DNA from: Bacteroidaceae bacterium
GTDB lineage: Bacteria > Bacteroidota > Bacteroidia > Bacteroidales > Bacteroidaceae
DNA length: 46,271 bases
Reading direction: 5' to 3'
Assembly: GCA_017647225.1 (NCBI GenBank)
Contig: JAGCLA010000021.1
Location: forward strand, 1-46,271
In this document: piece after piece, positions 1-46,271 of the stretch
How the letters are laid out: the number at the start of each line of letters is the position of its first letter
Position numbering within the stretch: the first letter of the stretch is position 1
The notes under the pieces: generated by a model
The model's database searches: none
What the model was told of the DNA's origin: nothing
Seen by the model: only the letters and a program-made list of their open reading frames with translations
Made by a program: the position numbers and the translations under genes

Positions 1-2
1 AC

Positions 3-1886
3 GGTGAGTACCTTATCAACGCACAGGGTGAGGACGTTGTAGCAGGTATCCGCACACCACAGCAGATTACAAAGATCGGTTCTCAGCGTTGGGCTGCATT
101 GCAGAACATCAGCGAAGAGGAGCGCGCTTCAAAGTATCCTTCAATGGAAGAGGCAATGCCTGAAATCTATAAGGAGCTTGACGCTATCCAGACACGCCTT
201 GAGGATCACTACAAAGATATGCAGGACATGGAGTTCACCGTTCAGGAGGGCAAAATGTGGTTCTTGCAGACACGTAACGGTAAGCGTACAGGTGCAGCGA
301 TGGTTAAGATCGCTATGGACCTCTACCGTGACGGCATCATCGATGACAAGACAGTTTTGAAGCGCATGGAGCCAGAGAAACTCAACGAGTTGCTCCACCC
401 AATTTTCGACACTGCCGCTCTTGCAAAGGCTAAGGTTATCGCTAACGGTCTTCCAGCATCTCCGGGTGCAGCTACAGGTCGTATCGTATTCTTCGCTGAT
501 GACGCTGAAAAGTGGAACGAAGATGGCGAAAAGGTAATCCTTGTTCGTATCGAAACATCTCCAGAAGACCTCGCAGGTATGGCTGCAGCACAGGGTATCC
601 TTACAGCTCGCGGTGGTATGACATCACACGCTGCCGTTGTTGCACGTGGTATGGGTAAGTGCTGTGTTTCTGGTGCAGGTACACTTGTTATCGACTATAA
701 GAAACGTACATTGGCTGTTGACGGCCTTGTATTCAACGAAGGTGATTATATCTCATTGAACGGTTCTACAGGTCAGGTTATCGAGGGTAAGGTTGAAACT
801 AAGGCTCCTGAGCTCAGCGGTGACTTTGCAGAACTCATGAACATCTGTGATAAATACGCACGCTTGGGCGTACGTACAAACGCTGATACTCCACACGATG
901 CACAGGTTGCACGCGACTTCGGTGCTATCGGTATCGGTCTTTGCCGTACAGAGCACATGTTCTTCGAGGGTGAGAAGATTAAGGCAATGCGCGAGATGAT
1001 TCTTGCTGAGACAATCAAGGAGCGTGAGGTTGCTCTTGCTAAGTTGTTGCCATATCAGAAGGCTGACTTCATCGGTATCTTCAAGGCAATGGAAGGCTTG
1101 CACGTAACTGTACGTTTGCTTGACCCACCTCTCCACGAGTTCGTACCACACGATGCTAAGGGCCAGCAGATGCTTGCTGAGGCAATGGGTAAGACTGTAG
1201 AGGCTGTTCAGCGTCGCGTTAAGTCACTCGAAGAGTTCAACCCAATGCTCGGTCACCGTGGTTGTCGTTTGGGTAACACATATCCTGAAATCACAAAGAT
1301 GCAGACAACAGCTATCCTTGGCGCTGCTCTTGAGTTGAAGAAGGAAGGCAAGGTTATCTACCCAGAAATCATGGTTCCACTCGTAGGTATCATCAACGAG
1401 TTCGAGGAGCAGAAGAATGCTATCGTTGAAGCAGCTGAAGCATTGTTCGCTGCAGAAGGCGACCGCGTAGAATACACAATCGGTACAATGATTGAGATTC
1501 CTCGTGCAGCTCTTACAGCAGACCAGATTGCACAGCAGGCTCAGTTCTTCTCATTCGGTACAAACGACTTGACACAGATGACCTTCGGTTACTCTCGTGA
1601 CGACGTTAACTCATTCTTGCCAATCTACTTGCGTAAGAAGATTTTGAAGAACGACCCATTCCAGGTACTCGACCAGACAGGTGTTGGTCAGCTCGTTGAG
1701 ATGGCTACATCTAAGGGCCGCAGCGTAAACCCAGAACTCAAGTGCGGTATCTGTGGTGAGCACGGTGGTGAGCCTGAGTCTGTTAAGTTCTGCCACAGAG
1801 TAGGTTTGAACTATGTATCATGTTCTCCATTCCGCGTGCCTATCGCACGTCTTGCAGCTGCTCAGGCTGCTGTTGAGGAGGCATAA
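3..1886 (+). CDS. ppdK: Pyruvate, phosphate dikinase, C-terminal part (5' end outside window)
   Basis: Cytosolic enzyme that interconverts pyruvate, ATP and Pi with PEP, AMP and PPi. The frame is open from base 3 and reads in with GEYLINAQGEDVVAGIRTPQ, typical of the nucleotide-binding domain, so the gene starts upstream; about 627 residues of the usual ~900 are seen. The swivelling phosphohistidine domain has GGMTSHAAVVARGMG (catalytic His codon at 627-629). The PEP/pyruvate TIM-barrel domain ends with CGICGEHGG, whose second Cys (codon 1752-1754) matches the family's catalytic acid. Codon use is strongly biased, as expected for a highly expressed central-metabolism gene. Nothing looks broken. 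A strong terminator follows directly, so it is probably transcribed alone or is last in its operon. Confidence 0.97.
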   Translation, partial: GEYLINAQGEDVVAGIRTPQQITKIGSQRWAALQNISEEERASKYPSMEEAMPEIYKELDAIQTRLEDHYKDMQDMEFTVQEGKMWFLQTRNGKRTGAAMVKIAMDLYRDGIIDDKTVLKRMEPEKLNELLHPIFDTAALAKAKVIANGLPASPGAATGRIVFFADDAEKWNEDGEKVILVRIETSPEDLAGMAAAQGILTARGGMTSHAAVVARGMGKCCVSGAGTLVIDYKKRTLAVDGLVFNEGDYISLNGSTGQVIEGKVETKAPELSGDFAELMNICDKYARLGVRTNADTPHDAQVARDFGAIGIGLCRTEHMFFEGEKIKAMREMILAETIKEREVALAKLLPYQKADFIGIFKAMEGLHVTVRLLDPPLHEFVPHDAKGQQMLAEAMGKTVEAVQRRVKSLEEFNPMLGHRGCRLGNTYPEITKMQTTAILGAALELKKEGKVIYPEIMVPLVGIINEFEEQKNAIVEAAEALFAAEGDRVEYTIGTMIEIPRAALTADQIAQQAQFFSFGTNDLTQMTFGYSRDDVNSFLPIYLRKKILKNDPFQVLDQTGVGQLVEMATSKGRSVNPELKCGICGEHGGEPESVKFCHRVGLNYVSCSPFRVPIARLAAAQAAVEEA

Positions 1887-1914
1887 TCAAAGGCTAATCC
1901 TTAAAATCAATAGA

Positions 1915-1945
1915 GCGGGCAGTGAATTCACTGCCCGCTTGTTTT
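1915..1945 (+). terminator. Rho-independent terminator of ppdK
   Basis: A perfect inverted repeat, GCGGGCAGTG - AATT - CACTGCCCGC (1915-1938), is followed by TTGTTTT. It lies 29 bp after the ppdK stop codon. Confidence 0.9.
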
Positions 1946-2041
1946 ATACTATATATGTACGCGCACACGCGCGCGGAAATATGTATGCACTACATTTAAC
2001 ACAATTTAACAAATGGGGGGGGTAATTTCAGGCCTTTTAAT

Positions 2042-2049
2042 TATATTTG
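2042..2049 (+). promoter_or_regulatory. Possible -7 box (TATATTTG) upstream of lipoprotein gene
   Basis: TATATTTG matches the Bacteroidota -7 consensus TAnnTTTG and lies 44 bp before the ATG at 2094. I see no convincing -33 TTTG at the right spacing. The stretch 1946-2041 otherwise holds only low-complexity sequence, including a run of eight G at about 2015-2022. Confidence 0.4.
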
Positions 2050-2093
2050 TTAACAATTACATATTAAACATCCATTAATTAAATACTACAAAT

Positions 2094-3416
2094 ATGAAAA
2101 AGAGTCTAAATTACCTGTTGGTATTAGCATTATCATTATCAACATCAATTTCTATATTAAGTTGTGATGGTTTCCTTGGTATTGGTGACAACGACGAAAA
2201 TACCGAAAACAATGGCGGTGGAAATGGTGAAGGAAACAACGAAGAAAACACCAATCAACCAGAAGCAGACAAAGAATATATTCAACAGATTGCCATTGAA
2301 TTTATGAATGAATTCAATGCTGACGATTTTGAAGGTATCTTGGATTTAGCAGAATATATAAACGAAGAATACACAGACAAGGTTGAAGCCGAAGAAGCCG
2401 AAGAATGGTTAGAAGACTATTTTGAGTCTATAAAAAGTATAATTGAGAACGAAAATACATATCCCATACACCGACACATATACACAGCAAGCAATAAAAC
2501 CGGAAAATGGGTCGTAGAAAACGATCGCTGGAAAAGATATGATTCTGAAAACCTTTCAATACATGTAAATGACCAAAACGGTGCTCCATGTGAAATTGCT
2601 TTAACAACAAGTGGAAATACCAAGAAAGTAAACTGTTATTACGATGAGAAATGGAATGATGAAGAGCAAAAAGTTGAATACAAAGAAGAAATTTGGATAG
2701 AAGTTCCAGAAAACGTAACAATTGTACTGAAACAAGACGGCAAGAAATTATTGGAAATTGTTGTTGAGACAGATTTATCATCAATGACAAGTCCAGACTG
2801 GAATTTGAGCTCCGACAAATACGATGTAAAAACAAGCGTATATTTTAACAATTATTCGTTTAGTACCGAAAACATCAAATACGAAAACAACAAAGAAGTA
2901 AAAGTTGACTTCACTTTCAGTCATGATAACAAAACATTATTGAGTGTAAGTGTTTCTGCAACTCCAAAAATCGACAATCTGCAAGCTGGATATGAAGATG
3001 ATGATTTCTTAAAAACATTAGAATCAGAAAACAACAGTATAACAATTGATATTCTGAATAAACTGAAAATAAAAGGCACATGCAACAGCTTTAGAAGTCT
3101 GATAGATGTACTATGCGAAAATTGGGACGAACATATAGACAGCAAAGTAAACAGATATATTGATATCAATGCATATCTGAACAATTCAAGTTCACCTACT
3201 GCAAAAATAGAATTTGAATGTTTTGAAAAAGATAACAGAGAAGAATATGATGACGATGCATATTATCTAGAACCAATTATCGTGTTCAATGACAATTCAA
3301 GATACAGCATTGAGGATTTCATTGAGGGAGAGGACTTCAAAAACATAATAGACACCTTTGAAACATTGTACAAAAATTTCGAAGATTTGATTTATGGTTA
3401 CAATTTCGATTTATAA
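2094..3416 (+). CDS. Acidic lipoprotein of unknown function
   Basis: A 440-residue protein that I do not recognise as a named family. It starts with a signal peptide and lipobox (ILSC, Cys24), then an Asp/Glu/Asn/Gly-rich linker to about residue 58, so it is probably a lipid-anchored surface or periplasmic protein. The rest is strongly acidic, rich in Glu, Asp, Asn and Tyr, with two roughly repeated beta-rich stretches and no transmembrane segment. It has its own candidate -7 box and is followed by a hairpin, so it is probably monocistronic. AT content is higher than in ppdK, consistent with accessory DNA. Lipoprotein status is well supported by the N terminus; function is unknown. Confidence 0.8.
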   Translation: MKKSLNYLLVLALSLSTSISILSCDGFLGIGDNDENTENNGGGNGEGNNEENTNQPEADKEYIQQIAIEFMNEFNADDFEGILDLAEYINEEYTDKVEAEEAEEWLEDYFESIKSIIENENTYPIHRHIYTASNKTGKWVVENDRWKRYDSENLSIHVNDQNGAPCEIALTTSGNTKKVNCYYDEKWNDEEQKVEYKEEIWIEVPENVTIVLKQDGKKLLEIVVETDLSSMTSPDWNLSSDKYDVKTSVYFNNYSFSTENIKYENNKEVKVDFTFSHDNKTLLSVSVSATPKIDNLQAGYEDDDFLKTLESENNSITIDILNKLKIKGTCNSFRSLIDVLCENWDEHIDSKVNRYIDINAYLNNSSSPTAKIEFECFEKDNREEYDDDAYYLEPIIVFNDNSRYSIEDFIEGEDFKNIIDTFETLYKNFEDLIYGYNFDL

Positions 3417-3439
3417 AATCGGAATGACTTACAAAAACA

Positions 3440-3470
3440 GAGGGCGTGTCTTTTTACAAGGCACACCCTC
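3440..3470 (+). terminator. Hairpin terminator after the acidic lipoprotein gene
   Basis: GAGGGCGTGTC (3440-3450) pairs with GCACACCCTC (3461-3470), allowing one G:U, around a loop containing TTTTTACAAG. There is no long U tract after it, so it could equally be a leader hairpin of the receptor gene that starts 11 bp later. Confidence 0.55.
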
Positions 3471-3481
3471 ATTAGTTTAGA

Positions 3482-5497
3482 ATGAAACACTGTTTAATAT
3501 CTTTTATAATAATGTTTTCGGTACAGGCATACTGTATCGAAAAAGACAGTGTATTGTCCAAAAGTCTTGAAGATATAGTCATTGTAAGCGAGAAAATATC
3601 TTCGCCTGTAAAGAACAGTGACACAAAAACCATTAAATTGGATATGGAGTTTATGCATAGCTTACCCAAAATTTTTGGAAACTCCGACCCACTACACTAC
3701 ACGCAGATGTTCCCGGGCATACAGACAAATGCTGAATACGATGCCGGACTACATATCCAAGGATGTGAAAATTCCCACAATCTTATATCAATAGAGGGAG
3801 TACCTGTTTACAATGCAGCGCACTTGCTGGGGTTCTTCTCTACATTCAATCCGTCTCATTTTTCAAGCATGTCCATCACAAAGAGTGCTACAGCAAGTGA
3901 CGGATACAGCCGTATTGGTGGTATAATGAACATGGAATTGCATGATAAAGTCCCTGAAAAAACAAATGGAGAGATTTCCGCAGGACTTATTTCAACTCAA
4001 GGTACAATACATATCCCGTTTGGACAAAAGGCGGTATTGTCAACTTCATTACGCGTATCTTATTTGAATATGCTTTACAGTTCTCTGCTAAAAATCAATG
4101 AAGGGGATTTGAAATACTCATTTGGCGACATCAACCTTACATATCTGCAAAAAATTGGAGAAAGACATACTCTGCATATCGATTTTTATTCAGGTATCGA
4201 CAATGCAAAGCTACATATTCCTACAAAAAACATATTTTCAGACAACAGGACCTCGTGGGGCAACATCCTCGGAGCTATACATTGGAATTACAAATTCTCT
4301 GAAGGAAACCTTAAGCAGAGTTTATATTTCACCGGGTACAGAAATAAACTGACCTTAAATGGGAATTATAAAATTGGGTTACCATCGGAAATTTATGACA
4401 TCGGCTACCGTTCAAAGGTTTTATTTAAGAATTTAGAAGCCGGTATTTCTGTAATAAGCCACAATATAACTCCACAAGCACCAATATACAACAATATCGC
4501 AATTGCGTCATACGACCATATTCAAAAGCAACATACAATAGAAAGTAGCATATATGCAGCATATAAAGGAAAATTCCTAAAAAATTTCCACTACGACATA
4601 TCCTTAAAGGGTGATTTATACAGTAACCTGAAAAATTACACACATACAGCCTTGAATCCGCACGCCATGCTTGCATACGAGACATGTAAAACAGGACGAA
4701 TAGAATTCAATTACACCCTTCAACACCAATACCTATTGAACTGTGGATTCACCACTCTTGGTATGCCTGTTGAATTCTGGATAAGTGCAGATGCAGACAA
4801 CAAACCACAACATGCACATAATTTTTCACTTGGTTACAGACGGGAAATTTTCAAAGGAAAGTATGAAATCAGCTTTGAAGCATATTATAAAATGCTATAT
4901 AATCAAATAGAATATAATGGCAACCCATTGGATATATTGAACAAATACTATTCGTTAAAAAACATCATAATAAAAGGCAACGGATATAACTATGGGGCAA
5001 ACATAATGCTCAATAAATTAACAGGAAAACTGACAGGTTGGATATCTTACTCTTATGGACGTGCATTGCGCAAGTTCGATATATACGGTAATAAGTGGTT
5101 CCCCGCCAATCATGAACGTATTCATGAGCTCAACATTGTTGCAGCATACAAGATAGGCAAGCGTTTCGATATTGGCGGAACATTCGCTTACGCATCAGGA
5201 ACACCTTTTACTGCTGTAAAATACGTATATCTGATGAACAACAATATAATAACAGAATACGGAGAACACAACAGCAACAGGCTGAAAGATTATATACGTT
5301 TGGACATTTCTGCCAACTACGACATTATCAAAAAGGAAAATAAAACTGCCGGCGTAAATATTTCAATATATAATGCACTTTGCAGAAAAAATGAAATCTA
5401 TTACGGACTAAAGTTAAACAATAATGGTTTTAGTTTCAGTAGCAGTTCGTTCTTGACAAATATACTCCCTTCAATAAGTTTTTATTACAAGTTCTAA
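3482..5497 (+). CDS. TonB-dependent outer-membrane receptor, short form
   Basis: A 671-residue protein with an N-terminal signal peptide, a plug-like region (about residues 50-165, including HIQGCENSHNLISIEGVPVY and a GGIMNMEL segment), then a long Tyr/Asn/Gly-rich beta-barrel region ending in the aromatic YYKF expected of an outer-membrane barrel. It lacks the ~100-residue carboxypeptidase-regulatory-like N-terminal domain of many Bacteroidota SusC-type receptors and is much shorter than SusC. The next gene, 8 bp downstream, encodes a DUF4249 lipoprotein, a common partner of such receptors. Substrate cannot be read from sequence; no SusD gene, glycosidase or sigma/anti-sigma pair is adjacent. 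Confidence 0.88.
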   Translation: MKHCLISFIIMFSVQAYCIEKDSVLSKSLEDIVIVSEKISSPVKNSDTKTIKLDMEFMHSLPKIFGNSDPLHYTQMFPGIQTNAEYDAGLHIQGCENSHNLISIEGVPVYNAAHLLGFFSTFNPSHFSSMSITKSATASDGYSRIGGIMNMELHDKVPEKTNGEISAGLISTQGTIHIPFGQKAVLSTSLRVSYLNMLYSSLLKINEGDLKYSFGDINLTYLQKIGERHTLHIDFYSGIDNAKLHIPTKNIFSDNRTSWGNILGAIHWNYKFSEGNLKQSLYFTGYRNKLTLNGNYKIGLPSEIYDIGYRSKVLFKNLEAGISVISHNITPQAPIYNNIAIASYDHIQKQHTIESSIYAAYKGKFLKNFHYDISLKGDLYSNLKNYTHTALNPHAMLAYETCKTGRIEFNYTLQHQYLLNCGFTTLGMPVEFWISADADNKPQHAHNFSLGYRREIFKGKYEISFEAYYKMLYNQIEYNGNPLDILNKYYSLKNIIIKGNGYNYGANIMLNKLTGKLTGWISYSYGRALRKFDIYGNKWFPANHERIHELNIVAAYKIGKRFDIGGTFAYASGTPFTAVKYVYLMNNNIITEYGEHNSNRLKDYIRLDISANYDIIKKENKTAGVNISIYNALCRKNEIYYGLKLNNNGFSFSSSSFLTNILPSISFYYKF

Positions 5498-5505
5498 AAA
5501 AAGGA

Positions 5506-6375
5506 ATGAGATATTTAATTACATTCATATCACTCGTTTTATTGTTTCTGTCACACTCCTGCACCGAGAACAAATTCATCAAGACAGAACCACAGATAGT
5601 TGTCGAAGGTTGGATTGATGCCGGTGGCTACCCTATTGTAATGCTTTCACAAATAGTTCCGGTTTCAGAGCAAGAGATAGGTTTCAATGAATTACAGGAT
5701 TATGTAATCCATTGGGGTAAGGTAACGATATCCGATGGCGAAAAAGAAGTTGTACTGACTGGTAAAAAGTCAGATGACTACTTTCCTCCATACATATACA
5801 CGACAAACAAGATACGTGGAGAGGCAGGTAAGACCTACTATCTGACTGCTGAATATAATAATTTTTATGCCACCGCAAAAACCACAATACCACCAATAGC
5901 AGAAGTTGAAGAATTCATAATTTCTTGTGAGAACGAAAAGTATTGTATCAATGCCGTAATCAATGATAACCCGAACGAAAGCAACTATTATAAATTCTTT
6001 ATGAAAATCGCAGAAAGGGACAGTTGCTACATATCATCAAACTATGCGGTAATAGACGATAAGAATTACACATTTCCATGCAGCATACCAATTGAACAAG
6101 GAAGAAATTTATTCTACGATAAAGATGTTGCATCGTATAATATAACAGAAAAGGACAGTTTATTTATAAAATTCGCACAGATTGATAGTGTATCATATAA
6201 TTTGTGGAACGATTATAAAAACATTCTGGAGTTGGGACAGAACTCATTCAGCAGATATTCAACCAGCATTCGTTCAAACATTTCCGGCGGCTTAGGATAT
6301 TGGATTGGATATGGTGCGACAGAATACCTGTTCAAGCCGTACAACCACGAGAATCCCGTAAAACTCGAGAAATAA
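5506..6375 (+). CDS. DUF4249-family lipoprotein, partner of TonB-dependent receptor
   Basis: A 289-residue protein with signal peptide and lipobox (SHSC, Cys19) followed by the motif IVVEGWIDAGGYPIVMLSQ, typical of DUF4249 proteins. It starts 8 bp after the TonB-dependent receptor stop, so the two are surely cotranscribed. Family members are lipoproteins that sit beside such receptors; a role as surface-exposed accessory or lid protein is inferred from that pairing and not shown here. The gene ends just before the convergent trmO, with stop codons only 5 bp apart and no clear terminator between them. Confidence 0.85.
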   Translation: MRYLITFISLVLLFLSHSCTENKFIKTEPQIVVEGWIDAGGYPIVMLSQIVPVSEQEIGFNELQDYVIHWGKVTISDGEKEVVLTGKKSDDYFPPYIYTTNKIRGEAGKTYYLTAEYNNFYATAKTTIPPIAEVEEFIISCENEKYCINAVINDNPNESNYYKFFMKIAERDSCYISSNYAVIDDKNYTFPCSIPIEQGRNLFYDKDVASYNITEKDSLFIKFAQIDSVSYNLWNDYKNILELGQNSFSRYSTSIRSNISGGLGYWIGYGATEYLFKPYNHENPVKLEK

Positions 6376-6380
6376 ATACC

Positions 6381-7064
6381 CTACAATTTCACAACCTCTA
6401 CCACACGGAGCAGGTTATCTCTTGAAACGGTAAATCGTATATCGTAACCGGCAAAAGGCATGCCATACACGCGTTCGGGGTCATTGTGATATTGAGGGCG
6501 CGGGTCAAGTTCAAGAATTTTACACAGGGCCTCATAATCAGCACTGTCAAAAACAGTTTTCAGTTCTTCGGGGAACACGACTTTGAGTTGTGTCCAACTA
6601 TTGCTGTCAACAAAACCGCAACGCACACCTGTATGCGCGTCACTATATTCGACATAAGGTTTTATATCGTAGATCGGTGTTCCGTCGGCAAGGTCGGCAC
6701 CTGCCACATGGAGCACAGCCCCGTTTACGCCATGTTCAACACCAAGCAGACGCACCGATGACAATCCAAGGCTGTTCGGACGGAACGGAGAGCGTGTTGC
6801 AAAGACTCCCATATACTCATTTCCGCCAAGCAACGGCGGACGGACAAGAGGATTCCACTCACCCTCTTTTTTCCCTTTCAAGGAGAATCCCCATATCAGC
6901 CACAAGAAATCGAAACCCTCTATTCCTCGCAAGGCATCGGCATTGCGGTAAGCAGGCTCAAAGATTATGGTTCCACGCAATTCGGGTACAATGCCACTCT
7001 GTCGTGGCACTCCGAACTTCGTATGAAGCGTTGTGTGGTAATATGCTATTGGCTCTATGTTCAT
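6381..7064 (-). CDS. trmO: tRNA (adenine(37)-N6)-methyltransferase TrmO (TsaA/YaeB family)
   Basis: Uses S-adenosylmethionine to N6-methylate t6A37 in certain threonine tRNAs in the cytosol. The 227-residue protein has the family signatures near the N terminus (IEPIAYYHT), the LRGIEGFDFLWLIWGF block, and the conserved GVFATRSPFRPNSLGLSSV motif, followed by LADGTPIYDIKPYVEYSDA. I chose the ATG at 7064 because homology begins at MNIEPIAYY; the frame extends 13 codons further upstream with no family similarity. It is divergent from the sialic acid operon, and a candidate promoter sits in the shared 153-bp gap. Confidence 0.93.
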   Translation of the reverse strand: MNIEPIAYYHTTLHTKFGVPRQSGIVPELRGTIIFEPAYRNADALRGIEGFDFLWLIWGFSLKGKKEGEWNPLVRPPLLGGNEYMGVFATRSPFRPNSLGLSSVRLLGVEHGVNGAVLHVAGADLADGTPIYDIKPYVEYSDAHTGVRCGFVDSNSWTQLKVVFPEELKTVFDSADYEALCKILELDPRPQYHNDPERVYGMPFAGYDIRFTVSRDNLLRVVEVVKL

Positions 7065-7084
7065 ATATTTTCTACGATTTGTCG

Positions 7085-7115
7085 CGAAGATAACAAAAAA
7101 CATTCCGAAATCAAT
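7085..7115 (-). promoter_or_regulatory. Candidate promoter of trmO
   Basis: On the minus strand ATTG (7112-7115) is followed after 19 nt by TATCTTCG (7085-7092), one mismatch from TAnnTTTG. The predicted start would be about 15-20 nt before the chosen ATG at 7064, which also argues against the longer frame. Confidence 0.5.
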
Positions 7116-7144
7116 TAAACTGCATTTTAGAATTATTAGACTAC

Positions 7145-7156
7145 CGCAAATTTGCG
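7145..7156. promoter_or_regulatory. 12-bp perfect palindrome, candidate operator of the sialic acid operon
   Basis: CGCAAATTTGCG is a perfect palindrome lying in the divergent trmO/nan gap and overlapping the -33 box of the predicted nan promoter. It is a plausible operator site, but its ligand and regulator are unknown and no regulator gene is adjacent. Confidence 0.35.
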
Positions 7157-7182
7157 TTTTTGATAATTTTAAGTTTCTTTTG
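7151..7182 (+). promoter_or_regulatory. Candidate promoter of the sialic acid operon
   Basis: TTTG (7151-7154), a 20-nt spacer, then TTCTTTTG (7175-7182), one mismatch from TAnnTTTG, about 36 nt before the ATG at 7218. Confidence 0.5.
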
Positions 7183-7217
7183 TAGAATTATTGAGTAAAT
7201 ACTATAACAGACATATT

Positions 7218-8135
7218 ATGGAAAAGATTATCGGCCTGATTGATGCCCCATTTACCCCTTTCTACGAGAACGGAGAAGTAAATTATGAACCAATTCCTGC
7301 ATACGCGCAGATGCTTGCCAAGAACGGCATGAAAGGCGTATTCATCAACGGTTCATCGGGCGAAGGTTACATGCTCACCGAAGAGGAGCGCATCAAACTC
7401 ACAGAAGCATGGGTTGCAGCTGCTCCCGAAGGCTTCAAGATTATTGTCCACGTAGGAAGCACATGTGTAAAGTCAAGCCGTCGCATGGCTGAACATGCAC
7501 AGAAGATGGGAGTATTCGGTATTGGAGCAATGGCACCCCCGTTCCCAAAAGTAGGACGTGTCGAAGAGCTCGTAAAATACTGCGAAGAGATAGCCTCTGC
7601 AGCACCTGAGTTGCCTTTCTATTTCTATCATATCCCCGCTTTCAACGGTGCGTTCCTGCCAATGGTAAAATTCCTCGAAGCGGTAGATGGCCGTATCCCC
7701 AACTTTGCCGGTATCAAATATACCTTCGAGAGCCTGTACGAATATAACCAATGCCGTTTGTATAAGAACGGCAAGTTCGACATGCTGCATGGCCAGGACG
7801 AAACAATTCTCCCTTGCCTTGCCATGGGCGGCGCACAAGGCGGCATAGGCGGAACAACCAACTACAACGGCTGTAACCTTGCCGGTATCATCGACGCTTG
7901 GAATGCCGGCGATATCGAAAAGGCACGTGAGTTGCAGAACTTCTCACAGGAGGTCATCAATGTCATCTGCCACTATCGCGGAAACATCGTTGGTGGTAAG
8001 CGCATCATGAAGCTCATTGGTCTTGACCTCGGCAAGAACCGTACTCCATTCCAGAACATGACCGACGAAGAAGAGGTAGCAATGCGCAAAGAACTTGAAG
8101 CAATAAACTTCTTCGAACGTTGCAACAAATTTTAA
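7218..8135 (+). CDS. nanL: N-acetylneuraminate lyase
   Basis: Cytosolic class I aldolase that splits N-acetylneuraminate into ManNAc and pyruvate. The 305-residue protein is a complete DHDPS/NAL-family TIM barrel: GSSGE at 45-49 (carboxylate binding), the catalytic Tyr in FYHIP (Tyr137) and the Schiff-base Lys in GIKYT (Lys167). The ATG at 7218 is used; an upstream TTG in frame at 7191 would add nine residues with no family similarity and lies close to the predicted promoter. The next gene is a RenBP-type epimerase 25 bp away, matching the lyase-epimerase order of the B. fragilis nanLET operon, so neuraminate rather than dihydrodipicolinate is the likely substrate. Confidence 0.93.
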   Translation: MEKIIGLIDAPFTPFYENGEVNYEPIPAYAQMLAKNGMKGVFINGSSGEGYMLTEEERIKLTEAWVAAAPEGFKIIVHVGSTCVKSSRRMAEHAQKMGVFGIGAMAPPFPKVGRVEELVKYCEEIASAAPELPFYFYHIPAFNGAFLPMVKFLEAVDGRIPNFAGIKYTFESLYEYNQCRLYKNGKFDMLHGQDETILPCLAMGGAQGGIGGTTNYNGCNLAGIIDAWNAGDIEKARELQNFSQEVINVICHYRGNIVGGKRIMKLIGLDLGKNRTPFQNMTDEEEVAMRKELEAINFFERCNKF

Positions 8136-8160
8136 TATACAATCCTAATAATTTCGCAAA

Positions 8161-9336
8161 ATGAATTGGAATGAATATTTGAACTGCTGGTCGCAGAAAT
8201 ACCGTGACGACCTTGTAAACGACATAATGCCTTTTTGGTTAAAGAATGGCCTTGACCGCGTGAACGGCGGTGTATATACCTGCGTTGACCGCGACGGCTC
8301 ACTTATAGACAGCACAAAGTCGGTTTGGTTTCAGGGACGTTTCGCATTTGTCTGCAGCTTCGCATACAACACCATAGAGAAAAACCCCGAATGGCTTGCT
8401 GCTGCAAAGAGCACTATCGACTTCATCGAGGCACATTGCTTTGACACCGACGGCAGAATGTATTTCGAAGTAATGGCCGACGGTACTCCCCTGCGCAAAC
8501 GCCGTTATGTATTCTCTGAAAGTTTCGCAGCCATAGCAATGGCAGAATATGCAAAGGCTTCGGGCAACATGGAGTATGCCGAAAAAGCACTTGCACTGTT
8601 CAAGGATATACGTAAGTTCGTTGCCACTCCGGGTTATATGGAGCCTAAATACCTTCCGGAATTGCAAGCCAAAGGACACTCGCTGGTAATGATTCTCATC
8701 AACACCGCATCACGCATACGAAACGTGATAAGCAACCCCGTGCTTGACCAACAAATAGACGAATCGATAGCTTCACTAAAGGATTTCATGAAACCCGAGT
8801 TCGAGGCACTGCTTGAAACAGTAGGCCCGAAAGGAGAGTTTATCGATACAATCAACGGCCGTCTTATCAACCCCGGCCACTGCATCGAGACAGCATGGTT
8901 CCTGCTCGAAGAGGCAAAACACCGTAATTGGGACAAGGAACTTACAGCACAGGCCCTTCAGATTCTCGACTGGTCATGGGAATGGGGCTGGGACAAGCAG
9001 TATGGCGGTATCATCAATTTCCGCGACTGCAAGAACCTGCCACCACAGGACTATTCACAAGACATGAAATTCTGGTGGCCACAGACAGAAGCTATCATTG
9101 CCACACTCTATGCCTATGAAGCAACCGGCGACGACAAATATCTTATCTGGCACAAGCAGATAAGCGAATGGACATACGCACACTTCCCCGATGCGGAGTG
9201 TGGCGAATGGTACGGCTATCTGCACCGCGACGGTACAGTGGCACAACCTGCTAAAGGAAATATCTTCAAAGGTCCTTTCCACATACCGCGTATGATGATA
9301 AAATCATTCGAATTGTGTAAGGAATTGACAAAATAA
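8161..9336 (+). CDS. nanE: N-acylglucosamine 2-epimerase (ManNAc/GlcNAc epimerase, RenBP/AGE family)
   Basis: Interconverts ManNAc and GlcNAc, so that ManNAc released by the upstream lyase can enter amino-sugar metabolism. The 391-residue protein has the length and (alpha/alpha)6-barrel signature features of the AGE family: VWFQGRFAFVCSFAYN near residue 56, NPGHCIETAWFLLEEAKHR near 238, KFWWPQTEAIIATLYAY near 303, and a terminal WYGYLHRDG-type motif, with Arg, His and Glu residues in the usual places. Bacteroidota use this family in place of the phosphorylating NanK/NanE route of enterobacteria. It is cotranscribed with nanL. Confidence 0.92.
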   Translation: MNWNEYLNCWSQKYRDDLVNDIMPFWLKNGLDRVNGGVYTCVDRDGSLIDSTKSVWFQGRFAFVCSFAYNTIEKNPEWLAAAKSTIDFIEAHCFDTDGRMYFEVMADGTPLRKRRYVFSESFAAIAMAEYAKASGNMEYAEKALALFKDIRKFVATPGYMEPKYLPELQAKGHSLVMILINTASRIRNVISNPVLDQQIDESIASLKDFMKPEFEALLETVGPKGEFIDTINGRLINPGHCIETAWFLLEEAKHRNWDKELTAQALQILDWSWEWGWDKQYGGIINFRDCKNLPPQDYSQDMKFWWPQTEAIIATLYAYEATGDDKYLIWHKQISEWTYAHFPDAECGEWYGYLHRDGTVAQPAKGNIFKGPFHIPRMMIKSFELCKELTK

Positions 9337-9347
9337 GGGTCCTACAC

Positions 9348-9378
9348 AAGCCCTTCCGCTTTGGAGGGGCTTTATTTT
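9348..9378 (+). terminator. Intercistronic terminator or attenuator within the sialic acid operon
   Basis: AAGCCCTTCC (9348-9357) pairs with GGAGGGGCTT (9363-9372), one G:U, loop GCTTT, then TATTTT. It lies between the epimerase and the transporter, so it probably makes transporter expression sub-stoichiometric or conditional. Confidence 0.75.
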
Positions 9379-9404
9379 ACAGCTAACAACAGACAAGAAA
9401 TTTC

Positions 9405-11915
9405 ATGAAAAAAAATCTTTTCCTTTCATTCTTTCTCTGCTCACTGCTCTGCGTAGCACAAAACCGGGTTTCAGTATCACCTGCTGCACCTTTGGATAGA
9501 GCTGTTTCAGGCCACTATGCCGGTTGGATAAATGGCGGATTAAGCATTTACGGCGGTTGCAATTTCCCCGACGTGCCTTGCGCCGATGGCGGACAAAAAG
9601 TGTACTATCCGCGAGCTTATGGAGCAAGCGTACAAGTACCGGGAGGCGTTGTATATTTAGGAGGAATGGACAGCACAGCTTCGCTAAGCGAGTGCCTGTT
9701 CATCAATGGAACAGACGGGACATCTACCCCCTTTGCCTCTTTACCGAAGGCTTTGGATAACTTTGCAGCCACATATCACGACGGTACGCTCTACGTTGCC
9801 GGAGGACAGACCGACGGCACACCCAACAAAGATGTTTACTCCATACCGTTCCCAAACAAAGAGGAGGGGTGGAGCATAGCAGCCACACTACCCGACGAAT
9901 GTCGTCTGCAACCCTGTGTAGCCGTACAGAACACAGCCGCAGGACACGCCCTCTTTGTCTTTGGCGGATATGCCCCAAAAACAGAAGGAAGTGAAGCCAA
10001 GGTACACACCGATGGTGTATATATCCCTGTTGCCGTACTCAAAAAAGGCGGTGCAATACCCACACAATGGAAACGCACATCACCCACATTGGCTTTGGGC
10101 AATAACACCGACAGCAAGCAGGAAAAACCTCTTCAAGCCATTGTCGGCAGCACATGCAGCCCTGTCGGCTACAGCCATGTAGTATTCTTTGGCGGTGTTG
10201 ACCATGACATTTTCCTCAACGCCATTGCCGGCAGACAGGACAGTCAGTATTTGCGCCACGCACCCGAATGGTACAAGTTCCGCAAGGACGTACTGACCTA
10301 CCACACCATAACCGACTCTTGGGGACTCCTGCCCGGCGACAGTCTGTTGGCACGTGCCGGTGCATGCCTTACTCCCGAGGTAGGAGGCAAAGGCTGGAGC
10401 TACAGCGGAGGTGAACTTATGCCGGGTGTACGCAGTACCGATGTCACACATGTTGAAGTAAGCAACGACAAGAGTTTCGGATGGCTTAACTGGACTGTTC
10501 TTACCTTATACTTGATAGGAATGTTGGGCATGGGTATCTATTTTATGCGCAAAGAGAATGGCGCTGACGATTTCTTCAAAGGCGGTGGCCGTATTCCTTG
10601 GTGGGCAGCAGGTATCAGCATCTACGCTACAATGCTGTCGGCTATCACCTATATGACAATCCCTGCGAAGTCCTATACAACCGATTGGACCTACTACCCT
10701 ATGCTGTGGATGATACTGTTAGTCAGTTTTCCTGTCATCAAGTACTATCTGCCCTACTTCCGCAAGCTGAACGTTACAAGTGCCTATGAAATTCTTGAGC
10801 AGCGTTTCAATGTATTCACACGCATGCTGGCATCTACGCTCTTCTGCATTTTCATGATTGTACGCATGGCCATTGTTCTATACCTTCCCTCTTTGGCACT
10901 GACAGCAGTGACAGGAATAGACATATACCTGTGTATAATACTTATGGGCTTGGTAACCATCATCTACTGCACGATGGGTGGCGTAGAGGCTGTAATCTGG
11001 GGCGATGTAGTGCAAGGTCTGATACTTGTTTTCGGTGCCATATTTGCTGTAATATACCTTGCTGTGAGTACCGAGGGTGGAATAGGCGGTTGCATAGACA
11101 TTGCTTTGGACAACGACAAGCTGCGACTGTTCGACTGGAGCAATTCATGGTCGCAAGCCACATGGTGGGTAATCATACTCGGTGGTTTGGCAAACAACCT
11201 CATTTCATATACTTCGGACCAGACCGTCATACAGCGTTACCTCACCACCCCCGACGAAAAGTCGGCCGGTCGCGGTATTCTGGTCAATGGTGTGATGAGC
11301 GTATTCGTTTCCGTAGCTTTCTATATGATAGGAACAGGCCTATACACATTCTATAAGACTCACCCTGTAGAGCTCGACATCACTATGGGCCAATCCGATG
11401 CCATATTCCCATTCTTTATGATGAGCCAAATGCCTGCAGGCGTGGCAGGAGCACTCATTGCTGCAATTTTTGCCGCCACAATGAGTACCATTTCAAGCAA
11501 CATCAACAGTGTGGCGACAGCGTTCACCATCGACTTCTGGAAACGTTTCCGCACCTCAACTACCGATTCGACCCTCGTTGTCGTTGCCCGTTGGGCATCT
11601 GTCGTAAGCGGTATGATAGGACTGTTGCTTGCGCTATTCATGGCCACATGGGATATACAGTCGTTCCTTGATTTCTTTAACGAGGCTTTAGGACTACTCA
11701 CCAGCGGTTTGGGAGGTCTGTTCTTCATAGCCGTATTCATGAAGCGCGTCAAAGGCTATGCGGCACTTGCAGGTTTTGTGGCAGGCGAAGCTGTAGTATT
11801 CTGGATGAGCGAATACACCGACGCAAATTTCTTGCTATTTGGAGCTACCGGTATGGCAGTGAGCATTGTAACAGCATGGTTACTGTCACTTGATTCATAC
11901 TTTAGAAAGAGCTGA
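9405..11915 (+). CDS. Sialate mutarotase (kelch, NanM-like) fused to a sodium:solute symporter
   Basis: An 836-residue two-domain protein. Residues 1-19 are a signal peptide; about 25-355 form a kelch-type beta-propeller with repeated GG-turn motifs (YLGGMDS, YVAGGQTDG, FVFGGYAP, FFGGVDHD), similar to cyclically permuted N-acetylneuraminate mutarotases. From about residue 361 (NWTVLTLYLIGMLGMGIYF) to the C terminus there is an SSS-family transporter with roughly a dozen transmembrane helices, including GADDFFKGGGRIPWWAAGISIYATMLSAITY. The propeller should face the periplasm and supply the anomer that the Na+-coupled symporter imports. The lyase and epimerase genes upstream make sialic acid the likely substrate. 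B. fragilis uses an MFS-type NanT at the same position, so this is an alternative transporter. Confidence 0.9.
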   Translation: MKKNLFLSFFLCSLLCVAQNRVSVSPAAPLDRAVSGHYAGWINGGLSIYGGCNFPDVPCADGGQKVYYPRAYGASVQVPGGVVYLGGMDSTASLSECLFINGTDGTSTPFASLPKALDNFAATYHDGTLYVAGGQTDGTPNKDVYSIPFPNKEEGWSIAATLPDECRLQPCVAVQNTAAGHALFVFGGYAPKTEGSEAKVHTDGVYIPVAVLKKGGAIPTQWKRTSPTLALGNNTDSKQEKPLQAIVGSTCSPVGYSHVVFFGGVDHDIFLNAIAGRQDSQYLRHAPEWYKFRKDVLTYHTITDSWGLLPGDSLLARAGACLTPEVGGKGWSYSGGELMPGVRSTDVTHVEVSNDKSFGWLNWTVLTLYLIGMLGMGIYFMRKENGADDFFKGGGRIPWWAAGISIYATMLSAITYMTIPAKSYTTDWTYYPMLWMILLVSFPVIKYYLPYFRKLNVTSAYEILEQRFNVFTRMLASTLFCIFMIVRMAIVLYLPSLALTAVTGIDIYLCIILMGLVTIIYCTMGGVEAVIWGDVVQGLILVFGAIFAVIYLAVSTEGGIGGCIDIALDNDKLRLFDWSNSWSQATWWVIILGGLANNLISYTSDQTVIQRYLTTPDEKSAGRGILVNGVMSVFVSVAFYMIGTGLYTFYKTHPVELDITMGQSDAIFPFFMMSQMPAGVAGALIAAIFAATMSTISSNINSVATAFTIDFWKRFRTSTTDSTLVVVARWASVVSGMIGLLLALFMATWDIQSFLDFFNEALGLLTSGLGGLFFIAVFMKRVKGYAALAGFVAGEAVVFWMSEYTDANFLLFGATGMAVSIVTAWLLSLDSYFRKS

Positions 11916-11968
11916 TAAACAAGCACATAGAAACCAACAAGGGAAATCCCCTACACACTTTAGGAACT

Positions 11969-12013
11969 CCCCCTGTAACGATTAGGAAATTAACGTTGCA
12001 GGGGGATATTTAT
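11969..12013 (+). terminator. Terminator of the sialic acid operon
   Basis: CCCCCTGTAACG (11969-11980) pairs with CGTTGCAGGGGG (11994-12005) with one G:U, then ATATTTAT. The 3' arm overlaps the -33 box of the next promoter. Confidence 0.8.
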
Positions 12014-12026
12014 GCCTGTACATTTG
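11995..12026 (+). promoter_or_regulatory. Candidate promoter of the Lys/Asn-rich protein genes
   Basis: GTTG (11995-11998), 20 nt, TACATTTG (12019-12026), an exact TAnnTTTG match, 48 bp before the ATG at 12075. Confidence 0.6.
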
Positions 12027-12074
12027 CAACAGAAACAAACAACAACAGTTTATTAACCTTAAAAACTTACAACT

Positions 12075-12500
12075 ATGAAAAAGATGATGATTATTGCAGC
12101 GATGGTAAGTATGATGCTTATTCCTGCACAGATGGAAGCAAACAACAAGGTGAACAACAAACCTAAAGTTGAGTACAAGAACAAAAAGAACGACAAGAAG
12201 TTCGACAACAAATTTAACAAGAAGTTCGACAACAAATTTAACAAGAAGTTCGACAACAAGAAACCGCAAAACAAGTTCGACAACAACAAGAAGAACAATT
12301 ACAAGAAGAACAATTACAAGAAGAACAATTACAAGAAACAGAGCAAACCGGTAGTAGTTGCCAAAAAGCCTGCTCCAATTCCTGCTCCTAAACCAAAGGC
12401 ACCGGCAAAAGTAGTAAAGGTGGTCAATGAAGTAAACCCAGTAAACGCAGTAGCATCAGTAATTGGCCTGGTAGCATTAGCAGCAATAATAGCAAACTAA
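12075..12500 (+). CDS. Small secreted Lys/Asn-rich repeat protein, paralogue 1
   Basis: A 141-residue protein of no family I recognise. It has a signal peptide (MKKMMIIAAMVSMMLIPAQM), then a highly basic Lys/Asn/Phe/Asp-rich stretch with eight-residue repeats (KKFDNKFN) and five-residue repeats (KKNNY), a Pro/Ala/Lys stretch (about 98-112) and a hydrophobic C-terminal tail, VASVIGLVALAAIIA, ending in a polar residue. The layout suggests an exported, positively charged, disordered protein whose tail may insert into a membrane or drive assembly. The next gene is a paralogue with the same leader and tail. No catalytic motif is seen. The promoter and conserved leader suggest it is truly expressed. 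Confidence 0.75.
   Translation: MKKMMIIAAMVSMMLIPAQMEANNKVNNKPKVEYKNKKNDKKFDNKFNKKFDNKFNKKFDNKKPQNKFDNNKKNNYKKNNYKKNNYKKQSKPVVVAKKPAPIPAPKPKAPAKVVKVVNEVNPVNAVASVIGLVALAAIIAN
12195..12260 (+). repeat. 24-bp coding tandem repeat
   Basis: Units AAGAAGTTCGACAACAAATT+TAAC at 12195 and 12219 are followed by a partial third unit at 12243; they encode the KKFDNKFN repeats. A multiple-of-three unit length means copy-number change keeps the frame. Confidence 0.85.
12288..12332 (+). repeat. 15-bp coding tandem repeat
   Basis: Three identical units AAGAAGAACAATTAC (12288, 12303, 12318) encode KKNNY repeats. Confidence 0.9.
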
Positions 12501-12551
12501 GAGAAAAACAAAAAAAGAAAGAACAGAACTAACCTTAAAAAACTTACAACT

Positions 12552-12959
12552 ATGAAAAAGATGATGATTATCGCAGCTTTGGTAAGTGCAATGCTTATCC
12601 CTGCACAGATGGTGGCAAAGAACAGAGTGAACAACAAGGCAAGAGTTGAGTATAACAAAAAGAACTATAACCGAAAGAACGATTACAAGAAGTTCGACAA
12701 TGCCTACAAGAAATACGACAACAGGAGGGACTTTGACAAGAAGCAGGCATATTACAAGAAAAACTACTACAACAAGGTCTATAAGAAAAGAATGCCCCAA
12801 AAACCTAAAGTGGTTGTGGTAAACAAACCGGCCCCACGTCCTCGTCCGTTACCACGTCCACTACCTCCTCGTCCAAGACCCGTTAAGGTAGTTTACAAAA
12901 GTGACCCGGTAGCATCGATAATTGGTTTAGCGGCATTGGCAGCAATCATTGCAGATTAA
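12552..12959 (+). CDS. Small secreted Lys/Asn/Tyr-rich protein, paralogue 2
   Basis: A 135-residue tandem paralogue of the preceding gene. The signal peptide is nearly identical (MKKMMIIAALVSAMLIPAQM), as is the leader DNA (CTTAAAAAACTTACAACT before the ATG). The middle is Lys/Asn/Tyr/Asp-rich without exact repeats, then Pro/Arg-rich (RPRPLPRPLPPRPRP), and the tail DPVASIIGLAALAAIIA matches paralogue 1. Keeping signal and tail while the middle diverges suggests the ends matter for export or anchoring and the middle mainly for charge. The pair probably forms an operon closed by the terminator at 12964. Function is unknown. Confidence 0.75.
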   Translation: MKKMMIIAALVSAMLIPAQMVAKNRVNNKARVEYNKKNYNRKNDYKKFDNAYKKYDNRRDFDKKQAYYKKNYYNKVYKKRMPQKPKVVVVNKPAPRPRPLPRPLPPRPRPVKVVYKSDPVASIIGLAALAAIIAD

Positions 12960-12963
12960 AACA

Positions 12964-13001
12964 AAAAGTGGAGAACAACGGCTTAAACGTTCTCCACTTT
13001 T
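12964..13001 (+). terminator. Terminator after the Lys/Asn-rich pair
   Basis: A 13-bp perfect stem, AAAAGTGGAGAAC (12964-12976) with GTTCTCCACTTTT (12989-13001), 12-nt loop. The remaining intergenic DNA to 13303 is AT-rich and, apart from the feoAB promoter, shows nothing I can name. Confidence 0.88.
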
Positions 13002-13201
13002 CTGTTTGTGGCACTCCACAAACAAGATAATACAATTCATTCAGTTTATTCAATCACATATTGCAAAGATAGTATCCTGACAAAAATCGGACAATCACAA
13101 AATATCACTAAAACAGCATGACTACATAACAACATATATCCATTCACCTCATTTTTCATTATAAATAACCAATAAAAGATGTTTTTTTATAAACAATAAC
13201 T

Positions 13202-13233
13202 ATTGCGGAAGACTAAAAAGAGAACTATTTTTG
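13202..13233 (+). promoter_or_regulatory. Candidate promoter of the feoAB operon
   Basis: ATTG (13202-13205), 20 nt, TATTTTTG (13226-13233), an exact TAnnTTTG match, 70 bp before the ATG at 13304. No Fur box could be assigned by eye in the 5' untranslated region. Confidence 0.6.
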
Positions 13234-13303
13234 CATATAGCAAAAATAAGCGCAAGGAATTGCAGGGCAAGAGAGAGCCCAACTGTAAGAAAACAAACAA
13301 TAT

Positions 13304-15733
13304 ATGAAACTATCGGAGCTGAAGAATGGAGAAACCGCCGTCATTGTACGTCTGCTGGGTCATGGAGGATTCCGCAAACGCATAATGGAGATGGGCTTCA
13401 TACGTGGTGAAAAAGTAAAATCGGTACTCGATTCACCGCTGCACGACCCCGTAAAATACCACGTCATGGGATACGATGTCCTTTTACGTCGCAACGAGGC
13501 TGCGATGATTGAAGTCCTGCCCGAAGAGGAGGCCAAAAAGGAGCTCACTCCTGCACCCACATTCACCTGCCTGACCCTTTGCGACAACTGCAACGGTTTG
13601 AGTTGCTGCAACTGCACCCAACGCAAAGTCGTGACAAAAAGGAACAATGTCATCAATGTTGCTCTTGTAGGCAACCCCAACAGTGGCAAGACCTCTATAT
13701 TCAACGCCCTTTCAAACCAGAACGAGCATGTAGGCAATTATAGCGGAGTAACCGTTGATGCGAAGACCGGCAGTTTCAACTACAAGGGTTACCGTATAAA
13801 CATAACAGACCTTCCGGGAACATACTCAATAGCTGCATATTCGCCCGAAGAGATTTATGTTCGCCGTCACCTGTTTGAACAGACGCCCGACGTAATCATC
13901 AATTCCGTTGTAGCGTCAAACCTTGAACGCAATCTATACCTCACCACCGAGCTTATAGACATGAACCAACGTACAGTCGTTGCCTTGAACATGTACGACG
14001 AACTATTGGCAAGTGGTGCTATACTTGATTACGAGCATCTTGGTGCAATGATGGGTATTCCCATGATTCCCACCGTTGCAAAGAACCGTCAGGGACTCGA
14101 CAGGCTGCTAGACACCGTTATAGAGCTGTTCGAGGGTGAGAACCGCACCATAAGACACATTCACATCAATTACGGAAATATCATCGAAGAGCACATCACA
14201 CCCCTGTCGGTTGAGATGCATAAAGCCAATGACCTTCCACAACAGTTTCCCGTACGCTATTGGGCATTAAAGATGCTCGAAGGCGACAAAGAGGCCGAGC
14301 GCTCGTTGCAGAATTGCTTTGAATTGCCACGTTGGAAAAACATTGCAGAAACATCGGCAAAGAGAATTGAGGCCCAGACAGGCGTTGATGTCGAAACAGC
14401 CATAAGCGGTGCAAAATATGGTTTCATCAACGGCGCGTTACAGGAAACATACAAGCCGGGAAATAAAGACACACAAAAAAAGACACGTCGCATAGACCGC
14501 CTTGTGGCAAACCGTTGGTTAGGTTTTCCAATATTCATTCTTGTCATGTGGCTTATGTTCAGCGCAGTATTTGTGCTCGGAGCATACCCACAGGAGTGGA
14601 TAGAGAGTCTTTTCGGTTGGCTCGGGGATTCCGCCACACAGCTACTGCCTGCAGGAGCACTCCAAGACCTTGTAGTAAACGGTATTATAAGCGGAGTCGG
14701 CAGTGTTGCGGTATTCATACCGCAGATTCTCATACTATACCTGTTCATCTCGTTCATGGAAGATTCGGGTTATATGGCACGTGCCGCCTTTATCATGGAC
14801 AGGCTTATGCACAAGATGGGACTGCACGGCAAGTCATTCATTCCCATGCTCATGGGCTTCGGTTGCAACGTTCCGGCAATTATGGCGACACGCACCATCG
14901 AGAGCCGCAGCAGCAGACTCATAACAGCCCTTATCACCCCATTCATGTCGTGCAGCGCACGCCTACCGGTACTGATACTCTTCACAGGAGCATTTTTCCC
15001 CGACCACGCAGCATTGGTACTTATATGCCTGTACCTGCTCGGTATAGCGGTAGCCGTTGCCACAGCACGCCTGTTGCGCCTTACAAAGTTCAAGAAAGAC
15101 GAAACACCTTTCGTCATGGAGCTGCCACCCTACCGTTGGCCAACAATTCAGGCAACAGTGCGACACATGTGGGACAAATGCGCATTATACCTTAAAAAGA
15201 TAGGAACAATCATTCTGCTATCGACCATAGTCATTTGGTTCTTGAGTTACTACCCGCAACCAAAAGAAAATGTCGGCACCACAGCCAACGATATCGTTTT
15301 AAGCGAATGTAACACAAATACCACAGCTGTTCAGGAAGCAGAGGAAGGGATAAACGGCAACTCATTCATTGGCAGAATAGGTCATTTCATAGAACCCGTA
15401 ATGAAGCCTTTAGGCCTTAACTGGCGTGCAAGCACAGCTATCATAACCAGCATTCCTGCCAAAGAACTTGTTGTAAGTACATTGGGAGTATTATATAGCG
15501 GAAATTCCGAAGAAGGAATAAAAGAAGACATCAAGGTTTCGGGTGATTTCACTCCACGTTCAGCAATATCGTTCATGATATTCATTCTGCTATTCTTCCC
15601 ATGCATCGCGACCATTGCAAGCATTGCCGAAGAGACAAAAAGCAAATGGTGGGCAACCTTCTCAATTGTATATAACACAGCAATTGCATGGCTTTTAGCA
15701 TTTGCGGCATATACAATTAGCGGACTCCTATAA
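13304..15733 (+). CDS. feoB: Ferrous iron transporter, FeoA-FeoB fusion
   Basis: An inner-membrane Fe(II) importer. Residues 1 to about 72 are a FeoA (SH3-like) domain, followed by a Cys-rich linker (CLTLCDNCNGLSCCNCTQ, about 88-105) with seven Cys. The G domain starts near 118: G1 GNPNSGKT, G3 DLPGTYS, G4 NMYD. Then come the FeoB membrane core with the two gate motifs (SGYMARAAFIMDRL and FGCNVPAIMATRTI) and a long C-terminal transmembrane section. FeoA-FeoB fusion is common in Bacteroidota. The Cys cluster between FeoA and the G domain could bind metal or a [2Fe-2S] centre, which is an inference. Followed after 21 bp by a hemerythrin-domain gene, pointing to an iron or nitrosative-stress operon. 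Confidence 0.95.
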   Translation: MKLSELKNGETAVIVRLLGHGGFRKRIMEMGFIRGEKVKSVLDSPLHDPVKYHVMGYDVLLRRNEAAMIEVLPEEEAKKELTPAPTFTCLTLCDNCNGLSCCNCTQRKVVTKRNNVINVALVGNPNSGKTSIFNALSNQNEHVGNYSGVTVDAKTGSFNYKGYRINITDLPGTYSIAAYSPEEIYVRRHLFEQTPDVIINSVVASNLERNLYLTTELIDMNQRTVVALNMYDELLASGAILDYEHLGAMMGIPMIPTVAKNRQGLDRLLDTVIELFEGENRTIRHIHINYGNIIEEHITPLSVEMHKANDLPQQFPVRYWALKMLEGDKEAERSLQNCFELPRWKNIAETSAKRIEAQTGVDVETAISGAKYGFINGALQETYKPGNKDTQKKTRRIDRLVANRWLGFPIFILVMWLMFSAVFVLGAYPQEWIESLFGWLGDSATQLLPAGALQDLVVNGIISGVGSVAVFIPQILILYLFISFMEDSGYMARAAFIMDRLMHKMGLHGKSFIPMLMGFGCNVPAIMATRTIESRSSRLITALITPFMSCSARLPVLILFTGAFFPDHAALVLICLYLLGIAVAVATARLLRLTKFKKDETPFVMELPPYRWPTIQATVRHMWDKCALYLKKIGTIILLSTIVIWFLSYYPQPKENVGTTANDIVLSECNTNTTAVQEAEEGINGNSFIGRIGHFIEPVMKPLGLNWRASTAIITSIPAKELVVSTLGVLYSGNSEEGIKEDIKVSGDFTPRSAISFMIFILLFFPCIATIASIAEETKSKWWATFSIVYNTAIAWLLAFAAYTISGLL

Positions 15734-15754
15734 ACAACGAAAAAGATTTACAAA

Positions 15755-16459
15755 ATGAGCAATAACATCACATTATACAACAAGCGAATGAAAGTCGCAG
15801 ACCTCTTGTCGAGCGACAGCGCGTTGTTATCGATTCTGCAAAGACTCAATATCAAATTGGGGTTTGGCGAAGCAACCGTAGAAGATATGTGCAAGAGATA
15901 CGGAATATCGACAGAACTGTTTCTGATGATATGTAACATCTACTCATTCCGCGACTATGTGCCCCATATCGACACTCTTGACTGCAACGACATCAAGAGC
16001 ATAACGACATACCTGCGTGCTTCGCACAGCTACTACACCACAATATGCTTCCCAACGATACACGAAGGCATACATACACTTGTAAAAGAACTTGACAACA
16101 TAAGCCGCAAACTGATCGACAAGTTCTACGATGATTATGACCGCGAAATAATAAACCATTTCCGATACGAGGAAGAAACGGTATTCCCTTATATCGAGAA
16201 ATTATTTACGGAGCAATCACCGTCCGGAAAGCAATACAGCATAAGGCAGTTCGAAGAGAATCACAGCAACATAAACGAAAAACTCAACGACCTGAAAAAC
16301 ATCATAACAAAGTATCTTGACGAGTGTTATTCGTCGCCACAGCGCTTTGAGCTTCTCAATGCCATACACAATGTAGAGAGCGACCTTCGCAAGCACTCGC
16401 TTATTGAGAACAAGCTACTGATTCCATTGGTCGAAAAACTTGAAAAGAGCCATGAATAA
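15755..16459 (+). CDS. Hemerythrin-like di-iron protein of the RIC (ScdA/YtfE) type
   Basis: A 234-residue protein with an N-terminal ScdA-like helical region (about 11-50; KVADLLSSDSALLSILQRL) and a four-helix hemerythrin domain. Candidate di-iron ligands are spaced as in RIC proteins: His91, His103/His107, His135 with Glu139 (HFRYEEE), His170, and His214 with Glu218 (HSLIE). RIC proteins repair iron-sulfur clusters damaged by NO or peroxide, using a di-iron centre. The usual Cys pair of ScdA's N-terminal domain is absent, so a sensing or storage role is possible. Its position between FeoAB and an overlapping regulator gene fits delivery or sensing of iron or NO. Confidence 0.85.
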   Translation: MSNNITLYNKRMKVADLLSSDSALLSILQRLNIKLGFGEATVEDMCKRYGISTELFLMICNIYSFRDYVPHIDTLDCNDIKSITTYLRASHSYYTTICFPTIHEGIHTLVKELDNISRKLIDKFYDDYDREIINHFRYEEETVFPYIEKLFTEQSPSGKQYSIRQFEENHSNINEKLNDLKNIITKYLDECYSSPQRFELLNAIHNVESDLRKHSLIENKLLIPLVEKLEKSHE

Positions 16460-17042
16460 AGAGACAAAATACAAGGTGGTTCTTATCGAGCCTTCAGAGA
16501 TTGTTGCCACAGGTATTGCCGAGATAATAAACCGCAACCCCGAGTTCAGTGTCGTACAGACATTGAACAACCCCACATATTACAACAGCAACAACGACAC
16601 CGATATAATAATCATCAACCCTACGGTCATTGATTATAACGAAAGGCTCGATATCCGCTCATATCTGGGTGGAACAAGTTGTGCATTGGTAGCTCTCACC
16701 CACAGCAACTACGAGGAGAGCGTATTGCGCCAATACGACGATTGCATAGGCATATACGACAATGCCGCACGCATAATACAGAAACTCAAAAACGCGATAG
16801 AAGAGAATGTCGCAAACCCCAAGAGCGACATCAACGAGCTGTCAACACGCGAGCGCGACATACTCACAGCCGTAGCCAAAGGATTGACAAACAAGGAGAT
16901 TGCCGACGAGTTCAACATATCAATATACACTGTGATTTCCCACCGCCGCAACATATCACAGAAGTTAGGCATAAACAGTATTCCCGGATTAACGGTGTAT
17001 GCAATAATGAACAAGTTGGTCGATATGTCCGACTTCAATTAA
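16452..17042 (+). CDS. LuxR/NarL-type transcriptional regulator with degenerate receiver domain
   Basis: A 196-residue protein with an N-terminal receiver-like fold (about 7-120) and a C-terminal GerE/LuxR helix-turn-helix (LSTRERDILTAVAKGLTNKEIADEF...HRRNISQKLGI). The receiver appears unable to accept phosphate: where an Asp ends beta-3 there is Asn56 (IIIINP), and the acidic pair after beta-1 is replaced by a single Glu (VVLIEPSE). Regulation may therefore be by protein contact or a ligand instead of a histidine kinase; none is adjacent. I chose the ATG at 16452, preceded by AAAAGAG, which overlaps the hemerythrin gene by 8 bp; a TTG at 16440 is an alternative. The overlap indicates coupled translation, so the hemerythrin protein may be its input. 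Confidence 0.88.
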   Translation: MNKETKYKVVLIEPSEIVATGIAEIINRNPEFSVVQTLNNPTYYNSNNDTDIIIINPTVIDYNERLDIRSYLGGTSCALVALTHSNYEESVLRQYDDCIGIYDNAARIIQKLKNAIEENVANPKSDINELSTRERDILTAVAKGLTNKEIADEFNISIYTVISHRRNISQKLGINSIPGLTVYAIMNKLVDMSDFN

Positions 17043-17051
17043 GCCTCAGCA

Positions 17052-17414
17052 TCATTTGCGCAGAGTCTTGTAATGCAGAATGTGAATGCTTACACCAATG
17101 GCAATGGTGATGAAAAGCAGACTCATCCACCATTCCTTTGCCACATAAACAGCACAAAAGAGCAATGTAATCCATACAAGGCTTACCGAAACGATTTTTA
17201 CTCGCATCGGTATAGCCTTATATTCCCTGAAATTACGTATATATTCTCCAAGATAGGGATGCGCCAGCAGCCAGTTGTATAATCGGTCGGAGCTACGCAT
17301 ATAGAGCGTAGCCGCCAACAGCAGGAACGGTGTGGTAGGCAATACAGGAAGGAATATGCCGACAACACCGAGCGCAAGAGAGAGAGTTCCCAAAAAGACA
17401 AGTATATATTTCAT
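17052..17414 (-). CDS. DUF454 (YbaN-like) inner-membrane protein
   Basis: A 120-residue membrane protein with three or four predicted transmembrane segments. It has the family signature LALGVVGIFLPVLPTTPFLLLAATLYMRSSDRLYNWLLAHPYLG in its first half and paired hydrophobic helices at the C terminus. The DUF454 family has no settled function. I use the ATG at 17414; a GTG one codon upstream is also in frame. It converges on the LuxR-type gene with a 9-bp gap, and its own upstream region is AT-rich. Confidence 0.88.
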   Translation of the reverse strand: MKYILVFLGTLSLALGVVGIFLPVLPTTPFLLLAATLYMRSSDRLYNWLLAHPYLGEYIRNFREYKAIPMRVKIVSVSLVWITLLFCAVYVAKEWWMSLLFITIAIGVSIHILHYKTLRK

Positions 17415-17580
17415 CACGCCATTCTCGATGGTGCAAAATTAGCTATTTTATCGTTGGGAAAAAGGCAAAAAGCGCAGTTATTGCATTTTTTTATTCCAAT
17501 TAAACATTTTTTATTTATTTTTTTGTACATTGCGATTGGATAAAGATAAAAAACAGTAATAACCCATAAAATTTACCACT

Positions 17581-18126
17581 ATGAAACGTCCGGTCAACAA
17601 AGCACAGAGTTTGAAAGAAAATTTCTCTTTGTCAATTGGTAAAGTAATGCTTTTGTTTGCAGCAATACTCTTTTTCGGAACAGCTCCGGCACACGCACAG
17701 GTCAAGGAGAAGAATCCCCTCGCAGGCCTATGGCAATTCATGGAGGAGAGCACACGTGCCGATGGTCAGAAAGCATATATCGGCAAGCAGATATACAAGA
17801 CCATTACCACCGACAACAGATATTTTGTCATGTTGGGTATAAACATACCATTAAAAGAGGCCAACAGTGAAAAGACAGACATGAGTACTGTCACTTTCAT
17901 CACACAGGAAGGCGAGATAGAGATGACATCAGACAATACATATCTTGAATACATCAACAAGCACTATCTCGACAAGAGCCTCAACAACACCATTTCAAAC
18001 CTCCGTTTCAAGTTCAACGAGAAGAACCCCAACATTCTTTACATCGAGTACAACATAAGCGGAAACGACGACGGCAACTGGATAAGTGAAGTATGGATGA
18101 GAGTAATGCCATACGGCGCAAGATAA
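17581..18126 (+). CDS. Secreted DUF4488-like protein
   Basis: A 181-residue protein with a signal peptide whose hydrophobic core (VMLLFAAILFFGTAPAHAQ, cleavage about residue 40) follows an unusually long polar N-region. The mature part has the pattern of Bacteroidota DUF4488 proteins, which I take to be lipocalin-like beta-barrels: NPLAGLWQFMEES near the start, TTDNRYFVMLG, EGEIEMTSDNTYLEYINKHY, and a closing NWISEVWMRV. Family assignment is by recall of motif pattern and is moderate. It is monocistronic with its own terminator. Confidence 0.65.
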   Translation: MKRPVNKAQSLKENFSLSIGKVMLLFAAILFFGTAPAHAQVKEKNPLAGLWQFMEESTRADGQKAYIGKQIYKTITTDNRYFVMLGINIPLKEANSEKTDMSTVTFITQEGEIEMTSDNTYLEYINKHYLDKSLNNTISNLRFKFNEKNPNILYIEYNISGNDDGNWISEVWMRVMPYGAR

Positions 18127-18134
18127 GACCTTAC

Positions 18135-18162
18135 AAAGACGGCTCATTGGGCCGTCTTTTTT
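18135..18162 (+). terminator. Terminator after the DUF4488-like gene
   Basis: AAAGACGGC (18135-18143) pairs perfectly with GCCGTCTTT (18151-18159), loop TCATTGG, followed by a T run. Confidence 0.95.
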
Positions 18163-18177
18163 ATTACCTCCCAACCC

Positions 18178-18208
18178 TTTGCGCATAAGCAATAAATATG
18201 TATCTTTG
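18178..18208 (+). promoter_or_regulatory. Promoter of the polysaccharide locus
   Basis: TTTG (18178-18181), 19 nt, TATCTTTG (18201-18208): an exact match at both boxes, the best promoter in the window. Transcription should start at about 18212-18215, directly before the ATG at 18216. Confidence 0.8.
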
Positions 18209-18215
18209 TACTTGT

Positions 18216-19313
18216 ATGACAAAAAAGGGATACGATACAGAGATAACAGACCTTTTCTTTGCCCTCATACGCTGTAGCATAGGCAAAGAGGAGCAGTTGC
18301 CACACACTCCGACACCGGAACAGTGGCAGGAGCTGTTTGACATATCAAAGAAGCAGACTCTTGCCGGAATAATTTTTGCCGGCATAGAAAGGCTGCCACA
18401 GGAGCAACGCCCCCCTAAAGCGTTGCTGTTGCAATGGTATCTTCTGCGCGAGAACATAAAGAATGCAAATATATCGCTCAACAAAAAGGTTGTCGCAGTA
18501 TCCCGTAAATTCAAGGCAGAGGGTTTCAACAACAGCATACTCAAAGGACAAGGCATAGCACAGCTATACCCCAACCCGTTATTGCGTACCCCCGGCGACA
18601 TCGATATATGGCTGGAAGGCGGCAGCGACAAAGTCATCAGCTTCATACGCACCATAGCCCCCGACTGTAAGCCGACATATCACCACGTCGATTTCAACAT
18701 CTCGAACGAGGTCGATATAGAAGTACATTACCGCCCTACATGGATGTACTCCCCAAGAACCAACAAACGTTTGCAAAAGTACTTTGCAAAGTACGAGGCT
18801 ATGCAGTTCAGCAACACCGTAAGTGCAGGAGATGAAGAGTTCAACGCCCCTACCCCGGCATTCAACATGGTGTATATACCCATACACATATACCGTCACC
18901 TGTTCAGCGAAGGTATTGGCCTGCGTCAGATACTCGACTACTATTATGTCCTGATGCAAAGCCTCAGCGACACCGAGCGCGAGGAGTGCAAAGCCGTACT
19001 CATATCGGTAAACCTCAAACGTTTCATGCAGTCGCTGATGTATGTGATGCAACAGATATTCCACCTCGACGAGAATTATATGCTTTTCAAGCCCGACAAG
19101 AAAGGTGGCGAATTTCTCATGCACGAGATAATGACAGCCGGCAATTTCGGTCATCACGACACTCGCTACAAAGAAAAAGGCGAAGGCTACAGCCTCGCAC
19201 TGATGTATAATCTTGTAAAGCGCATGTTCATTCTGGTTCCCCGCCACCCATCGGAGGTATTATGGGCGCCTATTTTCAAGATATGGCACTTTTTCTGGTG
19301 CAAAAACCATTAG
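18216..19313 (+). CDS. Nucleotidyltransferase-family protein of the polysaccharide locus
   Basis: A 365-residue protein resembling the uncharacterised nucleotidyltransferases (PF14907-like) often found at the head of Bacteroidota polysaccharide loci. The motif LKGQGIAQLYPNPLLRTPGDIDIWL (about 107-131) contains the GDxD metal-binding pattern; a second acidic site is EVDIEVHYRPTW. A helical C-terminal half follows. Donor and acceptor are unknown. The frame opens with an ATG at 18198, but the promoter's -7 box lies inside that extension, so I place the start at 18216 (MTKKGYDTEI), which would make the mRNA almost leaderless. It precedes the flippase by 3 bp. Confidence 0.72.
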   Translation: MTKKGYDTEITDLFFALIRCSIGKEEQLPHTPTPEQWQELFDISKKQTLAGIIFAGIERLPQEQRPPKALLLQWYLLRENIKNANISLNKKVVAVSRKFKAEGFNNSILKGQGIAQLYPNPLLRTPGDIDIWLEGGSDKVISFIRTIAPDCKPTYHHVDFNISNEVDIEVHYRPTWMYSPRTNKRLQKYFAKYEAMQFSNTVSAGDEEFNAPTPAFNMVYIPIHIYRHLFSEGIGLRQILDYYYVLMQSLSDTEREECKAVLISVNLKRFMQSLMYVMQQIFHLDENYMLFKPDKKGGEFLMHEIMTAGNFGHHDTRYKEKGEGYSLALMYNLVKRMFILVPRHPSEVLWAPIFKIWHFFWCKNH

Positions 19314-19316
19314 CCC

Positions 19317-20825
19317 ATGCTCAAAGAGAACACCAACAAGGCAATAGCCATAAATTCGGCAATACTATACAGCAAACTGATTATATGCACTATATGCGGT
19401 TTGTTCACGACACGTTATGCATTAAAAGCACTCGGTGTCGATGATTTCGGTCTGTTCTCGGTTTTAGGCAGCATAATATCTTTCATTGCGATATTCAACA
19501 CCATAATGATTTCCACATCAAACCGGTTCATTTCGGTGGCAATTGGAAAAGGCGACAATGAAAACACCAACGAGCAGTTCAATATATGCCTGCTGATTCA
19601 CATCGCAATTTCAGTCATGACATTGTGCATCGCCTTGCCTGTGGGCGATTTCTACATCGACAACATACTCCAATACAGCGGAGCAAGGAGCGAAGCATTT
19701 CTTGTATATCTGTTCACCGTCATAGGCTCAGCAATATCATTTATAGGAGTCCCCTACAACGGCTTGCTCATGGCAAAGGAACGTTTTTGGGTATTCTCAT
19801 TGACCGATGTGGTATCGCACATGCTTAGATTGGCCATTGCATACCTGCTTGTGCATTTCTTCAAAGAAAAGCTGTTGATATACGCACTGGCACAAGGCAT
19901 ATTGACAATGATGCCCACACTGATATATCACACATATTGCAGGGTCAGATTCAAGGAAATAACAAAATTCAAGCTCTGCCGTAAGAAGGAAGAATACAAG
20001 AAAGTCCTGACCTTTTCGGGCTGGGTTTCCTATGGTGCTTTCGCCTATGTAGCCAAAGGACAGGGCGCAGCAGTCATTGTAAATACATTCTTCAACACCG
20101 CCATGAACACCGCCTTAGGCTTGGCAAACACCGTAGGCACATTGTTGCAGACAGTGTCGAACAGCATATCCCAACCCATTGCTCCGCAGATAACAAAGAG
20201 CTATGTCGCAGGTAACACAAAAAGGACAGACGAACTATTGAAGATGTCAACAAAATACACATACCTGTTGATGTTGTTCATATCCCTGCCGTTCCTGAAG
20301 GAGACAGAGTGGATTTTAGGCTTGTGGTTAGGCAACGTGCCGGAGCATGTCAGCGTTTTTACCGTACTGATAATCATCGACACCCTTATAGCATCATTGA
20401 ATTCAGGCATATCAAACATCATATTCGCAAGCGGCAGAATAAAGTTATACCAGATACTCATAAACACGCTGCGACTGCTTGCGATTGCAGCGGCATACAT
20501 TGTACTAAGAATGGGATTCCCAGCCCACACGCTATTGTATGCATACATAACCTTCAGCGTCATCATTTTCTTTGCAGCACAATACACCCTGCACGCCACG
20601 CTTAACTACAACAACATAAAGCTATGGAAAGGCTCATATATCCCGAGCATAACAATAACACTGTTGCTCATTCCATTCATTCTTATCGATTTCGAGTTGC
20701 CAAGCATACTGAATATAATTCTCATAGAGAGCCTGTACCTGTTGCTTGTCTGTTCTATAGGACTTTCAAAGAAAGAGCGTAGCTTCATAAACAAATTATT
20801 CAACAAAACAGCAAGAAGAGCATGA
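19317..20825 (+). CDS. Wzx-type lipid-linked oligosaccharide flippase (first copy)
   Basis: A 502-residue polytopic membrane protein with about 12-14 transmembrane helices of the polysaccharide-exporter/MATE-like (MOP) superfamily. Typical features are the N-terminal ALKALGVDDFGLFSVLGSII block, the GVPYNGLLMAKERF motif after helix 5 and the NTALGLANTVGTLLQTVSNSI segment mid-protein. It should move undecaprenyl-linked repeat units across the inner membrane. Stop overlaps the start of the next glycosyltransferase (ATGA). A second, diverged flippase lies at 24351, which suggests two merged loci or two exported glycans. Confidence 0.85.
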   Translation: MLKENTNKAIAINSAILYSKLIICTICGLFTTRYALKALGVDDFGLFSVLGSIISFIAIFNTIMISTSNRFISVAIGKGDNENTNEQFNICLLIHIAISVMTLCIALPVGDFYIDNILQYSGARSEAFLVYLFTVIGSAISFIGVPYNGLLMAKERFWVFSLTDVVSHMLRLAIAYLLVHFFKEKLLIYALAQGILTMMPTLIYHTYCRVRFKEITKFKLCRKKEEYKKVLTFSGWVSYGAFAYVAKGQGAAVIVNTFFNTAMNTALGLANTVGTLLQTVSNSISQPIAPQITKSYVAGNTKRTDELLKMSTKYTYLLMLFISLPFLKETEWILGLWLGNVPEHVSVFTVLIIIDTLIASLNSGISNIIFASGRIKLYQILINTLRLLAIAAAYIVLRMGFPAHTLLYAYITFSVIIFFAAQYTLHATLNYNNIKLWKGSYIPSITITLLLIPFILIDFELPSILNIILIESLYLLLVCSIGLSKKERSFINKLFNKTARRA

Positions 20826-21934
20826 AAATCTGTTGCGTATTCAATTACAACTCCCATTACAGGGAGCCGATATACAAGTCAATATCCGAGAATTTCGATT
20901 GCGACTTCTATTTCGGCGACAACGTATTTACCCCTATAAAGAGTTTTGACGCAACAGGGTTGAAAGGCTTCAGAAGATACCTTAAAGCACGCAGAACTGG
21001 CAAGATAATTTTCCACTCCGGCATACGCAAAATTTTCAGCCTCAAATACACACACTACATCATAACCGGCGAAGACCTGATATTCACCAATTGGCTCATA
21101 ATACTCTTTGCCAAGCTCACCGGCCGCAAAGTATATGCCTGGGCGCATGGCGTAAAGAGCGACAAACTGAAGCTGAAGACAAAGATTGTGCAGAAGATGT
21201 TCTTCTTGCCCCTTGACGGAGTATTCATGTATAACGAATACTTCTGCAAGTACATGACAAAGCTCGGGTGCAAAAAAGAGAAACTGCATGTAATACACAA
21301 TTCCCTGGATACAGACAGACAGACAGATATTTACAACAGCCTCTCGCCCGGCGACATCTACAAGCGACATTTCGGGAACTACAACCCAACGATGATTTAT
21401 ATCGGCCGAATCCAGAAGATAAAGAAAACAGCCATGATACTCGAAGCCATGCACGAATTGGCTCAACAAGGCATCATGACCAACCTTGTAGTAGTTGGCA
21501 AGAATATCGATGACAACGAATTTGAACAGAAGATTGCCGAATACGGGCTCGAGCAGAACGTATGGCTTTACGGACCATGCTTCGACGAAGAAAAGAATAG
21601 CGAACTCATCTACAATGCCGACGTGTGCGTATCACCCGGCAACGTAGGACTCACATCTATCCACAGCCTCACCTACGGCACCCCCGTTGTCACCAACAAC
21701 AACTTCAACACCCAGATGCCCGAATTCGAGGCCATAACAGACGGCGTCACAGGCTCGTTCTTCATCGAAGACGATATACACTCATTGGCAGAAAGCATTA
21801 AGCCTTGGCTAAGCCAACCGGCTGACAAAAGAGAGGAAACGCGCAATGCTGCACGCGCCGAAATAGAAAAGAGCTGGAGCGTACAAAGCCAGATAGAGGT
21901 ACTAAAAAGCGTATTGCACAGCCCCAAAGAGTAA
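20822..21934 (+). CDS. GT4-like glycosyltransferase
   Basis: A 370-residue GT-B fold enzyme. The N-terminal acceptor domain starts with MKICCVFNYNSHYREPIY; the C-terminal nucleotide-sugar domain has MIYIGRIQKIKKTAMILEA, the VVVGKNIDDNEFE strand and CVSPGNVGLTSIHSLTYGTPVV in the place of the family's E-x7-E region, here with Ser-His rather than two Glu. Such a variant is seen in several polysaccharide GT4-like enzymes. It overlaps the flippase stop by 4 bp, so the two are translationally coupled. Donor and linkage cannot be read from sequence. Confidence 0.83.
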   Translation: MKICCVFNYNSHYREPIYKSISENFDCDFYFGDNVFTPIKSFDATGLKGFRRYLKARRTGKIIFHSGIRKIFSLKYTHYIITGEDLIFTNWLIILFAKLTGRKVYAWAHGVKSDKLKLKTKIVQKMFFLPLDGVFMYNEYFCKYMTKLGCKKEKLHVIHNSLDTDRQTDIYNSLSPGDIYKRHFGNYNPTMIYIGRIQKIKKTAMILEAMHELAQQGIMTNLVVVGKNIDDNEFEQKIAEYGLEQNVWLYGPCFDEEKNSELIYNADVCVSPGNVGLTSIHSLTYGTPVVTNNNFNTQMPEFEAITDGVTGSFFIEDDIHSLAESIKPWLSQPADKREETRNAARAEIEKSWSVQSQIEVLKSVLHSPKE

Positions 21935-21958
21935 AAAGCGGAACTTTAATTAAAATTA

Positions 21959-21990
21959 ATTGTTTATATACAATATAAACATTAAATTTG
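21959..21990 (+). promoter_or_regulatory. Promoter of ugd
   Basis: ATTG (21959-21962), 20 nt, TAAATTTG (21983-21990), exact TAnnTTTG. The reading frame extended upstream of ugd would begin inside this box, which supports the later ATG at 22057 and a 5' untranslated region of about 60 nt. Confidence 0.7.
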
Positions 21991-22056
21991 CCTTGTGTGG
22001 GTACGAACAGCGCATACAAAAGCACCATACGTAACAACGCAAAACAATTAAACATA

Positions 22057-23403
22057 ATGAAAATAGCAGTCGCAGGAACAGGATATGTCGGTTTAAGCAT
22101 CGCCACACTATTGGCACAGCACAACGAAGTTGTAGCCGTTGATGTCATTCCCGAAAAAGTCGAGAAGATAAACAACCGCATTTCACCAATCCAAGACGAA
22201 TATATCGAGAAATTCCTCGCCGAGAAAGAACTGAACCTGCGCGCTACGCTCGACGGCAGAGAGGCATACAGCGATGCCGAATTCATCGTCATTGCCGCCC
22301 CCACCAATTACGACCCACAAAAGAACTTCTTCGACACCCACCACATCGAAGATGTCATAGACCTCATACTTGAGGTAAACCCCGAAGCGACAATGGTAAT
22401 AAAAAGCACCATTCCTGTGGGTTATTGCCGTAGCCTCTATATAAAATACGCAAAGAAGTTCAAAGAAAACGGCTGGGACAGCACACACAAGTTCCGCTTA
22501 CTCTTCTCTCCCGAATTCTTGCGCGAAAGCAAAGCACTTTACGACAACCTCTACCCAAGCCGCATCATCGTCGGCCACCCCAAGATGATTAACCATAACG
22601 ACGAAGAGCGCGAAGCCAACAATGCCATCAAAGCCATTGCAGGCAACCATTTGAACGAAGCGGCACACACCTTCGCCAGCCTGTTGCAACAGGGAGCAAT
22701 CAAACAGGATATCCCTACCCTTTTCATGGGATTAAAGGAAGCCGAAGCTGTCAAGCTCTTCGCCAATACATACCTCGCTTTGCGCGTAAGCTACTTCAAT
22801 GAGCTCGACACATACGCCGAGATAAAAGGACTCGATTCCGCAGCCATCATACAAGGCGTAGGCCTTGACCCACGCATCGGCGACCACTACAACAACCCAT
22901 CGTTCGGCTACGGCGGTTATTGCTTGCCAAAGGACACCAAGCAGTTGCTTGCCAACTACCAGGAAGTACCGCAGAACATGATGAGCGCCATAGTAGAGAG
23001 CAACCGCACCCGTAAAGACTTCATAGCCGACCAGGTGCTCCGCATGGCTGGCTGGTACAGCTACAGCGAGAACAACCAATACGATTCATCGTTCAACGTT
23101 CATCGTTCATCGTTCACCGCCCCCACAATTGGCGTTTACCGCCTCACCATGAAAGCCGGTAGCGACAATTTCCGTCAGTCATCAATTCAGGGAGTAATGA
23201 AACGCATAAAAGCAAAGGGAGCAGAAGTCATCATCTACGAGCCGACCCTCGAAGACGGAACAACCTTCTTTGGTAGCCGTGTAGTCAACAACCTCAGCGA
23301 GTTCAAGCAACAGTCACAGGCAATCATCGCCAACCGCTACGACACCGTACTCGACGACGTCAAGGAGAAAGTATATACCCGCGACATATTCCAACGCGAC
23401 TAA
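22057..23403 (+). CDS. ugd: UDP-glucose 6-dehydrogenase
   Basis: Oxidises UDP-glucose to UDP-glucuronate with two NAD+, supplying an acidic sugar donor. The 448-residue protein has the N-terminal Rossmann motif GTGYVGLS (8-15), [28 protein letters not shown] and the catalytic Cys289 in [15 protein letters not shown], then the C-terminal UDP-binding half with [16 protein letters not shown] start at the ATG at 22057, where homology begins and downstream of the promoter. Residues about 343-354 (within [13 protein letters not shown]) are encoded by a period-7 array like those between genes further on; it falls in the variable linker before the C-terminal domain, so activity is likely kept. Confidence 0.94.
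23083..23118 (+). repeat. Period-7 array inside ugd
   Basis: Consecutive heptamers CGTTCAA, CGTTCAT, CGTTCAT, CGTTCAC follow CGATTCAT. Length keeps the frame; 21 bp of such repeat equals seven codons. Confidence 0.85.
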
Positions 23404-23411
23404 TAAAGTTC

Positions 23412-23890
23412 AGGAAAACGAGAAACTGAGATCTGAGAACTGAAATCTGAGAACTAAAAGCTTTCCGTTTTCAGCTTCGTTAATCGTTAATCGTTAATCG
23501 TTTTCCGTTTTCCGCGACTTTGTCATTCTGAGCATAGCGAAGAATCTCTATTTCCAGCTTTCACATTTCCGTTTTCACCTTTCAGATTTCACATTCCGCT
23601 CTCCGTTCTCAGTTTTCTGCGACTTTGTCATTCTGAGCATAGCGAAGAATCTCTATTTCCAGCTTTCACATTTCCGTTTTCAGACTTCAGATTTCACATT
23701 CCGCTCATCGTTCATCGCTCATCGTTCATCGTTTTCAGTTTTCAGTTTTCCGTTTTCCGAGACTTTGTCATTCTGAGCATAGCGAAGAATCTCTATTTCC
23801 GGCTTTCACATTTCCCTTTTCAGATTTCAGATTTCACATTCCGCTCTCCGTTCTCAGTTCTCAGTTTTCAGTTTTCACATTTCACATTCA
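23412..23890. repeat. Complex repeat field with period-7 motifs after ugd
   Basis: The left part has purine-linked heptamers (CTGAGAT, CTGAGAA, CTGAAAT, CTGAGAA), then CGTTAAT three times, CGTTCAT/CGCTCAT alternations (23701-23730) and CAGTTTT/CCGTTTT runs. Interleaved are three copies of a longer unit. No gene is credible here. The DNA from 23890 to 24260 is plain AT-rich sequence without features I can name. Confidence 0.85.
23515..23821. repeat. Three copies of a ~60-bp repeat (GTCATTCTGAGCATAGCGAA core)
   Basis: The unit begins GACTTTGTCATTCTGAGC and continues through GAATCTCTATTTCC, GCTTTCACATTTCC and TTTTCA. Copies start at 23515, 23621 and 23761, differ at one or two bases and are spaced 106 and 140 bp apart. 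Similar TCATTCTGAGC...GAAGAATCTC sequences are, from general knowledge, dispersed repeats in many bacterial genomes. Confidence 0.9.
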
Positions 23891-24263
23891 TAAAAGAGCG
23901 TGCCATGTTTCACAACACAGCACGTTCCAACTTCATCATCGATGAAGTAATGAATTGCAAAGCTCAATTGCTTAGACAGAACAATCATCCCACACCTGCA
24001 AGAAAGCCTGCAAGTTGTCAGCTGTTTTTGCCAACAACAATTATAAAACGACCAAACAAGGCACAAGATAAACCATGTGCCAACCAATTATTCCATAAGC
24101 ACAATCATCCACAGAATTACAACAAATGTATACAAAAATTCAACAACTATAAACTTATCGCAAAAAAAGATTGGTATTTACAGGCAAATAAAACCTTAAT
24201 ATCACAAAATAGAATCTAAAAAGATAACAGCCTCTACCCTTCGCACAACATTTTTTATTAAAA

Positions 24264-24295
24264 ATTGTTTTTTAATAATATAATTATTAATTTTG
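24264..24295 (+). promoter_or_regulatory. Promoter of the second half of the polysaccharide locus
   Basis: ATTG (24264-24267), 20 nt, TAATTTTG (24288-24295), exact TAnnTTTG, 55 bp before the flippase ATG at 24351. Confidence 0.7.
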
Positions 24296-24350
24296 TAAGA
24301 ACGTGGAATAAAAAGTTTTTCACAAAACCGAACGACTAGGAACTACAAAG

Positions 24351-25937
24351 ATGACTAATCAAATGCAACAGGAATCTCGTGTAAAGAAGACACTGCTAAA
24401 TGCACGTGTCAATATGATATTCTATTTTTTGATACTCATATTGTCATTCTTCTCACGTAAGATTTTCCTCGACACTCTCGGAGCTGATTTTATAGGTCTT
24501 ACCGGCACACTACAGAATCTATTAGGTTTCCTTAACCTAGCAGAACTAGGAATCGCAACAGCCATTGGCTATGTGCTTTATAAACCATTACATCAAAAAG
24601 AACAATCTAAGATCAATGAAATCATTTCTGTATTAGGATATCTGTATCGCAAAATCGGTGGCATAATATTACTTATCGGCATAACTGTATCCATATTCTT
24701 GCCATATATTTTCCCAAGCACCGGATTCAATACTTCACTTATCTATTTCGCATACTATTCATTCCTCACATCATCACTTATAGGATATTTTTGCAACTAT
24801 AAACAGACCCTCTTAGGAGCCGACCAACGCAATTATGTTGTCACATCCTACTTTCAAGGAATGAACATAGCCAAAGTGCTTATTCAGATGGGATTGGTTC
24901 TTTATACCAGCAACTACTATCTTTGGGTATTCATTGAATTGCTCTTCGGTATAATTTATTCATTCATTCTAAATTGGAAAATCAACAAGGTATATCCATG
25001 GTTGCGTTCAGAAGTCAAGCAAGGCAAACTATTGTTCAAAAAGTATCCCGAGGTCATGCGTTATACCAAACAACTCTTTGTTCAAAAATTGAGCGGAGTT
25101 GTGCAATGGCAAACAATTCCGTTTCTGACCTATGCTTTTTGCAATTTACAGACGGTTGCATTCTATGGTAACTACACAATCATAACCGACAAACTATCAC
25201 AGTTCGTAAACACTTTTCTTGAAAGCACGGGAGCAGGTGTGGGCAACCTTATAGCCGAAGGTAATAAGAATAACATCAAGAAAGTTTTTTGGGAGTTGCT
25301 CAGTGTAAGATACTTTATTGGTGGTACTATAGCATTCTGCATATATATGCTGATAAATCCATTCATCACACTGTGGTTGGGAGAGCAATATCTACTTTCA
25401 AACATTGTACTTATCTTAATTGTGTTAAATGTATTAATAAGCTATACGCGCGGCGGAGTCATGCAATTCCTTTACGGATACGGATTATTCAAGGACGTTT
25501 GGGCCCCTATTGCCGAAGTAATACTCAATTTAGGGACAGCATGCATTGCGGGATACTATTGGGGACTTTCCGGAGTACTGCTTGGTGGTATTGTCAGTCA
25601 ATTATTGATTGTAAACATTTGGAAGCCTTATTTCCTTTTTCATGAAGGTTTCAAGGATAGTATATGGGGATACTGGGCCGGACTTCTTCGGATTCTCACA
25701 TTGATGGGGATACCAATGTTTTTGGTTTATTATTTATCGAACCATATAGCCTCACTTATATCTCCTACAACTTGGATAGGATGGATTGGTTATTCTGTCG
25801 TGACATTTACTTCATATGCTTTTGCCGCATTTATATTAATGTATATATTTGTAAATAGTTTCAGGACCTTCGTTTTAAGATTTATAAAAAAAGGGAAATA
25901 TGCCAGTAAAGAACTCGATAAAAAAAATATTGCTTAA
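24351..25937 (+). CDS. Wzx-type flippase (second copy)
   Basis: A 528-residue polytopic membrane protein of the MOP superfamily with about 12-14 helices. The N-terminal block FFSRKIFLDTLGADFIGLTGTLQNLLGFLNLAELGIATAIGY is typical of Bacteroidota O-unit/capsule flippases. It shares fold but little sequence with the flippase at 19317 and opens a new, more AT-rich transcription unit with its own promoter, so it is probably the exporter for the glycan made by the genes that follow. The last 38 bp overlap the next gene. Confidence 0.87.
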   Translation: MTNQMQQESRVKKTLLNARVNMIFYFLILILSFFSRKIFLDTLGADFIGLTGTLQNLLGFLNLAELGIATAIGYVLYKPLHQKEQSKINEIISVLGYLYRKIGGIILLIGITVSIFLPYIFPSTGFNTSLIYFAYYSFLTSSLIGYFCNYKQTLLGADQRNYVVTSYFQGMNIAKVLIQMGLVLYTSNYYLWVFIELLFGIIYSFILNWKINKVYPWLRSEVKQGKLLFKKYPEVMRYTKQLFVQKLSGVVQWQTIPFLTYAFCNLQTVAFYGNYTIITDKLSQFVNTFLESTGAGVGNLIAEGNKNNIKKVFWELLSVRYFIGGTIAFCIYMLINPFITLWLGEQYLLSNIVLILIVLNVLISYTRGGVMQFLYGYGLFKDVWAPIAEVILNLGTACIAGYYWGLSGVLLGGIVSQLLIVNIWKPYFLFHEGFKDSIWGYWAGLLRILTLMGIPMFLVYYLSNHIASLISPTTWIGWIGYSVVTFTSYAFAAFILMYIFVNSFRTFVLRFIKKGKYASKELDKKNIA

Positions 25938-26826
25938 GATACTACCTTATAAGTTCTATAAACTAATAGCAAATGGTTTCATAATAGTACCTAAATATTA
26001 TAGGACGATTATAAATGATGCTGAATTATATTTTGATTTAGCATTGAAAGAACATGAGAACAAAGACATCATGTTAATGCGTAAATATGGTCATATCTTA
26101 GACAAAGGCCTACATCGCAGAGATATAGCACCTGGACATAGCCGAAATTATTATATTTTGCTAAAGCAAACCGTAGAAAGGCTATCATCTTCAAGATTCG
26201 TATCAGACCCGACATATCTATGGGCTTGCGACAAGTTAGCAAAATATGAGAAATTACAACAAGAACCTAGCACATTCACTTCTTTAGAGTCTGAAATACA
26301 AGAATCCAATATATCATACGACACATTATTTGACCTGATTAAATCACGTCGTTCCAATAGGTTCTTCCTGAAAAAAGAAATCAGTGACGAGATTGTAGAT
26401 AAATTAAAAGTAACCGTAAATTGGGCATCAAACAGTTGTAATAAACAACCTATACGTCTTTTTGTTGCGAACGACCCGGAATTAGCAAAGGAGTGCCTGA
26501 CTTGCTGTAAAGGAGGTACCGGTTTCAGTGACTTCATTCCGTCGTTTTGGGTATTCGCAGCAAACGTCCGTGGATACGTATGGCCAAGCGAGATATACCT
26601 CCCAGCCATTGACACAAGTTTAGGTGCTCAAAATGTATTTCTTGCAGCCCAAACATTGGGTATTTCCGGAACAATATTATCTTGGGCGCAAAAAGACTAT
26701 GCTGAAGAAATCAAACTAAGAAATCTTTTAAACATACCTGAAGATTATACAATTATCTTCTGCGCAGTAATAGGATATCCAGAATATGGTTATATGACAC
26801 CTGAACGTAAATTCGTAAATAACTAA
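25900..26826 (+). CDS. Nitroreductase-family protein of the polysaccharide locus
   Basis: A 308-residue protein. The first ~135 residues are a helical extension with no family that I recognise. The rest resembles FMN-dependent nitroreductases: FDLIKSRRSNRFFLKKEIS, the NWASNSCNKQPIRLFV block corresponding to the usual SxxNxQPW region, DTSLGAQNVFLAAQTLGISGTILSW and a terminal IIFCAVIGYPE. Such proteins are frequent next to pyruvyltransferase-family genes in Bacteroidota glycan loci; substrate is unknown. The start at 25900 has a good AAAGGGAAAT ribosome site and lies inside the flippase gene, implying coupled translation. Confidence 0.75.
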   Translation: MPVKNSIKKILLKILPYKFYKLIANGFIIVPKYYRTIINDAELYFDLALKEHENKDIMLMRKYGHILDKGLHRRDIAPGHSRNYYILLKQTVERLSSSRFVSDPTYLWACDKLAKYEKLQQEPSTFTSLESEIQESNISYDTLFDLIKSRRSNRFFLKKEISDEIVDKLKVTVNWASNSCNKQPIRLFVANDPELAKECLTCCKGGTGFSDFIPSFWVFAANVRGYVWPSEIYLPAIDTSLGAQNVFLAAQTLGISGTILSWAQKDYAEEIKLRNLLNIPEDYTIIFCAVIGYPEYGYMTPERKFVNN

Positions 26827-26829
26827 ATC

Positions 26830-28065
26830 ATGAACATACTTTTATTCAACCAATACGCAGGCAACAAAGGAGACAGAGCTGTGCTTTATGCTACATGTAG
26901 GATAATAAAGGATATACATCCAAATGCTAACATTTATGTTTCCACGTCTTCGCCTGAGTTATACAAAGATTACTCTTATTACCAAAACAACAATATTACA
27001 TTTATTCCCACGGCATGGGATTATGCTCGTGTAAAGTCAAATCGTACTTATTGGAAAGTACTGAACAGTTTTAAGAAATACACATTTACCATTCTACGCG
27101 AAATTTATTTAAGAAAATTTTGTTATGGCATTACACGTTTATTTATAAACCCTTTATTCCGCAAGGCTGTTAAACAAGCTGACAAAATTATTAGCGTAGG
27201 AGGACATCACTATTGCACATTGCTATCCCGCGACTTGGTTTCCGGAATAAATTTTGACGCAATGGCAATCAAGTTGCAAAATAAAAGTTTCACATGTTTC
27301 TCTCAAACATTTGGTCCTTTTGATTTTTATAATAAACGTAATCTGCTACTCACACGTGATATTCTTATAAATTCCAAACTATATCCACGCGAAGAAGACT
27401 CTCGTGACATGTTGTTGAATTTCCAAATCCCAAAGGAAAACATTACAATGACATTTGAGACAGTTTTGAGTCTTAGCCGTGAGGTCGTAGAATATGTAAC
27501 TCCATCATATCGCCCAAAGACTGTTGGCATTGCAATCTACTGTACTCAGAAACGCAGTCCCGATGTAGAAGAGAATTATCTGTCTAGTATATCCTCGCTA
27601 TGTAATCATGTTATCAAGCAAGGTTATGATGTTAAATTCTTCCCAATGGAATTGAAAGGAACAGCCCCCGACGATCGTCCATACATACAGCGTATCGTCG
27701 AACGCGTGGAACACCCGGGCAAGTGCTATGTATATGACACAGATATGGAAACAGCCGAACATTTACATAAAGTTGGCAAATGCCAAGTTTTCATTGGTCA
27801 CAAGACACATTCCACAATATTTGCTTTAGCAACAGGAACTCCACTTTTGGCTATAGCTTATCATCCTAAAACCATTGAATTTATGCATCAGTTTGGCATG
27901 AAACAGTTCGTTGTGGACGATAAAGTCTTGACTAATGATAAATTGATTGCGATGTTTGATCAATTATCAACAAACCTTGATAAAACAGGTAAAGAATCGT
28001 TGAAAAAATCCAAGGATTTCACAGAAATCATATATTCACAATTCAATGAAATAATAAATATCTAA
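26830..28065 (+). CDS. Polysaccharide pyruvyl transferase family protein
   Basis: A 411-residue protein of the WcaK/CsaB family (PS_pyruv_trans). It begins MNILLFNQYAGNKGDRAVLYATCRII, contains VGGHHYCT and a central FSQTFGPF segment, and has the C-terminal HKTHSTIFALATGTPLLAIAYHPKT block in which His-x-His/Ser-rich residues bind the donor in relatives. It would transfer pyruvate from PEP to a sugar as a ketal, adding negative charge, though some relatives are acyl- or glycosyltransferases. It starts 3 bp after the nitroreductase stop. Confidence 0.85.
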   Translation: MNILLFNQYAGNKGDRAVLYATCRIIKDIHPNANIYVSTSSPELYKDYSYYQNNNITFIPTAWDYARVKSNRTYWKVLNSFKKYTFTILREIYLRKFCYGITRLFINPLFRKAVKQADKIISVGGHHYCTLLSRDLVSGINFDAMAIKLQNKSFTCFSQTFGPFDFYNKRNLLLTRDILINSKLYPREEDSRDMLLNFQIPKENITMTFETVLSLSREVVEYVTPSYRPKTVGIAIYCTQKRSPDVEENYLSSISSLCNHVIKQGYDVKFFPMELKGTAPDDRPYIQRIVERVEHPGKCYVYDTDMETAEHLHKVGKCQVFIGHKTHSTIFALATGTPLLAIAYHPKTIEFMHQFGMKQFVVDDKVLTNDKLIAMFDQLSTNLDKTGKESLKKSKDFTEIIYSQFNEIINI

Positions 28066-28073
28066 AAAACATC

Positions 28074-29075
28074 ATGCAAACAAAACATTTAGACGACATA
28101 TCAATTCTAAGAGTTTTTTGTATTCTCGTAGTAGTATTCTTTCATTGTTATGGGATGATGTATGCAGAAGCACATTTCCCGGAAACAATATCTGAATATA
28201 AGAAATTATACTTCATCCCTGTTCAATGCGTGTTTATAAACATCGCTATGCCAATGTTTGTATTTATCAGTGGCTACTTATTTGAATTCTTATTGCAAAA
28301 AGGCAAGTACCCAACTTGGGGCAATTTATTACAAAAGAAAGGAATAAGAATATTACTTCCCTATTTTGTTTTCGGTTTATTCTTTATGGCTACCACAAGA
28401 AACTGGAAACCATTTATTTTGCTTAATGGTGGATATTGGCATTTATGGTTTTTACCAATGCTTTTTTGGTGTTTCATATTAGGATATGCCATATACAAAA
28501 TGCAATTACGTCTTTGGGCAAAGTTGGTATTGGTAATTATAACATTTATATTCTCTTTAATACCCAAATTTATACCAACATGGTTGGGCTTACACAATAT
28601 TACAGTTTGGTTCTATTGGTTCTATTTAGGAATGTTGATTTATAAGTATCGCGATTCTTTATACTCCTATGTTAGAAAGTATAAATTATCTTTGCCATTG
28701 CTATTATCTTCCATTTCCATTATCGTTTTCTTGCCGGTAGAATATGGTGACAATACTTGGTTTGGTAATCTGGCTGTAACCATTTGTATTATATCTATCA
28801 GCTATCTAATGAACAATGCTGATTGGAGCAAGCACAAATTCACCTCTAAAATTGACAAATTTAGTTCTTATAGCTTTGGTATCTATATTTGGCATAATTG
28901 GGTTGCAATGATGCTTATATCCAAAACATCACAAAACATATTTGGTTTACCAACCCTGGTTACTAACCATGTCATTTTGTTTCCATTGTGCTTTAGTTTA
29001 ATAACTTTAGCTATCTCATGGGTTCTATCATGGGGTATGATGAAGACCAAAATTGGACGTTTTTTGATTGGATAA
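28074..29075 (+). CDS. AT3-family (OafA-like) membrane acyltransferase, first copy
   Basis: A 333-residue membrane protein with about ten helices. The first helix has ILRVFCILVVVFFHCYG with the family's catalytic His; later blocks FVFISGYLFEF, RILLPYFVFGLFF and the GGYWHLWFLPMLFW segment are typical of Acyltransferase_3. It should O-acetylate (or otherwise acylate) the glycan at the membrane using cytosolic acyl-CoA. Very AT-rich compared with wecB just downstream, which points to a module boundary at about 29.1 kb. Confidence 0.88.
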   Translation: MQTKHLDDISILRVFCILVVVFFHCYGMMYAEAHFPETISEYKKLYFIPVQCVFINIAMPMFVFISGYLFEFLLQKGKYPTWGNLLQKKGIRILLPYFVFGLFFMATTRNWKPFILLNGGYWHLWFLPMLFWCFILGYAIYKMQLRLWAKLVLVIITFIFSLIPKFIPTWLGLHNITVWFYWFYLGMLIYKYRDSLYSYVRKYKLSLPLLLSSISIIVFLPVEYGDNTWFGNLAVTICIISISYLMNNADWSKHKFTSKIDKFSSYSFGIYIWHNWVAMMLISKTSQNIFGLPTLVTNHVILFPLCFSLITLAISWVLSWGMMKTKIGRFLIG

Positions 29076-29110
29076 AAAATTACCACTGTAAACAATAACA
29101 GAATTAACAT

Positions 29111-30679
29111 ATGAAAACCATAATGCTCGTTTTCGGAACTCGCCCCGAGGCCATTAAAATGGCACCACTGGTCAAGGAATTCCAAAAGCACCCCGAAACA
29201 TTCAAGACAGTAGTATGCGTTACCGGTCAGCACCGCCAGATGCTCGACCAGGTGCTGCAACTCTTTGAAATAACACCCGAATACGACCTTAACATAATGA
29301 AGCAGGGACAGGACCTTTACGATGTCACTGCCCGCGTGCTCACAGGCATGCGCGACGTGCTGAAAGAGGTACAACCCGATGTCGTTCTTGTTCATGGTGA
29401 TACCACCACAAGTACCGCAGCTGCCCTTGCAGCCTTTTACCAGCAGATTCCGGTGGGGCATGTAGAGGCAGGCTTGCGCACACATAACATCTACAGCCCC
29501 TGGCCCGAGGAAATGAACCGTCAGATAACCGGTCGCATAGCAACATACAACTTTGCACCGACACCATTAAGCAAGGCCAATCTGCTACGCGAAGCTGTCA
29601 CAGAAGAGAGTATCACAGTCACAGGAAATACTGTAATAGATGCACTTTATTGGGTGGTAAACAAGATAAAGAATAACACAGCACTGAATGAGGAGTTACA
29701 GAAAGCCCTCTCGAATGCCGGATATGACGTAAACCGTCTGTCAGGAGACAAGAAGCTTGTACTCATTACAGGTCATCGACGCGAGAATTTCGGCGACGGA
29801 TTTATCAACATGTGTACAGCAATCAAAGATTTGACACAAAAGTACCCTGATGTGGATTTCGTATATCCCATGCACCTCAATCCCAATGTACGCAAACCGA
29901 TATATGAAGTATTTGGCCCCACCCCAACCCTCCCCAAAAGGGAGGGAGAAGTATATGGTTACCAAACTGCCGACCCTATACTATATGGTTTGTTAAAGGA
30001 TTTTGCCAAAGAGAACAAAGACAACGCGACAGATGCAGAAATCGCATTGTGGTCACTTTTGCGTAATGAGCAACTTGGCTACAACTTCCGTCGCCAGCAC
30101 ATTATAGACAAATATATTGTTGATTTTGTATGCTTGAAAAAGCAACTTATTGTAGAAGTAGACGGAGCCTACCACTCTGAATTGAAGCAAATAGAATACG
30201 ACAACGACCGCACAACTAGACTAAACGAGCTAGGTTTCACAGTAATCCGCTTCACAAACGAAGAAATCATAACAAACACCAAAGAAAGTATTAGCAAGAT
30301 AATGGAAGCACTCACTTCTACCCCCTCCCCTATTGGGGGAGGCCAGGTGGGGGCCAACATGTTCTTCATTGAGCCGCTTGAATATCTTTCATTCGTGTAT
30401 TTGATGGAAAAGAGCAATATAGTACTTACCGACAGCGGTGGTATACAGGAGGAAGCTCCGGGATTAGGTAAGCCCGTACTTGTTATGCGTGATACAACAG
30501 AACGTCCTGAAGCTTTAGAAGCCGGCACCGTCAAACTAGTTGGTACAAACTATGAAAAGATTATAGCCGAAGTATCGGCACTGCTCGACGATTCAGCATA
30601 CTATAACCAAATGAGCCAAGCAGTCAACCCTTATGGTGATGGAAAAGCTTGTGAACGTATTGTAAAATCATTAATATAA
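29111..30679 (+). CDS. wecB: UDP-N-acetylglucosamine 2-epimerase with in-frame DUF559 element
   Basis: Makes UDP-ManNAc from UDP-GlcNAc. Host residues 1-268 and 416-522 form a complete non-hydrolysing epimerase: FGTRPEAIKMAPLV near the start, HGDTTTSTAAALAAFY, HVEAGLRTHNIYSPWPEEMN, ITGHRRENFGDGF, then after the insert LTDSGGIQEEAPGLGKPVL and TTERPEALEAGTVKLVGT. The family is about 375 residues; this protein is 522. The excess is a 147-codon insertion (269-415) with inverted-repeat ends and an endonuclease domain; removing it gives 375 residues. The insertion falls in a loop between the LNPNVRKPIYEVF helix and the FFIEPLEYL strand, so the enzyme may tolerate it, but this is inference. No stop codon or frameshift interrupts the reading frame. 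Confidence 0.93.
   Translation: MKTIMLVFGTRPEAIKMAPLVKEFQKHPETFKTVVCVTGQHRQMLDQVLQLFEITPEYDLNIMKQGQDLYDVTARVLTGMRDVLKEVQPDVVLVHGDTTTSTAAALAAFYQQIPVGHVEAGLRTHNIYSPWPEEMNRQITGRIATYNFAPTPLSKANLLREAVTEESITVTGNTVIDALYWVVNKIKNNTALNEELQKALSNAGYDVNRLSGDKKLVLITGHRRENFGDGFINMCTAIKDLTQKYPDVDFVYPMHLNPNVRKPIYEVFGPTPTLPKREGEVYGYQTADPILYGLLKDFAKENKDNATDAEIALWSLLRNEQLGYNFRRQHIIDKYIVDFVCLKKQLIVEVDGAYHSELKQIEYDNDRTTRLNELGFTVIRFTNEEIITNTKESISKIMEALTSTPSPIGGGQVGANMFFIEPLEYLSFVYLMEKSNIVLTDSGGIQEEAPGLGKPVLVMRDTTERPEALEAGTVKLVGTNYEKIIAEVSALLDDSAYYNQMSQAVNPYGDGKACERIVKSLI
29915..29952 (+). repeat. Left terminal inverted repeat of the DUF559 element
   Basis: Begins GGCCCCACCCC, contains an internal hairpin CCCTCCC (29928-29934) / GGGAGGG (29940-29946) and ends AGAAGT. 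The reverse complement of the right end has the same order of blocks. Confidence 0.85.
30314..30355 (-). repeat. Right terminal inverted repeat of the DUF559 element
   Basis: Read on the minus strand it starts GGCCCCCACC, has an internal hairpin (CCTCCCC 30324-30330 with GGGGAGG 30336-30342 on the plus strand) and ends AGAAGT, matching the left repeat with small indels. Confidence 0.85.
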
Positions 30680-30683
30680 TTAA

Positions 30684-31910
30684 ATGAAAGCATTATTAAT
30701 AACAATTGGTTATCTACCATATACATTCTCTGAAGCTTTATGTAATGCAAAATTGGTATATGCTTTGCAACAAAAAGGTTGGGATGTTGATGTTATTTCT
30801 CGAATTGATGATGGCACCACTTATTGTAGAGAATGGCAAGAACCATGGTTATGTCTTAAGCCTAATGTGCATGAAATAAAGTATCATCTAGGAAATAAAG
30901 TTTCTCGCACATTGGATTTGATACGCTCAACTATTCAAATGGGAGGATATCCGTTAGAAGGTATCCGCTGGGCACGCCGTGCATACCAAAAGGCTGTAGC
31001 ATTGCACAAAGAAAAGCATTACGATGTTATCCTTACACGTTCACCAAGTGATATTCCTCATATTATAGGATATAAATTAAAGGAATGCTTTGGTGTGCGT
31101 TGGATTGCAAATTGGAACGACCCTTCTGCTACTATCTGGCCAGAACCATACACACATCATTTTTCTTCATTAAAGAAAAAAATGATGCATAGCTATACTG
31201 TAAAATGTTTGTGCAATGCCGATATTAACACATTCCCATCACAGTCGTTACTAGACCATTTCATTGCACATTTCCCCTTTTTGCGACAATTACATACAGA
31301 GGTTATTCCACATATTGCATTAAGCGAAACACTATATACACCCCAAAAACGAGAAAAGAAAGACAAGCTATACTTATGCCATTCCGGTAATCTTTCAACC
31401 GAACGTAATCCGGAATTATTATTCTGTGCTATGCGTGAAATAATTGATGAGGGTTATAACCACATACAATTGGATATAATGGGACGTGTTAATGAATATA
31501 CACAACAGCTGATTGACAAGTATCGTTTAGCAGAACACGTAAAGAGTGCCGGCTCATATCCATATATGGAAGCAATACATCTATTGCAGGAATACGATGT
31601 CTTAGTTCTTCTTGAAGCTAGAATGAAGCATGGAATCTTTTTCGCGAGCAAATTTACCGATTATGCACAAAGCGGACGTCCCATATTGGCTGTATCTCCT
31701 AAAAATGGTTTCGCACATGACATGCTTTCTCAACATGGAGGTGGAATAGCTGTAGATAATGAAGACGTTCAAGATATAAAACGAGGACTATTACTTCTAT
31801 ACAACCATTGGAAAACAGGAAGTATTGACAACAAATTTTCCACACATAAATTATTTTCTCAATTTGCAGCCCATACGGTTATTAATATATATAATCAGCT
31901 ATTGAAATAA
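30684..31910 (+). CDS. GT4-like glycosyltransferase
   Basis: A 408-residue GT-B fold protein. The N-terminal domain begins MKALLITIGYLPYTFSEALCNAKLVYAL and carries WIANWNDPSATIWPEPY; the C-terminal domain has LYLCHSGNLSTERNPELL, LDIMGRVNEYTQQLIDKY and LLEARMKHGIFFASKFTDYAQSGRPILAVSP. The usual EAMA/E-x7-E motif is replaced by FASKFTDYAQSGRPI, as in WcaI/WfaQ-like enzymes. Starts 4 bp after wecB and is more AT-rich. Acceptor and donor are unknown; ManNAc from the neighbouring wecB product is one candidate. Confidence 0.82.
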   Translation: MKALLITIGYLPYTFSEALCNAKLVYALQQKGWDVDVISRIDDGTTYCREWQEPWLCLKPNVHEIKYHLGNKVSRTLDLIRSTIQMGGYPLEGIRWARRAYQKAVALHKEKHYDVILTRSPSDIPHIIGYKLKECFGVRWIANWNDPSATIWPEPYTHHFSSLKKKMMHSYTVKCLCNADINTFPSQSLLDHFIAHFPFLRQLHTEVIPHIALSETLYTPQKREKKDKLYLCHSGNLSTERNPELLFCAMREIIDEGYNHIQLDIMGRVNEYTQQLIDKYRLAEHVKSAGSYPYMEAIHLLQEYDVLVLLEARMKHGIFFASKFTDYAQSGRPILAVSPKNGFAHDMLSQHGGGIAVDNEDVQDIKRGLLLLYNHWKTGSIDNKFSTHKLFSQFAAHTVINIYNQLLK

Positions 31911-31939
31911 TTAAAAATTTTATAAGTTTCTATAAAAAA

Positions 31940-33100
31940 ATGAAAGCCCTTATATGCATACCCTGCCTGTTGACAGGTGGAACAGAAATACAAACCCTCA
32001 ACACCGTGCAAGCCTTAGTACAAGGTGGGCACGGTGTTACTGTGGCATGCTATTTCGAGCATACACCAGATATGGTGGCTCGTTATCGTAAGGCTGGAGC
32101 AAATGTTGTGCTGTTCTCACCAGATGGCACCAGACCAACCGGCTTTCGCACTATAATATTCCTTTACAGGCATTTGCGTCGAATAGTTAAGCAACTACGC
32201 CCCAATGTTACACACGTGCAATACATGGCACCCGGAGCAACGGTTATTCTGTTGTTATGGTTTATGGGAGTAAAGAATATTATTACCACCGCACATACAG
32301 CTGCAGATATATACAAAGACCTGCGTCTTATTCACTTTATACAGCGTCACTGCGTAAGAGCTTTTACTTGTATAACTGAGCTTGCAGAAAAAAGTTTTTT
32401 CGGCACTTCGCAACTATATACGCCAGAAACGAAACTTAAAAAGAGAAACCATTTTACAATACATAATTGTTTAACGAGGAACGAGGAACGAGGAACGAGG
32501 AACGGACAAAAACCATGCCTTTCATCGCTCAACGTTAATCGTTCAACGTTCAACGTTCAACGTTTCACACTTGGCGTCGTCAGTCGCTTGGAAACTATAA
32601 AAGGTATGGATTTAGTAGTTCCTGCGTTTGCTGAAGTTTTGAAACAGCACCCCGACACACGCCTTGTTGTGGTAGGTGATGGCTCTTTACGCTCTGCAAT
32701 GGAACAACAAGTTATTGAGTTAAGATGCAATGACAAAATAACTTGGGCTGGTCGTCAGCCACAAGAGGAACTTAACAAATGGTATAGCCAAATGGATATA
32801 GTGCTTATGCCATCGCGTAGCGAAGGGTTTGGACTTACAGCCATAGAGGCTATGGCTAACGGTTGCGTAGTGGTAGCATCAAATATAGGTGGCTTGCCTG
32901 AGGTTGTACATGACAAAATTTGTGGTTTACTACACCGAAGCGAGGATACAACCGACATGGCAGATAAAATTTCTTCGCTTATAAGTAACGAAGCAACATA
33001 TAACCAATTACGTACACAATCGCTTCACGAAGTGGAAAAATATAGCTTCGAGCGATATGCAGAATTAATTAATGATATGTATGAAAAGTGTAAAGTGTAG
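31940..33100 (+). CDS. GT4 glycosyltransferase carrying period-7 arrays in its linker
   Basis: A 386-residue GT-B protein: MKALICIPCLLTGGTEIQTLNTVQALVQGGH (acceptor domain with the GGTE glycine motif), then LGVVSRLETIKGMDLVVPAF, VVVGDGSLRSAMEQQV and PSRSEGFGLTAIEAMANGCVVVAS with the intact E-x7-E pair. Between the two domains, residues about 179-209 (EERGTRNG ... NVNRSTFNVQRFT) are encoded by two period-7 arrays. This lies at the interdomain linker where length variation is tolerable. The C-terminal residues KCKV and the stop codon are encoded by the 5' edge of the next intergenic array. Confidence 0.85.
   Translation: MKALICIPCLLTGGTEIQTLNTVQALVQGGHGVTVACYFEHTPDMVARYRKAGANVVLFSPDGTRPTGFRTIIFLYRHLRRIVKQLRPNVTHVQYMAPGATVILLLWFMGVKNIITTAHTAADIYKDLRLIHFIQRHCVRAFTCITELAEKSFFGTSQLYTPETKLKKRNHFTIHNCLTRNEERGTRNGQKPCLSSLNVNRSTFNVQRFTLGVVSRLETIKGMDLVVPAFAEVLKQHPDTRLVVVGDGSLRSAMEQQVIELRCNDKITWAGRQPQEELNKWYSQMDIVLMPSRSEGFGLTAIEAMANGCVVVASNIGGLPEVVHDKICGLLHRSEDTTDMADKISSLISNEATYNQLRTQSLHEVEKYSFERYAELINDMYEKCKV
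32474..32567 (+). repeat. Period-7 arrays inside a glycosyltransferase gene
   Basis: ACGAGGA is repeated four times exactly (32474-32501), then ACGGACA; after 17 bp come CGCTCAA, CGTTAAT, CGTTCAA x3 and CGTTTCA (32526-32567). The cores GAACG and CGTTC are complementary, so the two halves can pair in register. Confidence 0.9.
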
Positions 33101-33205
33101 AGTAATTAGTGTAAAGTGTAAAGATACTAGTAAAAAAGTTTAAAGTGTAGAGTGTAAAGAAAACTCTAAACACTAAACTGTAAACTCTAAACCCTAAACT
33201 AGAAT
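33085..33205. repeat. Period-7 array between glycosyltransferase and Wzy genes
   Basis: Left half: AAGTGTA-type heptamers (AAAGTGT, AAAGTGT, AGAGT...), beginning within the upstream gene's last codons. Right half: AACTCTA, AACACTA, AACTGTA, AACTCTA, AACCCTA, AACTAGA. The array ends 7 bp before the ATG at 33212. Confidence 0.9.
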
Positions 33206-33211
33206 AAAAAC

Positions 33212-34516
33212 ATGCAATATATAAATATTCTTTTTTTCTTGATATTGTCTTACTGGGGATTCAAGTTTATGCTTACTTCCCAAAAGTCTGTTACTCACCC
33301 TCTGAATAAAAAACAGAAATTACTATTTGAAGGACCTGAGGTTTATTTGGTTTTGATGCTTAGTACCGGATTGTTATCGCTTGCAGCGCCTATTGGTTTG
33401 GATTTGAGCGCCATACGATTATTATTGTTAGAAATCTTCTGTATTATAGGACTATCTCGCGCTCATCATAAACCAATATGGTCTGCAACATCAATATTCT
33501 ACCTGTTATTAATTTTATGGATGTGCATTGGACTATTTTATACCTCTTCAACAATATTTGGCATACGTGTAATCTTAAAATTTATTTATGCATTCTTAGT
33601 GATACTATTCACATCAGCCGTTGTACGTGACGGCGAAGTATTTCTTAAATCTGCTTTCGGAGCAAGATGGATGGCTATTACAACAATCATATTAACCTTC
33701 ACTGGAATACATCGTCTGTTTCCAGGAACAATTTGGTATAGTACGGCTTTAGCAATAAATTATATTGTTATGTGCGTATTCTCATTAGCTATGTACTATT
33801 ATGGTGGTAAAAAAAGGAAAGATTTATATCTGACACTACTTTTTATGATACCATGTATTGTTTGGATTTTCCGAACATCAATTATGGGTACAGCATTAGC
33901 AATTATGGTATTTATGTTCTTCAAATATAAATTAAAGTCCTTGCCATTTATTGGTGGAATATTGGTTATTTTTATAGTTGCTGTTTTTACCATACCAACT
34001 GTAAAGAACAAGATGTTTAGAGGTGAAGATAAATCCCTAACTGAATTTAGAGAAGGTAAAATCAATAAAGATGACATTGACAGCAATGGTCGTTTTGAAA
34101 TGTGGGAATGGTCATTTGACACTTACTACAAAGGACGTGAGTCAATAGGTAGCGGAACAGGTAATCTACAACGTGCCTTTTATGCACTAGAACACGGAAT
34201 AGGCTCAATCAGGATTGTACACAACGACTATGTACAGATATTATGCGACAACGGTTTAATTGGATTAATTTTATTTGCAGCAGCATTCCTTTGTCTGATA
34301 ATCCATAGCTTTATAGTTTTTCAAAAACGAAGGTATCCTTGGTATATAAAAGTTTGTGCCATTACTGCAGGTGCATCGGCTGCCGGCGTTTTATTAACAA
34401 TGTACACCGATAATGTCATAAATTATACTATGGCAACAATATCTTACCCGTGTGCTTTCTACGGAATGATGTTGGGATTAGTAAAAGGATATAAAGAAAG
34501 TTTGTGCAAAGTGTAA
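33212..34516 (+). CDS. O-antigen ligase / polymerase (Wzy-like) membrane protein
   Basis: A 434-residue protein with about 11-12 transmembrane helices. The large loop before the last helices has RFEMWEWSFDTYYKGRESIGSGTGNLQRAF followed by IVHNDYVQILCDNGLIGLILF, the Wzy_C/O-antigen-ligase signature with conserved Arg, Gly and His. It should polymerise repeat units or ligate the glycan in the periplasm. The 5' leader is a period-7 array ending with CTAGAATAAAAAC before the ATG, and the last residues (LCKV) and stop fall in another array, so the gene is framed by arrays on both sides. Confidence 0.85.
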   Translation: MQYINILFFLILSYWGFKFMLTSQKSVTHPLNKKQKLLFEGPEVYLVLMLSTGLLSLAAPIGLDLSAIRLLLLEIFCIIGLSRAHHKPIWSATSIFYLLLILWMCIGLFYTSSTIFGIRVILKFIYAFLVILFTSAVVRDGEVFLKSAFGARWMAITTIILTFTGIHRLFPGTIWYSTALAINYIVMCVFSLAMYYYGGKKRKDLYLTLLFMIPCIVWIFRTSIMGTALAIMVFMFFKYKLKSLPFIGGILVIFIVAVFTIPTVKNKMFRGEDKSLTEFREGKINKDDIDSNGRFEMWEWSFDTYYKGRESIGSGTGNLQRAFYALEHGIGSIRIVHNDYVQILCDNGLIGLILFAAAFLCLIIHSFIVFQKRRYPWYIKVCAITAGASAAGVLLTMYTDNVINYTMATISYPCAFYGMMLGLVKGYKESLCKV

Positions 34517-34612
34517 AGAAATTAGTGGAAAGTTTAGAGTGTAGAGTGTAAACACTAAACTCTAAACTCTAAACCAGAAACTCTAAACTATACACCCTAA
34601 ACTCTAAACTAG
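34503..34612. repeat. Period-7 array between Wzy and MBOAT genes
   Basis: Starts GTGCAAAGTGTAAAG inside the last codons of the Wzy gene, continues GTTTAGAGTGTAGAGTGTAA, turns at AAACACTAAACTC, and then has AACTCTA, AACTCTA, AACCAGA, AACTCTA, AACTATA, CACCCTA, AACTCTA, AACTAGA up to 34612, 10 bp before the ATG at 34623. Confidence 0.9.
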
Positions 34613-34622
34613 AAACTAAAAC

Positions 34623-36044
34623 ATGTTATTCAATAGTCTTAATTTTATAGTATTCTTCTTGTGCGTATTGCTTCTGTTGATAATAGAGCAACACACAATA
34701 AAACGCATTGCAGTGCGTAATACGTTGTTGTTGGTTGCAAGCTACGTATTTTACGGTTGGTTTAATGTAGGTTTCCTGTTTATATTGCTGTATGTAACAT
34801 TGGTGAACTATACTACAGGTGTATGTTTGTCAAGAAACACTTTGCGACGCAAAACGATATTGAGTACTGGAGTAATACTTTCTCTTTTGCCGTTGCTGTT
34901 TTATAAATACTCTGCATTCATTGTCAGCAATATACAACTTTTAATAAACGGCAATTCAGATACAGAATTCTTGAGCAAGTGGGTTATGCCAATAGGTATA
35001 TCATTCTTTACATTCCAGGCACTATCCTACTCTATCGACATTTATCGTGGTAAAATAACGTCAAAAAGCTCATTGCCGGAGTTCATGCTGTTTGTGGCAT
35101 TCTTCCCGACAATACTTTCAGGTCCAATAGAAAAAGCACGCAATCTATTACCACAGATAAAGAGCTACAAACCACTTGCACTGAACAATTTCATGGAAGG
35201 TGCAATGACATTCATCTGGGGTCTGTTCAAGAAGATTGTAATTGCCGACAGACTATGCGCATATGTCGATTGGGCATACAATACAGCAGAGCATCAATCA
35301 GGAGCCACATTGGCTTTTGCAGCTGTATTATACAGCATACAGATATACTGCGACTTCAGCGGATATTCCGACATGGCATGGGGTGTTGCCAAAGCCTTGG
35401 GCTTTGATGTTACCCGCAACTTCCGTTTCCCATATTTTGCAACCACAATAAAGGAGTTCTGGCGAAGATGGCACATTTCGCTTACATCGTGGTTTACCGA
35501 ATATGTATATTTTTCTTTGGGTGGTAACCGCGTGCGTCTTAAAGCACGTTGGGTATTCAACATATCAATGGTGTTCCTGCTAAGCGGTATATGGCACGGA
35601 GCATCGTGGAATTTCTTGCTTTGGGGTTGCTTGCATGCAGTATATTATCTTATAGAATATGCCTGCGGAATACATCGCAAGGACTACAAGCAGCCACGTT
35701 ACTTGCAGCTACCGGCAAACATACTTGTATTCGTTCTTGTAACAATAGCATGGATATTCTTCCGCATCGAAGATTTTTCATCAGCGACGTATGTTGTAGG
35801 CAAGATTTTTACAGGCATAGCATCACCATTAGCATTGGGGTCGTCGTCATTCACATTTACGTGTAATATATTCTTGCTTGCAGTGTTCATTCTCTTTGAA
35901 TGGCTATTATATAAACGCATTGGACTAAAAGAAGATAAATTAGGAGAACCAACAGTTGTCAATACACTATGGATTACAGCAATACTTATAATGATTACAT
36001 TATTTAGTGTATCGGCCGACAACTTTGTTTATTTTCAGTTTTAG
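34623..36044 (+). CDS. MBOAT-family (AlgI-like) O-acetyltransferase
   Basis: A 473-residue multi-pass membrane protein that passes acetyl groups across the membrane for glycan O-acetylation. It has the AlgI blocks MPIGISFFTFQALSYSIDIYRG, FFPTILSGPIEKARNLLPQ, YCDFSGYSDMAWGVAKALGF, FWRRWHISLTSWFTEYVYFSLGGNR and the catalytic His325 in LSGIWHGASWNFLLWG. Its expected extracytoplasmic partner, an SGNH esterase-like transferase, is encoded at 36783; the two are separated by a lone S23-like gene and two arrays. The stop codon TAG is the first base triplet of the following array (TTTTAGTGTAGAG). Confidence 0.94.
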   Translation: MLFNSLNFIVFFLCVLLLLIIEQHTIKRIAVRNTLLLVASYVFYGWFNVGFLFILLYVTLVNYTTGVCLSRNTLRRKTILSTGVILSLLPLLFYKYSAFIVSNIQLLINGNSDTEFLSKWVMPIGISFFTFQALSYSIDIYRGKITSKSSLPEFMLFVAFFPTILSGPIEKARNLLPQIKSYKPLALNNFMEGAMTFIWGLFKKIVIADRLCAYVDWAYNTAEHQSGATLAFAAVLYSIQIYCDFSGYSDMAWGVAKALGFDVTRNFRFPYFATTIKEFWRRWHISLTSWFTEYVYFSLGGNRVRLKARWVFNISMVFLLSGIWHGASWNFLLWGCLHAVYYLIEYACGIHRKDYKQPRYLQLPANILVFVLVTIAWIFFRIEDFSSATYVVGKIFTGIASPLALGSSSFTFTCNIFLLAVFILFEWLLYKRIGLKEDKLGEPTVVNTLWITAILIMITLFSVSADNFVYFQF

Positions 36045-36168
36045 TGTAGAGTGTAAAGTGTAAAGTGTAGAGTGTAAAGAAAACACTAAACTCTAAACAC
36101 TAAACTAGAAACACTAAACTAGAAACACTAAACTAGAAAAAACTAGAAACTAGAAAAAACTATAAACT
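36043..36168. repeat. Period-7 array between MBOAT and S23-like genes
   Basis: Left half: AGTGTAG, AGTGTAA, AGTGTAA, AGTGTAG, AGTGTAA. Right half: AACACTA, AACTCTA, AACACTA, AACTAGA, AACACTA, AACTAGA repeated, then AACTATA, AACTAGT. About 30 bp of A-rich leader follow before the ATG at 36198. Confidence 0.9.
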
Positions 36169-36197
36169 AGTAAAAAAACAAGCATAACAAATAAACT

Positions 36198-36560
36198 ATG
36201 CGAACATATTCATTTAAGAATTTAACAGCTTATATTAAGGCAAAAGAATTGGTAAAGGCTGTATATGATATAGTAAAAGAACTGCCATCTGAAGAACGCT
36301 TTGCTCTAGCAGACCAATTACGCAGAGCTGTTATTTCTGTACCTTCTAATATTGCAGAAGGAATGAATAGAATTTCAGACAAAGAGAAATCGCATTTTCT
36401 GGAAATCGCTTATGCTTCATTAATGGAAGTATGTTGCCAAATAGATATAGCGTTATATTTAGAATATATTGACAAACAAACAAATGATAATTTAGAAGAA
36501 AAAATAAACGAAGTTGGGAAATTAATATCTGGTTTAAGAAAATCAGTGTTGAAAAGTTAG
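36198..36560 (+). CDS. Four-helix-bundle protein (23S rRNA intervening-sequence / Avd-like family)
   Basis: A 120-residue helical protein of the S23/IVP family: YSFKNLTAYIKAKELVKAVYDI, the conserved LADQLRRAVISVPSNIAEGMNR block, HFLEIAYASLMEVCCQIDIAL and a basic C terminus. Relatives are encoded in 23S rRNA intervening sequences, occur alone in many Bacteroidota, and include Avd, the accessory protein of diversity-generating retroelements, where it binds nucleic acid and reverse transcriptase. No rRNA or reverse transcriptase gene is near. It has no evident glycan role and sits, flanked by arrays on both sides, between two genes whose products should work together, which suggests a transposed cassette. 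Confidence 0.88.
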   Translation: MRTYSFKNLTAYIKAKELVKAVYDIVKELPSEERFALADQLRRAVISVPSNIAEGMNRISDKEKSHFLEIAYASLMEVCCQIDIALYLEYIDKQTNDNLEEKINEVGKLISGLRKSVLKS

Positions 36561-36778
36561 TGGAAAAGTGTAAAGTGTAGAGTGTAAAGAAAACCCTAAA
36601 CAATAAAAACTAAACTCTAAACTCTAAACCCTAAACTCTAAACTCTAAACTAGAAAAAACTCTAAACTCTAAACTAGAAAAAACTCTAAACTCTAAACAC
36701 TAAACTCTAAACACTAAACTCTAAACACTAAACTCTAAACACTAAACTCTAAACACTAAACTCTAAACTCTAAACTAA
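36555..36778. repeat. Longest period-7 array, between S23-like and SGNH genes
   Basis: About 220 bp. A short left half (AAAAGTGTAAAGTGTAGAG) is followed by a long right half of alternating AACTCTA and AACACTA heptamers, at least 20 units, with AACTAGA variants, ending 4-6 bp before the ATG at 36783. Confidence 0.92.
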
Positions 36779-36782
36779 AAAA

Positions 36783-37694
36783 ATGAAATACATTAAAGGA
36801 CTTATTATAATCATCGTACTGTTCTTTGCTTGTGACTTTGCAATAGAACGGTTTATGAAGCACGGTGTTGATGAAATGTATGGTTTGAACCAGCATGCCG
36901 ATGTTTTGCTTGTAGGTCATTCACATTTGATGCTAGCTACTGACAAGCAACAGATGGAAAAGGATTTAGGAGTAAAAGTATCGAAATACACACGCGAGGG
37001 AGTTAACGTATCGGACCGCAAAATAATGATACAGCAATTCCTTGATTCGGGATACGGTGATTCACTGAAAGTAGTACTGTACGGTGTTGACCTGTGTACA
37101 TTCACCGGTGAGGGATTGAGTGCCAACTCATATAAATTGTTCTACCCATTCATTGATAACGAAAAGATTGGTAACTACATACGTGAACAAGGAGGAGTAA
37201 AGGACTATTGGATGCATAAACTGATACGTACAACCCGCTATAACGACGACACGTTCAAGAATGGCACTTTGCGTGGTTGGCTACACAATTGGAGTAACTA
37301 CAAGAATGGAACAGTTGACATTAAAGCCTACAAACAACGTTTGCAGAATGGCGATGAACGACATATACAAATGAACTCGGAACTTATTGCAGAGTTTAAA
37401 GAAACTGTTGAAATGCTCACAAAACACGGTATAACAGTCGCACTGGTAAACACACCTACATTGGATTTACTTAACAACTTTGAGCCGGAAGAATACAGGA
37501 TGATAGTCAATTGGTTCCAGGCATACGCAAACGAAGAGCCATTGGTTGAATACTGGGATTTCAATCCTGATTATTCATCACGTCACGAACTGTTCTACGA
37601 CCGCATACACTTGAATGTAGAAGGCCAAAAGGTTATTAGCCCATTAATTACAGAAAAAGTAAAATACTTGTTGAACGTGGAACGAGGAGCGTAA
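36783..37694 (+). CDS. SGNH-hydrolase-like O-acetylation protein (AlgJ/X-like)
   Basis: A 303-residue protein with an N-terminal signal anchor (YIKGLIIIIVLFFACDFAIE) and an extracytoplasmic SGNH-type domain: GHSHLMLA with the candidate nucleophile Ser47, a GVDL block-II-like segment, VALVNTPT, and the YDRIHLN motif with Asp273 and His276. It probably accepts acetyl from the MBOAT protein encoded at 34623 and places it on the glycan. The C-terminal LLNVERGA and stop are encoded by the start of the next array, so the original C terminus may have been altered. Confidence 0.8.
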   Translation: MKYIKGLIIIIVLFFACDFAIERFMKHGVDEMYGLNQHADVLLVGHSHLMLATDKQQMEKDLGVKVSKYTREGVNVSDRKIMIQQFLDSGYGDSLKVVLYGVDLCTFTGEGLSANSYKLFYPFIDNEKIGNYIREQGGVKDYWMHKLIRTTRYNDDTFKNGTLRGWLHNWSNYKNGTVDIKAYKQRLQNGDERHIQMNSELIAEFKETVEMLTKHGITVALVNTPTLDLLNNFEPEEYRMIVNWFQAYANEEPLVEYWDFNPDYSSRHELFYDRIHLNVEGQKVISPLITEKVKYLLNVERGA

Positions 37695-37805
37695 AACGTG
37701 GAACGAAAATCGTTATAATCGTTAAACTATAAACAGTAAACTCTAAACTATAAACTATAAACAGTAAACTCTAAACTATAAACTATAAACTGTAAACTCT
37801 AAACT
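37670..37805. repeat. Period-7 array between SGNH and GT2 genes
   Basis: Left: GAACGTG, GAACGAG, GAGCGTA, AAACGTG, GAACGAA; centre ATCGTTATAATCGTTA; right: AACTATA, AACAGTA, AACTCTA, AACTATA, AACTATA, AACAGTA and so on to AACTAGA, 5 bp before the ATG at 37811. It combines the CGTTC-type and the ACTCT-type families in one array. Confidence 0.9.
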
Positions 37806-37810
37806 AGAAT

Positions 37811-38707
37811 ATGATATCAGTAATAATCCCTCTATATAACAAAGAAGCAGGAGTTGTAACAGCCTTGCGTAGCGTGCTGGCACAGACCTATCAGGATTTT
37901 GAAATAGTGGTAGTAGATGATGGTAGTACCGATGAAAGCGTTGCTGTTGTTGAATCCTTTGATGACCCACGCATACGTCTTATTCGCCAACAGAATGCAG
38001 GCGTAAGCGCTGCCCGCAACCGTGGTATTAAAGAAGCGGAGGGTGAATATGTTGCATTCCTTGATGCCGATGACGAATGGATGCCCGGGTTCTTGACCGA
38101 GATACGAGCCCTGCAAGAAGCATATCCCAATTGCAAAGCACAAGCGACAAACTATATTTTCAATTCAAATGGAAAGAAATCTCCAACCATATTACGCAGG
38201 ATACCGTTCAAAGGTGAAAGAGGTGTGCTGTCAAACTATTTTAAAGTAGCAAGTTGTTCACATCCACCGGTATGTTCTATAAGTGTATGTATAGAACGTA
38301 AATTATTGCAAGAAATTGGCGGTTTCCCTATAGGAATAAAAGCAGGAGAAGATTTGCTTACTTGGGCACGCATTGCAGTGCGTACACAGTGGGCCTATTC
38401 GCGTAAAGCATTGGCACAATACAATGTTGATCAAATATCTGTTAAAGAACCTCCGACAAGAATTCCCGAAGAAGTGGATGTCGTAGGATATGAATTGAAA
38501 AAGTTATGGAAAGATCATCCGCACATACGCGGACAAAGACTTTATCTATCACTTTGGCACAAGATGCGCAGTTCAATGTATATGCGATTGGGGTATAAAA
38601 AAGAATGTAGAAAGGAAGCCTTCATAGCACTGCATTACAACCCACTTAACTACAAGATATACGCATACTTAATTATAAACATCCTGGGTATATTTAAGAA
38701 AAAATGA
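37811..38707 (+). CDS. GT2-family glycosyltransferase
   Basis: A 298-residue GT-A enzyme: MISVIIPLYNKEAGVVTALRSVLAQTY, VVVDDGSTDES, then AARNRGIKEAEGEYVAFLDADDEW with the DxD metal motif, and an EDLLTWARIA segment for the catalytic-base region. No transmembrane helices, so a soluble or peripheral cytoplasmic transferase acting on the lipid-linked intermediate. The start is directly after an array; the stop overlaps the start of the next gene by 4 bp. Confidence 0.93.
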   Translation: MISVIIPLYNKEAGVVTALRSVLAQTYQDFEIVVVDDGSTDESVAVVESFDDPRIRLIRQQNAGVSAARNRGIKEAEGEYVAFLDADDEWMPGFLTEIRALQEAYPNCKAQATNYIFNSNGKKSPTILRRIPFKGERGVLSNYFKVASCSHPPVCSISVCIERKLLQEIGGFPIGIKAGEDLLTWARIAVRTQWAYSRKALAQYNVDQISVKEPPTRIPEEVDVVGYELKKLWKDHPHIRGQRLYLSLWHKMRSSMYMRLGYKKECRKEAFIALHYNPLNYKIYAYLIINILGIFKKK

Positions 38708-39819
38708 AAAAAAAATTATTGATATTTCATCCCACTATAGCACCCTACCGCATTGATTTCTTCAATGACCTATACCGTGCTTTTGATACGCGAGTATGCT
38801 TGCAGTATTGGAATCTGCGTGACCAGACATTTGATTATGACAAGATATATGCACAGTTTGCTTTCAAGCCACACTATCTAAAGGAAATAGTAAAATTGGG
38901 GCAACGCTCGTTATGGGGCGGTTTTTGGAAGCATTTGGATAACTTCAATCCGGATATTGTATTAGTCAGTGAATTCAATATGACTGCATTAATGGTGTTG
39001 GCTCACCGTTTCTTAAAACGCAAGAAATACAAGGTGATATCCATATGCGATGACAGTTACAATATGGTGGCAGAGAATAATGATTTCTCAAAATTACATC
39101 GCATCGCACGACGATTGATTGCCCCGTTATTGGACAACCTAATTCTTGTAGAGCCTAAAGTCACCCAATGGTATCTGGAACACTATGGTAAAGGCATATG
39201 CTGTCCTATCATTAAATCCGAGGAAAAAGCACTCAAAGAGTACGAACGCGTATTGCCAATGAGCCAAGAAACCGTTAAAAAATATGGTTTAGAAAGCAAA
39301 AAAGTATTCCTTTTTGTAGGACGATTGGTTGCATTAAAGAATGTTGAAACAATTATCAGTGCTTTTGTTCGTCTTAATCAAAAAGAAAATGCTTTTGTAG
39401 TTGTTGGCGATGGTCCAGAACGTAAAAAATTAGAAAAACTCGCTAAAAGTTTAGATGCAAACATACTCTTTACAGGCCGACTCGAAGGAGAATCCCTTAA
39501 TGTTTGGTATAATATCGCTGACGCGATTGTTTTAGCGAGTTATCAAGAAGCATTTGGAGCCGTAACCAACGAAGCTCTATTAGCGGGATGTTATGCATTG
39601 GTGTCAAACAAAGCCGGGTCTTCATGTTTGATTGAAGAGGGAGTGAATGGTTATACATTCTCACCAATGAATGTTGAAGAATTAGCCGAAAAAATGGATA
39701 AAATATCTACCTTGCTATACACAAAAGAAAATGACGGATTAAAAAAGAATATGATGCGTGTATCGTACAATGATCATATAAACAATCTTTTACTTGAACT
39801 TAATTATAATAAAAGCTAA
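38704..39819 (+). CDS. GT4-family glycosyltransferase
   Basis: A 371-residue GT-B enzyme. N-terminal MKKKLLIFHPTIAPYRIDFFNDLYRAF; C-terminal VFLFVGRLVALKNVETIISAF, VVVGDGPERKKLEKLAKSL and LASYQEAFGAVTNEALLAGCYALVS with the E-x7-E pair intact. Overlaps the GT2 gene upstream (ATGA) and is 2 bp from the next, so the three transferases are coupled. Confidence 0.92.
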   Translation: MKKKLLIFHPTIAPYRIDFFNDLYRAFDTRVCLQYWNLRDQTFDYDKIYAQFAFKPHYLKEIVKLGQRSLWGGFWKHLDNFNPDIVLVSEFNMTALMVLAHRFLKRKKYKVISICDDSYNMVAENNDFSKLHRIARRLIAPLLDNLILVEPKVTQWYLEHYGKGICCPIIKSEEKALKEYERVLPMSQETVKKYGLESKKVFLFVGRLVALKNVETIISAFVRLNQKENAFVVVGDGPERKKLEKLAKSLDANILFTGRLEGESLNVWYNIADAIVLASYQEAFGAVTNEALLAGCYALVSNKAGSSCLIEEGVNGYTFSPMNVEELAEKMDKISTLLYTKENDGLKKNMMRVSYNDHINNLLLELNYNKS

Positions 39820-39821
39820 AT

Positions 39822-40841
39822 ATGAAAACATTCTCAATAATAATACCTGTATACAATGGACAGGATGTGATTGGACCGGCTTTGGATAGTATCTATTCAC
39901 AAGGAATGACAAATGAACAATTTGAGGTCATCTGCGTAGATGATTGCTCTCCAACAATGGACACATATAATTTTTTGAGCAATTATACCTATAATGGTAT
40001 TCATCCCATAAATCTAAAATTATTTCGTCATGAAGTAAACAAAAGGCAGGGAGGGGCACGAAATACAGCACTGGGCTATGCTGAAGGAGAATGGGTTTTG
40101 TATCTTGACCAAGATGATTGTTTTGTTGAAAATTCATTAAAGGAGCTTAATTGTGCCTTAACAAAACACAAAGCATGTGATATTGTCATGTTTGATTATT
40201 GTTTGCACAACACAACCTTAGAAAAATTAAACATTGAATCCCAAATTTATACAAGAAAAGGAATTATTTCCGAAACAATTAGTGGTTCACTCTTTTTACG
40301 GAAATATCCAATACCTTGGACTCCATGGTGCTATGCATACAAAAAAGATTTCTTAAGAAATAATCAAATTTTATTTGAGGAAAATGTTCGTTTTGAAGAT
40401 GTTGACTATGTCATAAAAGCGACATTAAATGCAAAGCTAATTACATTTATACCAATAGATGTTTACAAACATGTAGATAGCGGAAACAATACAAGTTTTG
40501 TAGGAAACAATAAATCCTTAATAGAAGATTTATTTAAAATCTCCATACGTATAAAAAATGTAGCATCTGATTATATGAGGACAGATAATGAAGCTGCAGA
40601 AGCAGCGATGGCACATCATACATTTCATTATCATTGGTTATTAAAGAGCCTCTTATGGAGATTGCCATATTATGACATCATAAAATTGTTAGAAAATTAT
40701 AAACCATACTTGTCAAACAAAAACAGCAAGAAATTGACAAAATTAGCTCATAATCATCCATGCGCCTATGCTACTATGGCACAAATTGCCAGACCGATTC
40801 TGTTAGCTACATTATGGATTAGAAATAAAATAAGGAAATAA
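39822..40841 (+). CDS. GT2-family glycosyltransferase
   Basis: A 339-residue GT-A enzyme: FSIIIPVYNGQDVIGPALDSIYSQG, VICVDDCSPT, RQGGARNTALGYAEGEWVLYLDQDDCF with a DQDD metal site, and RFEDVDYVIKATL as the ED(V)DY catalytic-base motif. Positioned 2 bp after the GT4 gene. The sequence is very AT-rich, like the acyltransferase that follows. Confidence 0.92.
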   Translation: MKTFSIIIPVYNGQDVIGPALDSIYSQGMTNEQFEVICVDDCSPTMDTYNFLSNYTYNGIHPINLKLFRHEVNKRQGGARNTALGYAEGEWVLYLDQDDCFVENSLKELNCALTKHKACDIVMFDYCLHNTTLEKLNIESQIYTRKGIISETISGSLFLRKYPIPWTPWCYAYKKDFLRNNQILFEENVRFEDVDYVIKATLNAKLITFIPIDVYKHVDSGNNTSFVGNNKSLIEDLFKISIRIKNVASDYMRTDNEAAEAAMAHHTFHYHWLLKSLLWRLPYYDIIKLLENYKPYLSNKNSKKLTKLAHNHPCAYATMAQIARPILLATLWIRNKIRK

Positions 40842-40852
40842 ACACAACTTCA

Positions 40853-41956
40853 ATGAGTACTGTAAATCACAATAAAGCAATATCAATAGGGAAAGCAATA
40901 TGCATCATTCTTATGGTAATTGGTCATAGTGGCTGCCCTACATTATTAAGAAATTGGATATACACATTCCACATGCCATTTTTCTTTTTTGTCAGTGGCT
41001 ATCTGTTTAACAACAAGTCTTTAGATTCTTTTATTCCTTTTGCAAAAAAGAAGATGAGGGGGCTATGGTTGCCATTTGTAAAATGGAATATATTATTTAT
41101 TTTATTACATAATCTATTCTATAAATTAGGTTTTCTTAATACCGAATATTCTATAACTGATTTTTTAAATAAAATTGTAGTATCCCTATATATGGGAGAG
41201 CCACAACTTCTTTTAGGTACATTTTGGTTTCTCCAACAATTGATAAGAGTCAATATCATTGCATGGCTGTTACTTAAAACAATTAATTATTTTTGTAATA
41301 AAAATAATGTTTCATATAATTCAACCATACTATTAACCAATATCAGTATAGTAATACTCTCTATTGCAGCCTATGGCTTAGATTTCAGGATACCCGGAGT
41401 TATATCAAAATTAACAATAATAAGTCTTTTATTCTATTTTTCAGGATACACCTTAAAACTATACGAATCAAGAATACATACATACATAGATACATACATA
41501 CAGTCTAAGTATTTTTTCTTTTTTAGTATGATACTTACATTTATTGGAGGTATTTTTTATCCTTTTGAAATGCTAACATTAACTACAAATGCTGTATTAC
41601 CATATTGGATAATAGCCATATTTGGTTGTTTGATGATATATAATATTTCAATTAGAATATCGACAATAAATTATTTGTCAAATACTATAGACTATATAGG
41701 AAGTAATACACTTATTATAATGGTGTTACATTTACTTACATTTAAGTTTACTTCATTGTTGCTGGTATCGTTTAATATCATTTCACAGGACAGCTTATTG
41801 GCATGGCCTGTTCCATCTATCGCAAAAGATGGATTATGGATTTTATATTCAATTGCCGGAGTTTGTATTCCTTTAATAATTGATGCCATTCTAAAAAGAG
41901 TAAGAGAAATTGTTATAACATTAATTAATAGAAAACAAACAAACTTGATGTCTTAA
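40853..41956 (+). CDS. AT3-family membrane acyltransferase, second copy
   Basis: A 367-residue membrane protein with about ten helices: ISIGKAICIILMVIGHSGCP (catalytic-type His in the first helix), FHMPFFFFVSGYLFNN, then LLGTFWFLQQLIRVNI and a C-terminal IIMVLHLLTFKFTSLLL helix. Family Acyltransferase_3, close in layout to OafA-type and to Bacteroidota fucose-4-O-acetylase-like proteins. It is last in the plus-strand run and ends before a strong bidirectional hairpin. Confidence 0.87.
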   Translation: MSTVNHNKAISIGKAICIILMVIGHSGCPTLLRNWIYTFHMPFFFFVSGYLFNNKSLDSFIPFAKKKMRGLWLPFVKWNILFILLHNLFYKLGFLNTEYSITDFLNKIVVSLYMGEPQLLLGTFWFLQQLIRVNIIAWLLLKTINYFCNKNNVSYNSTILLTNISIVILSIAAYGLDFRIPGVISKLTIISLLFYFSGYTLKLYESRIHTYIDTYIQSKYFFFFSMILTFIGGIFYPFEMLTLTTNAVLPYWIIAIFGCLMIYNISIRISTINYLSNTIDYIGSNTLIIMVLHLLTFKFTSLLLVSFNIISQDSLLAWPVPSIAKDGLWILYSIAGVCIPLIIDAILKRVREIVITLINRKQTNLMS

Positions 41957-41978
41957 AAAGTAAAACTGCTATATAAAT

Positions 41979-42020
41979 ATATAAACATGACCTTAGCTTT
42001 TTGCTAAGGTCATGTTTATA
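41979..42020. terminator. Bidirectional terminator between converging units
   Basis: An 18-bp perfect stem (41979-41996 with 42003-42020; key part CATGACCTTAGC / GCTAAGGTCATG) with a T6 loop. The A/T-rich base of the stem gives a U tract on both strands. Confidence 0.93.
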
Positions 42021-42040
42021 ATAATAGCTTTTAGCAACAA

Positions 42041-42346
42041 TCATCTATTTTTCGCCATCGTCTTACACTCCTCACAAAACACAAAATACTCTTCAAACTC
42101 GCTTGGTTTTGTATCGCGCTGACGTTGAATAGCCAATTCTTGATTAATACTATACTTTTCGCGTATTAATTGTTCCACTCGTTCCTCGTAAGAAGGAATA
42201 TAAGATCCAGTCTCTGGCATTACGAATTCTTGCCAACCTTCCACAAGAATCATTTCTTCTGTTGGGTTAATCACTTGCACACCATTTCTGACGACAACAA
42301 TTTCATTTCGAAATTTCACTTTATTGTTTTTAATATATCGTTTCAT
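42041..42346 (-). CDS. Small protein of unknown function in phage-like trio
   Basis: A 101-residue soluble protein: MKRYIKNNKVKFRNEIVVVRNG, then NPTEEMILVEGWQEFV, a coiled-coil-prone YEERVEQLIREKYSINQELAIQRQR and a C-terminal CEEC pair. The pattern resembles short proteins near tail genes of Bacteroides prophages, from general recall only. It is the last gene of a minus-strand run with the LRR protein (24-bp gap). Confidence 0.6.
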   Translation of the reverse strand: MKRYIKNNKVKFRNEIVVVRNGVQVINPTEEMILVEGWQEFVMPETGSYIPSYEERVEQLIREKYSINQELAIQRQRDTKPSEFEEYFVFCEECKTMAKNR

Positions 42347-42370
42347 TTTTGTTTAATAGTTTATAATAAA

Positions 42371-43468
42371 TTATTCTGTTATTATTTCCCAACCATTCGG
42401 AATGCCGCTTGCTCCCCTGATATCCCAAGTAGCATCTTTGCTTTTAATAAAAGTTCCATTTGCTGCTACACCATACATCCAATAAGACAAACAGGAATTT
42501 GCACTTATATCTGTTGCAAGCATTTTAATATAATTAAGTTTACTACAACCACCGAACATTTGGTAATAACAAAGCTCTGTTAATACTGTCGCTGGTAATT
42601 CTGGTGCGGTTATTAACGAAGTGCATCCAATAAACATGTTACTATAACAAGAATTAGACAATATCGTCGCTGGTAATTCTGGCGCAGTTCTTAATGAAGT
42701 ACAACCATTAAACATGTTACTATAACAAGAACTTGTTAATACCGTTGCCGGTAGTTTTGGTGCAGATGTCAATGAAGTACAATTATAGAACATCGAATTG
42801 TAACAACTTGAAGCCAATGTTGTTTCTGGCAATTCCGGGGCAGTTATCAATGAGGTACATCCATAAAACATATCTCTATAACATGCGAGTTCTAATGTCA
42901 TTGCAGGCAATTCTGGTGCAGTGATTAATGAAGAACAACCATAAAACATTCTATAATAACTATAACCAGATAAAACCTTTGCTGGGAGTTTTGGTGCAGT
43001 AATTAAGTTTTTGCAATCTCTAAACATAGAATGACAAGACTCATATCCAATGCTTTTTACCGACAAAACCATTTCCTTTGCATTGAGAAGTTTGTCACAC
43101 CCTGCAAAGAGTTGTTTGAAAGCAAAATTTTGTAAAGTTTGCTTACCTTTGGCGTTATCACCATACAACAAAGACAAGCAGTTTCCTTTTAAGTTAAAAT
43201 ACTTGTTGACCGCAAATGTACCCACTCCGATATCGGCTTTTGGAGTCAAATTGCCTCTGAATGATAGTGTGTGACCAGCATTGACAGTTTCAGTAAACTC
43301 ACCAGCAGGTAAAACCTTCCAGTACCCATTACCATCTATACAGTATTCACACTCGTTATCACTTAATTTTGCCTGTAATCCATCTTCCAAAGGAATTATT
43401 GTAAGGTAGTTATTTATGCCAATCTTGTCTATACAAGAAAAAAATCTTCTTTCCATTATAGAATACAT
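42371..43468 (-). CDS. BspA-like leucine-rich-repeat protein, phage-tail-like
   Basis: A 365-residue protein without a signal peptide. Residues about 1-110 form a head region; about 125-305 carry six to seven LRR_5 (BspA-type) repeats of ~23 residues with the pattern CYxxMFxGCTSLxTAPELPATxL. The C terminus ends in the motif ASGIPNGWEIITE. The repeats are visible as a 69-bp period in DNA. BspA-type repeats mediate adhesion in some secreted proteins; lack of a signal and the neighbouring tail-like gene suggest a receptor-binding or tail-fibre role instead. The start is uncertain: a Met four codons later is also possible. Confidence 0.78.
   Translation of the reverse strand: MYSIMERRFFSCIDKIGINNYLTIIPLEDGLQAKLSDNECEYCIDGNGYWKVLPAGEFTETVNAGHTLSFRGNLTPKADIGVGTFAVNKYFNLKGNCLSLLYGDNAKGKQTLQNFAFKQLFAGCDKLLNAKEMVLSVKSIGYESCHSMFRDCKNLITAPKLPAKVLSGYSYYRMFYGCSSLITAPELPAMTLELACYRDMFYGCTSLITAPELPETTLASSCYNSMFYNCTSLTSAPKLPATVLTSSCYSNMFNGCTSLRTAPELPATILSNSCYSNMFIGCTSLITAPELPATVLTELCYYQMFGGCSKLNYIKMLATDISANSCLSYWMYGVAANGTFIKSKDATWDIRGASGIPNGWEIITE
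42560..43040 (-). repeat. 69-bp coding repeat of the LRR protein
   Basis: About six to seven units of 69 bp, each with GCTGGTAATTCTGGTGC-like and CATGTTACTATAACAAG-like segments on the plus strand, corresponding to the 23-residue repeats. Good substrate for in-frame expansion or contraction. Confidence 0.8.
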
Positions 43469-43475
43469 TTTAGAG

Positions 43476-44105
43476 TTAATTATAAAACTCTAGGCAAACA
43501 GCCAATCCATTGAGAATTGATATCTGGTATATCTTGTTAGTTGCAATAAGCGGTATATTATTGTTTACCCACTTTATACTCTCAGGAAGAGTGAGTGTTG
43601 TAGCAATCTCGCCACTTGCAAACTGTATCATATACTCGTTTACCAGGCTCTTATCTGCAGGTTCAACCAATGAAAGATTAAGGTTATTGACTTCGCCCCA
43701 AACATTCATTACATTGGGCATAATACTTACAGTTGTTTCTGTATGATTTATAATACTTATTGCACCACTAGGTCTGCCCCACTCGCCCCACTTGTGTTCG
43801 CAATTCTCATAACGGCGTGTACGGGTATAGGTCAACACATGGCCTGTCAGGCGATTGACACGTGTCAGTGTTTGCACAACAACCCTTTCGTTCTGGTTAT
43901 TGGCATTGCGTGTCTGGTCTTTTACAACAAGGTGAACAACCTCTTCACCCTCATATTCAAACGGTAACCCCAACGACTTATCATCTACCAGAAGAGTTAT
44001 TGTATAGGCTCCGTTCCAAATAAATTCTTCAAGACTGGTAAGCTGTTTCGGTCTTTCTCCGGCATGTACACAGCGATACTCATTGATTAAACTTTTCTGT
44101 TCCAT
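43476..44105 (-). CDS. Phage-tail-like protein of unknown function
   Basis: A 209-residue soluble protein, mostly beta by pattern. The N-terminal half has EFIWNGAYTITLLVDDKSLGLPFEYEG and a repeated TLTRVNRLTGHVLTYTRTRRYE section; the C-terminal part VNEYMIQFASG...TLTLPESIKWVNNNIPLIATNKIYQISILNGLAVCLEF resembles the end domain of tail or baseplate proteins in Bacteroides prophages, by recall. It precedes the LRR gene by 7 bp, so the trio is one operon read from the promoter-like box at 44126. Confidence 0.65.
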   Translation of the reverse strand: MEQKSLINEYRCVHAGERPKQLTSLEEFIWNGAYTITLLVDDKSLGLPFEYEGEEVVHLVVKDQTRNANNQNERVVVQTLTRVNRLTGHVLTYTRTRRYENCEHKWGEWGRPSGAISIINHTETTVSIMPNVMNVWGEVNNLNLSLVEPADKSLVNEYMIQFASGEIATTLTLPESIKWVNNNIPLIATNKIYQISILNGLAVCLEFYN

Positions 44106-44125
44106 AGTGTTGTTTTTTTTATTAC

Positions 44126-44133
44126 AAAATTAT
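44126..44133 (-). promoter_or_regulatory. Candidate -7 box of the minus-strand trio
   Basis: On the minus strand TAATTTTG, exact TAnnTTTG, lies 20 bp before the start codon at 44105. No -33 box at proper spacing is evident. Confidence 0.4.
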
Positions 44134-44281
44134 GTTCAGAGCACAACAAGAAGGTTGTTGTATTGCTAATTGGCATCGTAAACAACCGAAAAAATCAAAT
44201 AAATCAGAATTTACATACATACTCACAATTTTGTTATTATCTTAGCAACTACGTCCGAAAAACAGATAATATTAAAAAGAG

Positions 44282-45385
44282 ATGCAAAAACGACGCATAC
44301 TGTTCATTACCCCCTTGCCACCACCCGTGCATGGCTCGGCAATGGTCAGTCAATATATTAAGGAGAACGAAGAGTTGAACGAAAATTTCATCTGCGACTT
44401 TGTCAACCTTTCGACTTCGCGCAACATTGACGAGATTGGCAAAAAGTCACTTATGAAATATCTGCGTTTCATTGGAGCATATTTCATCACATTCTGGAAG
44501 TTGCTTACACACCGCTACGCACTATGCTATCTTGCAATCACTTGCTATGGCATAGGATTCCTTAAAGACGCGCCGTTTGTCCTGCTATGCAAACTATTCC
44601 GCAGAAGAGTCATGATACACCAACATAACAAAGGTATGAGCAGTTGTGTAAGCAAGAACCCATATAAATGGCTATTACCTCTTGTTTACAAAAACACTAA
44701 AGTTATACTGCTCTCATGGTACCTATACCCGGATATTGAACAGGTGGTCAAGAAAGAACAAATAATAATCTGCCCTAACGGAATACCGGAAACATTAGAA
44801 AAAGATTTATGCTTTGAGCATAGCAATAACGTTCCACAATTATTGTTCCTTTCAAACCTTATCCCAAGCAAAGGAGTATATACCCTACTCGACGCCTGTA
44901 AAGTCCTGAAAGAGAAAGGCTATAACCTTGTTTGTAACTATGTGGGTGGTGAAAGCAAAGAAATTACAAAAGATGTTTTTGCAAGAGCCGTAGAAGAACG
45001 TGGATTGACCGGTATAGCAATATATCATGGCCCAAAGTATGGAAACGATAAGAAAGCCTTTTTTACAGGAAGTGACATCTTTGTATTTCCAACATTTTAC
45101 CACAACGAATGTTTCCCTTTGGTGATATTAGAAGCCATGCAAAACAAGCTACCTGTCATTTCAACCGATGAGGGTGGTATTCCTGATATCATAGAAAATG
45201 GCATAAATGGTTTTGTATGCAAAAGGAACGATGCCAATTCAACAGCAGATGCCATAGAACAGCTACTAAACAATAAAGACAAAGCTATTCAAATGGGACA
45301 GAACGGCTACCGCCTATTCAAAGAGAAATTCACATTAGAACAATTCAACAGAAGTATTATTCAAATCGTTAAAGAGAATATATAA
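44282..45385 (+). CDS. GT4-family glycosyltransferase
   Basis: A 367-residue GT-B enzyme: RRILFITPLPPPVHGSAMVSQYI (with the GSA glycine-rich motif), HQHNKGMSS, LLFLSNLIPSKGVYTLLDA and FPTFYHNECFPLVILEAMQNKLPVIST with the intact E-x7-E pair. It lies beyond the minus-strand trio but belongs functionally to the polysaccharide locus, so the trio probably interrupts an older continuous unit. A separate promoter could not be assigned with confidence. Confidence 0.92.
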   Translation: MQKRRILFITPLPPPVHGSAMVSQYIKENEELNENFICDFVNLSTSRNIDEIGKKSLMKYLRFIGAYFITFWKLLTHRYALCYLAITCYGIGFLKDAPFVLLCKLFRRRVMIHQHNKGMSSCVSKNPYKWLLPLVYKNTKVILLSWYLYPDIEQVVKKEQIIICPNGIPETLEKDLCFEHSNNVPQLLFLSNLIPSKGVYTLLDACKVLKEKGYNLVCNYVGGESKEITKDVFARAVEERGLTGIAIYHGPKYGNDKKAFFTGSDIFVFPTFYHNECFPLVILEAMQNKLPVISTDEGGIPDIIENGINGFVCKRNDANSTADAIEQLLNNKDKAIQMGQNGYRLFKEKFTLEQFNRSIIQIVKENI

Positions 45386-45542
45386 ATAATATAGAAACAG
45401 TTCTTGTAACAAGCATCCTTCCCGGGCAAACAAAGCAAGAAAATCTGATGGGGAGATAACAGAATCACAAGGTTGTCATTTTTCACAATGATGGATTAAA
45501 AACTACCCTGTTTCCAAAATCAGAAAAAACATTCAATATTTC

Positions 45543-45573
45543 TTTCAGTAAAAACATATAAACACTATATTTG
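45543..45573 (+). promoter_or_regulatory. Promoter of a small-RNA candidate
   Basis: TTTC (45543-45546), 19 nt, TATATTTG (45566-45573), exact -7 match. Bases 45386-45542 show no gene or signal that I can name. Confidence 0.6.
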
Positions 45574-45577
45574 CAAG

Positions 45578-45652
45578 GTAAATGCAAAAGCAGAAAAGCA
45601 CTACACAAAAGGTGAAGCAATTTGTTCCAACAAATACTTCACCTTTCTTTTA
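45578..45652 (+). ncRNA. Candidate ~75-nt small RNA
   Basis: Bounded by a good Bacteroidota promoter and an intrinsic terminator, with no gene between. A 29-codon open frame starting at 45582 runs through the terminator and is not convincing. No known RNA family is recognised. Confidence 0.45.
45608..45651 (+). terminator. Terminator of the small-RNA candidate
   Basis: AAAGGTGAAG (45608-45617) pairs with CTTCACCTTT (45636/7-45645), extended by an inner ATTTGT/ACAAAT stem, followed by CTTTTATTT. Confidence 0.8.
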
Positions 45653-45746
45653 TTTACGTCAAGACAGATAGAACAATGAGTTACCACTCAATCTCCCGCA
45701 CCATCACTACAAAATCTACAGGTTATTCAACACCACAATAATTACA

Positions 45747-45777
45747 ACAAAAAAAGCGATAACCTTTCGATTATCGC
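45747..45777 (-). terminator. Minus-strand terminator of the tRNA unit
   Basis: Stem GCGATAA (45756-45762) / TTATCGC (45771-45777); read on the minus strand it is followed by a run of T. It lies downstream of the tRNA fragment. Confidence 0.75.
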
Positions 45778-45784
45778 CTTAACT

Positions 45785-45811
45785 TGAGCGGAAAACGAGG
45801 CTCGAACCCGC
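45785..45811 (-). pseudogene. Duplicated 3' fragment of tRNA-Gly
   Basis: On the minus strand GCGGGTTCGAGCCTCGTTTT followed by CCGCTC repeats the T-arm and 3' acceptor strand of the intact tRNA-Gly 156 bp away, in the same orientation and almost identical. The 5' half of a tRNA is missing. It could be an attachment-site scar or a decayed second gene. Confidence 0.75.
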
Positions 45812-45843
45812 ATTCGCGGGTATTTATCGCGAACTTTTGTTAC

Positions 45844-45878
45844 ACCCCCTATCCCCCTAAAAGGGGGCATCGTGGGGT
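45844..45878. repeat. Solo C/G-rich palindromic element
   Basis: Outer ACCCC (45844-45848) pairs with GGGGT (45874-45878), inner CCCCC (45853-45857) with GGGGG (45863-45867), loop TAAAA. The order of blocks (ACCCC, CCCC hairpin, AAAA loop) resembles the terminal repeats of the DUF559 element in wecB. Confidence 0.65.
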
Positions 45879-45906
45879 CACTCGTGAGAGCCTACCTATA
45901 CAAAAC

Positions 45907-45936
45907 AAATAAGGTTGGCATTTACCAACCTTATTT
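45907..45936 (-). terminator. Hairpin downstream of tRNA-Gly
   Basis: AAATAAGGTTGG (45907-45918) / CCAACCTTATTT (45925-45936), 12-bp perfect stem; minus-strand reading gives a partial U tract. Confidence 0.8.
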
Positions 45937-45941
45937 ATCAG

Positions 45942-46014
45942 AGCGGAAAACGAGGCTCGAACTCGCGACCCCAACCTTGGCAAGGTTGTGCTCTACCAAC
46001 TGAGCTATTTCCGC
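45942..46014 (-). tRNA. tRNA-Gly (GCC)
   Basis: 73 nt on the minus strand. Acceptor GCGGAAA / TTTCCGC, D-arm GCTCAGTTGGTAGAGC, anticodon loop TTGCCAA (anticodon GCC), T-loop GTTCGAG. CCA is not encoded. Confidence 0.95.
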
Positions 46015-46049
46015 AGTTTTTTCATAAAATGAGATTTTGATTTTTAATG

Positions 46050-46133
46050 TGAAGAAGATGAGACTCGAACTCACACGACCCAACGGTCACTACCCCCTCA
46101 AAGTAGCGCGTCTACCAATTCCGCCACTTCTCC
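46050..46133 (-). tRNA. tRNA-Leu (GAG)
   Basis: 84 nt on the minus strand with a long variable arm. Acceptor GGAGAAG / CTTCTTC, D-arm GTGGCGGAATTGGTAGACGC, anticodon loop TTGAGGG (anticodon GAG), T-loop TTCGAGT. CCA is not encoded. Confidence 0.93.
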
Positions 46134-46161
46134 ATATTTTTGTAAAACAACGTTCCTGTCG

Positions 46162-46242
46162 TGCCCAGAACAGGACTCGAACCTGCACGTCTCTCAACAC
46201 TCGCACCTGAAACGAGCGCGTCTACCATTCCGCCACCTGGGC
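46162..46242 (-). tRNA. tRNA-Leu (CAG)
   Basis: 81 nt on the minus strand with a long variable arm. Acceptor GCCCAGG / TCTGGGC, anticodon loop TTCAGGT (anticodon CAG), T-loop TTCGAGT. It is probably the first of the three co-oriented tRNAs visible here. Confidence 0.93.
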
Positions 46243-46271
46243 ATCTGTACGCATAGCGCTTAGCCGTTGAG

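Follow-up and report, generated by a model that had tools for sequence, protein, structure and literature searches.

How can the gene of a conserved enzyme carry an entire nuclease-coding element in its reading frame and stay open from end to end? This question is raised by wecB in a 46,271-nucleotide stretch of DNA from a Bacteroidaceae bacterium (contig JAGCLA010000021.1; the whole stretch is called the window below), where the first-pass annotation had noted an insert of 441 bp and likened it to a homing nuclease acting without an intein or intron. The features of the locus are:

29111..30679, + strand: wecB reading frame with the nested element, 522 codons plus stop
29111..29914, + strand: N-terminal part of WecB, aligning with residues 3-261 of E. 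coli WecB (1f6d)
29915..30355, + strand: element of 441 bp nested in frame, its boundaries placed to within a few bases
29915..29951, + strand: left terminal repeat with hairpin 29928-29946, from gapped alignment and folding
29960..30313, + strand: nuclease region (YQTADP...), with the DUF559 core at 29996-30313
30315..30355, + strand: right terminal repeat with hairpin 30324-30342, from gapped alignment and folding
30356..30679, + strand: C-terminal part of WecB and stop, aligning with residues 264-369 of 1f6d

The outer parts of the frame are identified as WecB by TIGR00236 (498.9 bits, cut-off 210), and a Pfam scan of all 522 codons lists only Epimerase_2 (E 2e-117, in two stretches), DUF559 (E 8e-34, residues 296-401) and MTES_1575. 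Frame residues 4-270 and 416-521 align with residues 3-261 and 264-369 of 1f6d, which places the insert where E. coli WecB has two residues. In the host frame the insert is free of stops, whereas each of the other five frames has 3-12 of them, and with Epimerase_2 on both sides the claim of a 441-bp stretch lying open inside wecB is borne out. Openness taken alone is weak evidence: of 6548 segments of the window with the same length of 441 bp, 1229 are likewise free of stops in a given frame. The ends of the insert have a G+C content of 61% and 71%, whereas its interior has 40%, as does the whole window. Excision leaves 375 codons, as had been annotated, but this is not the normal family length it was taken for: 12 of the 16 empty alleles of the same genus have 382-384 codons (overall range 379-389). 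Hence, about eight loop codons were replaced, and the insertion did not cleanly interrupt the loop. The same genome possesses a second, empty wecB (contig C5:88944-90110 of G000, within L050), so the filled copy may not be the sole source of the enzyme.

Sequence comparisons identify the predicted nuclease as a Vsr-like DUF559 protein. Its membership of DUF559 (PF04480) is scored at 116.2 bits over a curated cut-off of 20.6, which confirms the annotated intact domain; the Vsr mismatch endonuclease model TIGR00632 gives 17.7 bits for the nuclease region and 19.2 bits for the whole frame, below its cut-off of 97.85. Residues D43, E54, D56, G57, H60, D69, R85 and N88 are invariant in the 77-78 rows, of 78, that cover them, and by analogy with PD-(D/E)XK and Vsr enzymes they are the putative catalytic residues. 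The closest solved chains are 3hrl (E 2.4e-28) and then 3r3p, a 'Mobile intron protein' (E 6.9e-6), which we take to be the EDxHD homing endonuclease I-Bth0305I; PADLOC adds an HEase match to the nuclease (E 1.3e-5). No second DUF559 was found in the window's own genome, no phage relative in the collection searched and no wecB relative in viral contigs. Plasmid matches comprise 31 records, each below 60% identity.

Terminal inverted repeats of about 40 bp with hairpins had also been annotated, and this description stands in part. The repeats match in 31 of 36 aligned columns with small gaps allowed, and an ungapped repeat search of the window did not report them. Their inverted-repeat score of 17 is reached by none of 3000 random window pairs of the same spacing (maximum 11) and by none of 2000 shuffles. 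Both hairpins have 7-bp stems, of which the left one is better folded than most of its shuffles (z -1.83) and the right one is not (z -0.20). Across the family, once short and duplicate copies had been dropped, 136 of 204 DUF559 copies have inverted flanks scoring at least 30. This score is reached by 1 of 187 control stretches taken from 700-960 bp away and by 112 of 1020 swapped left/right flank pairs; the window copy scores 30, L003 28 and L004 14. A strict three-part palindrome (score at least 12) is present in 17 of 77 left and 16 of 78 right flanks and in none of 155 shuffled flanks, the right end of the window element scoring 0; as most flanks fail this strict form, the alignment-based test was used. 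The ends of many elements have a common build, an outer C-rich block, a short spacer and a hairpin, with no common sequence, and in the metH elements the two ends are nearly perfect mirrors. Palindromes of this pattern gave 38 matches in 6 of 16 genomes (reversed control 0), at least 3 of the 38 lying beside or at the end of DUF559 copies. The proposed search for other copies of the terminal repeats had a mixed outcome: palindromes free of a nuclease occur in other genomes, a few of them in long frames, whereas this pattern is absent from the window's own genome, where a separate palindrome search gave four matches, three inside the element and one elsewhere with 3 mismatches. Two nuclease-less palindromes inside long frames are those of L146 and L147, whose host frames look by eye like, and are presumably, GpsA (with the palindrome at the N-terminus) and a pullulanase. 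Elsewhere in the window, a second insertion-like in-frame stretch with 7-bp tandem repeats (GAGGAAC, GTTCAAC) is located at 32470-32565 in a glycosyltransferase frame (31940-33100); further repeats of the GTTCAAC type are present at 23084-23114 and, less exactly, on contig C8 (3 mismatches).

Of 101 related genomes searched for wecB, 74 yielded a match; 30 loci were read (L002-L031), 23 of them from the same genus. Among these 23, 16 are empty, three (the window copy L002, L003 and L004) have the nuclease in this same loop, one has the ends only and three have another short insert. Also, L042, on a cut contig, contains a partial nuclease with the same right junction as the wecB element. The ends-only allele, L006, retains both ends of an L004-like element and has lost the nuclease with the frame kept, and L004 and L006 are adjacent on the wecB host tree (support 87). 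In L005, L010 and L016, a different short in-frame insert (EHVVNKE...) occupies the same loop, suggesting that this loop may be a general landing place. As 16 of the 23 same-genus alleles are empty, comparison of the alleles indicates that the DUF559 domain is not an ancestral part of this wecB, one of two findings that would have spoken against the first-pass annotation. The other, loss of essential host residues in empty alleles, was not seen either: filled and empty alleles differ in a variable loop (FG-EDLSNLG-NMFFIEPL), and host dN is low in the filled ones. For pairs of L002, L003 and L004, dN is 0.08-0.19 in the insert and 0.06-0.10 in the host, dS being very high or undefined, and these low values suggest that insert and host are both constrained. 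On the host tree, which left out 3 of the 30 loci, the nuclease state needs three changes, one of them forced, a pattern compatible with gain as well as loss.

The family extends far beyond wecB. Matches to PF04480 at E ≤ 0.001, weak partial ones included, are present in 24 of 44 genomes of the genus, 152 of 399 of the family sample and 138 of 247 of the phylum sample; weak partial matches are also found in frames of about 600 codons. The best 80 of at least 580 relatives, chosen by nuclease likeness and not by frame, hold 82 copies, of which 49 are internal, 8 N-terminal, 3 C-terminal and 22 free-standing. Many other census loci were chosen for long frames, so that their class proportions are not frequencies and out-of-frame insertions would escape. 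For five other fusions the host was confirmed by Pfam: MetH (L262), RecG (L196), LeuRS (L036), WecB (L188, from the goat-colon Bacteroidaceae bacterium RGIG2154) and a class I tRNA synthetase (L195), which we take for IleRS. By recognised motifs, further internal hosts are presumably ValRS, MetRS, a second LeuRS loop, SpoIID, NAD-epimerase, MiaB and HsdR/HsdM, the N-terminal hosts presumably include guanylate kinase, leuB, leuC, ispF and RNase H, and the C-terminal ones ispG and others. Judged from these sequences, palindrome-flanked relatives sit in frame in unrelated core genes across the phylum. Cultured strains are among the carriers, with MetH copies in Flavobacterium cucumis DSM 18830, Winogradskyella sediminis DSM 28134 and Salegentibacter holothuriorum DSM 23405 and a RecG copy in Tenacibaculum gallaicum DSM 18841. 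A single MetH frame (L240:3-2459) has DUF559 copies nested at two separate positions. Nested DUF559 domains were also seen in RecG of several flavobacterial genera (L194, L196, L211, L229, L237, L241, L252, L256 and others); in the nuclease tree these fall into a single group, and they are possibly domesticated and inherited.

Nested and free-standing copies differ in their translation signals. An ATG at a distance of 7-30 codons ahead of the core is the rule in free-standing (45 of 52) and N-terminal copies (23 of 25) and the exception in internal (31 of 113) and C-terminal ones (5 of 18; Fisher p 3e-18 for the contrast between classes). These counts compare classes in a long-frame-enriched set of 211 distinct copies, of which three were put aside as cut and from which short and duplicate copies had been dropped. 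Where internal copies do have an ATG, it is at -10 or -11 in 22 of 31, at a conserved YxTA motif in which x or its neighbour is Met in many copies. Upstream of the Pfam core in the window insert, a TTG at 29990 is the sole in-frame codon that resembles a start. Free-standing copies keep their own start and stop, whereas internal and N-terminal classes lack a nuclease stop by definition; L074 is apparently an N-terminal fusion whose upstream frame is spurious. With the usual start and an own stop absent, a nested nuclease would hardly be made except as part of the host protein. The absence of these signals may reflect later change or a filter on survivors.

The history of the insertions can be followed best in metH. 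In the genus of G736, which is probably Flavobacterium, as one member's MetH is identical to that of F. cucumis, MetH was matched in 139 of 150 genomes, and the 40 alleles read together with L262 comprise 14 filled and 27 empty ones. Filled and empty alleles of one site thus coexist among near relatives, as is the case for homing genes. On the host tree the metH state needs 9 changes, 7 of them forced by well-supported branches, versus a shuffled mean of 11.9; 12 of 500 shuffles were as low, the filled alleles being somewhat clustered. The linker EASKDGKSSSAGK or variants of it is common to the empty alleles and is missing from F. cucumis, of which a relative, G908 (98% identity over the first 406 MetH residues), has an empty metH. 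The insertion point shifts by a few codons between alleles, a poor fit with exact cutting. Target-site duplications, as expected of a DDE-type insertion sequence, were not seen by eye at the metH junctions, where alleles have diverged enough to hide short ones.

Synonymous divergence was compared between inserts and hosts in pairs of filled metH alleles. The initial ranking of pairs went by how alike their inserts are, a choice biased towards young inserts, and for this reason all 91 pairs and equal-length host stretches were examined afterwards. In the two closest pairs by host identity, the insert is less diverged than its host: dS is 0.49 versus 1.02 for L274-L280 and 0.42 versus 0.79 for L262-L277, and none of 61 and of 36 equal-length host stretches, respectively, is as low. 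The same holds for L270-L271 (0.59 versus 1.94; 0 of 61 stretches), whereas the third closest pair, L268-L278, does not have a younger insert (1.16 versus 1.11; 27 of 62 stretches as low). Insert dS is below host dS in 33 of the 35 usable pairs, most of them near saturation, the other 56 of the 91 lacking a usable dS, and just 16 of the 91 pairs are more similar in insert than in host DNA. These estimates indicate that some metH inserts are younger than the split of their hosts. Insert and host distances also correlate (Mantel r 0.56), suggesting that part of the insert history is vertical; hence, spread between alleles and descent both seem to act in metH. Median dN/dS is 0.29 for the nested MetH nuclease versus 0.055 for the host (35 of 91 pairs usable), which shows purifying selection on the nuclease.

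Similar patterns are found at other sites. LeuRS was matched in 240 of 247 genomes of the order; in 22 alleles chosen for reading by span or kinship, nine are filled, from eight family codes, and two of these families have empty alleles too. In eight the insert lies in the loop before FTTR(P/A)DT, and L121 has it in the same place by coordinates. L111 and L121 retain nuclease remnants in frame from which the EVDG...H motif is gone. On a tree of 108 nuclease cores, host sites need 26 changes versus a shuffled mean of 77.4. This tree kept 108 of 207 copies (copies labelled alone or other, those from hosts with fewer than three rows and short or duplicate ones were left out), and an earlier tree left out L111, L121 and L042. 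The nuclease trees have few columns and many open forks, and the comparison of host site with taxon is rough, group codes and NCBI names of one family being counted as different. The grouping by host site fits site-specific lineages, with descent contributing.

Hence, we hypothesize that the wecB insert is a Vsr-like DUF559 nuclease between palindromic ends and one copy of a phylum-wide mobile element that enters loops or linkers of conserved proteins in frame. The host protein would tolerate the insert because the place of insertion is permissive, and the nuclease, having no usual start before its core and no stop, would probably be made only as a domain of that protein. The nuclease or the fusion would then probably cut an empty allele at the matching place, and repair from the filled allele would copy the element across, as for homing endonucleases but without an intron or intein. 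Copies would later decay in frame, by loss of the catalytic motif or down to the ends. Compatibility with the host would thus come from the place of insertion and the open frame and not from splicing; a Pfam scan found no splicing (Hint) domain in the window frame, and no catalytic intron RNA was matched in Rfam up to E 1 in 29000-31000. We infer DNA cleavage, homing, translation as one polypeptide, host activity of the fusions and any role of the palindromes. The likeness to a homing nuclease proposed in the first-pass annotation gains support from the mixed filled and empty alleles, the grouping by host site and the fact that some inserts postdate the split of their hosts. The reading we favour, with fair though incomplete confidence, is that of a homing-like mobile nuclease element kept in conserved genes as a tolerated loop domain and not spliced out. 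The wider proposal of a selfish class that lives in essential genes without splicing, sheds its start and stop, becomes a loop domain and homes into empty alleles across the phylum, repeatedly in aminoacyl-tRNA synthetases, MetH, RecG and envelope enzymes, is a more tentative one, for which we see about as much to doubt as to believe.

Other histories could leave some of the same traces. The insert might be a passive REP- or RPE-like palindrome moved by another enzyme, with DUF559 as cargo and the in-frame copies as survivors of selection. The nuclease-less palindromes found in some of the same genomes, a few inside long frames, and the ends-only copy L006 agree with such an element, and intragenic REPs (PMC3733652) and in-frame RPEs (PMC10969869) are described in the available parts of these sources. 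We nevertheless consider it unlikely, since the nuclease residues are conserved and the nested MetH copies evolve at a dN/dS of 0.29, the nucleases group by host site, and the palindrome pattern has no match in the five same-genus genomes tested, that of the window included. Still less probable is a domain fusion for the benefit of the host, in which the nuclease was recruited for repair, defence or regulation and inherited with its gene. The single RecG group of many flavobacterial genera, the correlated insert and host distances in MetH and the kinship to Vsr-like proteins such as VsrA (PMC12907096, available part) would suit recruitment, but the host genes are functionally unrelated, filled and empty alleles are intermixed in one genus, and dead or ends-only copies persist.

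Removal of the insert before the protein works, by an unknown intron, a splicing protein element or ribosomal bypassing, appears very improbable. The insert RNA does have a better fold than its shuffles (z -4.1), one in which both ends pair, yet neither Rfam nor Pfam yields a candidate for splicing, and the frame is open and under selection through the insert. An assembly artefact or a chimaera in a metagenome bin deserves hardly any weight: the window comes from a draft genome (56 contigs, 88% complete), but the same junctions in other genomes and the same arrangement in cultured strains, all independent, refute it. The favoured reading thus remains that of a homing-like mobile element retained as a loop domain. 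If true, it would alter the picture in which self-splicing sequences free homing endonucleases to invade conserved genes (PMC3943268, available text), as a widespread family would invade such genes without splicing, and this can be tested in cultured strains. It would also provide natural proteins in which a loop accommodates an extra domain of about 110 residues, make DUF559 a candidate enzyme for intragenic palindromes and give a warning for the annotation of aminoacyl-tRNA synthetases, MetH and RecG in the phylum. A search of the open-access literature, a scope outside which most subscription papers and preprints lie, and with sources seen in part, found no paper on DUF559 as a mobile in-frame element.

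Several known systems share parts of this arrangement. VsrA of Caulobacter has a Vsr-like DUF559 domain, but it is linked to cytosine methylation, and the available part of its description mentions neither palindromes nor nesting (PMC12907096). I-Bth0305I has a related nuclease core and likewise occurs in filled and empty alleles of conserved genes; in contrast, it is a group I intron endonuclease with an extended DNA-binding part, according to the accessible text (PMC3943268), whereas here no intron was found and the core has about 110 residues. Inteins with homing endonucleases also place a nuclease in frame inside conserved enzymes and have it translated with the host, as is presumed here, but they carry a splicing domain, and none was found in the window frame. 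In REP/RAYT systems the gene of a DNA-cutting enzyme lies between palindromes and copies are intragenic, as far as the source was available (PMC3733652); the enclosed enzyme there is a tyrosine transposase, whereas here it is DUF559, between G+C-rich ends that differ between elements. Rickettsia palindromic elements are likewise palindromes in frame in unrelated protein genes, and all of this, inverted ends, an open frame and unrelated hosts, recurs here. However, in the accessible part of their description they measure about 150 bp and encode a short peptide (PMC10969869), whereas the element in wecB spans 441 bp and encodes a conserved nuclease.
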